A DNA stretch of 64,000 bases from Pleurocapsa sp. PCC 7319 (lineage in GTDB: Bacteria > Cyanobacteriota > Cyanobacteriia > Cyanobacteriales > Xenococcaceae), in the NCBI RefSeq assembly GCF_000332195.1, contig NZ_KB235922.1, positions 5,987,322-6,051,321 of the forward strand, given 5' to 3'. The notes below the pieces were generated by a model. The model was given only the letters and a program-made list of their open reading frames with translations, searched no databases and had not been told where the DNA came from. Positions 1 through 64,000 of the stretch are shown piece by piece. The translations under genes were made by a program, and so were the position numbers. Positions within the stretch are counted from its first letter, which is position 1, and each line of letters starts with the position of its first letter.

Positions 1-994
1 TAACTACATTACCAATTTGATAGCTAGCAATATTTTTATCTTGAAACCATTTGAGAGCTAACTCTGCTTGAGTAGCAGGTACGATTACGACAAAGCCGAT
101 ACCCATATTGAAAGTATTAAACATTGCTTCCTGTTGCACTTTTCCTGCTTCAGCTAACCAACGAAAAATTGGTGGAATAGTCCAACTATCTAGATCAATT
201 TCTATTGATTGACCTTGATTTAAACAACGGGGGAGGTTTTCTGGTAAACCCCCTCCAGTAATATGAGCCATACTGTGAACTTCTATTTCCGTTGCCAGAA
301 ACTCTAAAATTGGTTTGACGTAAATTTGAGTTGGCGTAATCAATTCTGCACCCAAACTCTTCCCATTCAAAATATCGGGAGTGTCTGACCAGGAAAAATC
401 TCCTTGCTCAATAATCTTCCTTACTAAACTAAAGCCATTGCTGTGAATCCCTGAGCTAGCAAGACCAATTGCCACGTCTCCTACCTGCACTCTTGAACCA
501 TCCAGAAGTTTAGTCTTTTCGACTACTCCCACACAAAATCCCGCCAAATCGTATTCCCCTAGTTGATAAAAACCAGGCATCTCTGCGGTTTCTCCTCCTA
601 GAAGAGCGCAGCCGCTTAAACGGCAGCCTTGAGCAATACCTTTAACGACCTTACTCAGTTGTTCTGAATTAAGTTTTCCTGTTGCTAAATAATCTAGAAA
701 AAATAGAGGTTCAGCCCCAGAAGTCAAAATATCGTTAACACACATTGCTACTAGATCGATGCCTACTGTATCGTGGCAATCTAATTCCTGAGCAATTTTT
801 AGTTTGGTGCCAACTCCATCCGTACCAGAGACTAAAACTGGTTCTTGATAACCTGATGGCATCTGAAAAAAGCCACCAAATCCTCCTAATCCTCCCAAAA
901 CTTCTGGTCTGTTAGTACTTTCAACTTCTTGACGAATTTGAGTGACAAAGGAGCGCCCCGCTTCGACATCAACACCAGCTTCTTTATAGTCCAT
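1..994 (-). CDS. purM: Phosphoribosylformylglycinamidine cyclo-ligase (AIR synthetase), C-terminus cut by window edge
   Basis: Fifth step of de novo purine synthesis: ATP-dependent closure of FGAM to AIR in the cytoplasm. Reading the minus strand from the ATG at 994 gives an open frame of 331 codons running off the left edge. The N-terminus [13 protein letters not shown], the glycine-rich GGLGGFGG stretch, the [11 protein letters not shown] motif and the [17 protein letters not shown] segment are diagnostic of PurM. Members are about 340 residues, so only roughly the last ten are missing. No neighbouring purine gene is visible; the gene stands alone, divergent from the RlpA-like gene. Identification is secure. 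Confidence 0.96.
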
Positions 995-1373
995 GAGTAT
1001 TTTTGCTTAAGTCAAAATAACTACTAAATATAGTGTGAGTGATGTTGTTTAAGAAATTGGCTCAAACAAACTTGATTTGCTCTTAACCGCAATCTCTACA
1101 ATTTCCTGATAACTTTACCTATCAAAGACTTCTTTGTCTGTCTATGATTATTGAATTTTAGTTCTGGTTAATCACTAATCACCAGAACATTTTACTGATT
1201 TTTATGACATTAAAAAGTTGTAATAACTAGTATTTTGTATATTTGTTTGACGAAGTTTATCGAAACTTTAAGATTGATTTAGGTATTTGTACAATTTGCA
1301 AATTAACTTTGTCAAACTTAAGATTGGCATTGACAAAAATGAAATACGTTTGACATTTTTGTCGAAATAAAGT
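995..1373. other. AT-rich divergent intergenic region
   Basis: The gap between the divergent purM and RlpA-like genes contains no credible ORF. It holds two inverted repeats: AAGTTT/AAACTT at 1253-1268 and a perfect 10-bp repeat at 1332-1363, listed separately. Promoters for both genes presumably lie here, but I cannot assign -10 or -35 boxes with confidence. Confidence 0.6.
1332..1363. repeat. Perfect inverted repeat upstream of the RlpA-like gene
   Basis: GACAAAAATG (1332-1341) and CATTTTTGTC (1354-1363) form a perfect 10-bp inverted repeat with a 12-base spacer, ending 25 bases before the preferred ATG of the downstream gene. It could be an operator or a leader hairpin. The right arm overlaps a TTGACA-like hexamer at 1350-1355. 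Function is inferred from position only. Confidence 0.5.
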
Positions 1374-1388
1374 GTGAGGATCAAAAAA

Positions 1389-1862
1389 ATGATGATTAAC
1401 TACCTTAAAAATCAAAATTTTCTAGTTTTATCAGCTCTTTTAGGTATTTTAATTAATATCGGTGGAGTTGCTTCAAAAGCGGAAGCAGTTCCCAACCAAG
1501 TTTCCGATAACAAGAGTTTGAAAATCTCAGAGCAGACAATTCCGCTCCGTGAGCAAACCATAATCGCTAATGTTTTTGGTGGGCAGGCATCTTGGTATGG
1601 TCCTGGATTCCATGGTCGCCTCACTGCTAGTGGAGAAGTATATAATCAAAACGCTTTGACCGCTGCCCATCCTAGTTTAGGCTTTGGCACGAGAGTAAAA
1701 GTGAGAAATCTCAATAATGGCCGCTCTGTTGTCCTCAGGATTAATGATCGTGGTCCCTATGCCCAAGGAAGAGTTATTGATGTATCTGCTGCTGCCGCAC
1801 AATCCTTAGGTATGATTAGCTCTGGAGTTGCTCCAGTCGAGGTAACTATTTTAGGAAGATAA
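1389..1862 (+). CDS. RlpA-like double-psi beta-barrel protein (septal ring / peptidoglycan-associated)
   Basis: About 157 residues. A hydrophobic N-terminal segment ([16 protein letters not shown]) acts as an export signal, followed by a linker and a C-terminal double-psi beta-barrel domain. RlpA hallmarks are present: [17 protein letters not shown], an [14 protein letters not shown] segment, and RINDRGPY followed by RVIDVS. RlpA family members are extracytoplasmic; in some bacteria they are lytic transglycosylases acting on denuded glycan strands, which is only inferred here. A GTG at 1374 gives a slightly longer frame, but GAGG at 1376-1379 sits 9 bases before the ATG at 1389, so I prefer the ATG. 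There is no SPOR domain, so this is a short form. Confidence 0.85.
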
Positions 1863-1962
1863 AAAACCTTGGTAAGCAATGTTTAGTTTTTAGGTAGCAA
1901 GCTCATTTAAAATGAGAAATCGACTAACTTTAAACTAAACATTTGCAGGATACGAACCGATT

Positions 1963-3510
1963 ATGGTGCTTTTGTTAAAAACAATTCGAGAATTACGCTC
2001 TCAGATCGCGATTCATCGTCAGAAACAGCAATGCCAAGTCGGTTTAGTACCTACTATGGGAGCTTTTCATCAGGGGCATTTGAGTTTAATCAAACGAGCG
2101 AGCGCCGAAAATAATTTCGTAATTGTCAGCATCTTTGTAAATCCCCTACAATTTACTCCCACAGAAGATTTAGCTCAGTATCCTCGTCAACTACAGCAAG
2201 ACCTTGAGCTATGTCAGAAATTAGGAGTCGATCTGGTCTTTGCCCCTGAAAATCAGGAAATGAATAGTAGTGGAGATACCACATCCCTAGACGATAATAC
2301 TTCTGTGATTCCTCCTCAAAATATGACAGATGTATTGTGTGGTAAATTTCGCCCTGGTCACTTTACAGGGGTTGCTACTATTGTTACCAAACTATTGAAT
2401 ATCCTTCAGCCCGATCGCGCTTATTTTGGACAAAAAGATGCTCAACAGCTAGCAATTATTCGTCGTTTGGTAGCCGACTTAAATATTCCTGTAAAAATTG
2501 TTGCTTGTCCCATTATTAGAGAAACATCGGGTTTAGCATTAAGCTCTCGCAATCAGTATCTAACAGCAAGGGAAAAAGAAGATGCTGCCCAAATCTATCG
2601 CAGTTTACAACAAGCAGCAACAGCTTTTAATCAAGGGAAGTTAGAAGCTAAAGTTCTAATAGATTTAGTCAAAGAGAAATTAAGTCCCGTTGCAGGGGTT
2701 ACAATTCAATATGTTGAGTTAGTTGATCCTAATACTCTCCAGCCCCTAGAGCAGATTAAAGATGCTGGATTACTAGCGATCGCAGCTTATGTTGGTTCTA
2801 CTCGTCTCATAGATAATATTGTGTTGCAAAAACGTCAGCCCATCGTAGCTATTGATGGTCCAGCAGGGGCAGGAAAATCTACAGTTACTCGCCGCGTGGC
2901 ACATCAACTGGGTTTACTCTATTTAGATACAGGTGCCATGTATCGGGCGGTAACTTGGTTAGTAATGGAATCTAATATTGCTATAGATAATCACGAAGCG
3001 ATCGCTAACTTAATCAAAAATGTCAGCCTGGAATTAACTTCCCCCACAGCATTTGATCTACCTACTATCGTTTACATTGATGATCGGGAAGTAACCAACG
3101 CTATTCGCACTCCAGAAGTTACTGCTAACGTATCGGCGATCGCTGCTCAAGCTGCTGTGCGTCAAAAATTAGTAGAAATGCAGCAGCAATGGGGAGAAAA
3201 AGGAGGCATCATTGCTGAAGGTCGAGATATTGGCACTAATGTGTTTCCTAATGCCGAATTAAAAATCTTTTTAACTGCTTCAGCTGCAGAGAGAGCCAGA
3301 CGAAGATTGCAAGATCTGCAAAACCAAGGACGAAACGATATCGATTTGCAACAGCTTACTCAAGATATTCAACAACGAGATGAGCAGGATAGTAATAGAG
3401 CGATCGCACCACTCAAAAAAGCAGATGATGCAATTGAACTAATCACTGATAATCTCACTATCGATGAAGTGATCGCCAAAATTATCAACCTCTACAATCA
3501 AATCAAATGA
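1963..3510 (+). CDS. panC/cmk: Bifunctional pantoate--beta-alanine ligase / cytidylate kinase
   Basis: A 515-residue fusion typical of cyanobacteria. Residues 1 to about 280 are pantothenate synthetase (pantoate + beta-alanine + ATP to pantothenate), with PTMGAFHQGH carrying the HxGH nucleotide motif, the YFGQKDAQQ segment and SSRNQYL. Residues from about 294 are CMP kinase, with the P-loop GPAGAGKS at 299-306, the LYLDTGAMYRAVT motif and EGRDIGTNVFP. It joins coenzyme A precursor supply to pyrimidine nucleotide recycling in one cytoplasmic protein. The ATG at 1963 begins directly with the conserved LLKTIRELR. No frameshift is seen at the junction. It is probably a monocistronic unit, since the next gene is more than 300 bases away. 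Confidence 0.96.
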   Translation: MVLLLKTIRELRSQIAIHRQKQQCQVGLVPTMGAFHQGHLSLIKRASAENNFVIVSIFVNPLQFTPTEDLAQYPRQLQQDLELCQKLGVDLVFAPENQEMNSSGDTTSLDDNTSVIPPQNMTDVLCGKFRPGHFTGVATIVTKLLNILQPDRAYFGQKDAQQLAIIRRLVADLNIPVKIVACPIIRETSGLALSSRNQYLTAREKEDAAQIYRSLQQAATAFNQGKLEAKVLIDLVKEKLSPVAGVTIQYVELVDPNTLQPLEQIKDAGLLAIAAYVGSTRLIDNIVLQKRQPIVAIDGPAGAGKSTVTRRVAHQLGLLYLDTGAMYRAVTWLVMESNIAIDNHEAIANLIKNVSLELTSPTAFDLPTIVYIDDREVTNAIRTPEVTANVSAIAAQAAVRQKLVEMQQQWGEKGGIIAEGRDIGTNVFPNAELKIFLTASAAERARRRLQDLQNQGRNDIDLQQLTQDIQQRDEQDSNRAIAPLKKADDAIELITDNLTIDEVIAKIINLYNQIK

Positions 3511-3823
3511 TAGCTAGTAAGCTAATCCCCAAGTCACGATAAACCTCCGAATATTCTTGGTTTGTGGGCATAGCTGTTTAGAGTAGAAGCAGTTGGGGAA
3601 AGATAGCGAAATTAGAAATGGCGCATGAAATTTGTTGAAATTGGTCGCTTAGAGAAATGAGAGAAATAAGAATTAAAGAAGTATTAGTTATTGATGGCTT
3701 TTGCCAATCAACTATCACATTTGGCAAGTGATTTCTGATTACCTAGCTGTATCCATCATTCACTACACTTGAATTATTGCATATACTAAGAATATTTTAC
3801 GACTACAAATAACAAGAAATAAA
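3511..3823. other. Intergenic region with a small inverted repeat
   Basis: No ORF that I can support. TTGCCAA (3701-3707) and TTGGCAA (3721-3727) form a 7-bp inverted repeat with a 13-base loop. The rest is AT-rich and probably contains the promoter of the following HNH-like gene. Confidence 0.5.
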
Positions 3824-4684
3824 ATGGCTAAATTCGATCCTAATTTCTACAAAAAGAAAGAAGTAAAGCAATTTAACAAAAAGTCTGCGTTTGCACCAGG
3901 ATCATTTGTCGCAGCAGCAGCAGTTAAAGTATACGCCATAAGTTTAGAGGAGCTTGCGATATATGCACCCGAAGCTTTTAACCGCTTAAAATACTCAGGT
4001 TTACGTAGTGGCGTTCATAGCCCACAAGCGATGCAGCAACTTTTAGAAAAGATACCTGATTCCTCTAGAACGGGTGCTGATGCTGGTTCAGCAGCCATGA
4101 ATGTCTTAGAGTATCTTCGTGGTAAAGATGCTAGTCACGTAAAATCCTTTGCGAATGGAGGTAGTGACAATCCGAGTAACTTACACTGGGAGGATAAAAG
4201 TTTGAATCGCGCTCGTGGAAAGGAAAATATGACTCCCAGCGAGCTAGCAGAATTAAAGTTTGAGAATGCGCTGAAAAATATTGGTGGAGGAATTAAAGCA
4301 GGTTTAAAAGCAGCACCTAAAGCCGCAGCATTTGCAGCAGCGGTAAAGCTTCCTCCTGCTGCTTTAAAATATTCTTTGCGCATGAAACGAGGAGAAATTA
4401 ATTTAGAAGAGGCGGTTATTGAAACAGGCAAAGAAGTTGCTGTAGCTAGTGCAGTTGGAGGTATAGCAGCTGTCCCTATAGTGGCAGTAGCATATTCTGT
4501 ACCTGCTGTAGGAGCAGCATTAGTAGCAATTAATCCTGCTTTATGGGTAATAGGTGGAGCTACCTTAGCTAATGAAATTTATCAAATCTTGCGACATCAT
4601 GAACAAGAAATTAAAAAAACTCAAGGCAAAATTCAGCAGCGCACTCAAGAGCAGCTTGATTGGCTTGAACAAAGCTTTGCCTAG
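3824..4684 (+). CDS. HNH-like putative nuclease with C-terminal hydrophobic segment
   Basis: I do not recognise a named family. The 286-residue protein has a basic N-terminus and, at residues 102-131, a treble-clef-like pattern: DASH with His105, then NGGSDNPSNL with Asn119, then LNRARG with Asn128. This spacing resembles HNH/HNN nucleases in which the last histidine is replaced. Residues from about 140 to 250 are alanine-rich with one or two possible membrane or amphipathic helices (AVASAVGGIAAVPIVAVAY and a following hydrophobic stretch), and the end is a charged coiled-coil-like tail. A Phd-type antitoxin follows after 63 bases on the same strand, so the pair could be a toxin-antitoxin or contact-dependent toxin remnant. 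That is inference. Nuclease activity is not proven by sequence. Confidence 0.55.
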   Translation: MAKFDPNFYKKKEVKQFNKKSAFAPGSFVAAAAVKVYAISLEELAIYAPEAFNRLKYSGLRSGVHSPQAMQQLLEKIPDSSRTGADAGSAAMNVLEYLRGKDASHVKSFANGGSDNPSNLHWEDKSLNRARGKENMTPSELAELKFENALKNIGGGIKAGLKAAPKAAAFAAAVKLPPAALKYSLRMKRGEINLEEAVIETGKEVAVASAVGGIAAVPIVAVAYSVPAVGAALVAINPALWVIGGATLANEIYQILRHHEQEIKKTQGKIQQRTQEQLDWLEQSFA

Positions 4685-4747
4685 AATTCAATGTTATGGA
4701 GTTTAGGCACTTTTATATTACTGCTATATATGTGACTAGAATTATAA

Positions 4748-4984
4748 ATGAATATTTCTAAAAGTAAGCTCCAAAGTAAACTACTGGAAATTTTGAGATT
4801 AGTTGAGTCTGATAATCAGGAAATTATTGTGACAGATCGTGGTAGACTCGTAGCCAAAATCTCGAAGTTCAGTGAAGTACCTCCGACTGAAGAGTTATTT
4901 AAAGATCTACGAGGCAAAATCAAATACTTTGAAGATCTAACTGCCAGCACAACCGAAGAATGGGGTGAGTTACTCTCCGCTTAG
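4748..4984 (+). CDS. Phd/YefM-type antitoxin (orphan)
   Basis: A 78-residue protein with the Phd/YefM fold signature: an N-terminal helix (KLLEILRLVESDNQEIIVTD), then RGRLVAKISKF, and a C-terminal acidic segment ending in TTEEWGELLSA, as in many antitoxins paired with PIN-domain toxins. Such antitoxins bind DNA through the N-terminal domain and neutralise a toxin through the C-terminus. No PIN or RelE-like toxin follows: the next gene is ruvA on the opposite strand, and the two coding ends overlap by 15 bases. The only candidate partner is the HNH-like gene 63 bases upstream, in reversed order compared with most type II systems. It may be an orphan. Confidence 0.8.
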   Translation: MNISKSKLQSKLLEILRLVESDNQEIIVTDRGRLVAKISKFSEVPPTEELFKDLRGKIKYFEDLTASTTEEWGELLSA

Positions 4985-5611
4985 CCAAGCGATCGCACTT
5001 CTAATCCATTCTTCCGCACTAGAATTTTTAAGTAATTGCTCATCTTGACACAGAGCAGTTAAAACTTGTTCAATTTCCTCATTGGAATAGCCCAAGGCTA
5101 ATAAAGTCATTTCTAAGTCTTCTTTAATTTCAGGTTGAGGAGCAAATACAGCTTGCGGTTGTTGAACTTCCACTCCAGATAGTTTATGCCACTGAGCCAG
5201 TTTAGTCTTTAATTCTAGAGCAATTCGTTCAGCAGTTTTTTTGCCAACCCCAGGAGTTTTAGTCAGAGTAGGAATATTACTAGTGACAATTGCACTAACC
5301 AACTCGGAAATTCCCAAAGTATCAATTAAAGCGATCGCTAACTGCATGCCGATTCCACTTACTGCTACTAACTGACGAAATAAATCTCGTTCTGCTGCTG
5401 AGGGAAACCCATACAGAATCTGTTTATCTTCCTGTATCTGTAGATGAGTAAAAATTTGGATTGGTTGATTTTCCCCTTCGTCTAACTGTCGGGCAAAACG
5501 CGAGTAAATCTGCATTTCATAACCGATATCATTAACTTCTAAAATCAGAAAGAGACGATTTTGAGTAGTTTTAACAATTTCTACTTTTTTACCCTTCAGG
5601 TAACTAATCAT
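4970..5611 (-). CDS. ruvA: Holliday junction branch migration protein RuvA
   Basis: RuvA forms the tetrameric DNA-binding part of the RuvAB branch-migration motor. The 213-residue protein has the N-terminal OB domain (MISYLKGKKVEIV, then VNDIGYEM), tandem helix-hairpin-helix motifs (LVAVSGIGMQLAIALIDTLG and LTKTPGVGKKTAERIALELK), and a C-terminal domain III (ALLALGYSNEEIEQVLTAL) that contacts RuvB. Length is normal. ruvB and ruvC are not in the window. The 3' end overlaps the convergent antitoxin gene by 15 bases, which suggests the antitoxin neighbour is a later arrival; that is inference. Confidence 0.97.
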   Translation of the reverse strand: MISYLKGKKVEIVKTTQNRLFLILEVNDIGYEMQIYSRFARQLDEGENQPIQIFTHLQIQEDKQILYGFPSAAERDLFRQLVAVSGIGMQLAIALIDTLGISELVSAIVTSNIPTLTKTPGVGKKTAERIALELKTKLAQWHKLSGVEVQQPQAVFAPQPEIKEDLEMTLLALGYSNEEIEQVLTALCQDEQLLKNSSAEEWIRSAIAWLSGE

Positions 5612-5650
5612 ACTAAATCCTGTTGGTGTAGGTTACTTTAATAAACAAAG

Positions 5651-5678
5651 TAATAAGTAATAAGTAATAAGTAACAAG
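5651..5678. repeat. Heptamer tandem repeat (TAATAAG)
   Basis: Three perfect TAATAAG units (5651-5671) and a fourth with one change (TAACAAG, 5672-5678), upstream of ruvA. This is a short tandemly repeated repetitive sequence of the heptamer type common in cyanobacteria. Confidence 0.8.
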
Positions 5679-5791
5679 TATTGGTTACTACCCTAGTCTT
5701 CCAGTTTCCTAGTCAGCCTACATAAACTCTGTCAATCGGATTTAGTATCATAGGGCTGATGTCAGTCTAGACTTTACTAAGTTAATCTGAG

Positions 5792-5814
5792 TTCGGAATT
5801 CGGAATTCCGAATT
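5792..5814. repeat. Palindromic GAATTC-type repeat
   Basis: Overlapping TCGGAAT units ending in the palindrome CGGAATTCCG. A related motif (TCCGAAT/TCCGAAC units) recurs at 44126-44180, so this belongs to a dispersed family in this genome. Confidence 0.65.
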
Positions 5815-5906
5815 TAGAGTTAGGAGTTATTGTTTGTTAATTTCCTAATCTCCAATCCTTACTTTCTGAAACTAATAACTTCTGTACCTCATGAGTCTTA
5901 GAATTA

Positions 5907-7256
5907 CTATAAGCTACTTTCAACAGGTTTTTGGTAGCCACGCATTTTTCCTGGATTTAATAAACCATAAGGATCGATTTTTTGTTTAAAAGCTACTTTT
6001 TGCGGATCGATTTGCTTATTGCCACCATCTTCAATTGTAAATACATGGGGATTAGCAATAAATGCCCCTTCTACTTCGCGATCGCGTATGATTTCATTCA
6101 ACCTTGCTTCGGTGGTATAGCGAATGAGTTGCAGCCCCGCAGGAACAGCCTTATCTCCCGCACGGAGAAATTCTAGATGAATCATAATCTCATCACCTGC
6201 TTGTTGATACAGTTTCTCCAGCCTTTCTAAGGTAAAGTAAAAGGTCTGTAAATAAGTTAAATTGGTATCTACATTACGAGCATGCAAGGTAGTATGATTC
6301 CAAGTGAACTCTAATAAACTAGTGCCTTTTAGGGCTTCAGATGCACTTTTGCTGTAAGTTATTTCTCCCTGATATTCTTTAACTAAATCTTGAAAAGGGG
6401 CAAAATCATATTCTGATACCATGAGCAGAGCGCAGTGTTTTCCCTGAGGTAGATAGTTTTGCAGTGCAGTAAAGTATCTGGGAATAGGATCGGCATGAAT
6501 ACTAACTAATTTTTTGACAATACCACCGCTATCGCTAAGAGCCTGTCCAAATTTGGCAGCAGTCATAAAGTCATCAAAGACAGCAATCACCTCTTGCCAA
6601 GGATAAGCAGGGGCTAAAGAAATTTCTAATTCGGTTATAATTCCTGTCGTTCCATAGGCGTGAAGGACGTTTTTAACCTCGTCTCCCTGTAATTCTATGA
6701 CTTGTGGTTGTTCTTCCATAGTCACTATACGCACTCGTCTCAGATTACCGCGATCGCTAATTTGTCCATAGTTAACAGAACCCATCCCCACACTACCGCC
6801 ACCGACAAAGCCTCCAATAGTAGCTGTACGGTAGGTAGAAGGAGCCATGCGTAATTCCCAGCCTATTTCTCGGGCTTTTTTATCAAAGGCTGCCATTTTG
6901 ACTCCTGGTTCCACGCAAGCTATTCCAGGTTTTAACCATTTAATCTGGTTCATTTTACTGATATCGAGAATGATTCCCCCTTCTAAAGGGATACATTGAC
7001 CATAATTACCAGTACCTGCGCCCCTTACAGTTAAGGGAAGTTTATACTTAACGCAAAGCCTTGCAATTTGTAGTACTTCTGCTTCTGTAGTGGGAAAAAC
7101 AGCTAAATCACCGCGTTTATTTTGTAATTTATCCGTCAGAATCGGGCTGAAGTGATAATAATCTAAAGATAACTTAGTTAGGCGATCGCGATCGCTAGTG
7201 GTTTCGATTCCTGCTAGTTCCCGAACAACAGTCTGGTAATTTATATCGGTATTCAT
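5907..7256 (-). CDS. FAD-binding oxidoreductase (GlcD / FAD-linked oxidase family)
   Basis: About 449 residues. The N-terminal FAD_binding_4 (PCMH-type) domain includes PTTEAEVLQIARLC, the FAD diphosphate loop LTVRGAGTGNYGQ, and GGFVGGGSVGMGS. The C-terminal FAD-linked oxidase domain ends in the characteristic DPYGLLNPGKM. The family oxidises 2-hydroxy acids such as glycolate or D-lactate; the substrate cannot be read from sequence. In-frame codons extend upstream to 7289, but AGGAG (7269-7265 on the minus strand) lies 8 bases before the ATG at 7256, so I take that start (MNTDINYQ). Transcribed alone, with AT-rich DNA upstream. Confidence 0.88.
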   Translation of the reverse strand: MNTDINYQTVVRELAGIETTSDRDRLTKLSLDYYHFSPILTDKLQNKRGDLAVFPTTEAEVLQIARLCVKYKLPLTVRGAGTGNYGQCIPLEGGIILDISKMNQIKWLKPGIACVEPGVKMAAFDKKAREIGWELRMAPSTYRTATIGGFVGGGSVGMGSVNYGQISDRGNLRRVRIVTMEEQPQVIELQGDEVKNVLHAYGTTGIITELEISLAPAYPWQEVIAVFDDFMTAAKFGQALSDSGGIVKKLVSIHADPIPRYFTALQNYLPQGKHCALLMVSEYDFAPFQDLVKEYQGEITYSKSASEALKGTSLLEFTWNHTTLHARNVDTNLTYLQTFYFTLERLEKLYQQAGDEIMIHLEFLRAGDKAVPAGLQLIRYTTEARLNEIIRDREVEGAFIANPHVFTIEDGGNKQIDPQKVAFKQKIDPYGLLNPGKMRGYQKPVESSL

Positions 7257-7741
7257 TACTTTGACTCCTGACCTATGACTTCCGTGCAATGGTATTAGTT
7301 ATTTAACATACAGCCAATTCCTGTAATTTTTCGTAAGCATAAATAAAAAAAATACTGCTAGCCAAGTAACTTTAATTAACTAACAGTAATAAAATCCTTT
7401 ATATCTGTACCTTAAAGCACGATATAGACTAATTTTAGTTTGTTTTCAGTTTATACTCAAATTTACTCTATTTATTTGGTTATATAATGATGACAATTTA
7501 ATTTTCCCTTTTTATTAATTCTGCTCTGATAATCTACAATTAGGCGATGATTCTATTGACCAAGGATTTTTCTATAAATGATTTTTTAGCAATCGAACTA
7601 TAGTTTAGTTAGTAGGATACTAAAAATTGGTTCAAAGGGAACAGAAAATGTCTCGATCTTTGCTTTGACTTCTATATAATTATTCTCAATTTATATCCAT
7701 AGTCTCAGATTAATGTGTAAGCCGCTGAATCCATAAACTCC
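7257..7741. other. AT-rich intergenic region, no gene seen
   Basis: About 485 bases between the 5' end of the FAD oxidase gene and the 3' end of rsgA. Stops are frequent in all frames and I see no tRNA, hairpin terminator or conserved small ORF. Confidence 0.5.
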
Positions 7742-8878
7742 CTACAATTGATCTTCAATTTCTTCTCTCAATTGTTGTTCGTATATATTTTGAAGATTTT
7801 GATGTTTAGTTTTGCGGGAGGTACGGCGATATTTTTTTGTTTGTAATTTAGGCTCGTATTGGCTCCTACCTGACCGTTTGACCTTCAATTTCACACTTGA
7901 TTCTTCATCGGGTTGTTGTTGCATTGATTCCTGATAGGCGATCGCTTTATCTAAGAAATCAAGATAATATTCATATCTCTCCCAATCCCCTCTAACTACA
8001 CAGTTCGGTTCGTCTCGATGCAAGCAATCGCTAAACTGGCAGTTTCCTGCTTGTAACTTAGCTTTGGCTTCAGGAAAATACTGTGCTAATTCAGCAGGAA
8101 GATAGTCTAAATCCGGTTGATTAAACCCGGGACTATCTGCTAAGAGACCACCCTCAGGAAGCTCAAACAACTCTACGTGACGGGTAGTGTGACGACCCCG
8201 TTGTAACTTGCCTGATACCTCGCCTACCCGTAGGTTTATTTCTGGAATCAGAGCATCGATTAAGCTAGATTTACCTACCCCACTAGGTCCTGCTACGACG
8301 GTAATATGACCTTTCAATCGCTCTAATAAATTACTGATGCCCAATTGTTGTTTAACGCTAATAAAACTTGCTTGATAACCCCATTGCGTCAGACGTTGTT
8401 CCCACTGTTGTCGTCGCGCTTCTGTAATCAAATCACATTTATTCAGACATAAATACAGTTTGAGGGAGGTAGATTCTGCCTTAACTAAAAAACGGCTTAG
8501 TTGCCATGGATCTAAAGGAGGTTCTTCGACCGCAAACACCAACAAAATACAATTAGCGTTAGCTATTAGCGGACGCTGTAACTCCGTGGAACGTGGTAAG
8601 ACTTCAGCAATCGCTCCTCTAGCATCTTGCCAATCTGGTTCTTCAATTAATACGCGATCGCCTACCATCACTTTTTGTCCAATTTTTTTGAGGCGAGTAC
8701 GTCGAGTACAGAGCAAATACTCTGTATCTAAGTTTGTTTTTAGCTTTACCTGATAAAAGTTAGCCTGAACAGCAACCACTGTGCCCAATATTTGGCTATT
8801 TTGTGACTTATTCAAAGCGTAATTGCTTTTAATGAGCTGACCTTGAGAATCGCTGTTTAATTCTTCTGCACCTGTCAA
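7742..8878 (-). CDS. rsgA: Ribosome small subunit-dependent GTPase A
   Basis: Circularly permuted GTPase that matures the 30S subunit. An OB-fold region (ILGTVVAVQANFYQVKL) precedes the G domain. The permuted order is visible: G4 NKCD (in LYLCLNKCDLI) comes before G1 GPSGVGKSSLID, followed by switch I (GRHTTRH) and G3 DSPGFNQP. The C-terminal zinc knuckle C-x4-C-x-H-x5-C (NCQFSDCLHRDEPNC) is present. A basic tail of about 45 residues follows. The open frame continues upstream to an ATG at 8923 inside the preceding gene, but AGGGAG (8890-8885) lies 6 bases before a TTG at 8878, so I prefer TTG, which removes the overlap. Last gene of the minus-strand dnaJ-tusA-rsgA run. Confidence 0.93.
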   Translation of the reverse strand: MTGAEELNSDSQGQLIKSNYALNKSQNSQILGTVVAVQANFYQVKLKTNLDTEYLLCTRRTRLKKIGQKVMVGDRVLIEEPDWQDARGAIAEVLPRSTELQRPLIANANCILLVFAVEEPPLDPWQLSRFLVKAESTSLKLYLCLNKCDLITEARRQQWEQRLTQWGYQASFISVKQQLGISNLLERLKGHITVVAGPSGVGKSSLIDALIPEINLRVGEVSGKLQRGRHTTRHVELFELPEGGLLADSPGFNQPDLDYLPAELAQYFPEAKAKLQAGNCQFSDCLHRDEPNCVVRGDWERYEYYLDFLDKAIAYQESMQQQPDEESSVKLKVKRSGRSQYEPKLQTKKYRRTSRKTKHQNLQNIYEQQLREEIEDQL

Positions 8879-8889
8879 ATTTAACTCCC

Positions 8890-9171
8890 TCAAGATTTGG
8901 CAGGACGGCGAACTAACAAACAAAAGTAGTCTTGACGGTCATCTATGTTTTCTAACTGATAGCCTTCCATAATGAGGCTGTTTGGTACTTGTTCAATTGG
9001 TTCTCCAGGATCGAGCCAGACTTCTAATAAAGAGCCAGCAGGCATTTGCTCCAGGCGTAACTTAGTGCGGACAAAATTAATGGGGCAGGGAGTACCACGT
9101 AGATCTAAATGAGCATCGGCAAGATTGGAGGTAGAATTATCCGTACCTTGATACGAGTCAGCAGAGGTCAT
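8890..9171 (-). CDS. TusA-family sulfurtransferase-like protein
   Basis: A 93-residue protein with the TusA/SirA fold motif [15 protein letters not shown], whose CPxP cysteine carries persulfide sulfur in the family. TusA proteins relay sulfur for tRNA 2-thiolation and other sulfur transfer; the role here is inferred. The N-terminus ([16 protein letters not shown]) is an unstructured extension. Its ATG overlaps the dnaJ stop by four bases (ATGA-type overlap at 9168-9171), a strong sign of translational coupling with dnaJ, and rsgA follows immediately. Placement in a chaperone operon is worth noting but is not evidence of a chaperone role. Confidence 0.85.
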
Positions 9172-10304
9172 TTTTGAAATAAACCTCCCAAAAATCCTTC
9201 CTTGTTTCCTTTTCCGGTAACTTCTCCTCTGACAGCAGCTAATTTTTCCAGTAACTCTCTTTCTTCGGAGTTGACTCGGGTTGGAATGTTGACTTTAACT
9301 GAGATCAAGTGATTACCACGGCTAACAGGATTACCTAACTTAGGAACACCTTTATTTTCTAAAGTAAGTACTGTATTGGGTTGAGTTCCCGCAGGAATAG
9401 TTAACTCTTCTTTGCCATCAACTGTATTTATACTTAGACTACAGCCCAAAATTGCTTGTAAATAGCTAACAGAAATTTCAGATTTAATGTTAATTCCTTC
9501 TCGGGTAAATTCTTTATCAGTCTCAACAAATAAATAGACGTATAAATCTCCTGGCGTACCTCCGCGAACTCCCGCATCTCCTTCAGAGGAAACTCTAAGG
9601 CGGGTACCATTATCTACTCCAGGAGGAATAGTAATTTTGAGTTTTTTAGTTTCTTGTTGACGACCGGCACCATGACAAGTACCGCATTTATCTTCAATGA
9701 CCTGTCCTGTACCATTACAGGTAGTACAAGCTGATACCTGAGCAAAACTTCCAAAGGGAGTACGGGTTGCACGACGCACTTGACCACTGCCACTACAGAC
9801 ACTACAGGTTTTAACTCCTGTACCTGGTTTGGCTCCTGTACCGTTGCAGGTTTGGCAAGATTCTAGGTGAGGAATTCTAATTTGCTTCTCGCCACCAAAC
9901 ACAGCTTCTCGAAAATCCAATTTTAAGTCTAGTCTTAGATCATCCCCTCTAACGGGCCCATTTCGACGACGAGATTGGCTAGCTCCAGTACCAACACCCC
10001 CGCCAAATCCGCTAAAAATAGTTTCGAATATATCAGCGAAACCGCCCATATCACCATAATCAAATCCCGAGCCTCCTGCTGCACCGGCTACGCCAGCTTC
10101 ACCAAAGCGGTCATACCTGGCGCGAGTTTCTGGCTCAGAAAGAACTTCATAAGCACGATTAATTTCTTTGAATTTTTCCTCAGCCCCCGCTTCTTTATTG
10201 ACATCGGGATGATATTTACGAGCTAGACGACGATAAGCACGCTTTAATTCATCTTTATCTACATCGCGGGATACGCCCAGAATTTGATAGTAGTCCCCTG
10301 CCAT
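9168..10304 (-). CDS. dnaJ: Molecular chaperone DnaJ (type I Hsp40)
   Basis: Co-chaperone that delivers substrates to DnaK and stimulates its ATPase. The J domain carries HPD at residues 32-34, followed by a Gly/Phe-rich region (about 70-115). The zinc domain has four CxxCxGxG repeats ([32 protein letters not shown]), followed by the C-terminal beta-sandwich substrate domains. Length 378 residues is normal for a full type I DnaJ. It lies downstream of dnaK on the same strand after 161 bases and overlaps the tusA-like gene by four bases. Confidence 0.96.
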
Positions 10305-10465
10305 AAAATCTTAATTTTTTCCTATGGTTTGTTGATTTACTTTAGCAAAATCAGAACCAGAAAATATAGTACGGTTACTACTAAGAAATAATTTTCTTAA
10401 TATAGCCAATCCCAACTTTCTGAGACACTGATCAAAAATTTGACGGTTCACAGTCTAAGTTTATA

Positions 10466-12466
10466 TTAATCAACTGTTTCATAATCATCAAATGATGTCT
10501 CATCATCTAAGCCTAAATCAGCTCCACCTTCAACTTTGGCATCGTTAGAAACACTTACTACAGCTTTAACGCTATTATCTTGCTCCATATCCATTTGGGT
10601 TGCGGCTTCGGCTAAATCATCATCATCGAACAAAAAGGCATCATCCACATCTGAATTCTTTTGTTGGTAAACATCAGTACCAATTTCTAGCAAGGTTTGA
10701 CGTAAAGTATCCAAAATACCGCTAATTTCTTTAATGCTTGTATGAGGACTATTACAAGCTATCTTAAATTCTTCTTTGATCCGAGCTATTTTGGCCTTAA
10801 GCTCATCGCGAATTAAATCACCTTGTTCGTTGAGAGTTGATTCGTAGTTATAAATTAAATTCTCGGCTTGGTTTTTCAAGTTTACTAGTTCAATGTTACG
10901 ACGATCTTGCTCAGCATAGTTTTCCGCTTCTTGTCGCATCCGCTCAACTTCATTCGAGCTTAATCCTCCAGTATTACTAATAGTAATACTTTGCTGTTTT
11001 CCAGTACCTTTGTCTTGAGCCGAAACCTGCAAAATTCCGTTAACATCAATTTCAAAGGAAACTTCAATTTGGGGCATCCCTCTCGGTGCTACCGGAATTC
11101 CTGTGAGCAAGAATTTACCCAAACTTTTATTGTCTTTTGCCATCGCTCTTTCTCCTTGAAGAGCATGAATCTCGACACTTGTTTGACCATCGGCGGCAGT
11201 AGAAAAAACTTGTGATTTACTGGTAGGTACAGTGGTATTTTTTTCAATGATTTTGGTAAACACTTCACCCAAAGTTTCAATGCCTAAAGATAAGGGTGTA
11301 ATATCTAATAGCAAGACATCTTCTACTTCACCGCCCAAAACTCCAGCTTGAATTGCAGCTCCAGCAGCTACAGCTTCATCAGGATTAACTGAACGGTCTA
11401 TTTGCATCCCGTCAAAAATCGTCTGAATTGCTTCTTGTACTGCCGGAATACGGGTTGAACCTCCCACGAGAATAATACGGTCTATTTCAGTAGGTTTTAA
11501 ACCCGCATCCTTCAGAGCTAATTTGACAGGCTCTAGAGTTTTCTGAATCAAAGATTTGGCCAACTCTTCAAATTTTGCCCGACTCAATTCCAATTCTATA
11601 TGCTTGGGACCAGTTTCATCAGCAGTGATAAATGGCAGATTGATCGAAGTTGTAGGAGCAACAGAAAGTTCTATTTTGGCTTTTTCTGAGGCTTCACGCA
11701 TACGCTGCAATGCCATTTTATCGGTTCTTAAGTCAATTTCTTCCTGAGTATAAAAAGTTTTAATCATCCAACGTACTATGACATTATCAAAGTCATCACC
11801 ACCAAGATGGTTATTTCCAGCTGTTGCCTTAACTTCAAAAACACCATTTCCTAATTGGAGGATAGAAACATCAAAAGTACCGCCTCCCAAGTCAAAGACT
11901 AAAATATGTTCCTCTTGATCCTGTTTATCCAAACCATAAGCAAGGGCAGCAGCAGTCGGCTCGTTAACGATACGTAACACTTCCAAACCAGCAATCGTAC
12001 CAGCATCTTTAGTTGCCTGCCGTTGGGCATCAGTAAAATAAGCTGGAACAGTAATCACTGCCTCAGTTACTGGTTCGCCTAAAAAGCTCTCAGCATCAGC
12101 TTTGAGCTTTTGTAGAATCATCGCTGAAATCTCTTGAGGGGTATATTGTCGGTCATTAATCTTGACATCGACAGTATCATCCCGACCAGAAACACATTTG
12201 TATGGAGTACGAGAACGCTCTTCTTCTGTATCTTCCCAGCGACGACCAATAAAACGCTTAATGCTGTGGACAGTATTTTGAGCGTTAGTAACTGATTGTC
12301 TTTTTGCTAATTGACCAACTAAACGAGTATCACCCTTGGCAAATGCCACCATACTTGGAGTTGTTCTCGCACCTTCAGAATTGGCAATTATGACAGGCTT
12401 ACCCCCTTCAAGCACAGAAACACAACTGTTGGTAGTTCCCAGATCAATACCGATAACTTTTGCCAT
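10466..12466 (-). CDS. dnaK: Molecular chaperone DnaK (Hsp70)
   Basis: A 666-residue Hsp70. The ATPase domain begins [17 protein letters not shown] and carries the phosphate-2 motif [14 protein letters not shown] and the adenosine motif [13 protein letters not shown]. The interdomain linker is [16 protein letters not shown]. The substrate-binding domain and helical lid follow, ending in an acidic aspartate-rich tail (EDVETSFDD-like ending, not EEVD). Transcribed after grpE and before dnaJ, so the whole KJE chaperone set is encoded here. Cyanobacteria usually carry several dnaK paralogues; I cannot assign which one with certainty. No CIRCE element was found upstream. Confidence 0.96.
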
Positions 12467-12534
12467 AGTGGTTAGGCAGTAACTTTAAATTAATCTATAA
12501 ATTACAGAAGTTGACAGCAAAAATCTGAATAGCA

Positions 12535-12556
12535 ATCGGCATCGTTCTATGCCGAT
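12535..12556 (-). promoter_or_regulatory. Perfect 8-bp hairpin in the grpE-dnaK gap
   Basis: ATCGGCAT (12535-12542) and ATGCCGAT (12549-12556) pair perfectly around a 6-base loop. It lies 46 bases after the grpE stop and about 68 bases before the dnaK start on the transcribed strand, followed by a loosely U-rich stretch. It may be an attenuator, a partial terminator or an RNA-processing site between the two chaperone genes. Confidence 0.5.
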
Positions 12557-12601
12557 GTAATATATTTCTAGATAATCCCAAATCCTAAGCTAGTTTTAAA
12601 T

Positions 12602-13363
12602 TTAGGATTCTGTATTTTCATTTTCCTGCTGATCTTGTTCCGTCTTTTTCTCTTCCGAAGTTATCACAGGTTCTTTGGGAACAGCAACTTTAACCATGGC
12701 ATGACGTAAGATTGTATCTCCCAAAACATACCCTCTCATTAGCTGCTCGATTACTGTTCCCTCGGGATACTCGTCAGTTTGCTCTCGTAACATTGCCTCA
12801 TGAAAATTGGGATCAAATTCTTCTCCCTCAGGTCGCATCGCCGATACTCCCATTTTTTTGAGACAATCTACCAAGGTTTTGTAGACTCCCTGATAACTGC
12901 CATGAATTGCTTTTTCCCCCTCGGTCTCTGGTTTGAGTTGAGTTCTGGCTCGCTCAAAATTATCGACAACTGGTAGTAAATCGGTTATTACATTTTTTTT
13001 AGCTTGTACTTCTAAATTTTCCTTCTCTTTAGTTGTTCTGCGGCGAAAATTTTCAAAATCTGCTGCTAGTCGAGTGTACTGTGCTTTAGTTAGCTCAGCT
13101 TGTTCACTTTTTTCGTCTAAAAGCTTTTTGAGATTGGCGTTTTCCTGTTGAAAAGCAGCAAAAATCTCCTCATTCTCAGGAGAATTTGTACCATCATCTT
13201 CTATTTCTAAATTAGCTTCTGTAGATTGTGATTCATCTACGGTAGATTCTTCAGTAGCCTCAGTCGATTCCGCTCCAGAATCGTTGATATCTACGGGACC
13301 GTCAGAAGTATTTATTTCTGGGTTCTGGTCAATGATTTCTGGTTGTTTCTGCTCTTCAGTCAT
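12602..13363 (-). CDS. grpE: Nucleotide exchange factor GrpE
   Basis: Releases ADP from DnaK. The 253-residue protein has a long acidic, disordered N-terminus (about 70 residues rich in E, D, S, T), a coiled-coil region ([37 protein letters not shown]) typical of the GrpE dimer stalk, and the conserved C-terminal beta domain: [24 protein letters not shown]. First gene of the minus-strand chaperone run, 135 bases before dnaK. Divergent from pilB across 246 bases. Confidence 0.95.
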
Positions 13364-13609
13364 CGGAATGTCGATCCCTCCATATACAAAATCAGTTACT
13401 TACCTGAAAAGTAATCATACTTTTAAAGTCATCATAAATAACTTTTTGCCGAACTATCAATTTGCCGCTAATCAAATGTAGCACTTTGCGGTGCGATTCC
13501 TCGTCTCAACGCAAGAAATAATGATTTTGTTAGTTTCAGTTGAAATTTTAATAAAACTTTGGGGAACACTAAATAACGTGACTGAGATGTTTTACCTTTT
13601 TATGGCTTT

Positions 13610-15616
13610 ATGGCTTATTCTTCTTCTTCTAAAAGAACTCGGGCGATCGCTTTACGTAACAATTTATCCCCTTTTGGCAATCAATTGGTGCAAAAGGGAT
13701 TTATTGATGGCGACAAAATGCAGAAGGCTCTAGCTGAAAGCCGTAAAACTGGTCGTTCTTTGGTAGATGTGATCGAATCAGCTACAGGCAAGCAGCTGCC
13801 ACCAGACTTATTACTTCAGTATAAGAAACATCATCTATTTGAGCTCAAAGTTCTTTATGGAGTCGAATCTATTGATCCGGAAATAGATAGTGATCAATTG
13901 AGCGGCGATCAGATGGAGGAATTAATTAATTCTTTAATTCCTCTGGATATTTGTCGTCGCTATCGATTGATCCCGTTAAGAAAAGAATCGGGTGAAACAC
14001 CGGTTTTAGTGGTGGCAATGGTAGACCCCGAAAATTTGGAGGCACAGGATGATCTCAACCGCATCCTCAGACCTAAGGGAATTAATGTTAAACGGCAAGT
14101 TATTACTCAAGCCGACTACCAAAGACTAATCGATCAATTTTTAGACGAGCAAGTTAAAAAGGAAACTGCCAAGAAAAAAGAAGTCAATGTTGACGTTTCT
14201 CTAGAATTAGACAATTTTGATTTCAACTTAGAAGAGGCAGACGATGAAATTGCCGATGACTTAGGTGCAGCTAACGAAGCTCAAGCAGCACCAATTATTA
14301 CTCTGGTGAACAAAATACTGGCAAAAGCTTTACAAGACGGAATATCTGATATTCATGTTGAACCTCAAGAAGAAGGATTGAAAATTCGTTATCGCAAGGA
14401 CGGAGTTTTACAACAACCCTTCGATTCTATGCCCAAAAAGATTATTCCTGCTGTGGTTGCTCGTTTCAAGATCATGGCTGAGCTAGATATTGCTGAAAAA
14501 CGCTTACCCCAAGATGGTAAGATACGCCGCATGTTTCAGGGTAGAAAGGTAGATTTTCGAGTGAACACTCTACCCAGTCGCTACGGAGAAAAAGTTGTAC
14601 TCAGGATTTTAGATAACTCAGCTACTCAGTTGGGTTTGGATAAGCTTATTTCCCACGAGCCAACTCTAGAGATTGTTAGAGATATGGCCAAACGTCCTTT
14701 TGGAATTATTTTGGTAACTGGTCCGACAGGTTCAGGTAAATCTACTACTCTCTATTCGGTATTAGCCGAAAGAAATAGTCCTGACATTAACATTAGTACA
14801 GCTGAAGATCCCATTGAATATTCTCTGGACGGTATTACCCAAGTACAGGTAATTCGTGAAAAAGGCATGGACTTTGCCTCAATTCTCAGAGCTTTTCTCA
14901 GACAAGACCCTGATGTGATTCTAGTAGGTGAGACGAGGGACTCGGAAACTGCTAAAACAGCAATTGAAGCTGCACTGACTGGTCACTTGGTATTAACTAC
15001 TCTTCACACCAATGACGCAGCAGGAGCGATCGCTCGTCTGGATGAAATGGGGGTAGAACCATTTATGATTTCGGGGGCCTTGGTAGGAGTATTGGCTCAA
15101 AGACTAATGCGCCGAGTTTGTAGCGATTGTCGCATTGCCTACAATCCTAGCCGTGAAGAGTTATCTAGGTTTGGGTTATCGGCTTCAGTGGAAGAAGAAG
15201 TGATCTTTTATAAAGCCAATAAATTGGATGTGGAGCAACTCTCTCAAGCTAAAAGCAATGGCTCTATTTGTTCCAAGTGTAATGGAGTTGGCTATAAGGG
15301 TCGAGTTGGGGTTTACGAGGTCATGCGTAATTCGGAAAAGTTACAGACTTTGATTAACGAGGGAGCAAATACCGATCGCATCAAAGAAACGGCAGTAGAA
15401 GAAGGGATGATCACGATCTTGGCCTATAGCTTGAACTTAGTTAAAGAAGGTCATACCACCCTGGAAGAAGTAGAACGGGTAACCTTTACCGATTCGGGTT
15501 TGGAAGCTGAATTAAAAGCTAAGCGTAAAAGTGGCTTAACTTGTCGTACTTGTAGTGCAGAATTACAACCTGAATGGCTGGATTGTCCCTACTGTATGAC
15601 TCCTCGCTTTAGTTAA
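13610..15616 (+). CDS. pilB: Type IV pilus assembly ATPase PilB (GspE family)
   Basis: Hexameric extension motor of type IV pili. The 668-residue protein has an N-terminal GspE/MshEN region, a catalytic core with Walker A GPTGSGKSTT, the Asp box (AEDPIEY), Walker B (DPDVILVGETRD) and His box (LTTLHTNDA). A zinc-binding tetracysteine is formed by C504-C507 and C554-C557. The C-terminus adds a second CxxC...CxxC pair (C645, C648, C659, C662), an apparent zinc ribbon. First gene of a pilB-pilT-pilC run, 48 bases before pilT. In cyanobacteria these pili serve phototactic motility and DNA uptake. The ATG at 13610 is preferred; another ATG 8 bases upstream is out of frame. Confidence 0.96.
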   Translation: MAYSSSSKRTRAIALRNNLSPFGNQLVQKGFIDGDKMQKALAESRKTGRSLVDVIESATGKQLPPDLLLQYKKHHLFELKVLYGVESIDPEIDSDQLSGDQMEELINSLIPLDICRRYRLIPLRKESGETPVLVVAMVDPENLEAQDDLNRILRPKGINVKRQVITQADYQRLIDQFLDEQVKKETAKKKEVNVDVSLELDNFDFNLEEADDEIADDLGAANEAQAAPIITLVNKILAKALQDGISDIHVEPQEEGLKIRYRKDGVLQQPFDSMPKKIIPAVVARFKIMAELDIAEKRLPQDGKIRRMFQGRKVDFRVNTLPSRYGEKVVLRILDNSATQLGLDKLISHEPTLEIVRDMAKRPFGIILVTGPTGSGKSTTLYSVLAERNSPDINISTAEDPIEYSLDGITQVQVIREKGMDFASILRAFLRQDPDVILVGETRDSETAKTAIEAALTGHLVLTTLHTNDAAGAIARLDEMGVEPFMISGALVGVLAQRLMRRVCSDCRIAYNPSREELSRFGLSASVEEEVIFYKANKLDVEQLSQAKSNGSICSKCNGVGYKGRVGVYEVMRNSEKLQTLINEGANTDRIKETAVEEGMITILAYSLNLVKEGHTTLEEVERVTFTDSGLEAELKAKRKSGLTCRTCSAELQPEWLDCPYCMTPRFS

Positions 15617-15664
15617 TAAGTAAGTATGTCTGCATTTAAATATCTATTTTAAGAGGCAAAAATT

Positions 15665-16774
15665 ATGGATTTAATGATTGAAGATTTGATGGAACAATTG
15701 GTGGAAATGGGTGGCTCCGATATGCATATCCAGGGTGGTTCCCCAGTCTATTTTCGTATTAGCGGGAAATTGACTCCTATCGGTGAAGAACTTACGCCCC
15801 AAGAGTGTCAAAGGCTCATTTTCAGTATGCTCAATAATAATCAAAGAAAAGAATTAGAGCAACATTGGGAATTAGATTGTTCCTACGGAGTCAAAGGATT
15901 AGCCCGTTTTCGGGTCAATGTCTACAAAGAAAGAGGCTGTTATGCCGCTTGTTTACGGGCATTGTCCTCCAAAATTCCCAACTTCGATCAGTTAGGCTTG
16001 CCCGATGTAGTCAAGAGGATTACAGAAAGACCGAGGGGTCTAGTTTTAGTTACGGGACCGACCGGTTCAGGTAAAACCACAACTTTGGCGGCGATGTTGG
16101 ATTTAATCAATCGCACCCGAGCCGAGCATATTCTCACGGTCGAAGACCCAATTGAATATGTTTTTGACAATGTTAAAAGTTTATTTCATCAACGACAGAA
16201 AGGGGAAGATACCAAAAGCTTTGCTAATGCCCTCAAGGCAGCATTGCGGGAAGACCCAGATATTATCTTGGTCGGGGAAATGCGGGATTTGGAAACAATT
16301 TCTCTGGCAATTTCCGCAGCAGAAACAGGTCACTTGGTCTTTGGCACGCTTCACACCAACTCTGCTTCAGGCACTGTAGATCGGATGATTGATGTTTTTC
16401 CCGCTGGTCAACAAGCGCAAATTAGAGCTATGCTATCTAATTCTCTAATTGCGGTCTTTAGTCAAACCTTAGTTAAAAAGAAAAATCCTAAACCTGGAGA
16501 GTTTGGCAGGGTGATGGCCCAGGAAATCATGATCGTTACGCCAGCGATCGCCAATTTAATCCGTGAAGGTAAAGCTTCTCAAGTGTATTCCGCAATTCAA
16601 ACAGGAGCCAAAATGGATATGCAGACCATGGAACAAGCGTTAGCCGACTTAATTAAAAAAGGCATGGTCAGTATGGAAGAGGGAATTGCTAAAAGTTCCA
16701 GACCCGATGAGTTACAGCGTCTTGCTGGTGCCGCTGCTGGGATGGGTCTGGCAGCCAATGCCAAGCGTCGTTAA
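15665..16774 (+). CDS. pilT: Type IV pilus retraction ATPase PilT
   Basis: Hexameric motor that depolymerises the pilus. The 369-residue protein shows the PilT N-terminal domain (GSDMHIQGGSPVYFRISGKL), Walker A GPTGSGKTTT, Asp box (TVEDPIEYVF), Walker B (EDPDIILVGEMRD), His box (FGTLHTNSA) and the AIRNLIRE-like segment (AIANLIREGKASQ). The C-terminal tail is short and basic. Lies between pilB and pilC, all co-oriented, 71 bases before pilC, so it is probably co-transcribed. Confidence 0.96.
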   Translation: MDLMIEDLMEQLVEMGGSDMHIQGGSPVYFRISGKLTPIGEELTPQECQRLIFSMLNNNQRKELEQHWELDCSYGVKGLARFRVNVYKERGCYAACLRALSSKIPNFDQLGLPDVVKRITERPRGLVLVTGPTGSGKTTTLAAMLDLINRTRAEHILTVEDPIEYVFDNVKSLFHQRQKGEDTKSFANALKAALREDPDIILVGEMRDLETISLAISAAETGHLVFGTLHTNSASGTVDRMIDVFPAGQQAQIRAMLSNSLIAVFSQTLVKKKNPKPGEFGRVMAQEIMIVTPAIANLIREGKASQVYSAIQTGAKMDMQTMEQALADLIKKGMVSMEEGIAKSSRPDELQRLAGAAAGMGLAANAKRR

Positions 16775-16845
16775 CTAACAACTATTTAACTTAACTAATT
16801 GAACTAGTTTTTTGCTTACAACTCAATTAAATTATTGGTTTATAT

Positions 16846-18060
16846 ATGTCTGTATTCGTAGCAAAGGTCAAAGATCATTCTGGCAAAGTTTTCAAAGAAA
16901 AAATTGAAGCTGCTTCTGCTGAACAAGCTCGTCTAGTACTAAAAAATAGATACGTAGCTGTTGGTAAAGTTAATAAATCTAGTTTTGAAATCGATCTGTC
17001 TCAATTAGAATTAGCCTTAGCGAAAGTAACTGTTAAAGATAAAGCAGTCTTCTCACGGCAATTTTCTGTAATGGTTAATGCTGGAGTGGCGATTATTCGA
17101 GCTTTAGGTATCCTGGCAGATCAAGCGCCCAATCCCAAACTTAAAAAAGCTTTATTAGCCATTAGTGCTGAGGTGCAACAGGGTACAAGTCTATCAGAAT
17201 CAATGACTAAGCACCCTGAATGTTTTAATGATTTATACGTCTATATGGTTGAAGCTGGGGAGGCTGGTGGGGTACTTGACGAAGTGCTAATGCGACTTTC
17301 TAAATTGCTGGAAGACATGGCCAAGTTACAAAATCAAATTAAATCAGCCATGGCTTATCCTGTGACAGTGGGAATTTTTGCTGTAATTGCCTTTTTGGGC
17401 ATGACAATATTTCTAATTCCAGTTTTCGGGGGAATTTTTGAGCAGTTAGGGGCAGAATTACCATTACTTACTCGAACTATGCTAACGATTAGTGGCATAC
17501 TTCGTAGTTGGAAAGTATTAATCCCGATTGTCGGTTTTGTCGTAGTCAGTTTTTTAATTCGCACCTACTATAAAACCCCCGCCGGTCGTTTACAAATTGA
17601 TGGCTTTATGTTGAAAATGCCGTTGTTTGGTGATCTGAATGAAAAAATCGCTGTAGCTCGTTTTTGTCGTGTTTTTGGGACTTTAACTCGTTCGGGCGTC
17701 CCTGTATTGCAGTGTTTTGATATTGTCTGTAATACCATTGGTAATCAGGTGATTATCAACGCTGTGATGGCTGCTAAACAAGACATTCAACAAGGTGGAA
17801 TGATCTCCTTAGCAATCCAAAAAGAAAATGTTTTTCCTGCCTTGGCGATTCAAATGATCAGTATTGGGGAAGAAACAGGAGAATTGGACGGCATGATGGA
17901 GAAAGTTGCCGACTTTTATGAAGATGAAGTAGAACAGGCAGTTAAAGCTCTGACCAGCATGATTGAACCGATAATGATGGTGGGTATTGCTCTAATGGTC
18001 GGTACAATTCTACTTTCAATGTACTTACCAATGTTCTCTATCTTCGACCAGTTAGCCTAA
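16846..18060 (+). CDS. pilC: Type IV pilus inner-membrane platform protein PilC (GspF family)
   Basis: Inner-membrane platform that couples the PilB/PilT motors to pilin movement. The 404-residue protein has two T2SSF domains. The first begins at the FSRQFSVMVNAGVAIIRAL motif and the second at RFCRVFGTLTRSGVPVLQCF. Hydrophobic segments lie around 17370-17430, 17500-17560 and at the C-terminus (IMMVGIALMVGTILLSMYLP). It closes the pilBTC set, and only 20 bases separate its stop from the preferred ATG of the next gene. Confidence 0.95.
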   Translation: MSVFVAKVKDHSGKVFKEKIEAASAEQARLVLKNRYVAVGKVNKSSFEIDLSQLELALAKVTVKDKAVFSRQFSVMVNAGVAIIRALGILADQAPNPKLKKALLAISAEVQQGTSLSESMTKHPECFNDLYVYMVEAGEAGGVLDEVLMRLSKLLEDMAKLQNQIKSAMAYPVTVGIFAVIAFLGMTIFLIPVFGGIFEQLGAELPLLTRTMLTISGILRSWKVLIPIVGFVVVSFLIRTYYKTPAGRLQIDGFMLKMPLFGDLNEKIAVARFCRVFGTLTRSGVPVLQCFDIVCNTIGNQVIINAVMAAKQDIQQGGMISLAIQKENVFPALAIQMISIGEETGELDGMMEKVADFYEDEVEQAVKALTSMIEPIMMVGIALMVGTILLSMYLPMFSIFDQLA

Positions 18061-18080
18061 TTTTGGAGAGCGATCACCTC

Positions 18081-18686
18081 ATGCCTGTCAAAAAAACTGA
18101 TTATGAAACTCTACTGGCAGAATATAGCATTCGTAGTGGGGCGATCGCTTTACTCAAGCAATATCGTCCCTATCTAGAGGCATTACCCAGTATTCGTCGA
18201 CCAGAACAAAGTTTAATTACTATTCCTCTTCCTGTAGTCCGCATTCGCCGACCAGAGTTAGAATTGAAAAATCCTCTGCAACCTAAAACGACCCGCATTG
18301 CTACTTCTCTTCCCTGCGACTTAGGTATTTTGATGTGTGATCCTGAGTGGAAAATCAAAATGGGTGCAGAAATCATCGTTTTTATTCATCGTCCAGAAGA
18401 AGATTTTTCGGATCTAATTAATCGTTGGCGACAAACCCAGGTTTATCTAGATCGAGATTATGAATGGTTGATGCCTCCCAAGGAACAGCATATGTTTAGC
18501 GAAGCAGCCGAAGAAATTAATCCCTTATTTGTTGTTTTTGAGGAGACGAGCGATCGCATCAAGCAAGGTTTAGCTGGAGCTGGGTTTCCCTTTATTGTGC
18601 AATCTCTCAATTATTCAGTAGAGTCGGAGATTATTGACCATGAATGTAGACTCTCTCCTCACGATCAATATCCACATGACCAGTAA
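18081..18686 (+). CDS. Conserved-looking protein of unknown function downstream of pilC
   Basis: I do not recognise the family. About 201 residues, no signal peptide or membrane segment, rich in Arg-Pro motifs in the first half (VVRIRRPELELKNP) and with an acidic C-terminal half. A TTG at 18063 extends the frame, but the ATG at 18081 with GGAG at 18065-18068 upstream is more likely. It follows pilC by 20 bases on the same strand and may be a pilus-associated or merely co-transcribed protein. Codon use matches its neighbours. Confidence 0.7.
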   Translation: MPVKKTDYETLLAEYSIRSGAIALLKQYRPYLEALPSIRRPEQSLITIPLPVVRIRRPELELKNPLQPKTTRIATSLPCDLGILMCDPEWKIKMGAEIIVFIHRPEEDFSDLINRWRQTQVYLDRDYEWLMPPKEQHMFSEAAEEINPLFVVFEETSDRIKQGLAGAGFPFIVQSLNYSVESEIIDHECRLSPHDQYPHDQ

Positions 18687-18694
18687 ATTTTAGA

Positions 18695-19207
18695 TTAAAC
18701 TTCAGCCATGACTTTCTTCATATTACGATGATTTTCTAATCCCTCATCAATTTCAAAATCTTCTAAATTCAAAATCTCCAGATTTAAAATTTCTCCCTGT
18801 TCTAAGATTTGCTTTCTGATCTGCTGCGCCTTTTTCCTATCTTTTGCTTCTTCGATTGGATCAAATTTCTTAATCAGCCAAGTTGACTGTTTCTCTAGCT
18901 TGCCATCCTTATTCTTCACGTGAATGCTGCTATAGCGGATAAACTTATATCGCTCGTATTTATATCCTGTTCTCGGTGGTTTAAAGCCGATTAATTCACA
19001 AATTTCTTTATCGGTTAATGTCTCGTTAGATTTTGCGTAAATCTCGAATAGGGCATAAGCTTGAATGCGTTCATTGGATGCGATCGCATCTAAGGCATTG
19101 CGCCTAATGATTTCCATATCGAGAATTGCTGGGAAATCAGTATCGTATTTATCTGGTTTGTTATTTAAGTTTTGGACAGTTACAGAGCTAATTTGAGTTT
19201 CTTTCAT
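18695..19207 (-). CDS. Hypothetical protein with possible helix-turn-helix
   Basis: 170 residues, not recognised. The central part (about residues 45-85, AYALFEIYAKSNETLTDKEI then CELIGFKPPRTGYKYE) has the helical pattern of a winged helix-turn-helix, so DNA binding is possible. The C-terminus is strongly charged, with a tandem EILNLEILNLED repeat. Convergent with the unknown pilC-linked gene, the two stops being 8 bases apart. No operon partner. Confidence 0.6.
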   Translation of the reverse strand: MKETQISSVTVQNLNNKPDKYDTDFPAILDMEIIRRNALDAIASNERIQAYALFEIYAKSNETLTDKEICELIGFKPPRTGYKYERYKFIRYSSIHVKNKDGKLEKQSTWLIKKFDPIEEAKDRKKAQQIRKQILEQGEILNLEILNLEDFEIDEGLENHRNMKKVMAEV

Positions 19208-19570
19208 AGGACAAGAGCTTTTTTTGAAGCTACGGCAATCCTAGATGAAATTTAGAGAAAAGGTATTGTTGCAAGTTGTTTAGATACGGTAATACCCTGC
19301 GAGTTATTAACTCAACTCATTAAGGTACATCTCCACAAGTTAATCCCTATCGCTCCCTCAAACAAAAGAGAACTGCCGTAACAATATAGGTCCCCCTAAG
19401 CAAACAGTTTTTTTAGTTCGCGGGGATCATCATCTTATATCTTGATTTAAGACAGTTCCAGCTAAATCATTTAATTCTTAATAATTCATTTCATAGTAGC
19501 TTAGAGGCATTAGTGATTGGCTCTAAGCTACGAATCAAAGTTTCTTCAGATTTATAAGGAAGGAAATTGA
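19208..19570. other. Intergenic region with a strong hairpin downstream of hpf
   Basis: No ORF supported. GTAGCTTAGAG (19496-19506) and CTCTAAGCTAC (19521-19531) form a perfect 11-bp stem with a 14-base loop, about 40 bases past the hpf stop on the minus strand. It is plausibly the hpf transcript terminator or 3' stabiliser, although no long U tract follows. Confidence 0.6.
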
Positions 19571-20179
19571 TTAATGAGGATAATTACCTTGACGGGCATT
19601 GCTATCTGAACGAGGCTGAATTACTCCATAACCGCCATGATTACGAACGTAGATAACGTTGATTTCCCCTGTTTCGCTATTGTGAAACATGTAAAAGTCG
19701 TGATCGATAAGCTGAAGCTGTTCGAGGGCTTCTGAAGTAGTCATTGGTGGCATAGTAAAATACTTAGTTCTAACTACTGCTGCGGGTAACTCAGGATCTC
19801 GGTCGCTATCTAGTTCTTCTGTTTCTACTAAATCTTCTTCAATTATTTCATCTGTGCGTACAAAAGAGTGAGTCTTTTTGGCAAGATGCTTTTCTTTATA
19901 TTTGCGTAACTGACGGGCAATTTTATCAGCAACCATATCGATACTTGCATAGAGATTCTCACTTCCTTCTTGAGCCCGAATTACTGTCCCATTGGCAAAT
20001 ACCGTCACCTCAGCCTTATGTTTTCTTTCGATCCGAGAATTGCGAGCTACAGATAAATGAACATCTACTTTGCTAGTTATATTTTGAAAATGTTTAACTG
20101 CCTTTTCTAATTTTTGTTCAACGTAATCATGAATCGATTCTGTTACTGCAATATTATTTCCTTGGATCAAAAGCTTCAT
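19571..20179 (-). CDS. hpf: Ribosome hibernation promoting factor, long form (LrtA)
   Basis: Long-form HPF/LrtA, which dimerises 70S ribosomes in the dark or stationary phase. About 202 residues. The N-terminal ribosome-binding S30AE domain begins [20 protein letters not shown] and carries basic patches ([23 protein letters not shown]). An acidic linker follows, then the C-terminal dimerisation domain with [20 protein letters not shown] and [18 protein letters not shown]. An upstream in-frame ATG at 20197 exists, but GGAG just before the ATG at 20179 supports the latter. In other cyanobacteria lrtA is a light-repressed transcript with a long leader; the roughly 500-base gap upstream is consistent with that. 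Confidence 0.93.
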
Positions 20180-20197
20180 ACTTGTTACTCCATACAA

Positions 20198-20698
20198 TAC
20201 AGTTGAAAAGCCAAGAAAAAAGCTAATACAATGCTGCTCCTAAATTGTAGTAAGATATACAAGTCTTCTAATCTGAAAAACCAACTCTTTTAAAGAACTT
20301 TTAGTAGCTAATACTACTTTTTTCGATCTAGTAATGCATTTGTAAAATCATCATTCTTTAGGTACTGTAAAATCTGACTACACTTCATAGAGCGCGCCAT
20401 AGTCTTCATTAGAGTTGAATAAAAACACCTCCTACCCAAACAATTATGAATGATCAATTAAACTGATTAGGTTGAAATTAGACTTGTGTTAATTGAAAAC
20501 TTACTGAATTTAGATATTTATATTTGAGATAGTTTGCAGTTATATTTGTTCCTTGCAATTTCCTCAAGCAATAGCTTTTTTCTTAATAGCTTTATAGTTA
20601 TAAGATTAACACTTTGTATCGTGCAAAACATCAAATATACCAATTCTTTTTATGTTCTGTTACATTGATTGACATTTGTTTAATTCTGGAATTGCGAT
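20198..20698. promoter_or_regulatory. Divergent hpf/lipB control region, possible long hpf leader
   Basis: About 500 bases separate the divergent hpf and lipB starts with no credible ORF. Long 5' leaders controlling stability in the dark are known for lrtA in other cyanobacteria, so part of this region may be transcribed. The lipB-proximal end contains an RpaB-box-like repeat listed separately. Confidence 0.5.
20659..20676 (+). promoter_or_regulatory. HLR1-like (RpaB-box-like) direct repeat upstream of lipB
   Basis: GTTACATT, two bases, then TTGACATT. The published HLR1 consensus is a pair of KTTACAWW octamers separated by two bases; this site matches with one mismatch (G for T in the second half). 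It ends 22 bases before the lipB ATG. RpaB itself is encoded in this window at 45.0-45.7 kb. Functional binding is inference. Confidence 0.4.
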
Positions 20699-21376
20699 AT
20701 GATACCAAATCGAAGATATTGTGTCCTAAAAAATCTAAAACTAGTTAAATATACTGAAGCTTGGGCATATCAGCGATCGCTAGTAGACAAGAGAATCAAT
20801 AATCCCAATTTAAATGATGTCTTGGTTTTACTAGAACATCCTCCTGTATACACATTGGGAACAGGTTCAACAGTTGATTTTTTGAAGTTTGATCCGCAAG
20901 TAAGTGAATTTGAAGTTCATCGCATCGAAAGAGGTGGAGAAGTTACCTATCATTGTCCCAATCAATTAGTTGGCTATCCGATTCTGAATCTACGTTACTA
21001 TCAACAAGACTTGCATTGGTATCTTAGACAGTTAGAAGCAGTAATAATTAATACTGTTGCTAACTATGGTCTAAAAGCCTATCGTATTCCTGATTTAACA
21101 GGAGTATGGTTAGAAGAGAAAAAAATTGCTGCTATTGGCATCAAAGTCCGTCGCTGGATTACGATGCATGGTTTTTCCTTAAATGTTTGTCCCGATCTGA
21201 CTGGTTTCCAGCGGATTGTCCCCTGTGGTATTGTCGATAGACCCGTGGGGAGTTTAGCAGAATTTGTACCTCATATCACGTTAGATCGTGTTCGAGTTGA
21301 CATAGCAAAAGCTTTTGCAGAAGTATTTCAAGTAAAGTTAATTGAGGAAATTTCATCAGACACAGGTAAGAAATAA
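20699..21376 (+). CDS. lipB: Lipoyl(octanoyl) transferase LipB
   Basis: Transfers octanoate from acyl carrier protein to lipoyl domains of 2-oxoacid dehydrogenases and glycine cleavage H protein. The 225-residue protein shows [14 protein letters not shown], the [18 protein letters not shown] motif, the catalytic Lys142 ([12 protein letters not shown]) and catalytic Cys176 ([15 protein letters not shown]). All family landmarks are present. It is followed after only 6 bases by a HAD phosphatase gene, so the two are probably co-transcribed. An RpaB-box-like repeat precedes the start. Confidence 0.95.
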
Positions 21377-21382
21377 GAAATT

Positions 21383-22171
21383 ATGAGTCCAGCCAGATTG
21401 ACAGCAATCGATAATTATCATTGGGGAAATATTCGATTAATTGCCACCGATATGGATGGAACCCTGACCCAATCAGAAAAATTTGACTCTAACTTATTTA
21501 AAGCTTTGACAAGATTAGCTGCTAGTGAAGTAAGTGTTTTAATTGTAACGGGACGTTCCGCTGGATGGGTGCAAGCGATCGCCAATTATCTACCTGTATT
21601 AGGAGCAATATCGGAAAATGGTGGTTTACTCTATTGGAATCAAGATCCCCACCCACATTTAATTACCGAGATTAATCAGACTCAACATCGTCAGCAATTA
21701 AGCCAAGTATTTGAGCTACTCAAAAGTAAATTTCCCCAAATAAAAGAATCGGCTGATAATCATTTTCGCTTAACTGATTGGACTTTTGATGTTGCAGATT
21801 TAAATCAAACTGAATTAGAGCAACTTAATCATATTTGCCAGGCTGAAGGCTATGGATTTACTTACAGTACGGTGCAATGCCATATTAAACCATTGCATCA
21901 GGATAAAGCGATCGCTTTAAACAAGATTAGACAAGAATATTTTCCCCAGCTCAAACCAAAAGAAATAGTGACTATTGGTGATAGCCCTAATGATGAATCA
22001 TTATTTAATCCAGAGCAATTTCCTCTTTCGGTGGGAGTAGCTAATATCATGAGCTACAGCGATCGCCTTCAATATCTCCCTAAATATATTACTAATAAAT
22101 TTGCAGGAGAAGGATTTTGTGAACTAGCAGAATTAGTGATTAATCATCGTCAAAATAAATCCTGCACCTAA
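21383..22171 (+). CDS. HAD-superfamily hydrolase, Cof-like (class IIB) phosphatase
   Basis: 262 residues. HAD motif I is DMDGTL (within IATDMDGTLTQ), motif II is VTGRS, motif III includes the lysine of HQDKAIAL, and motif IV is TIGDSPNDESLF. The insertion between motifs II and III places it in the Cof/sucrose-phosphatase-like class. Substrate is unknown; relatives act on sugar phosphates or phosphorylated cofactors. It starts 6 bases after lipB and is probably translated from the same mRNA. Confidence 0.86.
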   Translation: MSPARLTAIDNYHWGNIRLIATDMDGTLTQSEKFDSNLFKALTRLAASEVSVLIVTGRSAGWVQAIANYLPVLGAISENGGLLYWNQDPHPHLITEINQTQHRQQLSQVFELLKSKFPQIKESADNHFRLTDWTFDVADLNQTELEQLNHICQAEGYGFTYSTVQCHIKPLHQDKAIALNKIRQEYFPQLKPKEIVTIGDSPNDESLFNPEQFPLSVGVANIMSYSDRLQYLPKYITNKFAGEGFCELAELVINHRQNKSCT

Positions 22172-22240
22172 ACCTATCTCTACAAAATGTTAGAAAGTGT
22201 CACTCATTAATTATCTGACCTTTACTTTGATGTAACTCTA

Positions 22241-22723
22241 TTAGCCTCCATACTGCCAGCCAGTGCTTTCTAATAACAGTTGATTACCTTCACGGTGGAT
22301 ACCAGAAGCGATTACTTCGCTGACACACACTGTATGGTCTCCTTCTTCCACTGTGTTCACTACTTTACATTCAATGTAACCGAGAGAATCTTTAATAATG
22401 GGACAACCTGTAGCTTCTCCCTCATAAAACTCGACATCTTCAAATTTATTGCCAACACGAGTTTTAGGTTTGAAAAAAGCTGCTGCCAGATCCTTTTGCC
22501 CATCTTCGAGAAAACTAATGGCAAATACTTTGGTATTTTCGATCATCTTATGGGAAGAAGTACCTTTTTTGACACAATTAACCACTAAAGGTGGCTCAAA
22601 AGAAGATTGCATCAACCAGCTAACAGTAAAACCATTCATTTCCTCCCCTTCTTTCACTCCACAGATGTATAATCCATGGGGAATCTTACGTAGCATTGTT
22701 TTTTTTGCCTGTTGATCCAACAA
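22241..22723 (-). CDS. Flavin reductase-like domain protein
   Basis: 160 residues with the FMN-binding split-barrel of the flavin reductase family: IPHGLYICGVKEGEEMNGFTVSWLMQSSFEPPLVV, then KKGTSSHKMIENTKVFAISFL and the C-terminal DHTVCVSEVIASG. In cyanobacteria this domain also forms the C-terminus of flavodiiron proteins; here it stands alone without the diiron or flavodoxin parts. It probably uses NAD(P)H to reduce flavin, but partner and substrate are unknown. Monocistronic, convergent with the HAD gene. Confidence 0.85.
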   Translation of the reverse strand: MLDQQAKKTMLRKIPHGLYICGVKEGEEMNGFTVSWLMQSSFEPPLVVNCVKKGTSSHKMIENTKVFAISFLEDGQKDLAAAFFKPKTRVGNKFEDVEFYEGEATGCPIIKDSLGYIECKVVNTVEEGDHTVCVSEVIASGIHREGNQLLLESTGWQYGG

Positions 22724-22827
22724 AGGTCTTACTCCTTAATTTAAAATTGTCTCGCAATAGTTTATCAAGCTTCAGGAACTCAAAAAACCTTCCTGAGTTA
22801 GAAATATTTGCTTTAAATTAATTAACT

Positions 22828-23442
22828 ATGAAAACTTTAGCCAGCAGATTGATTGGATTAACAGGAGGAATAGCTACAGGTAAAACTTCTGTGTCGGACT
22901 ACCTTAAAAATATATATAATTTACCCGTCTTAGATGCCGATATTTATGCTAGGGAAGCAGTAACTGAAAATTCACCAATATTAAAGGCAATTTTTAGTCG
23001 CTATGGTGATGTTATCAAACTTCCAGATCTCCGTCTTAATCGTGCTGTTCTAGGAGAGATTATTTTTAATAATTCAGCCGAAAAACAATGGTTGGAAAAC
23101 CAAATTCATCCCTATGTACGCGATCGCTTTGAACGAGAATTAAAACTAACTCAGCCTAAAACAAAAACAATAGTATTGGCTATCCCTTTATTATTTGAAG
23201 CCAAACTAACAGATCTGGTAACGGAAATTTGGGTAGTAACTTGCGATCGCCATTTACAGATTTCTAGATTACAGCAGCGTAACGGATTAACCTCTAAACA
23301 AGCAGCAGCAAGAATTGATAGTCAAATTCCACTCTCGAAAAAAGTTGCTGCAGCCGATGTGGTTTTGGACAATAATCTCGATTTAGAACACCTGTATTCA
23401 CAAGTAGATACTGCAATGCAATCAAATAACAATAAATATTAA
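22828..23442 (+). CDS. coaE: Dephospho-CoA kinase
   Basis: Last step of coenzyme A synthesis: phosphorylates the 3'-hydroxyl of dephospho-CoA. 204 residues, with P-loop GGIATGKT at residues 13-20, the DADIYAREAV segment, HPYVRDRF, the IPLLFEAKL motif and the lid region QISRLQQRNGLTSKQAAARI. Length and motif order are normal. The genome also encodes PanC at 1.96 kb, so two CoA-pathway enzymes lie in this window but in separate units. Confidence 0.95.
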   Translation: MKTLASRLIGLTGGIATGKTSVSDYLKNIYNLPVLDADIYAREAVTENSPILKAIFSRYGDVIKLPDLRLNRAVLGEIIFNNSAEKQWLENQIHPYVRDRFERELKLTQPKTKTIVLAIPLLFEAKLTDLVTEIWVVTCDRHLQISRLQQRNGLTSKQAAARIDSQIPLSKKVAAADVVLDNNLDLEHLYSQVDTAMQSNNNKY

Positions 23443-23656
23443 TTTTTATTACAATTTGCTTTTATTAGAAAAAGTGTAACAAAAGTTACAGAAAAAATGT
23501 ATTATCCTTTATGTGGAAACTAAAAAAATAATCGTCCAGTGCCAAACGAAAATTGGCTTTTTAACTTGTCTCCATAATTAAGCAAGTTGAGGATTACAAT
23601 CTACAAACTTTAAAAGGGAGACACATTGTAGATAGTTGTATTAAGAGGTAATAGAA

Positions 23657-23842
23657 ATGAAACTACAATTTCATGGCAAAACTTACGAAGCTCCCCATGT
23701 AGAATGGGATGTTAGCGAAGGTGAAGTTGGCGGAGTATATCGTGGTAAACCCTGGAAAGTCCATCACCTCAAAGAAAAACACCGCCACAATCACTCTCAC
23801 GCCAAACTAACTTATCGTGGTATTCATTACACTAAAGATTGA
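23657..23842 (+). CDS. DUF4278-type small protein
   Basis: 61 residues. Two related beta-strand motifs, LQFHGKTYEAP at the start and LTYRGIHYTKD at the end, with a middle YRGKPWKVHHL, match the DUF4278 pattern of small cyanobacterial proteins. The central region is histidine- and lysine-rich (KHRHNHSHAK), which could bind metal. Function is unknown. A good RBS (AAGAGGTAATAG) precedes the ATG. A perfect hairpin follows 20 bases after the stop. Confidence 0.8.
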   Translation: MKLQFHGKTYEAPHVEWDVSEGEVGGVYRGKPWKVHHLKEKHRHNHSHAKLTYRGIHYTKD

Positions 23843-23862
23843 TCTTACTCACAAGTACACTA

Positions 23863-23885
23863 GAGACATTTAACCCAAATGTCTC
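23863..23885 (+). terminator. Hairpin terminator-like structure after the DUF4278 gene
   Basis: GAGACATTT (23863-23871), loop AACCC, AAATGTCTC (23877-23885): a perfect 9-bp stem 20 bases after the stop. No clear U tract follows, so it may be a weak terminator or 3' stabiliser. Confidence 0.55.
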
Positions 23886-23974
23886 AGTTAATCTATAAAG
23901 ATGATCAAAACATAAAATATATTCAAAAATTTTTAAATTAAACTACTATCAATATTTAGTATTGTGAAATACTT

Positions 23975-24373
23975 ATGCGAAATTTATCTCACGCTCAACA
24001 CTGTACAAGCGAAAAATCACCTTTAGAAATAGTCGATGCAGAGATTGCTGTTTGTAGAAACAACATGAATTCTCAACATCTTTATCCTCGTCATATATCT
24101 CAGTGGGAAACAAAATCCCATAGGAATAGCATCAATCAGTTTAGTTACGCGCCAAAAGTCTGTCAGATGAATACTTATACAACTCAGACTACGACTAACT
24201 TGCCATTAAACATCTTAAAATATCAATTGAGCGATCGCCAAGCGAAACAAAAACATCTGGAAAATATACGTCGGAACTTAAATCGCCGTTTACAAGTAGC
24301 AATAGCTCAGGGAAACCTTCCGCTAGTTAATATCTTGCAAAAAGAGTCTCAGCAACTAGAAACTAGTGTTTAA
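23975..24373 (+). CDS. Small hypothetical protein with basic C-terminal helix
   Basis: 132 residues, not recognised by name. The N-terminal 75 residues look disordered (rich in S, H, N, T). The C-terminal 55 residues form a likely amphipathic helix pair: LKYQLSDRQAKQKHLENIRR, then LNRRLQVAIAQGNLPLVNIL. A similar C-terminal helix pattern occurs in small cyanobacterial proteins, but I cannot name a function. Monocistronic by spacing. Confidence 0.6.
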   Translation: MRNLSHAQHCTSEKSPLEIVDAEIAVCRNNMNSQHLYPRHISQWETKSHRNSINQFSYAPKVCQMNTYTTQTTTNLPLNILKYQLSDRQAKQKHLENIRRNLNRRLQVAIAQGNLPLVNILQKESQQLETSV

Positions 24374-24523
24374 TGTTGTTCAAGATAATTTAGGAGTTTG
24401 AAGTCTGAATACAATTACTGGCACTTAGTTTGATTTACGCCAGTTCGACAAAAGATATTTTGGTAGCAATTCTCGAAAATATCCCCAATTGTTGATGCTG
24501 ACAAGAACGAAAAACATACCCTA

Positions 24524-24551
24524 TTGCCTGTTGCCTGTTGCCGATTGCCTA
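24524..24551. repeat. Heptamer tandem repeat (TTGCCTG), short array
   Basis: Four heptamer units: TTGCCTG twice, then TTGCCGA and TTGCCTA. The same unit forms a much longer array at 25582-25658, and the two arrays in the same orientation bracket the genes at 24.58-25.55 kb. Confidence 0.85.
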
Positions 24552-24583
24552 CTTCTTACCATTGAATTTTATACTTATCGAAT

Positions 24584-24967
24584 TCACGTTGATTTGGTAT
24601 TCAGGTATTGGCGTAAACGAAATAAACTGAAAGTTTGACCAAGATTAAGTGGTAGCATGGATACTCCTTCCAGGCGAGATTGTAACCATCCATCACCCCA
24701 AGACCATTCATGATAGCCATCTATGCCTTTGCTTAGTAACAAGCGTAGACAATTATCTCCAACTAATTCTACCTGATGTTCAATTTCAATTAATCCAATA
24801 GAGCTAATAAAAGTATCTCCAGTGTTCAATTGACCTGATAGAGAAGTAAAATTTTGTGGCCACATCCACTGTTTTAGGCGATCGCTTTCTATTAGACTTT
24901 CTCGAATAGCTTCTTCTTTAGCGTCTACTTCAATGCGCAAATTACTTTGCTGAAAACTTCCTAACAT
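24584..24967 (-). CDS. SRPBCC-like hypothetical protein
   Basis: About 127 residues from the ATG at 24967 (an in-frame start at 25045 adds 26 residues that look non-conserved). The pattern of an N-terminal strand (SNLRIEVDAKEEAIRESLIE), KQWMWPQNF, IEHQVELVGDNCLRLLLSKG and a C-terminal amphipathic helix (SLFRLRQYL) is consistent with the START/SRPBCC ligand-binding fold. Ligand unknown. Divergent from the VOC-family gene at 25.09 kb, and both are bracketed by TTGCCTG repeat arrays. Confidence 0.55.
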   Translation of the reverse strand: MLGSFQQSNLRIEVDAKEEAIRESLIESDRLKQWMWPQNFTSLSGQLNTGDTFISSIGLIEIEHQVELVGDNCLRLLLSKGIDGYHEWSWGDGWLQSRLEGVSMLPLNLGQTFSLFRLRQYLNTKST

Positions 24968-25090
24968 ACTTTTTATTAATGTTGGTTTCTTGATTGATAT
25001 CAGTGGATCTATGTTAATTGTATAGATGTTGGCCAAAAATAACATCGAGTCCTATCAAGTTGCATTCAATAAAAACACCAGAAAAATACG

Positions 25091-25552
25091 ATGGTTAGCC
25101 CAAAATTGAAATCTGCTGGAATTAAGGTTGGAAGTTTACGCAAGATACATCATATTGCTCTCAACGTTCAAGATATGAATGCGTCAAAGCATTTCTATGG
25201 AAAAATTTTAGGCTTGCATGAGCTACAGGGAGAAGAAGTTCCCTCAACTTTAGTTGAGTTAGTTGCAGCAGGAAAAGTCACCAATTTTCAAACCCCTGAC
25301 GGGACGATCATCGATTTATTTTGGGAGCCTAATTTATTACCTCCAGATCCAGATCCAGATCGAGGTTTTACCCGTGCCAACCATTTAGCGTTTGATATCA
25401 AACCAGAGCTATTTGACAAAGCTGTAGCAGTAATCAAACAAAATCAAATCGCGATCGCCTTAGATGTGGTGACTCGTCCTACTGGTAGGGGTTTTTATTT
25501 CTACGATCCAGATGGTTTTATGATCGAGATACGCTGCGATCCTCTAAAGTAA
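25091..25552 (+). CDS. VOC (glyoxalase/bleomycin-resistance/dioxygenase) family protein
   Basis: 153 residues with two paired beta-alpha-beta-beta-beta modules. The first starts KIHHIALNVQDMNASKHFYG with LGLHELQG, the second includes ANHLAFDIKPELFDKAV and ends in YFYDPDGFMIEIR. His in each module and the final Glu are positioned as metal ligands in the superfamily. Specific activity cannot be assigned: glyoxalase I, extradiol dioxygenase and resistance proteins share the fold. Confidence 0.83.
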   Translation: MVSPKLKSAGIKVGSLRKIHHIALNVQDMNASKHFYGKILGLHELQGEEVPSTLVELVAAGKVTNFQTPDGTIIDLFWEPNLLPPDPDPDRGFTRANHLAFDIKPELFDKAVAVIKQNQIAIALDVVTRPTGRGFYFYDPDGFMIEIRCDPLK

Positions 25553-25581
25553 TAGCAATCCTAAATGAAATGAGAGAAAAA

Positions 25582-25658
25582 TTGCCTGTTGCCTGTTGCC
25601 TGTTGCCTGTTGCCTGTTGCCTGTTGCCTGTTGCCTGTTGCCTGTTGCCCGTTGCCTA
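25582..25658. repeat. Heptamer tandem repeat array (TTGCCTG), nine perfect units plus two variants
   Basis: Nine consecutive perfect TTGCCTG units occupy 25582-25644, followed by TTGCCCG and TTGCCTA, then decaying TTCCC-type units. This is a classic heptameric STRR of cyanobacteria and a likely site of copy-number variation. Confidence 0.92.
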
Positions 25659-25821
25659 TTCCCTATTCCCTGTCCATTTACAGCAATTTCCAATTCAAAT
25701 AGGATTACTAAAGTATAAAGGTATTTAAATGGCTGAATTCCGTTATCTGAAGTTTTTAGTTTTTGGCACTCTTTTTGAAACTAAAAACTAAAAATTAATG
25801 ACTAACGACTAAGAACTTTAT

Positions 25822-27288
25822 TTATTGATTTAATATCTGAGATAGTTTTAAGATACCTTGCTCTATTTGAGTTTCTTCTAGCTGAGCATAACCAAAGATA
25901 AATTCTCCTTGGTGTTGAGGTAGCAAATAATATTCTCTAGCACTTATCAAGCCAATTCCGACTGCTGACGCTTTTTGAATGACAAGATCATCTGATAAAA
26001 CCGTTTTAATTCTGATCATTACATGAATACCTGCATTTTCTCCGAGGATAGTTACCCTCTCGCCAAAATAATTCTGAAAAGCTCTAATTAAAACTTGGCG
26101 ACGCAAATTGTAAAGATGCCGCATTCGCCGAATGTGTCGTTCAAAATTTCCTTCGGCAATCCAGTCTCTAAGCGCATACTGTTCTAAAATTGGACAAAAG
26201 CGATCGCATAACCATTTAGCACGACTCACCAAAGATATCCAGGATTGTGGTACAACCAAATATCCAATTCTTAAGGAGGGAAAGACAATTTTGGAGAAAG
26301 TACCAATATAAATTACAGATTGGCTTCGATCCATTCCTTGTAAAGCAGGAATAGGCTGTTCTCCATAACGATACTCGCTGTCGTAATCATCCTCAATAAT
26401 TAGCGTATTTGTCTCTTGCGCCCATTGAAGGAGTGCGATTCTCTGAGGTAAAGACAAAGTAACCCCTGTAGGAAATTGATGAGAGGGGGTTACATAAACC
26501 AATTTAAATTTTTGATGGTATTTATTAAGAACAGATACATCGATACCTTCGGAGTTCACAGTTATAGGTTGCAAATTAGCCCTTTGTCCCATAAAGCAGT
26601 AGCGTGCGCCAAGATAACCAGGTTCTTCTATTGCCACCCAATCTTCAGGCTCTAATACTAAACGGGAAATTAAGTCTAATGCTTGCTGAGAGCCATTAAC
26701 AATAATTACTTGTTCTGGAGTACATTGAACTGCACGAGAACGTCCTAAATAGTTAGCAATTTCCACTCGGAGGGGATAATATCCAACAGCATCAGAAGCA
26801 TAATTTAGCAGAGCTGGAGATTGTTGACAATGACGAATCAGAAACTTACGCCATTGTTGCATGGGAAAATACTCTATCGCAGGATTGCCATAGCGAAAAC
26901 TAATAGCATGATCTGGTTCTGAAACTTGTAAATTGCCAATAGAAGTTAAATTTTGAGCAAATTGAGATAAGCAAGATTTTACTAATGTTTTGCTAATTAC
27001 AGGCTCTATTGGCGTTGATTGTAGCCACTCATCAGGTATTTGATGACAGACATAAGTACCACTACCACGGCGAGTTTCTAAGTAACCTTCACTTTCTAGC
27101 TGTTCGTAGCTTTGAGTAACTGTAGAACGAGAAACAGTTAAAGACTTTGCCAAGCTGCGAGATGAAGGTAGTTTTTGATTTGGCTTGAGTTTTCCTTCCA
27201 ATACTGCCAGTCGAATTTTCTCGGTTAATTGTTGATACAGAGGCGTTGTAGAAATTCGATCTAGGTTAATAGCTAAATCCATAATCAA
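25822..27288 (-). CDS. MocR-type transcriptional regulator (GntR HTH fused to aminotransferase-like domain), PdxR-like
   Basis: 488 residues. The N-terminal winged HTH of the GntR family (PLYQQLTEKIRLAVLEGKLK, then LPSSRSLAKSLTVSRSTVTQ) is joined to a fold-type I aminotransferase-like domain. The PLP lysine lies in YIGTFSKIVFPSLRIGYLV, preceded by IIEDDYDSEYRY. MocR regulators sense PLP or amino-group ligands instead of catalysing transamination. It is divergent from a pyridoxamine-phosphate-oxidase-like gene across 95 bases containing two AAGTGG direct repeats, an arrangement consistent with a PdxR-like regulator of vitamin B6 metabolism. That specific role is inference. Confidence 0.9.
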   Translation of the reverse strand: MIMDLAINLDRISTTPLYQQLTEKIRLAVLEGKLKPNQKLPSSRSLAKSLTVSRSTVTQSYEQLESEGYLETRRGSGTYVCHQIPDEWLQSTPIEPVISKTLVKSCLSQFAQNLTSIGNLQVSEPDHAISFRYGNPAIEYFPMQQWRKFLIRHCQQSPALLNYASDAVGYYPLRVEIANYLGRSRAVQCTPEQVIIVNGSQQALDLISRLVLEPEDWVAIEEPGYLGARYCFMGQRANLQPITVNSEGIDVSVLNKYHQKFKLVYVTPSHQFPTGVTLSLPQRIALLQWAQETNTLIIEDDYDSEYRYGEQPIPALQGMDRSQSVIYIGTFSKIVFPSLRIGYLVVPQSWISLVSRAKWLCDRFCPILEQYALRDWIAEGNFERHIRRMRHLYNLRRQVLIRAFQNYFGERVTILGENAGIHVMIRIKTVLSDDLVIQKASAVGIGLISAREYYLLPQHQGEFIFGYAQLEETQIEQGILKLSQILNQ

Positions 27289-27290
27289 CC

Positions 27291-27323
27291 AAGTGGACTG
27301 ATCTAAAATGCCAAAAGTGGCTC
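27291..27323. promoter_or_regulatory. Candidate MocR/PdxR operator (AAGTGG direct repeats)
   Basis: AAGTGGACT at 27291-27299 and AAAGTGGCTCT at 27314-27324 form direct repeats 24 bases apart, in the 95-base region between the divergent MocR gene and PNPOx-like gene. They resemble the AAAGTGG-type boxes reported for PdxR in other bacteria. Binding is inferred. Confidence 0.5.
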
Positions 27324-27383
27324 TTGAATCATACCAATATTTTTCTTATTTTAGTGAGAGAAACATAAATACCAAAACAACCG

Positions 27384-28049
27384 ATGTCTGATTCTAATAA
27401 TCTTAAAGTCACTAAACGGAGTAAAGTTAGACGTTTACCCAAACGAGGTAGTCAAGAGCGAGAACTTATTTACAATATCTTAGATGAAGCACTGGTGGCT
27501 CATGTCGGATTCACTGTCGATAATCAGCCCTTCGTCATCCCAATGGCATATGGTAGGGAAGGCGATCGCCTATATCTTCATGGTTCTTCTGTTAGTCGTC
27601 TGCTTAAAACCCTAGAACAAGGTGTTGATGTCTGCTTCACCGTGACGTTGTTAGATGGACTGGTAATTGCTCGCTCTTTGTTTCATCACTCAATGAATTA
27701 TCGTTCTGTAGTCTTGTTTGGCAAAGCAAAGTTAGTTGAAAGTGAAGCCGAGAAAATGAATGCTCTACAAGCTTTTTCAGAACAAATGATTTCTGGACGT
27801 TGGTCAGATGCCCGTATTCCTAATTCCCAAGAATTAAAAGCCACAAAAATTCTCTCTTTTCCGATTGAAGAAGGTTCAGCTAAAGTCCGTACTGGACCAC
27901 CATCAGATGATTTAGAAGACTATGCTTTACCTATTTGGGCAGGGGAATTACCCCTAAAATTAACAGCAGGAGTTCCAGTTTTTGATCCAAAGCTTGCTTC
28001 GAATATTGCAATACCTGAATACCTAACTAATTATCACCGAGGAGTATAA
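27384..28049 (+). CDS. Pyridoxamine 5'-phosphate oxidase-family flavin-binding protein
   Basis: 221 residues. The split-barrel FMN-binding fold is recognisable: ELIYNILDEALVAHVGFTVD, then QPFVIPMAYGREGDRLYLHG, SSVSRLLKTL, and the HHSMNYRSVVLFGKAKLVE strand. The family contains PNPOx-like flavin-nucleotide-binding proteins, often paired with MocR regulators, as here. It might oxidise a B6 vitamer or act as a flavin reductase. The ATG gives MSDSNNLK; the following basic stretch (KRSKVRRLPKRG) is usual for this subfamily. Ends 20 bases from the convergent clpB stop. Confidence 0.86.
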   Translation: MSDSNNLKVTKRSKVRRLPKRGSQERELIYNILDEALVAHVGFTVDNQPFVIPMAYGREGDRLYLHGSSVSRLLKTLEQGVDVCFTVTLLDGLVIARSLFHHSMNYRSVVLFGKAKLVESEAEKMNALQAFSEQMISGRWSDARIPNSQELKATKILSFPIEEGSAKVRTGPPSDDLEDYALPIWAGELPLKLTAGVPVFDPKLASNIAIPEYLTNYHRGV

Positions 28050-28069
28050 AAAGCAATCTTTAATTATGT

Positions 28070-30844
28070 CTATGTCTCAGACGAAACAACTTGAGGTTTT
28101 TCATCTGGTTCTGATGGTAATTTTGATTGAGATTTCTCTTTGCTTCCAACAGCTTTGTTGATTTTAGTTGTTTTTTTCGTTTTGGCTGGTGGCTTAGCTG
28201 ATTCTGGCTCAACAGTTTGGGACGACTCTTTACCAAAGGTGAGACGTTCCTGCACGCAATCCACCACAATTTTGTCTCCTGGGGTATAAGCATTCTCTAA
28301 GATCATCGTAGCGATCGGATTTTGCAATTCCCGTTGAATTGCTCGTTTGAGAGGGCGCGCACCGTAGGCTGGATCGTAACCGACCGTGACAATACGTTCT
28401 TGGGCTGCGGGAGATAGCTCAATCGTGATTTTTTGTTCACTTAGCAAGCGTTGTATACCTGCAATTTGAATGGTGACAATTTGTTTGAGTTCTTCTTTTT
28501 TCAATCCATGGAAGATAATTAAGTCATCGATGCGATTGAGAAACTCAGGGCGAAAATGACTTCTCAGTGCTTGATTCACCTGCTTGTAAATTTCTTCGTA
28601 ATCTTGGTCTTCTCCTTGAACATTCAAAATATGCTCGCTACCAACGTTACTAGTCATGACAATAATAGCGTTGCGAAAGTCTACTACTCGTCCTTGAGAG
28701 TCGGTGATTCTGCCATCATCCAGAACTTGAAGCAAGATATTAAATACATCCTTATGAGCTTTTTCTACTTCATCCAACAGCACAACACAATAGGGACGAC
28801 GACGTACTGCTTCCGTTAGCTGCCCTCCTTCTTCAAAACCAATATATCCTGGAGGCGCTCCCACTAAACGGGATACAGCGTGTTTTTCCATATATTCCGA
28901 CATATCAATCCGTACCATCGCATCTTCACTGTCAAAGAGGAAAGCGGCTAAGGCTCTGGCTAATTCGGTTTTTCCTACCCCTGTAGGTCCCATAAATAAA
29001 AATGAACCTATTGGTCTACCAGGGTCTTTCATCCCTGCCCTTGCTCGTCGGATAGCTGCTGAAACCGCAGCTACAGGTTCTTGCTGCCCAATAACTCGTT
29101 GATGGAGGTGTCCCTCTAGTTGGAGTAATTTTTGTCTTTCTGATTCTAAGAGTCGATTAATCGGTACACCAGTCCAATTGGCGACAATTTCGGCAATATC
29201 CGATTCTGTCACCTGTTCTCTGAGGAGAGTCGTTCCCTGGGATTGAATATCAATTAGTTTGGTTTCTTTCGCTTCTAAATCTCGCTGGATGACTGGTAAT
29301 TTACCGTATTGTAACTCTCCAGCTTGAGTTAAATCCCCGTCTCTCTGTGCCTGTTCTACCTGTAGGCGTATTTTTTCTTCTTCTTCTTTGAGGGCATTAA
29401 TATCGTCTAGTAATTTCTTTTCTGATTGCCACTGAGCAGAAAGCCCACCTTGTTTACCCTTTAATGAATCAATTTCAGCTTGAATTTTACTAAGTCGTTC
29501 TTTGGCTGCTTTGTCTATGGTTAACATTCCAGGACGTTGGCTTTCCCCAGTTAAAGAGACTTTTTCCATCTCTAACTGCATAATGCGGCGATCAATATCT
29601 TCTAATTCGCTGGGTTTAGAAGTGATCTCCATTTTCAACTTAGCTGCCGCTTCGTCGATTAGGTCGATCGCCTTATCGGGTAAGAAGCGATCAGTAATAT
29701 AACGCTGTGATAAGGTAGCAGCCGCAACCAAAGCAGAATCGGTAATGGTCACGCCATGATGCACTTCGTATCTTTCTTTAAGTCCCCGCAGAATGGAAAT
29801 AGTATCTTCGACAGAAGGCTGTTTTACGTAAACTTGCTGAAATCGTCTTTCAAGAGCAGGATCCTTTTCAATATTTTTGCGATATTCATCTAAAGTGGTT
29901 GCCCCAATACAACGCAATTCACCCCGCGCGAGCATCGGTTTAAGTAAATTTCCTGCATCCATTGAACCAGAACCTTCCCGCGCTCCTGCCCCAACGACAT
30001 TATGTACCTCATCAATAAATAAAACTATTTGTCCACTAGATTCAGTTACTTCTTTTAAAACAGCTCGTAAACGTTCTTCAAACTCACCACGATATTTTGC
30101 CCCAGCAATTAGGCTACCCATATCCAAGGAAATCAATTGACGATTTTTCAGAGATTCGGGAATATCACCATTAACAATCCGTTGCGCTAATCCTTCGGCG
30201 ATCGCTGTTTTACCAACTCCGGGTTCCCCAATTAAAACCGGATTATTTTTGGAACGACGAGAAAGTACCTGAACTACCCGACGTATTTCTTCATCCCGAC
30301 CAATTACAGGGTCAAGTTTGCCCGCTTTTGCCTCTTCGGTCAGATCTCGCCCATACTTTTCTAAAGCCTGATACTGTTCTTCTTGATTTTGTTTAGTTAC
30401 TTTCTGGGATCCACGAATAGATTTGATTACCTGTTCTAAGTCTTGGGGATCAATATTAAAGCTACGGAGAGTTTTCTTGCCAATGCGCGCATCTTCAGCA
30501 AAACCCATCAAGAAATGCTCAATCGAAATAAAATTATCTTCCCAACTGCTACGACAAGCCTCTGCTCGATCTAACATTCGGTCAAGACTAGGACCTAGAT
30601 AAAGTTGAGACGAACCTATTCTGGGTTGACGCTTAGTAAACATCTCTAACTGTTGCTTGAGACGGATCGGGTCAACGTTGGCTTTATCTAAAATCGCTAT
30701 AGCTAGCCCCTCTTGCTCCAAGGCTGCCAAGATCAAATGCTCTACCTCTAAGTTTTGGTTCTGAAATAATTTGGCAACTTCTTGGGACTTAACGATCGCA
30801 TCCCAGGCTTGTTCAGTAAACTTACTTTGATCGGTAGGCTGCAT
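28070..30844 (-). CDS. clpB: ATP-dependent chaperone ClpB
   Basis: Hsp100 disaggregase that works with DnaK/DnaJ/GrpE (also encoded here). The 924-residue protein has the double ClpN domain (1 to about 145), AAA1 with Walker A GEPGVGKT at 206-213 and [12 protein letters not shown], the long coiled-coil middle domain (about 400-540), and AAA2 with [14 protein letters not shown] and [12 protein letters not shown] basic tail of about 50 residues beyond the conserved GDKIVVDC region ([10 protein letters not shown] and on, ending in SET) is longer than usual for ClpB. Cyanobacteria usually have two ClpB proteins; which this is cannot be decided here. Confidence 0.96.
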
Positions 30845-31023
30845 ACTTTAGTTAAATAGGATTTGTTAATACTGATAGCGTCTATAGTGCCTAGTATAGC
30901 AAGGCTGGAATTACCAGATTCGCTAAACACTAAGTCATAGATTAGCTTTTTTTGACGCATACTAGAGACTTAATATAATAATATGTCTCAACAATAACTT
31001 AGTCTCATTTATAATCAAATTCT

Positions 31024-31311
31024 ATGAGTCAAAAAACCGCAGCTATTTTTGTTACATCTCAACCTAGTTCCGAACAACTCAATCAATTAGGTGTTTTTAA
31101 CTGGTCAATCTGGGAGAAAGAAGAATCTGAATTTCCTTGGACCTATGGCGATCGCGAAACTTGCTATTTCCTAGAAGGAGATGTTGTCGTTACTCCTGAT
31201 GGTGGTGAACCAGTAACTATGGGGAAAGGGGATCTGGTTACTTTTCCAGAGGGAATGCCTTGCACCTGGAAGATCAACAAAGCAGTTAAAAAGCATTATA
31301 AGTTTGGTTAA
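31024..31311 (+). CDS. Small cupin (EutQ-like / DUF861) protein
   Basis: 95 residues forming one beta-barrel: FNWSIWEKEESEFPWTYGDR, ETCYFLEGDVVVTPDGGEPV, MGKGDLVTFPEGMPCTWKI. The (S/C)YFLEGD and GDLVTFPEGMPC motifs match the small cupin subgroup with a tryptophan-rich face. Metal ligands are partly replaced, as is common in this subgroup, so enzymatic activity is uncertain. A monocistronic gene divergent from clpB. Confidence 0.82.
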   Translation: MSQKTAAIFVTSQPSSEQLNQLGVFNWSIWEKEESEFPWTYGDRETCYFLEGDVVVTPDGGEPVTMGKGDLVTFPEGMPCTWKINKAVKKHYKFG

Positions 31312-31370
31312 ACTTTGGTTGATAGTTGAAGTTGATTGCTGATTAATCCTCAATTGTTAATTTTCCATTT

Positions 31371-31553
31371 TCAATTTCTTGACTTTGCTTTCCAAGTACC
31401 CCCATAACGATAGTAAAGGTTATTTTTACTGACTTGTTCCCAGCAGTCAGGACAAACCATTACCCAGTCTCCTTGTTTTGTGTATTGAATGCGATAACGA
31501 ATATTTACTAAGTTGCTGCAAATATCACAGGGCTTGGATTTTAATTTAGCCAT
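31371..31553 (-). CDS. Small zinc-ribbon protein
   Basis: 60 residues with CDIC near the N-terminus and CPDC in the middle, separated by about 24 residues: a two-knuckle zinc ribbon. The C-terminus is basic (TWKAKSRN). The ATG is preceded by no strong SD. Such proteins occur in many cyanobacteria without an assigned function. Convergent with the cupin gene. Confidence 0.7.
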   Translation of the reverse strand: MAKLKSKPCDICSNLVNIRYRIQYTKQGDWVMVCPDCWEQVSKNNLYYRYGGTWKAKSRN

Positions 31554-32193
31554 GATTTAGGTAGCTTTTAGCTGCTAGCTTTAGCTTTATAACTCTAATT
31601 AACCTTAGGCTATTGTCCAATTATTTCATCATCTGCCGAACTAACTCAAGTTAAAATAGGCGATACAGTTATTTTTTTGTTTAATCAAGGAGTGATGTAG
31701 ACTGCCAGTAAATTGCCAAAACGTTGATAAAAGAGATACAGGGTTAGGAGCAATGAATTTAGAGCATTTGAAAAAGTTCAAGCATCAGATCCTCTGAGTC
31801 ATGGCCAACTGTAGGATAAATAAGATTTAAGTGGGACTAGACTGCTTTTATGACTGATAATCTCCAAAATTTCGGTGTTATCCCTCATGATTGTTGGATA
31901 ATGTCTTTGTAAACTCAAATTGTATAGTTTGCAAGAGGAAGATCAGCAAAATGTTGCAGAAGGATCTTTCAAAGCTTTAGCTTATGAAGCGATCGCAAAA
32001 TTAATAATCAACAGCTGACAAGCTCAAGTCAAAATAAGCAGGGCAAACCCACTCGTTTCTTTACGTCGAATCAGAGAAAGAATTAAAAACAAGAGTGAGA
32101 TATTTATTATCCCCCTTTTCGTTAAAGAGTTAACAGTTCTGATTGGTTTATCATCAAAAAAGACTGTTTCAAGATCAAGATAATTAAAATATT
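31554..32193. other. Long gene-poor region with a possible gene remnant
   Basis: About 640 bases without a full gene. From about 31906 to 32020 a short open frame encodes a plausible coding-like stretch (LYSLQEEDQQNVAEGSFKAL followed by AYEAIAKLIINS and a stop), but it has no start codon or conserved partner, so it may be the 3' end of a decayed gene. The remainder looks non-coding. Confidence 0.4.
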
Positions 32194-33084
32194 GTGATTA
32201 CAAAATCGTTAACCCAAAATTACAGTTGGCAAAAATTAGACTGGACTTGGCAAGGTCATAAGATTCGCTACACTGTTGCCGGGCAAGGAGAACCATTGCT
32301 GTTAATTCATGGCTTTGGTGCATCTATCGGACATTGGCAAAAAAATATACCGGTACTAGCCTCGGCAGGGTATCAAGTCTTCGCCCTAGATTTACTCGGA
32401 TTTGGTGGTTCTGATAAAGCTCCATTAAATTACACTCTCGAACTTTGGCAAGAACAAATTAAGGATTTTTGGTCAGAACATATTAACCAACCGACTGTTT
32501 TTATTGGTAATTCCATTGGTGCTTTAATTAGCTTGATGCTGATTACTAACCATCCTGAAATTGCCAGTGGCGGAGTATTAATTAACTGCGCAGGAGGGTT
32601 AAATCACCGTCCTGGAGATCTTAATCCTATTTTGGGTATGGTCATGGGAGCATTCACCAAATTAATCCGTTCCCCTGTTACTGGAAAATTTATCTTTAAT
32701 AATATTCGTCGCCCAAACCGAATTCGCCGGACTCTCTATCAAGTTTATAGCGATCGCACTGCTGTGACTGATGAATTAGTTGAAATGCTTTATCGACCTT
32801 CTTGCGATCGTGGAGCACAACAAGTCTTTGCTTCGGTTTTGACTGCTCCAGCAGGTAAATCTCCAGCAGAACTTTTACCTGACCTGCAACATCCTTTATT
32901 AGTGGTCTGGGGAGAAAAAGATCCTTGGACCCCCGTTTCAGGAGCCAAAATATATCAAGACCTAGCCAACAATAATCCTAAGGTACAGTTTCAAATTGTT
33001 CCCCAAGCAGGACATTGCCCCCACGATGAAAATCCTGAGGTGGTTAATGAAAAGATTCTTAATTGGCTGTCTAGGTTAAATTAA
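32194..33084 (+). CDS. Alpha/beta hydrolase
   Basis: 296 residues. Oxyanion region LLLIHGFGAS, nucleophile elbow GNSIGA (Ser), acidic residue in WGEKDPWTP, and catalytic His in AGHCPHDENPEVV. The GHCPHDE ending resembles pheophytinase-like hydrolases of photosynthetic organisms, but the substrate is not shown by the sequence. Starts with GTG; no good Shine-Dalgarno is visible, and the conserved domain begins about residue 15. It lies upstream of psbN (opposite strand). Confidence 0.86.
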   Translation: MITKSLTQNYSWQKLDWTWQGHKIRYTVAGQGEPLLLIHGFGASIGHWQKNIPVLASAGYQVFALDLLGFGGSDKAPLNYTLELWQEQIKDFWSEHINQPTVFIGNSIGALISLMLITNHPEIASGGVLINCAGGLNHRPGDLNPILGMVMGAFTKLIRSPVTGKFIFNNIRRPNRIRRTLYQVYSDRTAVTDELVEMLYRPSCDRGAQQVFASVLTAPAGKSPAELLPDLQHPLLVVWGEKDPWTPVSGAKIYQDLANNNPKVQFQIVPQAGHCPHDENPEVVNEKILNWLSRLN

Positions 33085-33140
33085 CCAAACAAGTCAGGAG
33101 TACATTAACTAAACTTCTCCTGACAGTTGATTAACTCGTT

Positions 33141-33272
33141 TTAGTCTTCGTGATCCTCGAAAGGATCTCCAAGTTCAGCTGATGGTGGACCAAAAGCTGT
33201 ATAAATAGAATACCCAGTAATAACGACTAATACAGCCCCTATACTGATGCTAAGAACTATTGCGGGTTCCAT
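33141..33272 (-). CDS. psbN: Photosystem II assembly protein PsbN
   Basis: A 43-residue protein not obvious from long-ORF searches. The minus strand reads [20 protein letters not shown], then [20 protein letters not shown] and HED before the stop. The single N-terminal membrane helix and the YTAFGPPS-x-L-x-DPFE-x-HED ending are diagnostic of PsbN, which is needed for assembly of the photosystem II reaction centre in thylakoid membranes. It is divergent from psbH (start 84 bases away), the classic arrangement in cyanobacteria and plastids. Confidence 0.96.
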
Positions 33273-33309
33273 AAGTAGATATAAATTATGATTACTCTTC
33301 CTTTATAAT

Positions 33310-33327
33310 ATTACAGAAGATTACGAA
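33310..33327 (+). promoter_or_regulatory. Weak HLR1-like repeat upstream of psbH
   Basis: ATTACAGA, two bases, ATTACGAA: two near-TTACA half-sites with the 10-base period of HLR1 (RpaB) boxes, but with several departures from the KTTACAWW consensus. It ends 28 bases before the psbH ATG, in the psbN/psbH divergent promoter region. Low confidence. Confidence 0.25.
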
Positions 33328-33355
33328 AAATTCGATATTAGATCATTATTGAACT

Positions 33356-33559
33356 ATGGCACAGCAAACTCGTTTGGGAGATATTCTCAAGCCTTTAAAT
33401 TCTGAATATGGTAAAGTCGCTCCAGGCTGGGGAACAACCATATTAATGGGAGTCTTTATGGCTTTATTTCTAGTTTTCCTCTTAATTATTTTGCAACTTT
33501 ATAATTCTTCCTTAATCCTCGAAGGAGTCAATGTGGATTGGAGAAGTTTAAGTCGATAA
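33356..33559 (+). CDS. psbH: Photosystem II phosphoprotein PsbH
   Basis: 67-residue thylakoid subunit of photosystem II. The N-terminal stroma-side segment is [20 protein letters not shown], then [12 protein letters not shown] leads into one membrane helix ([20 protein letters not shown]), ending with [15 protein letters not shown]. As in cyanobacteria generally, the phosphorylatable N-terminal extension of plant PsbH is absent. An 8-bp hairpin follows 49 bases after the stop. Confidence 0.97.
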
Positions 33560-33607
33560 ACGCTATATTCTGAAATCGATAAAGATTAATTTGCTAATAA
33601 TCTGGTT

Positions 33608-33631
33608 TGATCCTCTAGGAGCTGAGGATCA
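33608..33631 (+). terminator. Hairpin after psbH
   Basis: TGATCCTC (33608-33615), 8-base loop, GAGGATCA (33624-33631), perfect stem, located 49 bases after the psbH stop and followed by an AT-rich stretch. Probable psbH transcript end or processing structure. Confidence 0.55.
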
Positions 33632-33682
33632 GACTATTATTATGATTATCAATTAAATATTTAGGTCAAGGAAGTTAATATA

Positions 33683-33952
33683 ATGAACATTTTTGGCATC
33701 GGATTACCAGAAATGGCTCTGATCTTAATTGTGGCTCTTTTAGTATTTGGACCCAAAAAATTGCCTGAAATTGGTCGTAGCGTTGCCAAGACTCTCCGTA
33801 GTTTCCAAGACGCTTCTAAAGAGTTTGAAAATGAATTTAAGCGAGAAGCGCAGAAAATTGAGGAATCTGTCAGTATGAGCGCGAAATTAGAAGCAGCAAA
33901 AGATTTAAACCCATCGGATAAAGTGGATAGTCCATCTACTTCTGAATCTTAG
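33683..33952 (+). CDS. tatA: Twin-arginine translocase subunit TatA/TatE
   Basis: 89 residues: a short N-terminal membrane helix (LPEMALILIVALLVFGPKKL), the FGPKKLPEIGRSVAKTL hinge and an amphipathic helix rich in Lys/Glu (FQDASKEFENEFKREAQKIE), then a polar tail. The protein oligomerises to form the Tat export pore for folded proteins in thylakoid or plasma membrane. tatC is not in the window. The gene ends before a strong bidirectional hairpin at 34046-34088. Confidence 0.94.
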   Translation: MNIFGIGLPEMALILIVALLVFGPKKLPEIGRSVAKTLRSFQDASKEFENEFKREAQKIEESVSMSAKLEAAKDLNPSDKVDSPSTSES

Positions 33953-34045
33953 AATAACAGTCAGTTTAGCAAGTGGTTTGGATGCTGACAAATTGTAGGA
34001 GAAGAGATAATCAAACTAGACCACAACGTATTCTAATCAATTACT

Positions 34046-34088
34046 TTAAAGCACATAGGGTACACAGCCAATTCCCTATGTGCTTTAA
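34046..34088. terminator. Strong bidirectional hairpin between tatA and a convergent pseudogene
   Basis: A perfect 15-bp stem (34046-34060 with 34074-34088, arms TTAAAGCACATAGGG and its complement) around a 13-base loop. It lies between tatA on the plus strand and a TerB-like pseudogene on the minus strand, as expected for a shared terminator. Confidence 0.75.
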
Positions 34089-34105
34089 TCTTGATCGAGA
34101 CAACC

Positions 34106-34535
34106 CTAAATAGGAGTTCCCGAAGGATACATCAGAGCCAAACGTTTTTCACGTAGCTTTGCTTCTTCTAAACAGATAGATTCAATTTCTTGAACTACAT
34201 CTTCAGCAATACCCAATTTAGCTGCCATTTTAGCTACAGTAGCTTGTTCTGGTTCGCTATACTCGCCATCAGCACTACGAGCTTTAATTGCATCATAAAT
34301 TTAGATACCGTCGAGAACCATCTGAAGCTTTTCCTTGAGCAAGTTATTGCTCAATATCTTCGGATGCTGTACAAGATTTTAGCTCCTCAACTAGTGAGTC
34401 TGATGCTCTAGAGGCAGCAGCATAGCCAACCACCCAGTCTCGTTCCTCCGAAGTTAATTCACCATCACCGTCAAAAGTATATTTTTCTTTAAATAGCCAA
34501 GATAACCCTTCTTTGGAAACTACAGCAGTAGTCAT
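34106..34535 (-). pseudogene. Decayed copy of the TerB-like gene (see 40855-41343)
   Basis: Both ends match the intact gene 6.7 kb away: the N-terminus MTT.V..KEGLSWLF.EK.TF with DGDGELTSEERDWVVGYAAA, and the C-terminus ending MYPSGTPI. Relative to the intact paralogue, about 20 residues after the N-terminal TF are missing and the middle is frameshifted: the frame from 34535 stops at 34344, and a TAA-type stop interrupts the segment near 34301. The Shine-Dalgarno region (CTCCTT complement) is also conserved with the paralogue. Non-functional copy of a gene duplication. Confidence 0.88.
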
Positions 34536-34781
34536 ACTTTTCTCCTTAAAGTAGTTAAATTATCTGCTTAATGGATGATCGGAAACTTCTAAATTAAATA
34601 GTCATTTAGAACTACCAACAATAGTAAATCATAAAAACCTTTATAAAAATAATTAAAATTCTTTTAAATTGATTTCGTCAATGTAATTTAAAACACATTA
34701 CTATTCATAATTTAGGTATGACTTTGAATGAAGTAGCATATTTTCTTTTAGAATAAAAAATTAATAAAACCAGAAGTAAAA

Positions 34782-35190
34782 ATGACTATTTATCATCCAG
34801 AACCATTTTGGATCAAAATGGTCGAGCCGATTAAAATGCTCGATCGCCAGGAGCGGGAAATTGCCATTCATTGATGCTGGAAAATTATTACCACATATTT
34901 CCCCAGAACAATTTCCAGGTCAAGCTTTAGCAGTACAGCTATACCTCGAAGGAGAAATTCGCACTGGGGAAATCGGTTCTTTTGCCTTTGCCGATCCCGA
35001 CCCAGAAACGGGCAAAATGGTACATCCTAAATTAGAGTTAGTAAGGCTGGCAATTCCACGAGGGGTATATACTCAAAGTGATTTAGACTATGTTGCCGAA
35101 ATGCTAGTTCAAACCGCAGTCAAAAGTAACCTCTCTATCTCCATGTCTTCCGATCTGCGTGTTAGTCTAAAGGCACACTTTAAAAATTGA
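34782..35190 (+). pseudogene. Tryptophanase / beta-eliminating lyase remnant with large internal deletion
   Basis: The frame from the ATG at 34782 reads MTIYHPEPFWIKMVEPIKML then DRQEREIAIH and a TGA at 34872: the recognisable N-terminus of a tryptophanase/tyrosine phenol-lyase. Starting at 34861 in the next frame is the C-terminus of the same family: PFIDAGKLLPHISPEQFPGQ, IGSFAFADPDPETGK, HPKLELVRLAIPRGVYTQSD, LDYVAEMLV. About 300 central residues, including the PLP lysine region, are absent, so no activity is possible. The deletion joint is near 34858-34868. The last 20 residues also differ from the usual family ending. Confidence 0.85.
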
Positions 35191-35198
35191 GCTTAATA

Positions 35199-36602
35199 CT
35201 ATTCCTGCATTCCTTCATAAAGCAACCTCGCTAACAATCGCATACCGTCGCTTTGTTTGAGTTCGGCGTAAGATGGCGCGGAACGTTTGCCAATGTCTCT
35301 AAGATCGGAAAGAAGTTCTGGATGAAACTGACAGGTAAAAGAACGACGAATCTTTTTAGTTTCAAAATCCTTGTAGTTGATACAGGTACAAGAACACTCA
35401 GTCAAAATTTCCCCATTAGCTTCGGTAGATGCCAAAATTTCCACTGCATAAGGCATTTGTAAGAGCCAGGATAGAGGGCTAGCCGCTACGGTATAGCGAT
35501 GGGGAACGATCGCATTATGCAAAGTCATGTATGCCCAATTGGCAAACAGAATTGCTTCTTCATTCACTTCATCAGAGTGAAACATGGCAATATTAATATC
35601 GTTTTCATAACGCAGAATCGCATTATCAATCACTCCCTCTAGTTCATCTGCCATCACTTCATGAGTATCGAGTAGTTCAATTGGAATTGATGAATCATTT
35701 TGTTTGGGAGTTTTGTAAGGCAGTAAAACGCGATCGCCTACTTCTTTTTCTTCATTGAGGACTACCGCAAAGTTATCATCATGCCAGCCTTGTGCGACTA
35801 TACGACCGTCACGCTTTTCAATTTTGAGGTTTTCCCCTACAGATTTAATTTTTTCACAGGCTGCTTTGAGGGAAGCTAAAGCTTCACCCCCTTCATCTCG
35901 CTTGAGGATTTCAGTATCTAAGACTGCTTTAACTGCTTGACGCAAGAGACGAATATGACATTCTGCCGCGAGTTGATGACTGACACAAATAAAAATAGCT
36001 GGCGCACTACGGGGCGATCGCGATAGCAAGAGTTTTTCTACCAAAGCAAACATATTATCCCGCGAGCAGTTGGGTTTAGTCCATTGAGCTGAATCGTGAA
36101 CCGAAGGTTTCCCTCCTTCTAATACCACTGCCATACTAGAACTGATTATCGGTACTACTTTGTTTAAATCGAATGTGCCTGTAGACCAAACTGGAAATAA
36201 AATCGAGTCACAGTCAGCGATCTTTTGTGCCATAAAAGCGACATTTTTAGAAGCTCTTACTTCTTCTCCAAGATCATTCATCCCCACGTGTTCCCAAGGC
36301 TCAATGATCGAAATGGCATTGCGAAATAAATTGGGACATTGTGCCAGAAAATTTAAGTCAGATTCAGAGGCGATCGTTTTTTCTAACGGTTGAGCATAAC
36401 CCCATTCAAACTGACCATCTTCAGAAAATAACTCTTTTTCTGGTAACGGATCTGCCGAGTCTCGATCGGTTAAAAAGCGACCCAACAAAATATGTACCGA
36501 CTCTACATCCGAACCACTATCTTCAATGTAGCCAGGAGTCAAACGCCACGTAGGAGACAATAATTGCTGATTTTCCAAGGCAACTGATGATATTGAAGTC
36601 AT
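35199..36602 (-). CDS. Protein of unknown function with class I glutamine-amidotransferase-like triad
   Basis: 467 residues, not recognised as a named enzyme. A GATase-like signature is visible: Cys206 in IFICVSHQLAAE (compare the ICxGHQ elbow) and His427-Pro-Glu429 in SFTCQFHPELL (compare the QFHPE end of class I GATases). A long insertion (about 230-400) and a 200-residue N-terminal region have no obvious relatives. Several cysteines cluster just before the triad His (TECSCTC, 402-407). If active it could hydrolyse glutamine or cleave a gamma-glutamyl bond. It is the only large intact gene among the pseudogenes between 34.1 and 37.6 kb. Starts with ATG at 36602. Confidence 0.7.
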   Translation of the reverse strand: MTSISSVALENQQLLSPTWRLTPGYIEDSGSDVESVHILLGRFLTDRDSADPLPEKELFSEDGQFEWGYAQPLEKTIASESDLNFLAQCPNLFRNAISIIEPWEHVGMNDLGEEVRASKNVAFMAQKIADCDSILFPVWSTGTFDLNKVVPIISSSMAVVLEGGKPSVHDSAQWTKPNCSRDNMFALVEKLLLSRSPRSAPAIFICVSHQLAAECHIRLLRQAVKAVLDTEILKRDEGGEALASLKAACEKIKSVGENLKIEKRDGRIVAQGWHDDNFAVVLNEEKEVGDRVLLPYKTPKQNDSSIPIELLDTHEVMADELEGVIDNAILRYENDINIAMFHSDEVNEEAILFANWAYMTLHNAIVPHRYTVAASPLSWLLQMPYAVEILASTEANGEILTECSCTCINYKDFETKKIRRSFTCQFHPELLSDLRDIGKRSAPSYAELKQSDGMRLLARLLYEGMQE

Positions 36603-36792
36603 GACAATATTGACGGAATTTATTGGTTTTGTAGCTTGATTGAGAAATTACGAAGTACTGCTAAAATGAGCAGTTAATAAAAGCTATTTAACTATAATAG
36701 TTGTTGGGCGTTAAACGAACAAGATTCGTTATTGTCTTCATAGTTTGTCAATAAAAATAGAAGATTAAATACTGGCTGAGGAGCTGAACTGA

Positions 36793-36999
36793 ATGACAAC
36801 TTTACTCAATATTGCTGCTGAGAGTCTGGCTGAATTTGAGCGTGTTTATCAAGTTTTTGATGCCAATGGAGATGGAGTATTAACCCGCGCAGAAATTATG
36901 GAAGCCTTAGAGGTTTTAGGACGTGGAATAGCAGCGAGCGATCGCCAGAAATTATTAAACCGCATCAATTATGATGGTGTTCTCCCTCGCGATACTTAA
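36793..36999 (+). CDS. Small EF-hand protein (single canonical loop), possibly truncated
   Basis: 68 residues. A perfect 12-residue EF-hand loop D23-A-N25-G-D27-G-V29-L-T31-R-A-E34 with flanking helices binds calcium in this family. The second hand expected after LLNRINYDG is absent; the protein ends in GVLPRDT, so it may be C-terminally truncated. A good SD (GAGGAGCTG) precedes the ATG. Its 3' end overlaps the arginase remnant that starts in the +1 frame at 36971. Calcium sensor role is inferred. Confidence 0.7.
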   Translation: MTTLLNIAAESLAEFERVYQVFDANGDGVLTRAEIMEALEVLGRGIAASDRQKLLNRINYDGVLPRDT

Positions 37000-37598
37000 A
37001 ATAACTATAGATGCCCTACGTAGTTTTAAGAAGATTTTGCTGCAATATGCCAAGGTAGCTGAAGTATCTTCCATTGCATTAATTGAAGTCGATTCCGATT
37101 TAGGTGCAGGCAAGCGAGGCGCATCAAAAAGGAATTGAGTTTCTGAAAGAAGTGGCGATCGCTAAACAAACTGCCCGAATGCGAGCCGAAAACGGTATTG
37201 TTAGTTTAGATAACCGCAGCGTACAAAACGAGAATCATGCCCTTAAAGGCTCAAAACTGTATACTCACGCTAAATATATCGATGCTATTTACAAAGTATT
37301 TGAGCGCACTACCAATATAGTGGCATCTACCCTAAAAGATGGCTTGTTTCCCTTGGTGCTAGGAGGAGATCATTCAACAGCTGCGGGGACAATCGCTGGA
37401 ATCAAAAAAGCATTTCCCGAGCGCCGTCTCGGTGTGGTTTGGATTGATGCTCATGCCGATATTCATTCCCCATATACGACCCCGTCAGGGAATATGCATG
37501 GTATGCCCTTGGCTGTGGCTACAGATAACTATAATTTAGCCAATCAAATTAACCATCTCGATGCAGAAACTTCTAAACTCTGGGAAATGAATAATTGA
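36971..37598 (+). pseudogene. Arginase/ureohydrolase family remnant, frameshifted and 3'-truncated
   Basis: The frame from ATG 36971 gives KILLQYAKVAEVSSIALIEV, DSDLGAGKRGAS and then stops at 37138. An extra A in the run near 37126-37130 explains the shift: the next frame continues with GIEFLKEVAIAKQTARMRAE and on through LVLGGDHSTAAGTIAGIKKA, and WIDAHADIHSPYTTPSGNMH. These GGDHS and DAHxD motifs carry manganese ligands of ureohydrolases (arginase, agmatinase, formimidoylglutamase). It ends after LWEMNN, before the C-terminal SxDxDxxDP motif, so roughly half the enzyme is missing. Non-functional. Confidence 0.86.
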
Positions 37599-37618
37599 TG
37601 AACTTTAGACTTATCCAA

Positions 37619-37646
37619 AAGCTTAAAGCTTAAAGCTTAGAGCTTA
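37619..37646. repeat. Heptamer tandem repeat (AAGCTTA)
   Basis: Three perfect AAGCTTA units and one variant GAGCTTA, 20 bases after the arginase remnant. It is followed at 37651-37716 by a 21-codon open frame (MKNQSLPLQEIISRIVAPDL) that looks like another truncated gene start. Confidence 0.8.
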
Positions 37647-37756
37647 AAAAATGAAAAATCAATCTTTACCATTACAAGAAATAATTTCTCGGATTGTTGC
37701 CCCTGATTTAACTTGAGCATTGTTTCAGTAAAGTAAGTAAAATATTGCCCGCTTAC

Positions 37757-38356
37757 TTAAATCACTTTTAAAAAATCTTTTTTAATTACAGCAGGGCTTT
37801 CGGTGAAGGCACGATTGATAAATTCAAGAAAATTATCTGCTTCAATTTTGGGCAATAATCGACTGAATCTAATTTCCTGATAATCGTTATAGTTTAACAA
37901 GTAAAAAGTAATTTTATTCTTTTTCCAGATCCACAGTTCGGGAATACCAATATTTTTATAACTTGCTTTCAGCTCGTCAATATCGCCACTGCTAAAAATT
38001 ACTTCAACTACTAAATCTGGCTGAGACTTTCTGGTTTGAAAACTATATGCTATGTCTGGTTCTCTTCCCGCTTGACCTGTTAATTCTAGTCTTGTTTGTC
38101 GAAAAGGGAATTCTAAAAGCTCATATTTATCGCAATAAGCAAGAATCAGACGATCAATTACAGAGGCAATGATTTCATGGTTTAATCCTGGTGACACGAT
38201 AAAAATTTCTCCCTGAAAATATGAGACTCGATACCCTGGATATTCTTCAGAATTAAAATTTTGATAATCTTGCCATGTTGCTCCAGTAATCGTTAATACC
38301 CTATCTTCTCGAAGGAATTTTTCACGATTAATTGGTAAATCTGGAGATATTAACAT
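37757..38356 (-). CDS. Uma2-family putative restriction endonuclease-like protein (DUF820)
   Basis: 199 residues. The PD-(D/E)XK-like core is seen in REPDIAYSFQ (D) and QPDLVVEVIFSSGD followed by the lysine-containing helix SYKNIGIPELWIW. This is the Uma2 family, which is highly amplified in cyanobacteria and has nuclease-like folds but little experimental characterisation. Often associated with mobile or accessory DNA, consistent with the surrounding pseudogenes and MITE copies. Confidence 0.85.
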   Translation of the reverse strand: MLISPDLPINREKFLREDRVLTITGATWQDYQNFNSEEYPGYRVSYFQGEIFIVSPGLNHEIIASVIDRLILAYCDKYELLEFPFRQTRLELTGQAGREPDIAYSFQTRKSQPDLVVEVIFSSGDIDELKASYKNIGIPELWIWKKNKITFYLLNYNDYQEIRFSRLLPKIEADNFLEFINRAFTESPAVIKKDFLKVI

Positions 38357-38384
38357 TTATTTCGATTTTAAATTTAACTGTAAC

Positions 38385-38490
38385 TATAGCAATACGAACT
38401 TTTATTAGGACACTCATTACTCGTTACTCGTTACTCGTTACTTACGAGCAATCAAATAAACTTGTCCTAACGTAACTTTGTACGGCTATA
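38385..38490. mobile_element. MITE-like element, copy 1 (106 bp)
   Basis: Begins TATAGCAATACGAAC and ends ACTTTGTACGGCTATA. The ends are imperfect terminal inverted repeats (20 of 28 positions match, with perfect TATAGC and TTAGGACA blocks). The interior has three ACTCGTT heptamers and a small palindrome. A second copy lies at 41460-41558 in the same orientation, 7 bases shorter because it has one heptamer fewer. TA-flanked ends suggest mobilisation by an IS630/Tc1-mariner-type transposase, which is inference; none is encoded here. Confidence 0.82.
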
Positions 38491-38524
38491 TTAGTTATTT
38501 TACTGCTCAAAAATCTAAATTGAA

Positions 38525-40378
38525 TTAATTTATTGGCTCTAAAAGTCGACACTTCTGAGCTGGTTCACCCTGTATAAATAACTGTTGACTATCGTAGTAA
38601 CTAACGTTTTTTTGATTATCTGGTAGAAAAGGTCGCAGATCGGCGATCGCCTTAAAGGCAGCAATTACGTGAGAATCGTTAAAACATCGCGAACCATTGA
38701 GATACTCTAATCTTCCTTCGCGCCCGCCAAGATAGTTAGGAGCTAAATTCATCAACATGAGTTCTGCCGCTGCCCAGGAATCTGCCGAACCATTGGCAAA
38801 AGGAATATAACCGTTATCTTTCAAGATTTGGGCAACGCTGAGTAATTCTGCCCAATTCTGAGGAATTTCTAAGTTTAATTGCTCAAATAAATCAAGATTG
38901 TAATAGATGCCATGAGATACAGCCATCACTGGCACACCGTAAATATTTCCTTGTTCGGTTGTCCAAGGCTCAAGAACCTCTGAAGTGTAGTTCTCCTTTA
39001 ATCCTGGTAAATCAGTCAATATGGCTAATTCTCTAGTGTCAAATAGTCTTTGAGAAAAAGAAAAAGAACGTAAATAAAATATATCTGGAGCTGTACTAGC
39101 TTTGAGTCGATCTTCTAGAACTTTATTGTATAGTTTGGTTTGAACAGGCAAAAATTTGATATTTATATTGGGATACCTAGCCTTAAAAGCTGCTAATATC
39201 TTACTCATTTGTAATTCATCATCGGTACGCCATGAACCAAAAGTCAGAGTTACCCGATCTTGGTTACGAGCCTCATCTACTAAATCAGCATTAGATACCA
39301 GAGGTTTTGAATTAAGATTCATTAGGTTTTGATTTGCTTCTTTAGTAAACAGATTTAAGTTGCCATACTGATAGAAAAAAGCGATCGCACTAATTAACAA
39401 AATAGTGGGAAAAACGATTCTACCAATGATTATTAAACGATAAATTGCCGCTTGATTTTCTCTGATTCCTGGTTTATTACCAATGACTACTAGTAAAAGC
39501 TCTAAGCCGATTAACCCATAGATAATATAAAAACCATAGTCGAGGGCTACGACATAGCCGATTCCTTCGGGTAAACCCTCTAAAAGACTAAGATGAAAAA
39601 AGACGATCTCCAAAAGGGTTCCACTTACTGCCTCAACAGAAATTTGGTCGAACGGTAAAAACAGTAGTAAATACGATAAAACCACAAAAAATAACAGAGG
39701 CAGCAGATTTTTGATCGCAAAACTGACCCGATCTCGCTTAATGTCAATCACTGCATTAAATCGAGAATATTTTAAATCAGAATCAGAATCAAAAAATTTG
39801 GGATTGCCTAAAGTTGAATCATTCCGAAGAATATCTTGAAAAAATCTGACTTCTTTGACTTCCCAATCGCTAATAGTCTCAAATACATTTGATTCCTGCC
39901 AATTGGATATTACTTCTTGGGCGATAGTATCCCGCATCCCCACCACATCAACTACATAGATCAAATTATCTCGTGTCAGGTTGGCGTGGCGAAATCGAAC
40001 TGCTAATCTTTGGAGATCGAAGGGATAATCATCAAAGCGAAATTTCTCTTTAAAATCGGCTTTGACTCGATATACTCGATAAGTTATGCCGTCAACTACT
40101 TTTTCATCAATGGGATCGTCTAATTCCAGTTTATCCCCTGAATCCATGCGATCGGTTCCATAGTTAGTGAATTCGATATTATCTGCATCTATATCCCCTC
40201 GAAACCGAAACCATAAATAAAAATCAACTAAATAGGATGAATTTTTTTCATCCAAATTTCTGATTTCATTAATATCTATCCCGGTATAGACGATATTAGT
40301 CTTGTGCATATACCTGCCATCTACCAGGAGCATTCTGCCAGAGTCCAACTCTTGCTTGAGATTACTCAAAACGCCCAC
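38525..40378 (-). CDS. Pentameric ligand-gated ion channel fused to a periplasmic solute-binding domain (gene probably damaged)
   Basis: 617 residues as an open frame from GTG 40378. Residues 30-215 are the beta-sandwich ligand domain with FRFDDYPFDLQRL (113-125), the pro-loop signature of prokaryotic Cys-loop relatives. Four membrane helices follow: M1 219-242, M2 about 246-265, M3 274-299, M4 313-337. Residues 374-617 are an ABC-type sugar-binding-protein lobe (VTLTFGSWRTDDELQMSKIL, TAPDIFYLRSFSFSQ, GIYYNLDLFEQL). M4 ends outside the membrane, so the binding domain would be periplasmic. Upstream, ATG 40538 in another frame gives a membrane anchor (SVIAFLLSLILILSF), implying a 1-base frameshift near 40430-40445. 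The C-terminus stops abruptly just before MITE copy 1, where the rest of the binding protein is expected. Confidence 0.85.
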   Translation of the reverse strand: MGVLSNLKQELDSGRMLLVDGRYMHKTNIVYTGIDINEIRNLDEKNSSYLVDFYLWFRFRGDIDADNIEFTNYGTDRMDSGDKLELDDPIDEKVVDGITYRVYRVKADFKEKFRFDDYPFDLQRLAVRFRHANLTRDNLIYVVDVVGMRDTIAQEVISNWQESNVFETISDWEVKEVRFFQDILRNDSTLGNPKFFDSDSDLKYSRFNAVIDIKRDRVSFAIKNLLPLLFFVVLSYLLLFLPFDQISVEAVSGTLLEIVFFHLSLLEGLPEGIGYVVALDYGFYIIYGLIGLELLLVVIGNKPGIRENQAAIYRLIIIGRIVFPTILLISAIAFFYQYGNLNLFTKEANQNLMNLNSKPLVSNADLVDEARNQDRVTLTFGSWRTDDELQMSKILAAFKARYPNINIKFLPVQTKLYNKVLEDRLKASTAPDIFYLRSFSFSQRLFDTRELAILTDLPGLKENYTSEVLEPWTTEQGNIYGVPVMAVSHGIYYNLDLFEQLNLEIPQNWAELLSVAQILKDNGYIPFANGSADSWAAAELMLMNLAPNYLGGREGRLEYLNGSRCFNDSHVIAAFKAIADLRPFLPDNQKNVSYYDSQQLFIQGEPAQKCRLLEPIN

Positions 40379-40538
40379 ATCATTTGCTAGTTGAAGCTGA
40401 ATAAAAGCGGAAATAAATTTTTGCTGCTCGAAAACTAAGAATCAATATCAGAGAGAGCAAAAAAGCAATTACACTTCTAGTTACCTTTCTACTCCCAAAT
40501 ATCATTGTCGGGTTATATTTTTTAGAAGCAATTTTCAT

Positions 40539-40854
40539 GTGGGGACAAAATCAAAAATTTCTTTGCCGGTGATTAGGAGGATGTCTAATATGTCCCCATA
40601 GATGCTTTATTGCTATTTAATCTGAATGAAATCACGGGCATCATAGCTGAATTGTTTAGGTATTAATATTAGTAAAATACCTGAAATGTAATTTAAGTTG
40701 TAATTGAAATTGATAGTTTATTAGAATATTTTGATAAAAATTGTTCTCGTTTCTTTCTGTTTTTAATGTTGATAAATGACATAAAAAGAGTTAATAAAGC
40801 TGAGAACTGACATACGCTCTCAACTTTAATTAATATTGATAGCATTGATAGCAT
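40539..40854. other. AT-rich intergenic region upstream of the channel gene
   Basis: No ORF or strong hairpin seen. It separates the putative original start of the channel gene (40538) from the 3' end of the TerB-like gene, both on the minus strand. Confidence 0.5.
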
Positions 40855-41343
40855 TTAGATAGGAGTTCCCGAAGGATACATGAAAGCTAAACGTTTCTCG
40901 CGAAGTTTAGCTTCTTCAAGATAGATAGATTCAATCTCATTGACTACACGTTCAGGAATGCCCAATTTAGCTGCCATTTTGATCACAGTAGCTTGTTCTG
41001 GTTCACTATATTCACCATCAGCACCGCACGCTTGAATAGCATCGTAAATGAGATAACGCCGAGAACTGTCCGAGACTTTGTTTTGAGAAACAATTTGGTC
41101 GATATCTTCAGATGCTGCATAGGATTTTAACTCCTCGATTAGAGAATCTGATGCTCCATAAGCAGCAGCATATCCCACTACCCACTCCCTTTCTTGGGAG
41201 GTTAGTTGGTCATCGCCGTTGACACAAATCAAAAGCGACTTAAAATAACCATCGAATGATTGAGCATTAGGCAATTCTTTAAAAGTGAATTTTTCTCTAA
41301 ATAGCCAAGATAAGCCTTCCTTTGGAGCTACAGTTGTAGTCAT
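40855..41343 (-). CDS. TerB-like domain protein (intact paralogue)
   Basis: 162 residues, helical, with two repeats of the TerB-type acidic pattern: NGDDQLTSQEREWVVGYAAA and GADGEYSEPEQATVIKMAAK followed by LGI. The TerB fold is linked to tellurite and stress responses in other bacteria, with metal-binding acidic residues; function here is unknown. A decayed duplicate is at 34106-34535, and the two share their N-terminal and C-terminal sequence and the region just upstream of the start, including a CTCCTT (SD) block. It lies between the channel gene and MITE copy 2. Confidence 0.75.
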   Translation of the reverse strand: MTTTVAPKEGLSWLFREKFTFKELPNAQSFDGYFKSLLICVNGDDQLTSQEREWVVGYAAAYGASDSLIEELKSYAASEDIDQIVSQNKVSDSSRRYLIYDAIQACGADGEYSEPEQATVIKMAAKLGIPERVVNEIESIYLEEAKLREKRLAFMYPSGTPI

Positions 41344-41459
41344 AGTTTTCTCCTTGAATAGCCAAGTGTCTTTTGCATACGCAATTCATATTGACAGGTT
41401 ATTTTAAGTTAGCAAATCTCAAAGTACAAATACATATCTTGAATTATAAAATTTCTTTA

Positions 41460-41558
41460 TATAGCAATACGAACTTTTATTAGGACACTCATTACTCGTT
41501 ACTCGTTACTTACGAGCAATCAAATAAACTTGTCCTAACGTAACTTTGTACGGCTATA
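41460..41558. mobile_element. MITE-like element, copy 2 (99 bp)
   Basis: Nearly identical to 38385-38490, same orientation, with two ACTCGTT heptamers instead of three. Terminal TATAGC and GGCTATA are intact. Together with copy 1 it brackets about 3 kb containing the channel fusion and the TerB-like gene. Confidence 0.82.
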
Positions 41559-41594
41559 TTTAGTTATCGTTAGAGGAAATAGCCAAACGAGAAC

Positions 41595-41624
41595 GCATCA
41601 ATCGTTCGCTAGATTGATTGATGC
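41595..41624. repeat. Inverted repeat (GCATCAATC / GATTGATGC)
   Basis: Perfect 9-bp arms with a 12-base loop between MITE copy 2 and cysH. No function assigned. Confidence 0.6.
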
Positions 41625-41665
41625 AAACTTATACCAAATTGAATAGCTTTGACTACACATTGATC

Positions 41666-41693
41666 GTAAGGGCGCATTGCCATGCGCCCCTAC
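41666..41693. repeat. Dispersed palindromic repeat (GGGCGCAT-tgcc-ATGCGCCC)
   Basis: GTAAGGGCGCATTGCC followed by ATGCGCCCCTAC: perfect 8-bp stem with a 4-base loop. GC-rich palindromes with this GGGCGCA core are common dispersed repeats in cyanobacterial genomes. It stands out sharply from the AT-rich surroundings. Confidence 0.75.
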
Positions 41694-41850
41694 ACAAACG
41701 ATACTGTTGTCTTTTAAATTTAAAACGGTATTACTTATCTTCCTTTTCTGAATCAACCAAGAATTTAGGAATACTAAATTGATGTTCTAGCATTCCTAAA
41801 ATTCAGATTGAATGGAGCGAGATCAGTTCGCTCTTGGAAAAATAGTTGTC

Positions 41851-42609
41851 TTAAAGACTACTAGAATTGAGACTTTCTTCTTCTCCAGCAGTTTGGGGCA
41901 GGTGTAAACCACATTCTTGTTTCAAACCACGGAAACGAGTATCTCTTCCATCTGTATCATCAGCAGTTAGAGGGCGACTAGAATGCCAATCTCCAACAGT
42001 GACATAACCTAAGTCAAAATAAGGATGATAGGGTAGATCGTAAGCAGTTAAATATTGATAAATATCCCGAGCATTCCAATCTAAAATGGGATATATCTTG
42101 TATAAACTCTCTTGTTGTTCAACTCTGGTTAAATTCTGCCGATGTTCAGTTTGGTCTTTGCGGAGTCCGGCTAACCAAGCAGTAGCTCGAAGTTCTTTTA
42201 AAGCTCGTTGCATCGGTTCAACTTTACGGATTTGATCGTAAAGATTAAAAGCTTCTATATCATCTTGTTCCCAGAGTTTACCATGTAAAGCTTCCATACG
42301 AGCTGGGGAAATAGGAGATTGATAAACGTGAAGATTTAGTTCCAGTCTTTGAGTAAGTTGTTCGGCAAATTGATAAGTTTCTTGGGGCAAATAACCTGTA
42401 TCAATCCAGATTACTGGAATTTTAGGCACTACCTTGGTCACTAAGTGCAACATTACCGCCGCTTGAATGCCAAAACTAGTACTCATGACTAAATGATCGC
42501 CAAAAGTGGCAGCACTCCATTCAACTAATGATAGTGCTTCTGCATTTTCTAGTTGCTGATTGATTTGGGCTAAATCGAGGGTGGGTAGTTTAACTGTGGC
42601 AGAGACCAT
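41851..42609 (-). CDS. cysH: Phosphoadenosine phosphosulfate (PAPS) reductase
   Basis: Reduces activated sulfate to sulfite in assimilatory sulfur metabolism. 252 residues. The nucleotide-binding start [13 protein letters not shown], the [14 protein letters not shown] motif, the [12 protein letters not shown] segment and the C-terminal catalytic ECGLH are present. The paired cysteines that bind an iron-sulfur cluster in APS reductases are missing before the [12 protein letters not shown] segment, so PAPS is the expected substrate. Monocistronic and divergent from the aminotransferase gene. Confidence 0.93.
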
Positions 42610-42916
42610 TAATTCTAACTCTCTAGATGCTGATAGTGATTAATTTGAGGGCTTAGAGTAACCGATTGTGAACTGTATTTTCGTCTGCTTAATAGCAAAC
42701 TGAATAGATTTATTATGCTAGACCTAATTATTCCATGTTGCCACTCTTAATAACAATAAATCAATATCTGTGGAGAGAATACTGAATCACTACTTGATTC
42801 AATTAACTTCCAGAGAGCTTCTCTTTAAGTCTTTAAATGTTGCAGTTTTTTCTCTCAAGCTCATCAAGTACACTAAGCAAAGAAAAACATTATGAAATAA
42901 CCTATTTAGAAAAAAT
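42610..42916. other. Divergent cysH / aminotransferase promoter region
   Basis: 307 AT-rich bases without an ORF. Promoters of both genes must be here, but no operator can be named. Confidence 0.5.
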
Positions 42917-44065
42917 ATGGTTGCAACTACAGCAATTAGCGATCGCTATCGGATTAAAACCAAACAACTGGATATGCCTCCCCGCTTGTTATTAGGACCT
43001 GGTCCTGCCAATGTTAATCCTAGAGTTTTAGCGGCGATGAGTATTGGTCCGGTAGGACATCTCGACCCTAGTTATTTGGCGTTGATGGATGAAATTGGAG
43101 ATCTTTTGCGCTATGCTTGGCAAACTGAAAACGAACTCACCATCTCTGTTAGTGGGACAGGAACAGCTGCTATGGAAGCAACTCTGGCTAATACGGTCGA
43201 ACCAGGAGATGTGGTTCTCGTAGGTGTAAAAGGCTACTTTGGTAATCGTTTGGTAGATATGGCAGGGCGTTACGGTGGTGATGTGCGCACCATGACTAAG
43301 CCCTGGGGACAAGTATTTAGCTTGGCAGATATTGAAACTAATTTAGAAACTCATAAACCAGCAATCTTAGCCTTAGTTCATGCAGAAACTTCTACTGGAG
43401 CTCGTCAACCATTAGAAGGGGTCGCCGAATTATGTCGTCAACATAATTGCTTGTTACTGGTGGATACTGTCACTAGCCTGGGTGGTGTTCCCCTTTATCT
43501 TGATGACTGGGGAATTGATCTTGCTTATAGTTGTAGTCAGAAGGGATTAGGGTGTCCTCCTGGTGCTTCCCCGTTTACCATGAGTAATCGTGCCTTGGAG
43601 AAATTAAATAACCGTACTAAACCTGTCCCCAACTGGTATCTAGATATGTCACTATTAGCTAAATACTGGGGCGAACAGCGGGTTTATCACCATACTGCCC
43701 CGATTAACACAAATTATGGTTTACGGGAATCACTACGCTTAGTTGCAGAGGAAGGACTAGAGCAACGCTGGCAACGTCATCAAAAAAATGCGGAAATGCT
43801 CTGGGAGGGTCTGGCAGAATTAAACTTAACTTGTCATGTTGATCGCGAGTTTCGTTTACCTACCCTGACTACAGTGAGGATTCCTGATGGAGTAGATGGC
43901 AAGGCGATCGCCCAAAGACTACTGACTGAATACAATATTGAAATTGCCGGTGGTTTAGGTGAATTGGGCGGTAAAGTGTGGCGTATTGGTTTGATGGGTT
44001 ACAATAGCCGTCCAGAAAACGTTTTGCTACTTTTAGATGCTTTAGAAAAGGTTCTGAAGTCATAA
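42917..44065 (+). CDS. Class V aminotransferase, alanine/serine--glyoxylate aminotransferase type
   Basis: 382 residues. The start LLLGPGPANVNPRVLAAMS with GHLDPSYLALMDEI is the hallmark of the AGT/SGT family. VSGTGTAAMEATLAN forms the PLP phosphate site, DTVTSLGGVPLYLDDWGIDL carries the pyridine-ring aspartate, and Lys209 in SQKGLGCPPG is the Schiff-base lysine. It would transaminate glyoxylate in photorespiration, with alanine or serine as donor. Cyanobacterial members were once annotated as a soluble hydrogenase small subunit. Ends before a repeat-rich 113-base gap. Confidence 0.93.
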   Translation: MVATTAISDRYRIKTKQLDMPPRLLLGPGPANVNPRVLAAMSIGPVGHLDPSYLALMDEIGDLLRYAWQTENELTISVSGTGTAAMEATLANTVEPGDVVLVGVKGYFGNRLVDMAGRYGGDVRTMTKPWGQVFSLADIETNLETHKPAILALVHAETSTGARQPLEGVAELCRQHNCLLLVDTVTSLGGVPLYLDDWGIDLAYSCSQKGLGCPPGASPFTMSNRALEKLNNRTKPVPNWYLDMSLLAKYWGEQRVYHHTAPINTNYGLRESLRLVAEEGLEQRWQRHQKNAEMLWEGLAELNLTCHVDREFRLPTLTTVRIPDGVDGKAIAQRLLTEYNIEIAGGLGELGGKVWRIGLMGYNSRPENVLLLLDALEKVLKS

Positions 44066-44125
44066 TTCTAAAAGCTCAGCTTCTTTGGGTTATGCCCTCG
44101 CTAACCCAGCCGACAATCAAGTCCT

Positions 44126-44180
44126 AAATTCCGAACTCTGAACCCCAAACTCCGAATTCCGAATTCCAAACTCCGAACTC
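44126..44180. repeat. TCCGAAT/TCCGAAC tandem-like repeat
   Basis: Irregular tandem copies of TCCGAA(T/C) heptamer- to octamer-like units, running to the stop of the next gene. Related to the palindromic repeat at 5792-5814. Confidence 0.7.
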
Positions 44181-44829
44181 ATTTAGAATTAGAGTTGGCT
44201 AGAGTTACAGCTAATTTATCAGCTATCCCTTCAATCCACTTCTCATCTTGTTTAGTGTAACTACGGGGGGCATTAGCACCCAAAATCAAGACTCCGCGAT
44301 CGCCAATAGGCTGACAGATTAACCCCTGGGTATTTTCTGGTAGATAATCAAATTCAACTTTACCTGGGTAGAGATTCAGATTGACTAAATAGACAGGTTT
44401 GTTTTTAGATATAACTCGTTGAACGATCGCTCCTGGTTTTACTTGAGAATTTTCACCTAAAACACCTCTGCGCAAGATAGTTTGATCATCGTAGTAAACT
44501 ACTAATGATCGCGTTACTGTATTTGTCAATAGTAATTGCGAAGCCCAGGCTAACTCAGTCTTAGCCACTTCTGAAAGTTCGGGGGCAAATTCTAAGCCAG
44601 TTTCTCCGACTAAAGTTACTGTGTCGGGAGTGCGTGCTTGAATTTGTTGCCAAAGTAAACCAACTAAAATTAATACTGCTCCTTCAATTATCCCTAAAGC
44701 ATCCGAACGCGCCTGAGAATCGGTCAGCTGTATTGTTAGCAGACGATTAATCAACAATAATAAACCACCTAATCCACCAGCAAAGATGGGTAACAACCTT
44801 AGTATGTAATTGGCATCAGTTTTACTCAT
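44179..44829 (-). CDS. Cofactor assembly of complex C subunit B (CCB2/CCB4-like, DUF2930)
   Basis: 216 residues from ATG 44829 (an in-frame ATG at 44859 adds 10). Two N-terminal membrane helices (LLPIFAGGLGGLLLLINRLL and IIEGAVLILVGLLWQQIQA) are followed by a soluble GAF-like domain: SLVVYYDDQTILRRGVLGEN, VIQRVISKNKPVYLVNL, GLICQPIGDRGVLILGANA, then EKWIEGIADKLAVTL. This matches the CCB2/CCB4 family, which in chloroplasts helps attach heme c(i) to cytochrome b6. Expected role: cytochrome b6f maturation in the thylakoid membrane. Confidence 0.85.
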   Translation of the reverse strand: MSKTDANYILRLLPIFAGGLGGLLLLINRLLTIQLTDSQARSDALGIIEGAVLILVGLLWQQIQARTPDTVTLVGETGLEFAPELSEVAKTELAWASQLLLTNTVTRSLVVYYDDQTILRRGVLGENSQVKPGAIVQRVISKNKPVYLVNLNLYPGKVEFDYLPENTQGLICQPIGDRGVLILGANAPRSYTKQDEKWIEGIADKLAVTLANSNSK

Positions 44830-45017
44830 CTTTAACAACGGTCGGTGAGCAATAATCAATTATCAAGGACTGGAAAGTTTTTAGCTAATTACTTTTAGCT
44901 CCTAACTTGAACTACTTCAAGTTGCCAAATTTATGATTTACCAAAAATATAAGATGGGAAGGTGTAATTGTTTTCCCCATCACCCACAACTTGCAAACTC
45001 GATCTAGATTAGCTTGA

Positions 45018-45746
45018 TTACTCTTCGCCCGCCTCTAAAATACGTTGAAATAGATACCCCGTGCCTCTAGCAGTCAAAATTAGTTCGGGATTGCTAGGAT
45101 CGTCTTCTAATTTGGCACGTAGACGAGAAATGTGTACATCTACTACGCGGGTATCTACATGGCGTTCAGGAGTATAACCCCAAACCTCTTGTAAAATTTC
45201 TGAACGAGAGAAAGGCTCGCCAGAACGACTAACCAGTAATTCTAGTAGACTAAACTCCATCCCTGTTAGGCGAATGCGTTCGTCACCTTTATAGACCTGA
45301 CGCTTGTTAGTGTCGATTTTAATTGAGCCGACATGAATTACTCCCGAGCTGGGAATGCCAGGTGCACCATTTTTTTCAACTCTGCGTAAGACAGAGCGAA
45401 TTCTAGCTTCTAGCTCTTTGGGAGAGAAAGGCTTTACCACATAATCATCTGCCCCTAACTCCAAACCTGTAATGCGATCAGCAACATCTCCCAAAGCCGT
45501 CAACATAATGATGGGAATATCCGACTCCTTCCGCAATTCTTGACAGACACCATAACCGTCTAATTTAGGCATCATCACGTCTAAGACGACTAAACTAGGT
45601 TCAGCAATACGAAAGGTTTCTAGGGCTTCTTCCCCATCTGCAGCAGTTACCACATCATAACCAATCATCGAAAGACGAGTTTCTAAAATGCGGCGGATGC
45701 TAGCCTCATCATCGACTACTAATATCTTCTCTTTATTCGTTTCCAA
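45018..45746 (-). CDS. rpaB: Response regulator RpaB (OmpR family)
   Basis: Essential cyanobacterial regulator that represses high-light genes and supports photosystem gene expression by binding HLR1 boxes. About 242 residues. The receiver domain begins KEKILVVDDEASIRRILETR with phosphoacceptor Asp in LDVMMPKLDGYG and Lys in DDYVVKPFSPKEL. The OmpR winged helix includes LTGMEFSLLELLVSRSGEPF and RHVDTRVVDVHISRLRAKLE. The frame reaches a GTG at 45758, but that codon overlaps the only SD (AAGGAG 45763-45758); the TTG at 45746, 11 bases downstream, begins exactly at the conserved ETNKEKI, so I prefer it. Confidence 0.94.
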   Translation of the reverse strand: METNKEKILVVDDEASIRRILETRLSMIGYDVVTAADGEEALETFRIAEPSLVVLDVMMPKLDGYGVCQELRKESDIPIIMLTALGDVADRITGLELGADDYVVKPFSPKELEARIRSVLRRVEKNGAPGIPSSGVIHVGSIKIDTNKRQVYKGDERIRLTGMEFSLLELLVSRSGEPFSRSEILQEVWGYTPERHVDTRVVDVHISRLRAKLEDDPSNPELILTARGTGYLFQRILEAGEE

Positions 45747-46019
45747 GTTAGTATACACTCCTTATTTAAGTTAAATTACCGATAATTAAGTTAAGTTTTT
45801 ATTGCCTTGTAATCTAGATTATCCTGTTGGAGTTGATTTGGTTAAGATAAACGTCTATTCTAGGGCGATTATCCTAACAATTCGTATAATTTAGAAGTTT
45901 TTTCAGATTTAATTTATCTTTGAGGCTATTAAAATTTCTTAGGATTAACCTGGTATTACTCATAAAAGTTTACTAATTTATTTGTTTATTGCTTTAAATC
46001 TCTAATTTTTCTTAAGAAA

Positions 46020-47537
46020 ATGGCTAAATCTAAACAAATATATGTCTGCAATGAATGTGGTGCTGAGTATAGTCAATGGTTTGGATTATGTAAAGAATGT
46101 AATGAGTTTGGCACAATTTCTGAAGAACCAATTAAAGTTTCCTCTGGGGGAGGATATAGTCGGGGCGGTTGGCAATCCAATACCCGTTCTCATCCCAAAG
46201 CCTCTGGGGAAGCTCAACCAAGAGTCTCGTTAAAGTTTTCTGAAATCAGTAATGATGTCCAAGAGAGGTTTCCTTCAGGTTATGGAGAATTTGATCGTGT
46301 TTTAGGAGGTGGCGTCGTTCCAGGTTCTCTGGTTTTAATAGGTGGCGATCCTGGTATTGGTAAATCAACTTTACTATTACAGGTAGCCAATAAATTATCC
46401 TACAATCTACCCCGTATTCTTTACGTTTCCGCAGAAGAGTCAGGACAACAGGTAAAATTACGAGCATCCCGCCTAGATGTAGCGGAGATTGACTTGGAGG
46501 TTGAAGAAGCTACTAAAAATGGCAGTCCCAAGAAAAATGGGAAATCCCCTCCCAAAAAAGAAAATAATCTCTACGTAATGCCAGAAACTGATCTCGAAGA
46601 GATTTTAAGAGAACTAGAATCTTTAAAACCTCAGGTAGCGGTCATTGATAGTATTCAAACTTTGCACTTTGCTGCCTTAACTTCTTCACCTGGTTCTGTA
46701 GCACAAGTTAGGGAATGCACCTCGGCATTAATGCAAGTAGGCAAAAGAGAAAATATTACTTTACTGATTGTCGGTCATGTTACTAAAGAAGGCGCGATCG
46801 CCGGTCCCAGGGTATTAGAACATTTGGTTGATACGGTTCTTTATTTTGAAGGCGACCGCTATGCCTCCCATCGTCTCCTGCGTTCAGTTAAAAATCGTTT
46901 TGGAGCTACTCACGAAATCGGCATCTTTGAAATGGCAGAACGGGGTTTAGTAGAAGTTGATAACCCCTCAGAATTATTTTTGGGCAATCGGGATGAGGCT
47001 TCCCCAGGAACAGCGATTGTCGTCGCCTGTGAGGGAACTCGCCCCATTGTGGTAGAAATACAGGCACTTGTTAGCCCCACTAGTTATACTTCTCCCCGTC
47101 GCTCTACGACTGGCATTGATTACAATCGTCTACAGCAAATATTAGCGGTGTTGGAAAAACGAGTTGGTGTACCTTTGTCTAAACTTGATGCTTACGTAGC
47201 TTCAGTAGGTGGACTAGGCGTAGGAGAACCCGCTGCTGATTTGGGAGTGGCGATCTCCATTGTGGCTAGTTTCCGCGATCGCGTAGTTGACCCTCGTACT
47301 GTTTTAATTGGCGAAGTCGGTTTGGGTGGTCAAGTACGCCTAGTTTCGCAGATGGAACTAAGGCTCAAAGAAGCAGCTAAACTCGGCTTTAAAAAGGCGA
47401 TCGTCCCCAAAGGGCAAAGTCTCCCTGATGATATTGGCTTAGAAATTATTTATATTTCCAAAGTTATTGATGCTATTATTGCGGCAATTCCTTCCGAGCG
47501 ATCGGCAGATTTTCCTGTAATTTCGGGAGAAGAATAA
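46020..47537 (+). CDS. radA: DNA repair protein RadA
   Basis: RecA-related ATPase that aids branch migration in recombination. 505 residues: N-terminal C4 zinc finger (YVCNECGAEY ... CKECNEF), Walker A GGDPGIGKSTLLLQ, the RadA-specific KNRFGATHEIG motif, and a C-terminal Lon-protease-like domain (GLGVGEPAADLGVAISIVAS, LIGEVGLGGQVR). A lysine-rich insertion (GSPKKNGKSPPKKEN, about residues 168-182) precedes the NLYVMPETDLEEIL segment. ATG at 46020; no operon partner upstream. Confidence 0.95.
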   Translation: MAKSKQIYVCNECGAEYSQWFGLCKECNEFGTISEEPIKVSSGGGYSRGGWQSNTRSHPKASGEAQPRVSLKFSEISNDVQERFPSGYGEFDRVLGGGVVPGSLVLIGGDPGIGKSTLLLQVANKLSYNLPRILYVSAEESGQQVKLRASRLDVAEIDLEVEEATKNGSPKKNGKSPPKKENNLYVMPETDLEEILRELESLKPQVAVIDSIQTLHFAALTSSPGSVAQVRECTSALMQVGKRENITLLIVGHVTKEGAIAGPRVLEHLVDTVLYFEGDRYASHRLLRSVKNRFGATHEIGIFEMAERGLVEVDNPSELFLGNRDEASPGTAIVVACEGTRPIVVEIQALVSPTSYTSPRRSTTGIDYNRLQQILAVLEKRVGVPLSKLDAYVASVGGLGVGEPAADLGVAISIVASFRDRVVDPRTVLIGEVGLGGQVRLVSQMELRLKEAAKLGFKKAIVPKGQSLPDDIGLEIIYISKVIDAIIAAIPSERSADFPVISGEE

Positions 47538-47684
47538 AGATTTTAGGTAGAGAAAATTTTTAAAATATAGTTGACATAAATATAAAAATCGTTCATCATA
47601 ATTAGGTCGGTCACAGATTATGCCGCCGTCCCCATTCAAGGATAAATAAGGCGACGAGGCTTGCTGTAACCTTGAGGCAGGTAT

Positions 47685-47756
47685 GCGGGTGTAGCTCAGT
47701 GGTAGAGCGTCACCTTGCCAAGGTGAATGTCGCGCGTTCGAATCGCGTCACCCGCT
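47685..47756 (+). tRNA. tRNA-Gly (anticodon GCC)
   Basis: Complete 72-nt cloverleaf: acceptor GCGGGTG pairs with CACCCGC, D arm GCTC/GAGC, anticodon arm TCACC-TTGCCAA-GGTGA with anticodon GCC, T arm with TTCGAAT, discriminator T. CCA is not encoded. Flanked by radA and a membrane-protein gene. Confidence 0.97.
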
Positions 47757-47919
47757 TAAAAAAAGTTAAAGCAGTTAACTGGTTATATTATCCATAAAAC
47801 TTTGTGGCTTTATTAAAATTAGATTGAAGAGTACAAGGAAAATATCCATGAGATAATATATTTATTTTAAATAATGTTTGGCAATGTATATTTAGCAGTC
47901 AAATTTTTAATAAATTCTT

Positions 47920-48333
47920 GTGCGTCCTTACAAAACACAAAAAATAGATTTAAGCAGCGAATATCCCTGTCCCTGTCGGCGAAAAGGTAACTTGAAGCCT
48001 ATCATTTTGACAGAAGCTCTAGGGTGCGATCGTTGTCAACAAATTTTCGTGGTTAAAAAAGATGGTCAGATAATTGAGCAGTTGTCCTCCATCTATCAGA
48101 AGAAATCATGGCAATGGACAGGAAATCGCTGGAAAAATGTTTATCATCGTTGGACAAAGAGCTATCTCCCAACAATGCTTGCTTTTGTCTTTGGTTTAAC
48201 TATCTTTGCAGTAGTTATATTACCTGTGGTCTTGCGCTGGCTAATGGCACAGAGTATCATTTCTTGGGCAGTAATATTTCTAATTTTGATTATGCTGCTG
48301 CTACTAACACTGCTAGTAGTCTATCGGCATTAG
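47920..48333 (+). CDS. Hypothetical membrane protein with N-terminal cysteine cluster
   Basis: 137 residues starting at GTG. The N-terminal half has CPCRRKGNLKPIILTEALGC then DRCQQIFVV: four cysteines (CxC and CxxC) arranged as a zinc ribbon. The C-terminal half has two membrane helices (LAFVFGLTIFAVVILPVVLR and VIFLILIMLLLLTLLVVY). Unknown function. Ends 9 bases before the ProA-like gene, so the two may be co-transcribed. Confidence 0.7.
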   Translation: MRPYKTQKIDLSSEYPCPCRRKGNLKPIILTEALGCDRCQQIFVVKKDGQIIEQLSSIYQKKSWQWTGNRWKNVYHRWTKSYLPTMLAFVFGLTIFAVVILPVVLRWLMAQSIISWAVIFLILIMLLLLTLLVVYRH

Positions 48334-48342
48334 TAAAAAACA

Positions 48343-49587
48343 ATGCAAAGTTCTACAAGTCAAATACTGTCCATAGTTCGTACATCTCATAAAGCGGCAG
48401 CTAAACTAGCTCAGGTATCAGGATCACAAAGAAGGCGAGGTGTAAGGATGCTAGCTGAAGCAATGGAAAGCAGTTTTGATGAAATCCTCGAAGCCAATAC
48501 TTTAGATCTAGAAATGAGCCGTGAGATGGCGATCTCTGAACCAATTATTGATTGGTTAAAATTAACTCCAGAAAGATTGGAGATGACAGTCTCAATTTTA
48601 AAACAGTTATCTAAATCAGCTGATCCTACGCGACGCTTAATTAATGCTCCTTATCAGTTAGAGCCATCTCAGACCTATTGTCAACTAATACCTTTAGGAA
48701 CAATTGCCCTAGTTTATGAAGCTTTTCCCGAACTAGCAGCGATCGCCGCAGGAATATGTTTAAAAACAGGAAATAGTTTAATTACTAGAGGTTGTAGTTC
48801 TGCTAGTAATTCTAATCAAACCATTGCAGCTATCTTAAAAAAAGCTTTGGCTGCTACTGATTTGCCTCTCGGCTCTGTGGAAAATATTTCTCCCGATTTA
48901 GGAATTTCGATTCCAGAATTAGTTACCCAAGATCGCTATCTTAATTTGGTCATCCCCTATGGTCGTCCCAGCTTAGTACAACAAGTAGCAGAACAGGCAA
49001 CAGCAACAGTTTTGAGAACTACAATGGGCAACTGTTATCTGTATTGGTCAGTTAGTGGGAATTTAGATTTAATTCGCCAAGCAATTGTTGATAGCCATGA
49101 TAGTGAACCCGATGCAGTCAATGCGATTGAAAAAGTATTAATTCACAAAAATGCCAAGCCTTCAGTATTACAATCCTTGTTTAATAATCTGCAACAACAG
49201 GGATTTCATCTCCGAGGAGATGAAATGCTGGTGGAAGAATTTCCTGAATATCTGAGATTGGCAAGCTCTGAAGAGTGGAGAAGACCATATCTACGTAAAG
49301 TAGTAGCCTTTCGTTACGTAGAAGATTTATCCCAAGCAGTATCTTGGATTAATCGTTATAGTAGTGGTCACGCAGACTGTATTGTTACAGAATCTTATCA
49401 AGAAAGTCGTCAATTTGTGCAAGAAATTGATAGTGCCTTAGTCTATATCAATACTTCACCCAGATTTTCTCGTAATCCCGACGGAGGAGAAAATGTTTTT
49501 TTAGGAATGTCTAATCAGAAAGGATATCGTCAGGGTTTAATTAGCGTTGAAACTTTCACCACGATTAAACAAGTTGTTCAAGGATAA
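48343..49587 (+). CDS. Glutamate-5-semialdehyde dehydrogenase (ProA) homologue lacking the catalytic cysteine
   Basis: 414 residues with ProA architecture: IPLGTIALVYEAFPEL (usually PLGVIGVIYEARPN), AGICLKTGNSLITRG, the LNLVIPYGRPSLVQQV segment and the GNCYLYW strand. At the catalytic site the family sequence PxxCNAxETLLVH is replaced by PDAVNAIEKVLIH, so Cys is Val (in codons near 49115). The C-terminal RFTDGFxFGLGAEVGIST motif is also strongly altered (RFSRNPDGGENVFLGMSNQK). A gamma-glutamyl phosphate reductase activity is therefore doubtful. It may be a paralogue with a structural or new role. Alternatively it is annotated simply as proA; I do not endorse activity. Confidence 0.88.
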   Translation: MQSSTSQILSIVRTSHKAAAKLAQVSGSQRRRGVRMLAEAMESSFDEILEANTLDLEMSREMAISEPIIDWLKLTPERLEMTVSILKQLSKSADPTRRLINAPYQLEPSQTYCQLIPLGTIALVYEAFPELAAIAAGICLKTGNSLITRGCSSASNSNQTIAAILKKALAATDLPLGSVENISPDLGISIPELVTQDRYLNLVIPYGRPSLVQQVAEQATATVLRTTMGNCYLYWSVSGNLDLIRQAIVDSHDSEPDAVNAIEKVLIHKNAKPSVLQSLFNNLQQQGFHLRGDEMLVEEFPEYLRLASSEEWRRPYLRKVVAFRYVEDLSQAVSWINRYSSGHADCIVTESYQESRQFVQEIDSALVYINTSPRFSRNPDGGENVFLGMSNQKGYRQGLISVETFTTIKQVVQG

Positions 49588-49621
49588 GCCAGAAGTTAGA
49601 GATCACAAGAGAGATTTATAA

Positions 49622-50122
49622 ATGAGTCATTCACAGCGTATTGAACCAAAGCCAGGACAAGAATCAGTTTGGGATTATCCTCGTCCACCACGTTTAGAAC
49701 AATCGTCAAAGCAGATTAAGATTGTATTTAATGGGATTACTATTGCCAATAGTTGCAATACGTATCGAGTATTAGAAACAAGTCATCCCCCAGTTTACTA
49801 TATTCCTCCAAAAGAGATTAGAATTGAATATCTTCAACCAGCGAACTCCCAGCGCTCTTTTTGTGAATGGAAAGGTTTTGCTAATTATTACGATCTGATA
49901 GTTGAAGATCGACAAGTAGCTAATGCAGCATGGTACTACACTCAACCTAGTGCTAATTTTACTCCTATTAAAAATTATGTTGCTTTCTATCCCAGTAAAA
50001 TGGATGCTTGTTATGTCGATGATGAGCTAGTTCAGGCACAAGCAGGAGACTTCTATGGTGGCTGGATTACCCAAGATATCGTCGGACCATTTAAAGGAGA
50101 ACCCGGAACTTGGGGATGGTAG
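49622..50122 (+). CDS. DUF427 domain protein
   Basis: 166 residues. DUF427 signatures are visible: KIVFNGITIANSCNTYRVLE, HPPVYYIPPKEIRIEYL, FCEWKGFANYYDLIV, AAWYYTQPSANFTPIKNYVA, FYPSKMDACYVDDELV. The conserved tryptophans and tyrosines line a pocket in solved structures of the family, ligand unknown. Close (34 bases) behind the ProA-like gene and 34 bases ahead of a small membrane protein, so the three may share an mRNA. Confidence 0.88.
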   Translation: MSHSQRIEPKPGQESVWDYPRPPRLEQSSKQIKIVFNGITIANSCNTYRVLETSHPPVYYIPPKEIRIEYLQPANSQRSFCEWKGFANYYDLIVEDRQVANAAWYYTQPSANFTPIKNYVAFYPSKMDACYVDDELVQAQAGDFYGGWITQDIVGPFKGEPGTWGW

Positions 50123-50156
50123 GTATCAATTAATTTTATGAAAATTGAGGGGAGTA

Positions 50157-50453
50157 ATGATTAAGGCTTGGTTAGTTAGTGTGGCGATTTTGTTTGTATT
50201 AGCGGAATTGAGTATTTGGCTTAAACAGTTCATGCTCCCGTTACCAATTTATATTTTAGCTGGTGCTTTTTTAGCGATCGCCTCTAATTATGAAAAAGGA
50301 CTTTGGACTATGTTTCGTCGGGAAGATTCTCTAAATTCTGATATTTTAACCCAAACTGCTACTCTCATTAAATCGACCCAAGCTTTGGAGAGCAATAATC
50401 ATCAAGTTTCTATTCTTCCTGAATCACAAAATGAGCAGCAATCTAATGGTTAA
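50157..50453 (+). CDS. Small hypothetical membrane protein
   Basis: 98 residues from ATG 50157; a TTG at 50145 is in frame, but AGGGGAG sits directly before the ATG. One or two N-terminal hydrophobic segments (WLVSVAILFVLAELSIWLKQ and MLPLPIYILAGAFLAIASNY) are followed by a polar tail. Not recognised. Confidence 0.65.
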   Translation: MIKAWLVSVAILFVLAELSIWLKQFMLPLPIYILAGAFLAIASNYEKGLWTMFRREDSLNSDILTQTATLIKSTQALESNNHQVSILPESQNEQQSNG

Positions 50454-50581
50454 TACTTAGACTTTTTATGAGAAAGATCTTTGTTCAAGTGCCGAACAAG
50501 TCAGGAAAGTAATTCCAATATTTGATGATGATATACAAATTCTGGCTACTGTTTCTAAATATCGCTATAGCACTAAAATAA

Positions 50582-52729
50582 ATGATGACTAGAGCAGCAA
50601 TTATTTGTGTTGACGATAATTTTGTCATCCTCAATAGTTTGGGCGAACAACTACAACGCAATCTTGGTCAACAATATGAGATCGAATTAGTTAATAATGG
50701 TGCTGAAGCGATCGCATTGTGTGCCGATTTAGTTGCTAAAGGAATTGATATTCCTGTAATTATTTCCGATCAAATCATGCCTGGAATGCCAGGAGATCAA
50801 TTATTAATTAAACTACACGCTCTCTATCCCAATACATTAAAAATCTTGTTAACCGGGCAAGCTGATGCCGATGCGGTAGGAAATCTGGTTAATGCAGCTG
50901 CCTTGTATCGTTATGTGACTAAACCCTGGAATGAAACCGATCTGATTTTAACTGTTCAAGAAGCTGTAAAACGTTACCAACAAGAACAGCAAATATTACA
51001 GCAAAATAGAATTTTAATTCAGGTAAATCAAAAATTAGCCGGCTCGATTTCTCTCCTGCAGGCTACTCTAGAAGCCACCGCAGACGGTATATTAGTTTTA
51101 GACAACAATTGTAACATTGTTAGTTATAATCAGAAATTTATTGACATTTGGGGATTATCCTCAATAGTTGAGCTCGATCACGAAACAATTTTCAGCTCAA
51201 TTTTAGAAGAACTTTCTGAACCCTATGGGATTAATTTTCAGGAGAGAAAAACTCAATTTGTACAGAATAACTATGATTGTCTGGAATTGAAAAATGGCAA
51301 AATTTTGGAATGTTATGCTCAAGCACAGCAACTTCACGAACAAACTATTGGTCAAGTCTGGAGCTTTCGAGATATCACTGAACATAAGAAGGCTCAAGCA
51401 TTGATTCAACATCAAGCTTTACATGACTCTTTGACCCACTTGCCAAACAGAGTCTTATTTGACCAAAAACTAGCTCAGGCCTTAACTCAAGCTGGTCATA
51501 GCAATACGATGGTGGCAGTAATCTTCTTAGATCTAGATCGCTTTAAAACCATCAATGATACCTTGGGTCATGCAGTGGGCGATCTTCTCCTCAAAAATGT
51601 AGTCGAAAGACTTAAGCACTGCATCAGAGAACAGGATCTTATTTCTCGTTGGGGTGGAGATGAATTTACCCTATTACTGCCTGAAATTAGTCGTCGAGAA
51701 GATGTCACCGCGATCGCCAACAGAATTTTAGAAATTCTCAAACCAAGTTTTGATTTAGAAGGACATTATTTACACATTACTTGTAGCATGGGAATTGCAA
51801 TTTTTCCCGATGACGGCGAAGATGCTGATACGTTGCTGAAAAATGCTGATGCTGCTTTGTACCGAGTTAAAGAACAAGGACGAAATGATTATCAATACTA
51901 TACTCTAACCCTTAACTCTCAAGCTTATGAATTACTTAATTTAGAAAATGATTTACATTTCGCTCTCGAGAAAGAAGAATTGGTTCTTTACTATCAACCT
52001 ATCGTTGAAGTTACCACAGGTAAGATAGTTAAAATGGAAGCCTTGTTACGTTGGCAGCACCCCGATCTTGGTTTAGTTCCTCTCAACTTATTTATTCCCA
52101 TCGCCGAAGAAAATGGTCTTATTGTCCCTATCGGAGAATGGGTTCTACAAACAGCTTGCACTCAGAATAAAATATGGCAAAAGATGGGTTTATCCCCTTT
52201 GACAGTTTCGGTCAATTTATCTGCTCGACAATTTCGTAACTATCACTTAGTAGCAACAATAGGGAGGATTTTAAACAAAACTGGTTTAGATCCTCGTTGG
52301 TTGGAGTTGGAAATTACCGAAACCACAACCATGCAAAATACCGATCTCACCAAACAAGTCTTACTAGATTTAAATCAAATAGGAGTCTCTCTTTCAATGG
52401 ACGATTTTGGTACAGGATATTCTTCTCTCAGCTATCTCAAGGAGTTTCCTTTTAATACCATCAAAATTGATCGTTCTTTGGTTAAGGATTTAAATCCTAA
52501 TTCCAAGGATTTAGCTATTATTAATGCTATTGCTACTCTAAGTCGAGGTCTCAATCTCCAAATTGTCATTGAAGGCGTTGAATCAAGACAATTAAAAAAT
52601 TTACTGGAATCGTTGCACTGCTACTATATGCAGGGCCGTTTTTTTAGCCCCCCTGTCACCGTAGCTGAAGCTACTGGCTGGATGTTAAAATCGAGTAGAT
52701 ATAGCCAGCATAGACTAAGTGAAAAATAA
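50582..52729 (+). CDS. REC-PAS-GGDEF-EAL signalling protein (c-di-GMP metabolism)
   Basis: 715 residues. Receiver domain (1-135) with phosphoacceptor Asp63 in ISDQIMPG; PAS domain (about 155-275); GGDEF at residues 358-362 preceded by RxxD (R349 to D352) at the right spacing for a product-inhibition I-site; EAL motif E486-A-L in MEALLRW, and DDFGTGYSSLSYL with other EAL-domain catalytic residues. Both cyclase and phosphodiesterase sites look intact, so the net activity cannot be read from sequence. A sensor kinase is not adjacent. In cyanobacteria c-di-GMP controls type IV pilus motility, and pilBTC is in the same window. Confidence 0.93.
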   Translation: MMTRAAIICVDDNFVILNSLGEQLQRNLGQQYEIELVNNGAEAIALCADLVAKGIDIPVIISDQIMPGMPGDQLLIKLHALYPNTLKILLTGQADADAVGNLVNAAALYRYVTKPWNETDLILTVQEAVKRYQQEQQILQQNRILIQVNQKLAGSISLLQATLEATADGILVLDNNCNIVSYNQKFIDIWGLSSIVELDHETIFSSILEELSEPYGINFQERKTQFVQNNYDCLELKNGKILECYAQAQQLHEQTIGQVWSFRDITEHKKAQALIQHQALHDSLTHLPNRVLFDQKLAQALTQAGHSNTMVAVIFLDLDRFKTINDTLGHAVGDLLLKNVVERLKHCIREQDLISRWGGDEFTLLLPEISRREDVTAIANRILEILKPSFDLEGHYLHITCSMGIAIFPDDGEDADTLLKNADAALYRVKEQGRNDYQYYTLTLNSQAYELLNLENDLHFALEKEELVLYYQPIVEVTTGKIVKMEALLRWQHPDLGLVPLNLFIPIAEENGLIVPIGEWVLQTACTQNKIWQKMGLSPLTVSVNLSARQFRNYHLVATIGRILNKTGLDPRWLELEITETTTMQNTDLTKQVLLDLNQIGVSLSMDDFGTGYSSLSYLKEFPFNTIKIDRSLVKDLNPNSKDLAIINAIATLSRGLNLQIVIEGVESRQLKNLLESLHCYYMQGRFFSPPVTVAEATGWMLKSSRYSQHRLSEK

Positions 52730-52753
52730 TTGAAAAATAGATTATCGTAGATT

Positions 52754-54739
52754 CTAACGCTCCAGGTTGATATTCAAATTTAAGGGGGCAAACTGATATT
52801 GTTCGGAGTTTTTGTCAGCTTTTGTAATATAGGCTAGCTGTGTTTTACCAAGGCGATCGCCTTGGTCGAAACGGAATTTTCCCGTTACGCCATTCACCAC
52901 GAAATCCGACTGGGTGATTACAGACTGCAATTGGGAGCGAGTTTGAGATGATCTTAATCCTTGAATAATGGCTTTGGTGGCATCGTAAGCCGTTGCAGTG
53001 CGCCAGTTAACTTGACCGCCCCAGTATTCAATCGCCTTCTGGGAAAAATCATTATCAGAGGTGGCAGTAGGAATCCAAGGAGAAGGCAAAACCATTCCCG
53101 CTACCTGCTCCTTACCCTGCTTAATAGTCTCAAAAGTATAAAGAGAATGATTTCCCAATAGAGGTAATCTATTTTGGTTGGCTTGAGAGATAGCGATCGC
53201 CTTACTGATATGGTTGAGGGAAGGAGCCAAAAGTAAAGCATCAGCATTTTGAGAGATAGCTTGCTTAACTATTGATTGAGGGTCAAGATTTTTCTGAGCA
53301 AAATCACATTTAACCCCTGCGACTTTACCACCATCATTGTTCATTTCAGAGATAAATTCTTCAACAAAAGAACTACTGGCAGAAGAGCCAGAATCGGCAC
53401 AAACGACAATATTGGTAAAATAATTAACTGAGGCATAATCTGCTAGAGTATTAGCCATAAGTGCCACGCTGGGAATTGTACGCATGATGTAGGAACCAAT
53501 CCCTGATAATTCTGTAGAACCACTGGTAGGAGAAATCATTACTAAACCTTCTTTTTGATAAACTTCTGACCCAGCTAGAGAAGCATTGCTTATGTTGTGC
53601 CCCACTACAGCCAAAATCTTGGGATCTTCAGCAAGTCGCTGAGCAACCTGACGAACAATCGCAGGATCGTTATCATCATTAACAATCTGAACTAACAATA
53701 ATTTTTGCTTAATACCATTTTGATGATTAAATTCTGCTTGTGCTTGTGCTACACCACGCAAGATTTCACGAGCAACTTCTGGCATATTACCCAAGGGAAC
53801 ACTGACAGCTATTTTGAAATGCTCTTGGCTAATCACTTTAGCATTATTGAAATATATTAAAGCTTCGGGATTATTTTTATTGAGATTTAAAGATACTTGA
53901 AATTTCTTAGCCGCAGTAGAAAATTCACATCGTGCAAAAGATGCTACCCCTTCATATAGAGCAATTACACTTTGAGAGCGAACATTTTGATAGTCTGGGG
54001 CAAGTAATTTTTCTCCCAGACTCATTCTTGGTGATTGACGACTATTTAAATCAATACAAATATTTTTTTGGGAGTTAGAGTCAACAGAATTAGAATATCG
54101 AAAATCTCTTTGCGAGCGTAAAATTATAGTAGTTGAGATTATTGAGATTAAAGGTATCAATAATAAAAGCCATAACTTTTTTTTACGGAGTAAACTTCTA
54201 GGTTTTCTCTTTAGTTCAGATTGATACTGATTTAAATTATGAATTTTTGGTCGATTATTTTTTACCGAGATAGAGTTAGCATTTGGCTGAAAAATTGTTT
54301 TTAAATTTGATACTATATATTGGTCAGTTATAGTTTTGCATTGTTGATTTGACAACCCTAATTCAAGCTGAGATTTTTGGAGGTATCTTTCTTTTTGTGA
54401 CTCAACTAGTCCATTGTTTTTTTGGTAAATAGCTTCTAAATCTTTTTGATAGCATAATCCCCTGATCTCCAAAGTTAAATTATCTTTTTTGAACTCTTTA
54501 ACTAGCCGTTGTCTGACAATTTTTTCAACTGTAATTATTTCTTTCCCCGCTCTGATTTTTTGCTGAGATTGTAAGATGTATTGTAAAAGTTTTTTAGTTA
54601 ATAAAGGTTGACCTTTTGTCCACCCTATTACTTCCTTTAAAACCAACTTGGGGTTATCTGCTTTATCTAATTGTCGCATCTGTTGAATAAATTCATCAAA
54701 CGATGCTAGAAACTTCTGCAAATCTATATTTGGCTTCAT
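52754..54739 (-). CDS. Membrane-anchored branched-chain-amino-acid-type binding protein with N-terminal cytoplasmic domain
   Basis: 661 residues. Residues 1-150 are a predicted cytoplasmic helical domain with WTKGQPLLTKKLLQYIL (40-56), a motif found in cyanobacterial AAA-associated regions. One membrane segment (189-208). The periplasmic part from about 300 is a type I binding fold as in Leu/Ile/Val receptors (Peripla_BP_6): ILRGVAQAQAEFN, VVGHNISNASLAGSEVYQKE, LVMISPTSGSTELSGIGSYI, RTIPSVALMA, TAYDATKAIIQGL. There is no ABC permease nearby, so it may sense and not transport; role inferred. Convergent with the GGDEF-EAL gene. Confidence 0.82.
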   Translation of the reverse strand: MKPNIDLQKFLASFDEFIQQMRQLDKADNPKLVLKEVIGWTKGQPLLTKKLLQYILQSQQKIRAGKEIITVEKIVRQRLVKEFKKDNLTLEIRGLCYQKDLEAIYQKNNGLVESQKERYLQKSQLELGLSNQQCKTITDQYIVSNLKTIFQPNANSISVKNNRPKIHNLNQYQSELKRKPRSLLRKKKLWLLLLIPLISIISTTIILRSQRDFRYSNSVDSNSQKNICIDLNSRQSPRMSLGEKLLAPDYQNVRSQSVIALYEGVASFARCEFSTAAKKFQVSLNLNKNNPEALIYFNNAKVISQEHFKIAVSVPLGNMPEVAREILRGVAQAQAEFNHQNGIKQKLLLVQIVNDDNDPAIVRQVAQRLAEDPKILAVVGHNISNASLAGSEVYQKEGLVMISPTSGSTELSGIGSYIMRTIPSVALMANTLADYASVNYFTNIVVCADSGSSASSSFVEEFISEMNNDGGKVAGVKCDFAQKNLDPQSIVKQAISQNADALLLAPSLNHISKAIAISQANQNRLPLLGNHSLYTFETIKQGKEQVAGMVLPSPWIPTATSDNDFSQKAIEYWGGQVNWRTATAYDATKAIIQGLRSSQTRSQLQSVITQSDFVVNGVTGKFRFDQGDRLGKTQLAYITKADKNSEQYQFAPLNLNINLER

Positions 54740-55178
54740 GGCATTCCGATTAAGATATTTTAAATATTTAGACTTATATCGGGTATTTCATATCTTTTAT
54801 AATATGGTTGTTACCTAACGCTGATATAAAAGAAATAATATAAAGGGTGTCTTTAAAATCAACTGTAATTCAACACAGCCAACTTAAATAGAGAGTGAAT
54901 GAAATTGATTTGATCTAAAAATAAAAAATTATCCTGTTGTCCTTATTGATTTAAGCCAAGTAATCTATATATGATGCAACCATGAAATAAAGCATACCAT
55001 CGAGGTAACATTAAGTAGATCCACTTTATTAAACATGGAATGGTTAAGATAGGGGTTAGGTGATAGGGGTTAGGTGATAGGGGTTAGGGATTAGGGAGAA
55101 TCATCTTCAATTTTTTTACTGTTCTATTAGACGTTTTATTAGGTGGAGCTACTTATCATCTATCAAACCGATGTAATA
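54740..55178. other. Intergenic region with 14-bp tandem repeat
   Basis: 439 bases without an ORF. It contains the TGATAGGGGTTAGG repeat at 55048-55088 (listed separately) and is otherwise AT-rich. Confidence 0.55.
55048..55088. repeat. 14-bp tandem repeat (TGATAGGGGTTAGG)
   Basis: Three near-perfect units: 55048-55060 (first base missing), 55061-55074 and 55075-55088. Each 14-mer is itself two heptamers (TGATAGG and GGTTAGG), in keeping with the heptamer families elsewhere in the window. Confidence 0.85.
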
Positions 55179-57185
55179 TTACATGTTGTCTGGAGGAGAA
55201 AACCGTAATTGATAGTTTAAGCTCAATAGCTTTAACCATAACCCAGGATAGTTTTTTTCTAACCAGGGTTGAGATTGTTTTAACCAACCAGGATACCAAC
55301 CTCCTAGCAATAGATTTCTTAAAGCATCTAAGTTAAAAGCAAAATATGAACCTAGCCAACGCAACATATCTTTGCTTCCTGCCATTTCCCAAATCCAGAC
55401 TAATAGAGCAGGATTTTTACGAGCAGCAATTAACGCCAATCTATTAAAGGTCAACCAGTCAGTACGGTCTTTAATAAACGTATCAGCAACTTCAGGAGGT
55501 TCATCTGCTAATAACCCAAAGAAGGTGTTCAACATGGAGTTAATTCTTTGAGGAGGTAAGGTTTTACCCGTAGGAACCATCATCCCCTTGGAAAACAGCC
55601 AAGTGACCGAAATATTGCTTTGATAAGCTCTAATTTGATTGAGATGTTCTGCGGTCAGTAAATCGTGTTGTAAGGCAGTATGCAACAGGGTCGTTAGTCT
55701 TTCTAGATTACGTACTAAGGAACCAAAACCAGTAAAAATTAAAGGAGATTGTAGAGAAGCGGCATCGCCAATAGCTAGTAGACGATCAAAGGCCACCGTG
55801 CGATCGCGATCGCTGACACTAAAATGACCTGGTATATAACCAAAAGTAGGCTTCTTCCACACCAGTTCTTCTGGATCGCAACGGCGGTATTCTGGCAAAA
55901 TTGTAAAGAAGTCCTCATACATTTCAAGTAGTGAACCGGGGTTATCAGGATGTACCTGATGGTAATGGAAGAGATAGAAAGTCAATTCTTTATTACCCGC
56001 AGGAAATAATTCCCAAATTAATTGTCTTCCTCTAGATATATCGCCATGAGAATTTAAAACATCTCCATAATCTTCATCCCACACTTCAGGAGCAAAACCG
56101 CTTTCAATCACTGCACCGACTGTTGGACAGACACTATCGAATGTACGACCACCATTTAATTGCCAAGCAATGGGGGAAGCAGTGCCCATAGCATCAATTA
56201 ATAATCTGGCTGTTGGCTGTTTGGCTTCATTAGATGGAAGATGAGTTGACTTTACTGTAACTTCGTTATGGGAAACATCGGCACGAACAAATTCTGTTTC
56301 ATCCCAAATATCGCCACCCTCCTGAAGTAATTTATCGCCACAGAAACGCAACAGTTTTTCCGCATCAATTGCCACATTTAATACTTTAGGGGTATGGAGT
56401 ACAGCAGCTTTCAAATGAGGCGGATTGTACCCATCAAAAAACTTACTGTAACCGTCAACATATTCGGCAGCAATAACTGATTCAAATTCTTCGGGAGTAA
56501 ACAAACCCAGATTAATCAAACTCTGAAATTCGTCTCGAGAGATATTCCATTCTCGATTCATTCTGCCAAAAGGTAATCTTTCAATTAACAGTACTCGATA
56601 ACCTTTTTGAGCCATTACTGCCGCATGAATTACCCCGAGAGCACCACCAATATAGATTAGGTCATAATCTGTTCTTTTCTCTGAGGAAGATTGAGAGAAA
56701 TCACTTTTAAAAACTACTTCTTTAGGCTGTTGAGGACGATTGACACTATCGCGCCAACGTTTCTCCCACCAATAAACCCGATTGAGATCGTATTCTCCGT
56801 TAGGCATTTTCTGAAAGAAGTGAACTGTTTGCGGATAATGATCGGCTAAAGCCTCAAAAATCGACTGCTGGGATAAATCAATAGCCGGAGGAACCGGATA
56901 TTCTTGAGGAAATGCCTGGCGAATCTCTGTAATTAACTGTTGCTTAATTTGATCGGCTTGGGCAATTGGCTTATCTCCCCATTGGAAAATTTTTAAATAG
57001 GTAGTGCGCTGTAACTGCCAGACAAAAATCGATAATTCACTTTTAGTTGGGAAATCAAATTGAAGACGAATTCCATTAGGGGTAATACTTTTTGTTCCTA
57101 GTTGAGGTTGCCACTTGTCGTGTAACCAAGCTTCTACCTTGTGTATATCCGGTGTCGGTATTTCTGTATAAAGTATTTCTTTCAT
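55179..57185 (-). CDS. CruA/CruP-family lycopene cyclase-like flavoprotein
   Basis: 668 residues. The FAD-binding beta-alpha-beta start is DYDLIYIGGALGVIHAAVMA followed by RVLLIERLPFGRMNREWNIS, with the RxWNIS motif characteristic of CruA and CruP. Other landmarks are LLIDAMGTASPIAWQL, ELFPAGNKELTFYLFHYHQV, and the C-terminal FAD motif LAIGDAASLQSPLIFTGFGS. An N-terminal 160-residue extension precedes the flavin domain. CruA cyclises lycopene to beta-carotene in many cyanobacteria; CruP is a related paralogue with a photoprotective role. Sequence length slightly favours CruA, but I cannot separate the two without alignment. Confidence 0.83.
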   Translation of the reverse strand: MKEILYTEIPTPDIHKVEAWLHDKWQPQLGTKSITPNGIRLQFDFPTKSELSIFVWQLQRTTYLKIFQWGDKPIAQADQIKQQLITEIRQAFPQEYPVPPAIDLSQQSIFEALADHYPQTVHFFQKMPNGEYDLNRVYWWEKRWRDSVNRPQQPKEVVFKSDFSQSSSEKRTDYDLIYIGGALGVIHAAVMAQKGYRVLLIERLPFGRMNREWNISRDEFQSLINLGLFTPEEFESVIAAEYVDGYSKFFDGYNPPHLKAAVLHTPKVLNVAIDAEKLLRFCGDKLLQEGGDIWDETEFVRADVSHNEVTVKSTHLPSNEAKQPTARLLIDAMGTASPIAWQLNGGRTFDSVCPTVGAVIESGFAPEVWDEDYGDVLNSHGDISRGRQLIWELFPAGNKELTFYLFHYHQVHPDNPGSLLEMYEDFFTILPEYRRCDPEELVWKKPTFGYIPGHFSVSDRDRTVAFDRLLAIGDAASLQSPLIFTGFGSLVRNLERLTTLLHTALQHDLLTAEHLNQIRAYQSNISVTWLFSKGMMVPTGKTLPPQRINSMLNTFFGLLADEPPEVADTFIKDRTDWLTFNRLALIAARKNPALLVWIWEMAGSKDMLRWLGSYFAFNLDALRNLLLGGWYPGWLKQSQPWLEKNYPGLWLKLLSLNYQLRFSPPDNM

Positions 57186-57340
57186 GTAGGAAATTATTAA
57201 TTTATTCTTAAGAAGTCTAAAAAGTAAGTTAAATTGATTGGCAATAAGCTACACTGTCGAGGCAATTGGACTTTGCTTCTAACTTCAAGTAGAGTTCGGT
57301 ACAGAAGTATCAGTAACCCTCCACACACATAACTCTATCC

Positions 57341-57592
57341 ATGGATTATCCCATTCCCGCTAACACAGAAGAAATATTGGCACTAAGAAAAAACTCCGTC
57401 AATGAAGAAATTATTGCTACGGCGATCGCTGGTGTCGTTCAAATAGCCCGTCAACAAGGGCAATCATTAGATGAATTAACTGAGGGTATTCTGCAAGACG
57501 ATCGTGTTCTAGATCTTGACCGACGCAAGTGGTTAAGTGAGTTAATCGCCCAAGCTTGGCTAATGCTTCCCTCAAGAAAAGAAGAGACTTAA
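57341..57592 (+). CDS. Small hypothetical protein
   Basis: 83 residues, helical, acidic, no membrane segment: IPANTEEILALRKNSVNEEI, ATAIAGVVQIARQQGQSLDE, LTEGILQDDRVLDLDRRKWL. Not recognised. Convergent with the permease gene, stops 11 bases apart. Confidence 0.6.
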   Translation: MDYPIPANTEEILALRKNSVNEEIIATAIAGVVQIARQQGQSLDELTEGILQDDRVLDLDRRKWLSELIAQAWLMLPSRKEET

Positions 57593-57602
57593 TACCGATC
57601 AT

Positions 57603-58484
57603 TCAGGCACGAACTTTTTTCAACAGTAATGAGGTAATACCGACAGCCAAGATTAACAGCAGAAAAGTTACTACTACTAAAGCTGCCCCATAACCAAAGT
57701 CTAAATAGCGCATTACTGTTGAGTAAATATAAATTGACACCGTTTCTGTTGAACCGGCGGGACCACCTCCAGTCATTACCTGTACCAAATCAAAAACGCC
57801 AAATGATTGAGCAAACCTAAATAATAAAGCGATTAATATTTGAGGCATCAATAAGGGTAAAGTAATCTGACTAAAACTCTGCCAGGGACTCGCTCCATCC
57901 ATAGCATGAGCTTCGTATAAGTCCTGTGAGATCGATTGCAAACCAGCTAGCAAAATAATACTGATAAAGGGGGTTGTTTTCCAAACATCAGCAACTATTA
58001 AAGCAGTCATCGCTAAAGCAGGTGTTCCCAACCAATTAATCCCTGTATCAATTAATCCCAGACGACTCAATAAATCATTAACTACGCCGTATTGATCGTT
58101 AAAGATCCAAGCCCAGGCTAAGCCCATAATGGCAGTAGGTAAAGCCCAGGGGATAATGGCAATTGTCCGTACAACGCCTCGACCAAAAAATGATTTATTC
58201 AAGACTAAAGCAATACCCAAACCAAATACCAGCTCTAAACCAACGCTAATCGCCGTAAAGACAGAAGTATTAAACAAACTTTGCCAAAATCTGCCGTCTC
58301 CCAGCATTCTTTGATAATTACCAAGATAAGCCAACTCTGGTTTTAGTTGCGTCCCCAAGTTTTCCGTAAACCAACTCAGCCAGAATGCTCTGGCAATGGG
58401 ATAAATGAATACTAAACCTAAAATTAATAAAGCTGGGAATAATAATAGCCAGCCTGTTAATTTTTCTTGTTTATTAATAACCAT
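57603..58484 (-). CDS. ABC sugar transporter permease (MalF/UgpA type)
   Basis: 293 residues with six membrane helices (for example WLLLFPALLILGLVFIYPIA at the start and VVTFLLLILAVGITSLLL at the end). The EAA loop that contacts the ATPase is YEAHAMDGASPWQSFSQITL followed by PLLMPQI. Follows the solute-binding protein gene by 68 bases. A second permease (MalG-like) and ATPase are absent, so they must be elsewhere, as is common for the cyanobacterial glucosylglycerol/sucrose/trehalose (Ggt-like) systems. Substrate inferred only. Confidence 0.9.
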   Translation of the reverse strand: MVINKQEKLTGWLLLFPALLILGLVFIYPIARAFWLSWFTENLGTQLKPELAYLGNYQRMLGDGRFWQSLFNTSVFTAISVGLELVFGLGIALVLNKSFFGRGVVRTIAIIPWALPTAIMGLAWAWIFNDQYGVVNDLLSRLGLIDTGINWLGTPALAMTALIVADVWKTTPFISIILLAGLQSISQDLYEAHAMDGASPWQSFSQITLPLLMPQILIALLFRFAQSFGVFDLVQVMTGGGPAGSTETVSIYIYSTVMRYLDFGYGAALVVVTFLLLILAVGITSLLLKKVRA

Positions 58485-58552
58485 TTAATATGACTCTTTA
58501 AAATTCATAAATTCACATTAGATAAAACTAATTACTTAGTCTGAAATTATAC

Positions 58553-59860
58553 TTATCTTGTCAATAAGCTGCGAGTTTCTTTAGCAGCAGCTTGCATCGC
58601 TTTTTCCGAAGTCATTTTGCCAGTTATCGCAGCACTTAAGTAACGCTGTAAAATATCTGAAGCTTGCGCATATTGAGCAATTGGTGGGCGTAGTGCCGAA
58701 CTTTGTACAACCTTCAAGAGCTTGGGATAGTAACTATATTTGGCAACAATTTCGGGATCATTAAATAAATTGGTTCGACTAGGGACAAAACCAGTTTCTA
58801 AAATAAATTCTCGTTGAGAATCTTCACTGCTAAGAAACTTAATGACCTGCCAAGCTGCGTCGGGATGTTTACTGCTCTGAGATATTCCTAAGCCCCATCC
58901 TCCAAGGCAAGCCCCACTGTTATTCCCTACTGCATGAACCATCGGCTTAATATTATATTTTCCGGCGATGGGAGATTGTAAAGCCAAGCTATATACATAG
59001 GGCCAATTCCTGAGAAAAACTGTTTTGCCATTTTGAAACAACAGACGAGTTTCATCTTCAGCGTAGGTAGTTACTCCAGGTGGAGAAATATTTTTGGTGA
59101 TGGTAGTACGCAGAAAATCAACTGCTTGAACTGCCTTTGGCTCATCTAGTCCAACTTCCAAGGTATCTGGATTGACCCAAAAAGCACCATTACCTGCCAA
59201 GATTTCCACAAACATTGCGGCTAATCCTTCATACTGCTTTCCTTGCCAAACATAACCCCAATCTGCCAAACCCTGCTGTTGCAAATCCTGAGAAATTGTA
59301 AGTAAATCGCTAAAGGTTTCTGGTGGTTCATATCCAGCTTGAGTAAGTAAATCTTGGCGATAGTAGAGCATTCCCGCATCAGAACGAAAAGGAATACGAT
59401 ATAGCTTATCTTGATACATCCCTCCTGCTATATCCCCCTCCAGATACTGTGTTAATTCATCTTCCGATAAACGTTCAGAGACATCTTTCAACCAGCCTGC
59501 TGCGGCAAATTTGGGAGTCCACACTATATCCATGTAAACCAAATCGTAAGGAGAATTACCCAATAAAAATGAGGAAGTATACAAATCTTCAACTTGGTTA
59601 CTGTCGCTGGGAGCTTCGACAATTTGAAATTTAATATCTGAGTGTTGTTGATTAAATTTAGTAACTAAAGGTTGTAACTGCTGAGCTTCATCAGCTCGGA
59701 TCAAAGTTTTGATTGTAATTGGCTGTTGAGTCAAAGCTGGCAAGATAGCGAGCTGAAACGTTAGACCGATAATAGTCGCCAAGACGATTAACAAGCGATT
59801 AATTTTGACAAAGTTGAAGCTACTTTTGAGTAGTTTTTTAACTAGAGGAAAGATAAACAT
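58553..59860 (-). CDS. Extracellular sugar-binding protein of an ABC transporter
   Basis: 435 residues. An N-terminal hydrophobic segment (RLLIVLATIIGLTFQLAILP) exports or anchors the protein. The SBP_bac_1 fold is seen in ADEAQQLQPLVTKFNQQHSD, SPYDLVYMDIVWTPKFAAAG, GMLYYRQDLLTQAGYEPPET, RLLFQNGKTVFLRNWPYVYS, ACLGGWGLGISQSSKHPDAA. Related to trehalose/maltose and glucosylglycerol (GgtB-like) binding proteins. Upstream of its permease, same strand, so a small operon. Confidence 0.9.
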   Translation of the reverse strand: MFIFPLVKKLLKSSFNFVKINRLLIVLATIIGLTFQLAILPALTQQPITIKTLIRADEAQQLQPLVTKFNQQHSDIKFQIVEAPSDSNQVEDLYTSSFLLGNSPYDLVYMDIVWTPKFAAAGWLKDVSERLSEDELTQYLEGDIAGGMYQDKLYRIPFRSDAGMLYYRQDLLTQAGYEPPETFSDLLTISQDLQQQGLADWGYVWQGKQYEGLAAMFVEILAGNGAFWVNPDTLEVGLDEPKAVQAVDFLRTTITKNISPPGVTTYAEDETRLLFQNGKTVFLRNWPYVYSLALQSPIAGKYNIKPMVHAVGNNSGACLGGWGLGISQSSKHPDAAWQVIKFLSSEDSQREFILETGFVPSRTNLFNDPEIVAKYSYYPKLLKVVQSSALRPPIAQYAQASDILQRYLSAAITGKMTSEKAMQAAAKETRSLLTR

Positions 59861-60395
59861 TATTTATATTAAGCAAGTCAACTGATTAACAGTTATGTAG
59901 AAATTAAGAATTTAATCCTTTTGCTTACTCTACATTAAGATTTCTAATAAATATAATTAAGGCTTAATCTACGGAAGACTTAAGTGTATACAACTATAAA
60001 ATATTTTCTGGCAATTACTAAAATTCAGTATTTACACGAATGCATCGAAAATGCTAAAGAAGTAAGATTTGATAGTGAAAAAAAGGCTACCTCTTATTTT
60101 AATAACTATATCGCAGTTCTCTAAATTAATTCCTCTTGCTCTATAACCCCACTTCCCAAAAACAGAGTGGGGTTTTTTGTTGAGATTAAAATTTCCACTT
60201 TATTGTTAGGGTGTTGTAAACAGAAGTATACAAGTTAGTAAACCGCAAAATTAACATTACCCTTAAAAATGGGCTATACTTTACCATTGACAAAGTTAAC
60301 AGTGGCTTGTTGTGTTTTTGCAGCATATTTACTGTTAGCAACCATAAGGTTGAAAAGTTGAGGAGGGGGTTATTCCTGAACAGCTAAACCTGACA
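59861..60395. other. Intergenic region, possible small RNA
   Basis: 535 bases without an ORF. A plus-strand intrinsic terminator lies at 60145-60181, but the nearest upstream plus-strand gene ends 2.5 kb away, so a small RNA may be transcribed from the 59.9-60.18 kb stretch. The part from 60181 on is presumably the STAS gene promoter and leader. Confidence 0.4.
60145..60181 (+). terminator. Strong intrinsic terminator without an upstream plus-strand gene
   Basis: AACCCCACT (60145-60153), 12-base loop, AGTGGGGTT (60166-60174), then TTTTGTTG. A perfect 9-bp GC-rich stem with a U tract on the plus strand only; the minus strand has no U tract after the stem. Confidence 0.85.
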
Positions 60396-60737
60396 GTGAG
60401 CTTAAGAGGCACTCGAGAAGTCAGGGAAAACTATCAAATATTTCGTCTTACTGGATTACTAGATGCCTTTTCTGAACCAGCATTTCGTAAAGTCATTGGT
60501 AATTGTATTGACGAGGGACCAAAAAACCTAATTTTGGTTCTTGCACAAATTGATTTTATCGACAGTTCTGGTTTGGGAGCTTTGGTGCAACTTGTGAAAA
60601 AGGCACAAACTGGAGGTGGTAGTTTGCAGGTTGTCACCAACCCGCGAGTTACACAAACCGTAAAGCTAGTTCGTCTAGAGAAGTTTCTTTCTCTCCAGCC
60701 TTCTGTTGAAGTTGCACTAGAAAATCTTAAACAATAA
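60396..60737 (+). CDS. STAS-domain anti-sigma factor antagonist
   Basis: 113 residues from GTG 60396. The STAS fold includes VRENYQIFRLTGLLDAFSEP, EEGPKNLI-type strand (DEGPKNLILVL) and the phosphorylatable serine in IDFIDSSGLGALVQLVKKAQ, then the conserved LVRLEKFLSLQPSVEVALEN. It would bind an anti-sigma factor/kinase of the RsbW/SpoIIAB type. Start is uncertain: a strong SD (AGGAGG at 60361-60366) lies 5 bases before an in-frame ATT at 60372, while it is 29 bases from the GTG. An ATT start would add 8 residues. The frame between them is open. Confidence 0.88.
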   Translation: MSLRGTREVRENYQIFRLTGLLDAFSEPAFRKVIGNCIDEGPKNLILVLAQIDFIDSSGLGALVQLVKKAQTGGGSLQVVTNPRVTQTVKLVRLEKFLSLQPSVEVALENLKQ

Positions 60738-60841
60738 CGTCCTACTTGGATGTGAATTTATCAGAGCAAGATAAAAATTATCATGCGCCAACAGACACGG
60801 CTCGAACTTATTCAAACTTCAGAGTTCTGGTAGATTTGACT

Positions 60842-61228
60842 ATGACCAATCAGTTATCTCAAATTGAAAGGTTATCGCCGATCGCCTTAGCATATATTGG
60901 AGATGCAGTATATGAACTATTTGTTCGCACTAACCTTTTAATGCCTCCGAAGAGAATGGCTGATTACCACAGTCAAGTTGTGACCCAAGTTCGAGCCGAG
61001 AGTCAGGCGGTTCATTTATCGTTTTTATTACCTTATTTAACCGATTCGGAAAAAGAAATTTTACGTCGTGGGCGTAATGCTTGTGTCAGCAAGCCCAGTC
61101 GTTTGTCACGCCACACTTATCAGCAAGCAACTGGCTTAGAAGCCTTAATTGGCTATCTTCATCTAACCAATCCAGAGCGTTTACAAGAGTTGTTAGCCAA
61201 ATTGGATTTTGGCTTGATTGACAATTGA
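60842..61228 (+). CDS. mrnC: Mini-ribonuclease 3
   Basis: RNase III catalytic domain without a double-stranded RNA-binding domain; matures 23S rRNA ends. 128 residues from ATG 60842. Catalytic pattern ALAYIGDAVYELFVRTNLLM with Asp and Glu, then RRGRNACVSKPSRLSRHTYQ and QATGLEALIGYLHLT. The frame extends upstream to TTG 60746, adding 32 residues that look unconserved and polar; the family is usually 125-145 residues, so I take the ATG. Close to rlmB, the following gene, which is on the same strand. Confidence 0.9.
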   Translation: MTNQLSQIERLSPIALAYIGDAVYELFVRTNLLMPPKRMADYHSQVVTQVRAESQAVHLSFLLPYLTDSEKEILRRGRNACVSKPSRLSRHTYQQATGLEALIGYLHLTNPERLQELLAKLDFGLIDN

Positions 61229-61278
61229 TCGGGGAAAATAGACAATGAGCTTTCCTTCCAGTATCAAGCTTAAAATTA

Positions 61279-62106
61279 ATGAAACCTAAGTATTCATATA
61301 ATCGGCAGCCCAAAAAAATCATACAGAAAAGTAAGTCTCCTCCCGGGGAGACTTCTCCCCAAAATAAAGCAGAAATTGATTTAACTTACGGTCGTCATCC
61401 AGTTTTAGCTGCACTAAAAAGCGATCGCCAAATTAATCGGATTTGGGTGACAGGAAAATTACTTGGTCATGGGCAATTTTATCCCTTAATTAAAGAAGCT
61501 AAGGCTAACGGCACAATTATTGATGAGGTGGATTCTCGCCGTCTCTCCCAGTTAACTCAAGGAGGCAACCATCAAGGAATTGCGATTCAAGTTGCTCCTT
61601 ACTCTTACTGGGATTTAACCGACTTAATTAATCGAGCCAAACAAACACCTGATCCTGTGATCGTCATTGCTGACGGAATCGAAGATCCTCACAACTTAGG
61701 GGCAATTATACGTACGGCGGAAGCTTTAGGAGTTCAAGGATTAGTTATTCCCCAACGTAGAGCAGTTGGTGTTACTTCAACAGTCATGAAAGTAGCCGCA
61801 GGTGCATTAGAAAATATGGCGATCGCCAGAGTGATTAATTTAAACCAAGCAATTACTAAGCTTAAAGAAGCAGGTTTTTGGATTTATGGCACTACTGCCG
61901 ATACCGATAAGCTTCTACACGAAACTAATTTCAGTGGTGCGGTAGGTTTAGTAGTCGGTTCAGAAGGCAAAGGTTTAAGCCAGTTAACCGAGAAAAATTG
62001 CGATCAGCTAGTAGCAATTCCTTTAGTGGGGAAAACCCCCAGTCTTAATGCTTCCGTCGCCACTGCGATCGCACTTTATGAAGTATTTCGGCAAAGACAA
62101 TTTTGA
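61279..62106 (+). CDS. rlmB: 23S rRNA (guanosine-2'-O-)-methyltransferase, SpoU/TrmH family
   Basis: 275 residues. A basic N-terminus ([12 protein letters not shown]) precedes the RNA-substrate-binding domain ([20 protein letters not shown]), and the SpoU methyltransferase knot follows: motif 1 [20 protein letters not shown], motif 2 [20 protein letters not shown], motif 3 [20 protein letters not shown]. It methylates a guanosine of 23S rRNA (RlmB-type). Follows mini-RNase III on the same strand, both acting on 23S rRNA. Confidence 0.9.
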
Positions 62107-62123
62107 TTACTGATTACTGATCT

Positions 62124-62939
62124 TTATTCTTTCCCAAACCTAAATTGATCGAGCCATTTTTGGATATCTGCTAAAACTAAGTCAGGAATTTCCCAAGGGA
62201 AGAGATGGGCGACTTGGGGATAATTTTTATATTGACAATTTTTAAGATGTTGGGCAGTTTTTTGACTAGAGTAAGCAGTGATATGGCGATCGCATTCTGC
62301 CGATAACATTAAACAAGGAATATTTATTCGATGTAAATCATCTAGGCGATTATAACCCTGTCTAATTGCTGTTGATAAAGCTGTATTTGCTGCCTTGGAA
62401 GTTTGCCAATAAGCAGGAGTTCCTTCTTTAGCTAAATAATGATAGGACTCAGGACTATGATGACTAACTAAATAACGGAAAAGCGATCGCTTACCAAAAG
62501 TATTAATATTCCACTGCCAACCAGGTTTTAGATAATTAATTATGCCCCCGATACCAGTAAACAATAAATCCTGTCTAGTCGGCCTAGGATGACTACTAAG
62601 GGGATGGGCAGCAGTGGCGATTAAAACCATTCCACTGAACCTTTTTGAGTCTGCCAGGGCTAATTCCATCGCGATAATACCCCCTAATGACCAACCCAAC
62701 AGCAAACAACGATCAATTTGATGTTTATCTAGTAAAGTTGTGAGATCATTTATATGTTCCCGCATTTCAAAATTTTGCTGACATTGACTTTTTCCATAGC
62801 CACGCAAATCGGGAGCAATAGTCTGATATTTCTGGGAAAGATAATTAGTAAATACAGACATACTAGCAGCAGAACCAGGATGACCATGTAAGCAGAGAAT
62901 GGGAAACCCTTGTCCTTTGATTTTCGTATTTAGATCCAT
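62124..62939 (-). CDS. Alpha/beta hydrolase
   Basis: 271 residues. LCLHGHPGSAASM, APDLRGYGKSQ, nucleophile elbow GWSLGG (Ser), acidic residue in LSAECDRHITAYS, and His in VAHLFPWEIPDLV. Similar to proline iminopeptidase/haloalkane-dehalogenase-type hydrolases; substrate unknown. Convergent with rlmB, 17 bases apart. Confidence 0.85.
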   Translation of the reverse strand: MDLNTKIKGQGFPILCLHGHPGSAASMSVFTNYLSQKYQTIAPDLRGYGKSQCQQNFEMREHINDLTTLLDKHQIDRCLLLGWSLGGIIAMELALADSKRFSGMVLIATAAHPLSSHPRPTRQDLLFTGIGGIINYLKPGWQWNINTFGKRSLFRYLVSHHSPESYHYLAKEGTPAYWQTSKAANTALSTAIRQGYNRLDDLHRINIPCLMLSAECDRHITAYSSQKTAQHLKNCQYKNYPQVAHLFPWEIPDLVLADIQKWLDQFRFGKE

Positions 62940-62964
62940 AAATTTAATTTTAATTTTAGTCTAA

Positions 62965-63342
62965 TCACTTTAAGGAACTTAAACCTTCAATGCGATCGCA
63001 AACTACATCAAAATTATGTAAGACCTCATCATTAGTAAAGCGAATCACCATCAAACCATAACCTTCAAGAATATTAGTTCTTTTTGCATCATAAAACTGT
63101 CCCGCTTCGGTAAAATGAGAAGCTCCATCAACTTCAATCACCAACTTCAACGCAGCACAATAAAAATCCACAATAAAATATGCGATCGGTCTTTGTCTCA
63201 ACACCCTAAACTTAAAACTTCTCAGATAGCCATACCAAAGTTTTCTCTCTGCTGGGGTCATATTCTTCCGCAATTTTCTAGCTTTTTCTACCAAATTAGA
63301 ATTATAGGGAAGATGAAAACTATTCAAGTTGCGATCGCGCAT
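62965..63342 (-). CDS. DUF559 / Vsr-like endonuclease domain protein
   Basis: 125 residues. Pattern LRKNMTPAERKLWYGYLRSF, FRVLRQRPIAYFIVDFYC, LKLVIEVDGASHF, TNILEGYGLMVIRFTNDEVL: the PD-(D/E)XK nuclease-like core with D in VDFYC and E-x-D in VIEVDG. The family is related to very-short-patch repair nucleases and is often carried by mobile DNA in cyanobacteria. Just upstream is a palindromic repeat region. Confidence 0.85.
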   Translation of the reverse strand: MRDRNLNSFHLPYNSNLVEKARKLRKNMTPAERKLWYGYLRSFKFRVLRQRPIAYFIVDFYCAALKLVIEVDGASHFTEAGQFYDAKRTNILEGYGLMVIRFTNDEVLHNFDVVCDRIEGLSSLK

Positions 63343-63449
63343 AATTATTTATTTATGAAGCAGCTGACACTCCTAGGATTCCCTCAAACAGTTAGAAAGC
63401 TTACGAGGATTTTGTCGAGTTTTAATACTTTCTACTCAACGCCTTCTTT

Positions 63450-63538
63450 TCCCCCCTTTATAAGGGGGGCAAGGGGGGATCCCAACCATCAACATCAATC
63501 CAGGATCCCCCTAAATCGCCCTTAACAAGGGGGACTTT
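63450..63538. repeat. GC-rich palindromic repeat element
   Basis: CCCCCCTT-tat-AAGGGGGG (63451-63469) is followed by AGGGGGGATCC (63472-63482), which pairs with GGATCCCCCT at 63503-63512, and the segment ends in GCCCTTAACAAGGGGGAC. GGGGGATC/AACAAGGGGGAC-type palindromic repeats are dispersed in many cyanobacterial genomes. Confidence 0.8.
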
Positions 63539-64000
63539 ATTAGTAAAATTCTGCATAAATCTTGAATGTGAAAAAACACAAATTAAATTTACAAAAAATA
63601 TAGTCAACAACACTGAATTAATTATATTTATCATTCAAAAAATCCGTGCATATACACATCAAACAGATTGCCAAGTATTATCACTATTTTCACTGAATAT
63701 TACTAATGAAACAAGCATTCGTTACTAAGTAATATTGCACCAACTAACATCTGTCTATATGTTTTTTCTTACTGTTAAATACTGATTTCCATGCTCTACT
63801 TAAAATAAAGCAATATTTTACTCAGTTATTAGACCGAAATAGTACTGAAATCATTAAATAAGCTTCATATAAAAAATATAAAAAGAATAGCATAATTACT
63901 AGTTTCAAAATCAATAAATACTGAATAACATTGAACGGTTAATGTTGCGCGGAGTATTTTTAAATAATAAACTTATGGCAATAGATCTAACTAGTACATT
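63539..64000. other. AT-rich right end, no convincing gene
   Basis: 460 bases, very AT-rich, with stops in all frames. An ATG at 63975 opens a frame (MAIDLTST) that continues past the window edge; it could be the start of a gene, but eight codons without a visible ribosome binding site do not support a call. Confidence 0.4.

Follow-up and report, generated by a model that had tools for sequence, protein, structure and literature searches.

The question raised by this locus is whether a pentameric ligand-gated ion channel (pLGIC) that continues, behind its last membrane helix, into a sugar-binding domain is a working receptor. The frame in question lies in the window, that is, the whole stretch of 64,000 nucleotides of Pleurocapsa sp. 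PCC 7319 analyzed here. The reading favored by our analysis, with a probability of roughly 0.6, is that the locus carries, in damaged form, a three-part receptor-channel, the intact version being a pentameric channel with two nutrient sensors that gate it or tune it. The parts of the locus, all on the minus strand, are as follows.

38525..40378, minus strand: open frame of 617 amino acids with a GTG start, containing the pLGIC core and a partial sugar-binding domain (SBP) (reading of the open frame)
40380..40538, minus strand: remnant 5' end with an ATG at 40538, a signal- or anchor-like hydrophobic segment and a stop at 40382-40380, out of the channel frame
40420..40440, minus strand: first junction (approximate), with a PBP-I domain of about 370 residues absent and a change of frame
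39725..40375, minus strand: pLGIC-type extracellular ligand-binding domain, with the pro-loop FDDYPFD at residues 115-121 (profile, Foldseek)
39371..39715, minus strand: membrane helices M1-M4, at about 39715-39650, 39643-39575, 39556-39479 and 39442-39371 (hydropathy, profile match to the GLIC membrane region)
39260..39370, minus strand: linker behind M4
38552..39259, minus strand: ABC-type sugar-binding domain (SBP_bac_1), truncated, corresponding to positions 1-232 in the 399-position model of the fused family
38549..38566, minus strand: second junction (approximate), with about 155 SBP residues absent and the frame kept, followed by the family tail EPAQKC

The pro-loop lies where the earlier note on this DNA had located it, and hydropathy gives the four membrane segments described there (residues ~225-243, 246-266, 282-300 and 315-333 of the window protein). 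The sugar-binding lobe that the note had read at residues 374-617 is present, with a Pfam match to SBP_bac_1 at residues 391-607 (E 1.4e-19), but it is partial, covering model positions 10-231 of 307, so that the window copy lacks a full SBP_bac_1 domain; nor does it carry Peripla_BP_6 on the N side of the channel. The upper bound of 40538 given for the gene has to be abandoned, since it is the ATG of the signal-like frame, which terminates at the 40382-40380 stop and is not the channel frame. Among PDB sequences, the C-terminal part of the window protein matches sugar-binding proteins (NagB1, 7ehp, at 1.9e-19) and its middle part the membrane regions of DeCLIC (6v4a) and GABA-A receptors (E ~1e-4). 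The channel models of Pfam gave no match on the window protein searched singly, which was resolved with a family profile.

This core profile was built from 26 family members, the window being among the rows. It matches GLIC chains with E ~1e-21 over the whole sequence and, separately, the GLIC ligand-binding domain (chain residues 18-147, domain E ~1e-5) and membrane region (domain E ~3e-14). At E<=0.1, Neur_chan_LBD of Pfam is found in 9 of the 26 core members and Neur_chan_memb in 5, and the cut-off of the latter is passed by a single one (L147) of seven whole proteins scanned. The prolines of the pro-loop and of M1 (P126 and P231 of the first row) are invariant in all 26 rows; the M1 proline is described as the most conserved helix position in the text of PMC4795631 consulted here. 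The sequence comparison thus assigns the core to the pLGICs, with a GLIC- or Cys-loop-like ligand-binding domain, M1-M4 and the conserved prolines all present.

Structure prediction gave poor models, both for the core (AF2, mean pLDDT 49.7, pTM 0.36) and for the full-length Thioploca protein L004 (mean pLDDT 44.5). The 50 matches listed by Foldseek for the core model are all pLGICs (GLIC, ELIC, their chimera and DeCLIC); the alignments span 302-350 columns, the query TM-scores are 0.38-0.46 and the rmsd is 8.3-13.0. Due to the poor models and low TM-scores, contacts between domains are unreadable, and nothing but the rank order of the Foldseek matches to the core is relied on. GLIC and ELIC, which hold the top fold ranks, share the ligand-binding domain and M1-M4 with the core, whereas their matching solved chains (~290-320 residues) have no accessory domain. 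The position aligned with GLIC E222, which we take to be -2', is acidic in 10 of the 26 rows (including L003, L004, L027 and L071) and N, Q or H in another 10, the window having Q. The charge of the inner pore is mixed across the rows, and cation conduction would be a guess from sequence.

A sugar-binding domain behind M4 is found in intact genes of other species, the recurrence by which the earlier note had proposed to check its idea. Eleven full-length frames of 1171-1225 residues, in seven genomes, encode PBP-I (LivJ-like), pLGIC and SBP_bac_1 in this order, a count that leaves out unfetched long frames such as G422:C308 (1267 residues). The hosts are Parabeggiatoa, Thioploca, three further genomes of that order and two other cyanobacteria. 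These genes are L003 (Candidatus Parabeggiatoa, 1188 aa, 51% identity to the window frame over residues 6-607), L004 (Thioploca, 1171 aa, 50% over residues 4-607), L150 and L148 (both G954), two in L146 plus L147 (all G969), L149 (G974), the tandem pair L027 and L071 (G028), and L028 (G005). In each of them the core is flanked by matches to Peripla_BP_6 and SBP_bac_1 that pass the Pfam cut-offs; Peripla_BP_6 is always on the N side, and SBP_bac_1 is always complete, reaching model position 305-307 of 307. The gap between M4 and the SBP is 25-37 residues long and mostly polar.

The profile of the SBP leads to sugar-binding proteins (2hq0, 7.7e-31; 6pql; NagB1, 7ehp), which are the closest solved relatives of the C-terminal domain and differ in being stand-alone transporter binding proteins, while the domain here is fused. 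The PBP-I profile leads to branched-chain amino-acid-type binding proteins (4gnr, 2.2e-38). A chain of pLGIC and C-terminal sugar-binding domain, as proposed in the note, is real in intact genes elsewhere, but the window gene as it stands does not support it; moreover, the picture given in the note was incomplete, having missed that all 11 intact genes place a second binding domain (PBP-I) ahead of the channel.

Other relatives are shortened or broken. In L111 (G971) the contig ends within the SBP, L042/L075 is broken by stops in the core and in the SBP, and behind the second gene of G005 the SBP is reduced to a fragment (L074, 11836-12303), the C-terminal domain having decayed there as well. 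Most other full-core frames consist of PBP-I and the core only, with 750-825 residues in cyanobacteria and 698-855 in the fetched loci. One of them, L005 (uncultured Pleurocapsa, 763 aa), is the nearest relative of the window core (77-78%), and its genome is the only one with a core match among 12 other genomes of the window's genus.

The core-profile search found matches in 44 of 388 genomes from the window's order, in 18 of 386 from its phylum, in 14 of 274 from the class to which the L003 genome belongs, in 30 of 42 from the order of the same genome and in 31 of 146 from the order of the L006 genome; these sets overlap, and domains were read in fetched loci only. Four genomes of Parabeggiatoa, Thioploca and relatives (G388, G389, G954 and G969) have 12-16 core-profile matches each, where one gene may span two rows. 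This group has a large repertoire of channel cores.

N-terminal fusions of PBP-I to pLGICs (Magnetospirillum, Bradyrhizobium) and stand-alone PBP-II genes in their neighborhood are described by Tasneem et al. (PMC549065). As far as that description goes, the N-terminal PBP-I, the ligand-binding domain and the four membrane helices are as in the genes studied here, but PBP-II is encoded by a separate neighboring gene, while here it is C-terminal; a plain PBP-I-pLGIC fusion would have no further domain behind M4, whereas an SBP follows it in 11 of 11 of our full-length genes. DeCLIC (6v4a/7q3g), among the best PDB pLGIC matches of the window protein, also has an extra periplasmic domain, but that domain is N-terminal, two-lobed and calcium-related, and is not a periplasmic binding protein according to the consulted text of PMC12664993; in their consulted parts, the DeCLIC papers (PMC12664993, PMC9897478) deal with this N-terminal domain. 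Jaiteh et al. (PMC4795631) noted sequence after M4 in some genes, discarded the termini and, in the text consulted, named domain architecture as future work. No description of a C-terminal PBP-II fusion to a pLGIC was found in a literature search outside subscription journals, preprints, figures and supplements.

A hydrophobic N-terminal segment precedes PBP-I in all five full proteins examined (of the 11). With the ligand-binding domain outside and four helices returning the chain to the outside, the SBP is predicted to lie in the periplasm, in agreement with what the earlier note had expected of a C-terminal binding protein. Exactly two cysteines, one of them within an AQxC tail, are present in 12 of the 13 fused SBPs (the window included), the remaining one, in L111, being cut by the contig end and having one cysteine. 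Among 24 other SBP rows taken as a control, the AQxC tail occurs in none; 13 have one cysteine near the start, five have no cysteine, and one has two, elsewhere. The conserved pair suggests an oxidizing compartment, with a putative disulfide.

By sequence, the intact chain comprises an N-terminal anchor or signal segment, PBP-I (LivJ-like, Peripla_BP_6), the pLGIC core, the linker of 25-37 residues and PBP-II (SBP_bac_1). The predicted topology would put both binding domains in the periplasm. A pentamer would have five of each, with PBP-I forming a ring over the ligand-binding domain and the SBPs attached by their linkers where M4 ends on the outside. The pore might then open more or less readily when the SBP closes on a sugar and PBP-I on an amino acid, the cell reading the two nutrients as ion flux. 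We infer gating by the SBP and retained ligand binding by the end domains; that closing of the two domains alters pore opening, so that two nutrients are read, is a tentative proposal, with the odds leaning slightly against it.

The role of bacterial pLGICs is largely open, and fusion in a single chain links the channel to sugar-type and amino-acid-type binders far more firmly than gene neighborhood does, which makes binding assays with the end domains a route to the ligands. The M4 end of the subunit is thought to modulate gating, and a sensor at this end would sit on just that part. The pair of end domains parallels the PBP-I/PBP-II make-up of glutamate receptors. As presented in the consulted text of PMC549065, ionotropic glutamate receptors also combine these two sensor superfamilies in one channel chain, with PBP-I ahead of PBP-II as here, but their pore is unrelated and is inserted inside PBP-II, while here PBP-II comes after a complete pLGIC. 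A bolder idea, which we consider rather less probable than its negation, is that two Venus-flytrap sensors from separate superfamilies, the amino-acid-type PBP-I at the top and the M4-tethered sugar-type PBP-II, jointly gate the pentameric Cys-loop-type pore, forming a bacterial two-nutrient coincidence detector that re-creates the glutamate-receptor sensor set on an unrelated channel, as part of a toolkit that includes the same module of PBP-I and ligand-binding domain on MscS pores.

Such a module, PBP-I with a pLGIC-type ligand-binding domain, is indeed seen on the MscS pore, MS_channel_2nd being found in all 11 proteins scanned, and in 8 of these 11 fusions a cyclic-nucleotide-binding domain stands behind the pore. 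The loci are L006 (70-3087 and 4702-8163), L030 (100-3159), L034 (217-3261), L041, L047, L051, L052, L053, L142 and L143; L047 and the second gene of L006 look like the same gene. No description of this fusion of PBP-I, ligand-binding domain and MscS pore was found in the literature search.

SBP_bac_1 proteins are generally known to serve ABC transporters, and the SBP might accordingly hand sugar over to an ABC transporter or concentrate it locally, the channel being a mere membrane anchor with no gating. This alternative to the gated receptor seems unlikely. It would be consistent with the length of the linker (25-37 residues) and with the stand-alone PBP-II genes beside bacterial pLGICs, for which a role as ligand concentrators is proposed in the consulted text of Tasneem et al. 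(PMC549065), but the Pfam scan of 10 ORFs neighboring three-part genes found no ABC-transporter subunit (the families being WD40, Uma2, porin, HSDR, TPR, ArgJ, PBP_like_2, WD40, RecD-like and nuclease).

Also against a mere anchor, L151 (in G1021) has a binding protein of a second, unrelated family behind M4. This frame, at 323-3616 of L151 on the minus strand, has 1098 residues up to the contig end, which truncates it on the N side, and consists of a pLGIC core, then cadherin repeats, then a sugar-type Peripla_BP_4 domain. It is the sole match spanning both parts among the matches listed for 116 genomes (up to six candidates per genome), long frames in G1084 and G1038 matching the Peripla_BP_4 part alone. 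As a single gene, it hints that there is a use for sensors at this end of the channel.

No conserved neighborhood hinting at a ligand, Uma2 apart, was seen at the inspected loci, where neighbors other than the 10 scanned ORFs were only glanced at. In the window (37757-38356, minus) as in the Parabeggiatoa locus L003 (8693-9262, plus), the channel gene is followed on its own strand by a gene of the Uma2 family, perhaps by chance. Near the G005 genes, the stand-alone gene for a PBP_like_2 protein lies on the opposite strand.

As to the origin of the C-terminal domain, the 13 fused SBPs form one clade (support 100/99, present in 99% of 200 bootstrap trees) relative to 24 other SBP rows, 21 of them cyanobacterial, all drawn from the matches of this analysis and some on very long branches, so a closer stand-alone SBP may exist outside this comparison. 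An earlier tree with six fused rows gave 98/99. When the SBP profile was run on 243 genomes of the order, the fused domains (n=4) scored 377-705 bits, the G005 fragment 109 and stand-alone SBPs no more than 118, a gap that is partly built in, as the four fused domains belong to the profile. In the core tree (41 rows), the label for presence of an SBP needs five changes, at least three of them forced by well-supported branches. In particular, the third G969 gene (in L146) has no SBP and is placed inside a clade of SBP-bearing genes, its absence being best read as a loss.

Since many relatives carry only PBP-I and the pLGIC, a single gain of the SBP followed by several losses is the probable history; the domain is missing or broken in the third L146 gene, the second G005 gene, L042 and the window. 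Its absence from most relatives together with these repeated losses indicates that it is dispensable for the core function. That the SBP joined the channel several times independently is improbable: the changes forced in the core tree would allow it, but could also be one gain and two losses, and the single clade of fused SBPs (100/99) with common cysteines and tail motif argues against it.

The damage to the window copy was delimited by tblastn with four relatives against window 38000-41000. Strong homology runs, in one frame, from 40435 to 38558 only, with the tail EPAQKC at 38566-38549, and channel-frame homology to the relatives begins at 40432-40435. Residues ~31-402 of L005 and ~1022-1176 of L003 have no counterpart in the window, and the remnant signal segment shows a weak 13-residue match (E 1.5) to residues 18-30 of L005. 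Elsewhere in the genome there is no close copy of the missing PBP-I part (8 matches, the best with 27% identity) and, at E<=0.001, no match to the missing SBP part; the core-profile search gives the window copy as the single match of the channel family in this genome.

Still, the window core agrees with the family in every one of the 46 columns on which 23 or more of the 25 other rows concur. Its dN to L005 is 0.16 over the core, while dS is saturated over the core (1.8 in the membrane part), so that dN alone is usable for selection. Given the 46 near-invariant positions kept and this dN, the core was probably constrained until a short time ago and the damage is probably recent. In M2, the window has a Glu at a position that is A, G, S or T in all 25 other rows, which fits relaxed constraint. 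The locus is most likely a recently decaying gene, and its product most likely makes no working channel, because the PBP-I domain, the in-frame export segment and part of the SBP have been lost; the earlier view of the window gene as a working fusion is not supported, given the same three losses.

Two other accounts of the window copy are each very improbable. The first is that the gene is not decaying and has evolved into a shorter channel, whose translation either begins at the GTG or is joined to the signal segment through a frameshift. The 617 stop-free codons, the retention of all 46 near-invariant channel positions and an SBP deletion that preserved the frame and both cysteines speak for it; yet a product from the GTG has no export segment ahead of the ligand-binding domain, the signal frame ends at the 40382-40380 stop, about 155 SBP residues are gone, and M2 carries Glu. 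The second is that errors in sequencing or assembly account for the breaks, or just for the frame change, and that the gene of the strain is intact. The frame change does sit at a short T run, but hundreds of bases are gone at two places, and neither part was found elsewhere in an assembly rated 99.99% complete.

Finally, a chance open frame is ruled out by 617 codons without a stop (probability ~3e-17, assuming a 6% stop rate) and by homology throughout, and the joining of two separate genes by a deletion is excluded by the same order in intact genes of other species.

Close to the damaged channel gene, an Arginase-family ORF of 164 aa at window 37104-37598 (plus strand) matches model positions 66-149 of 280 and is probably another truncated gene near the channel remnant.
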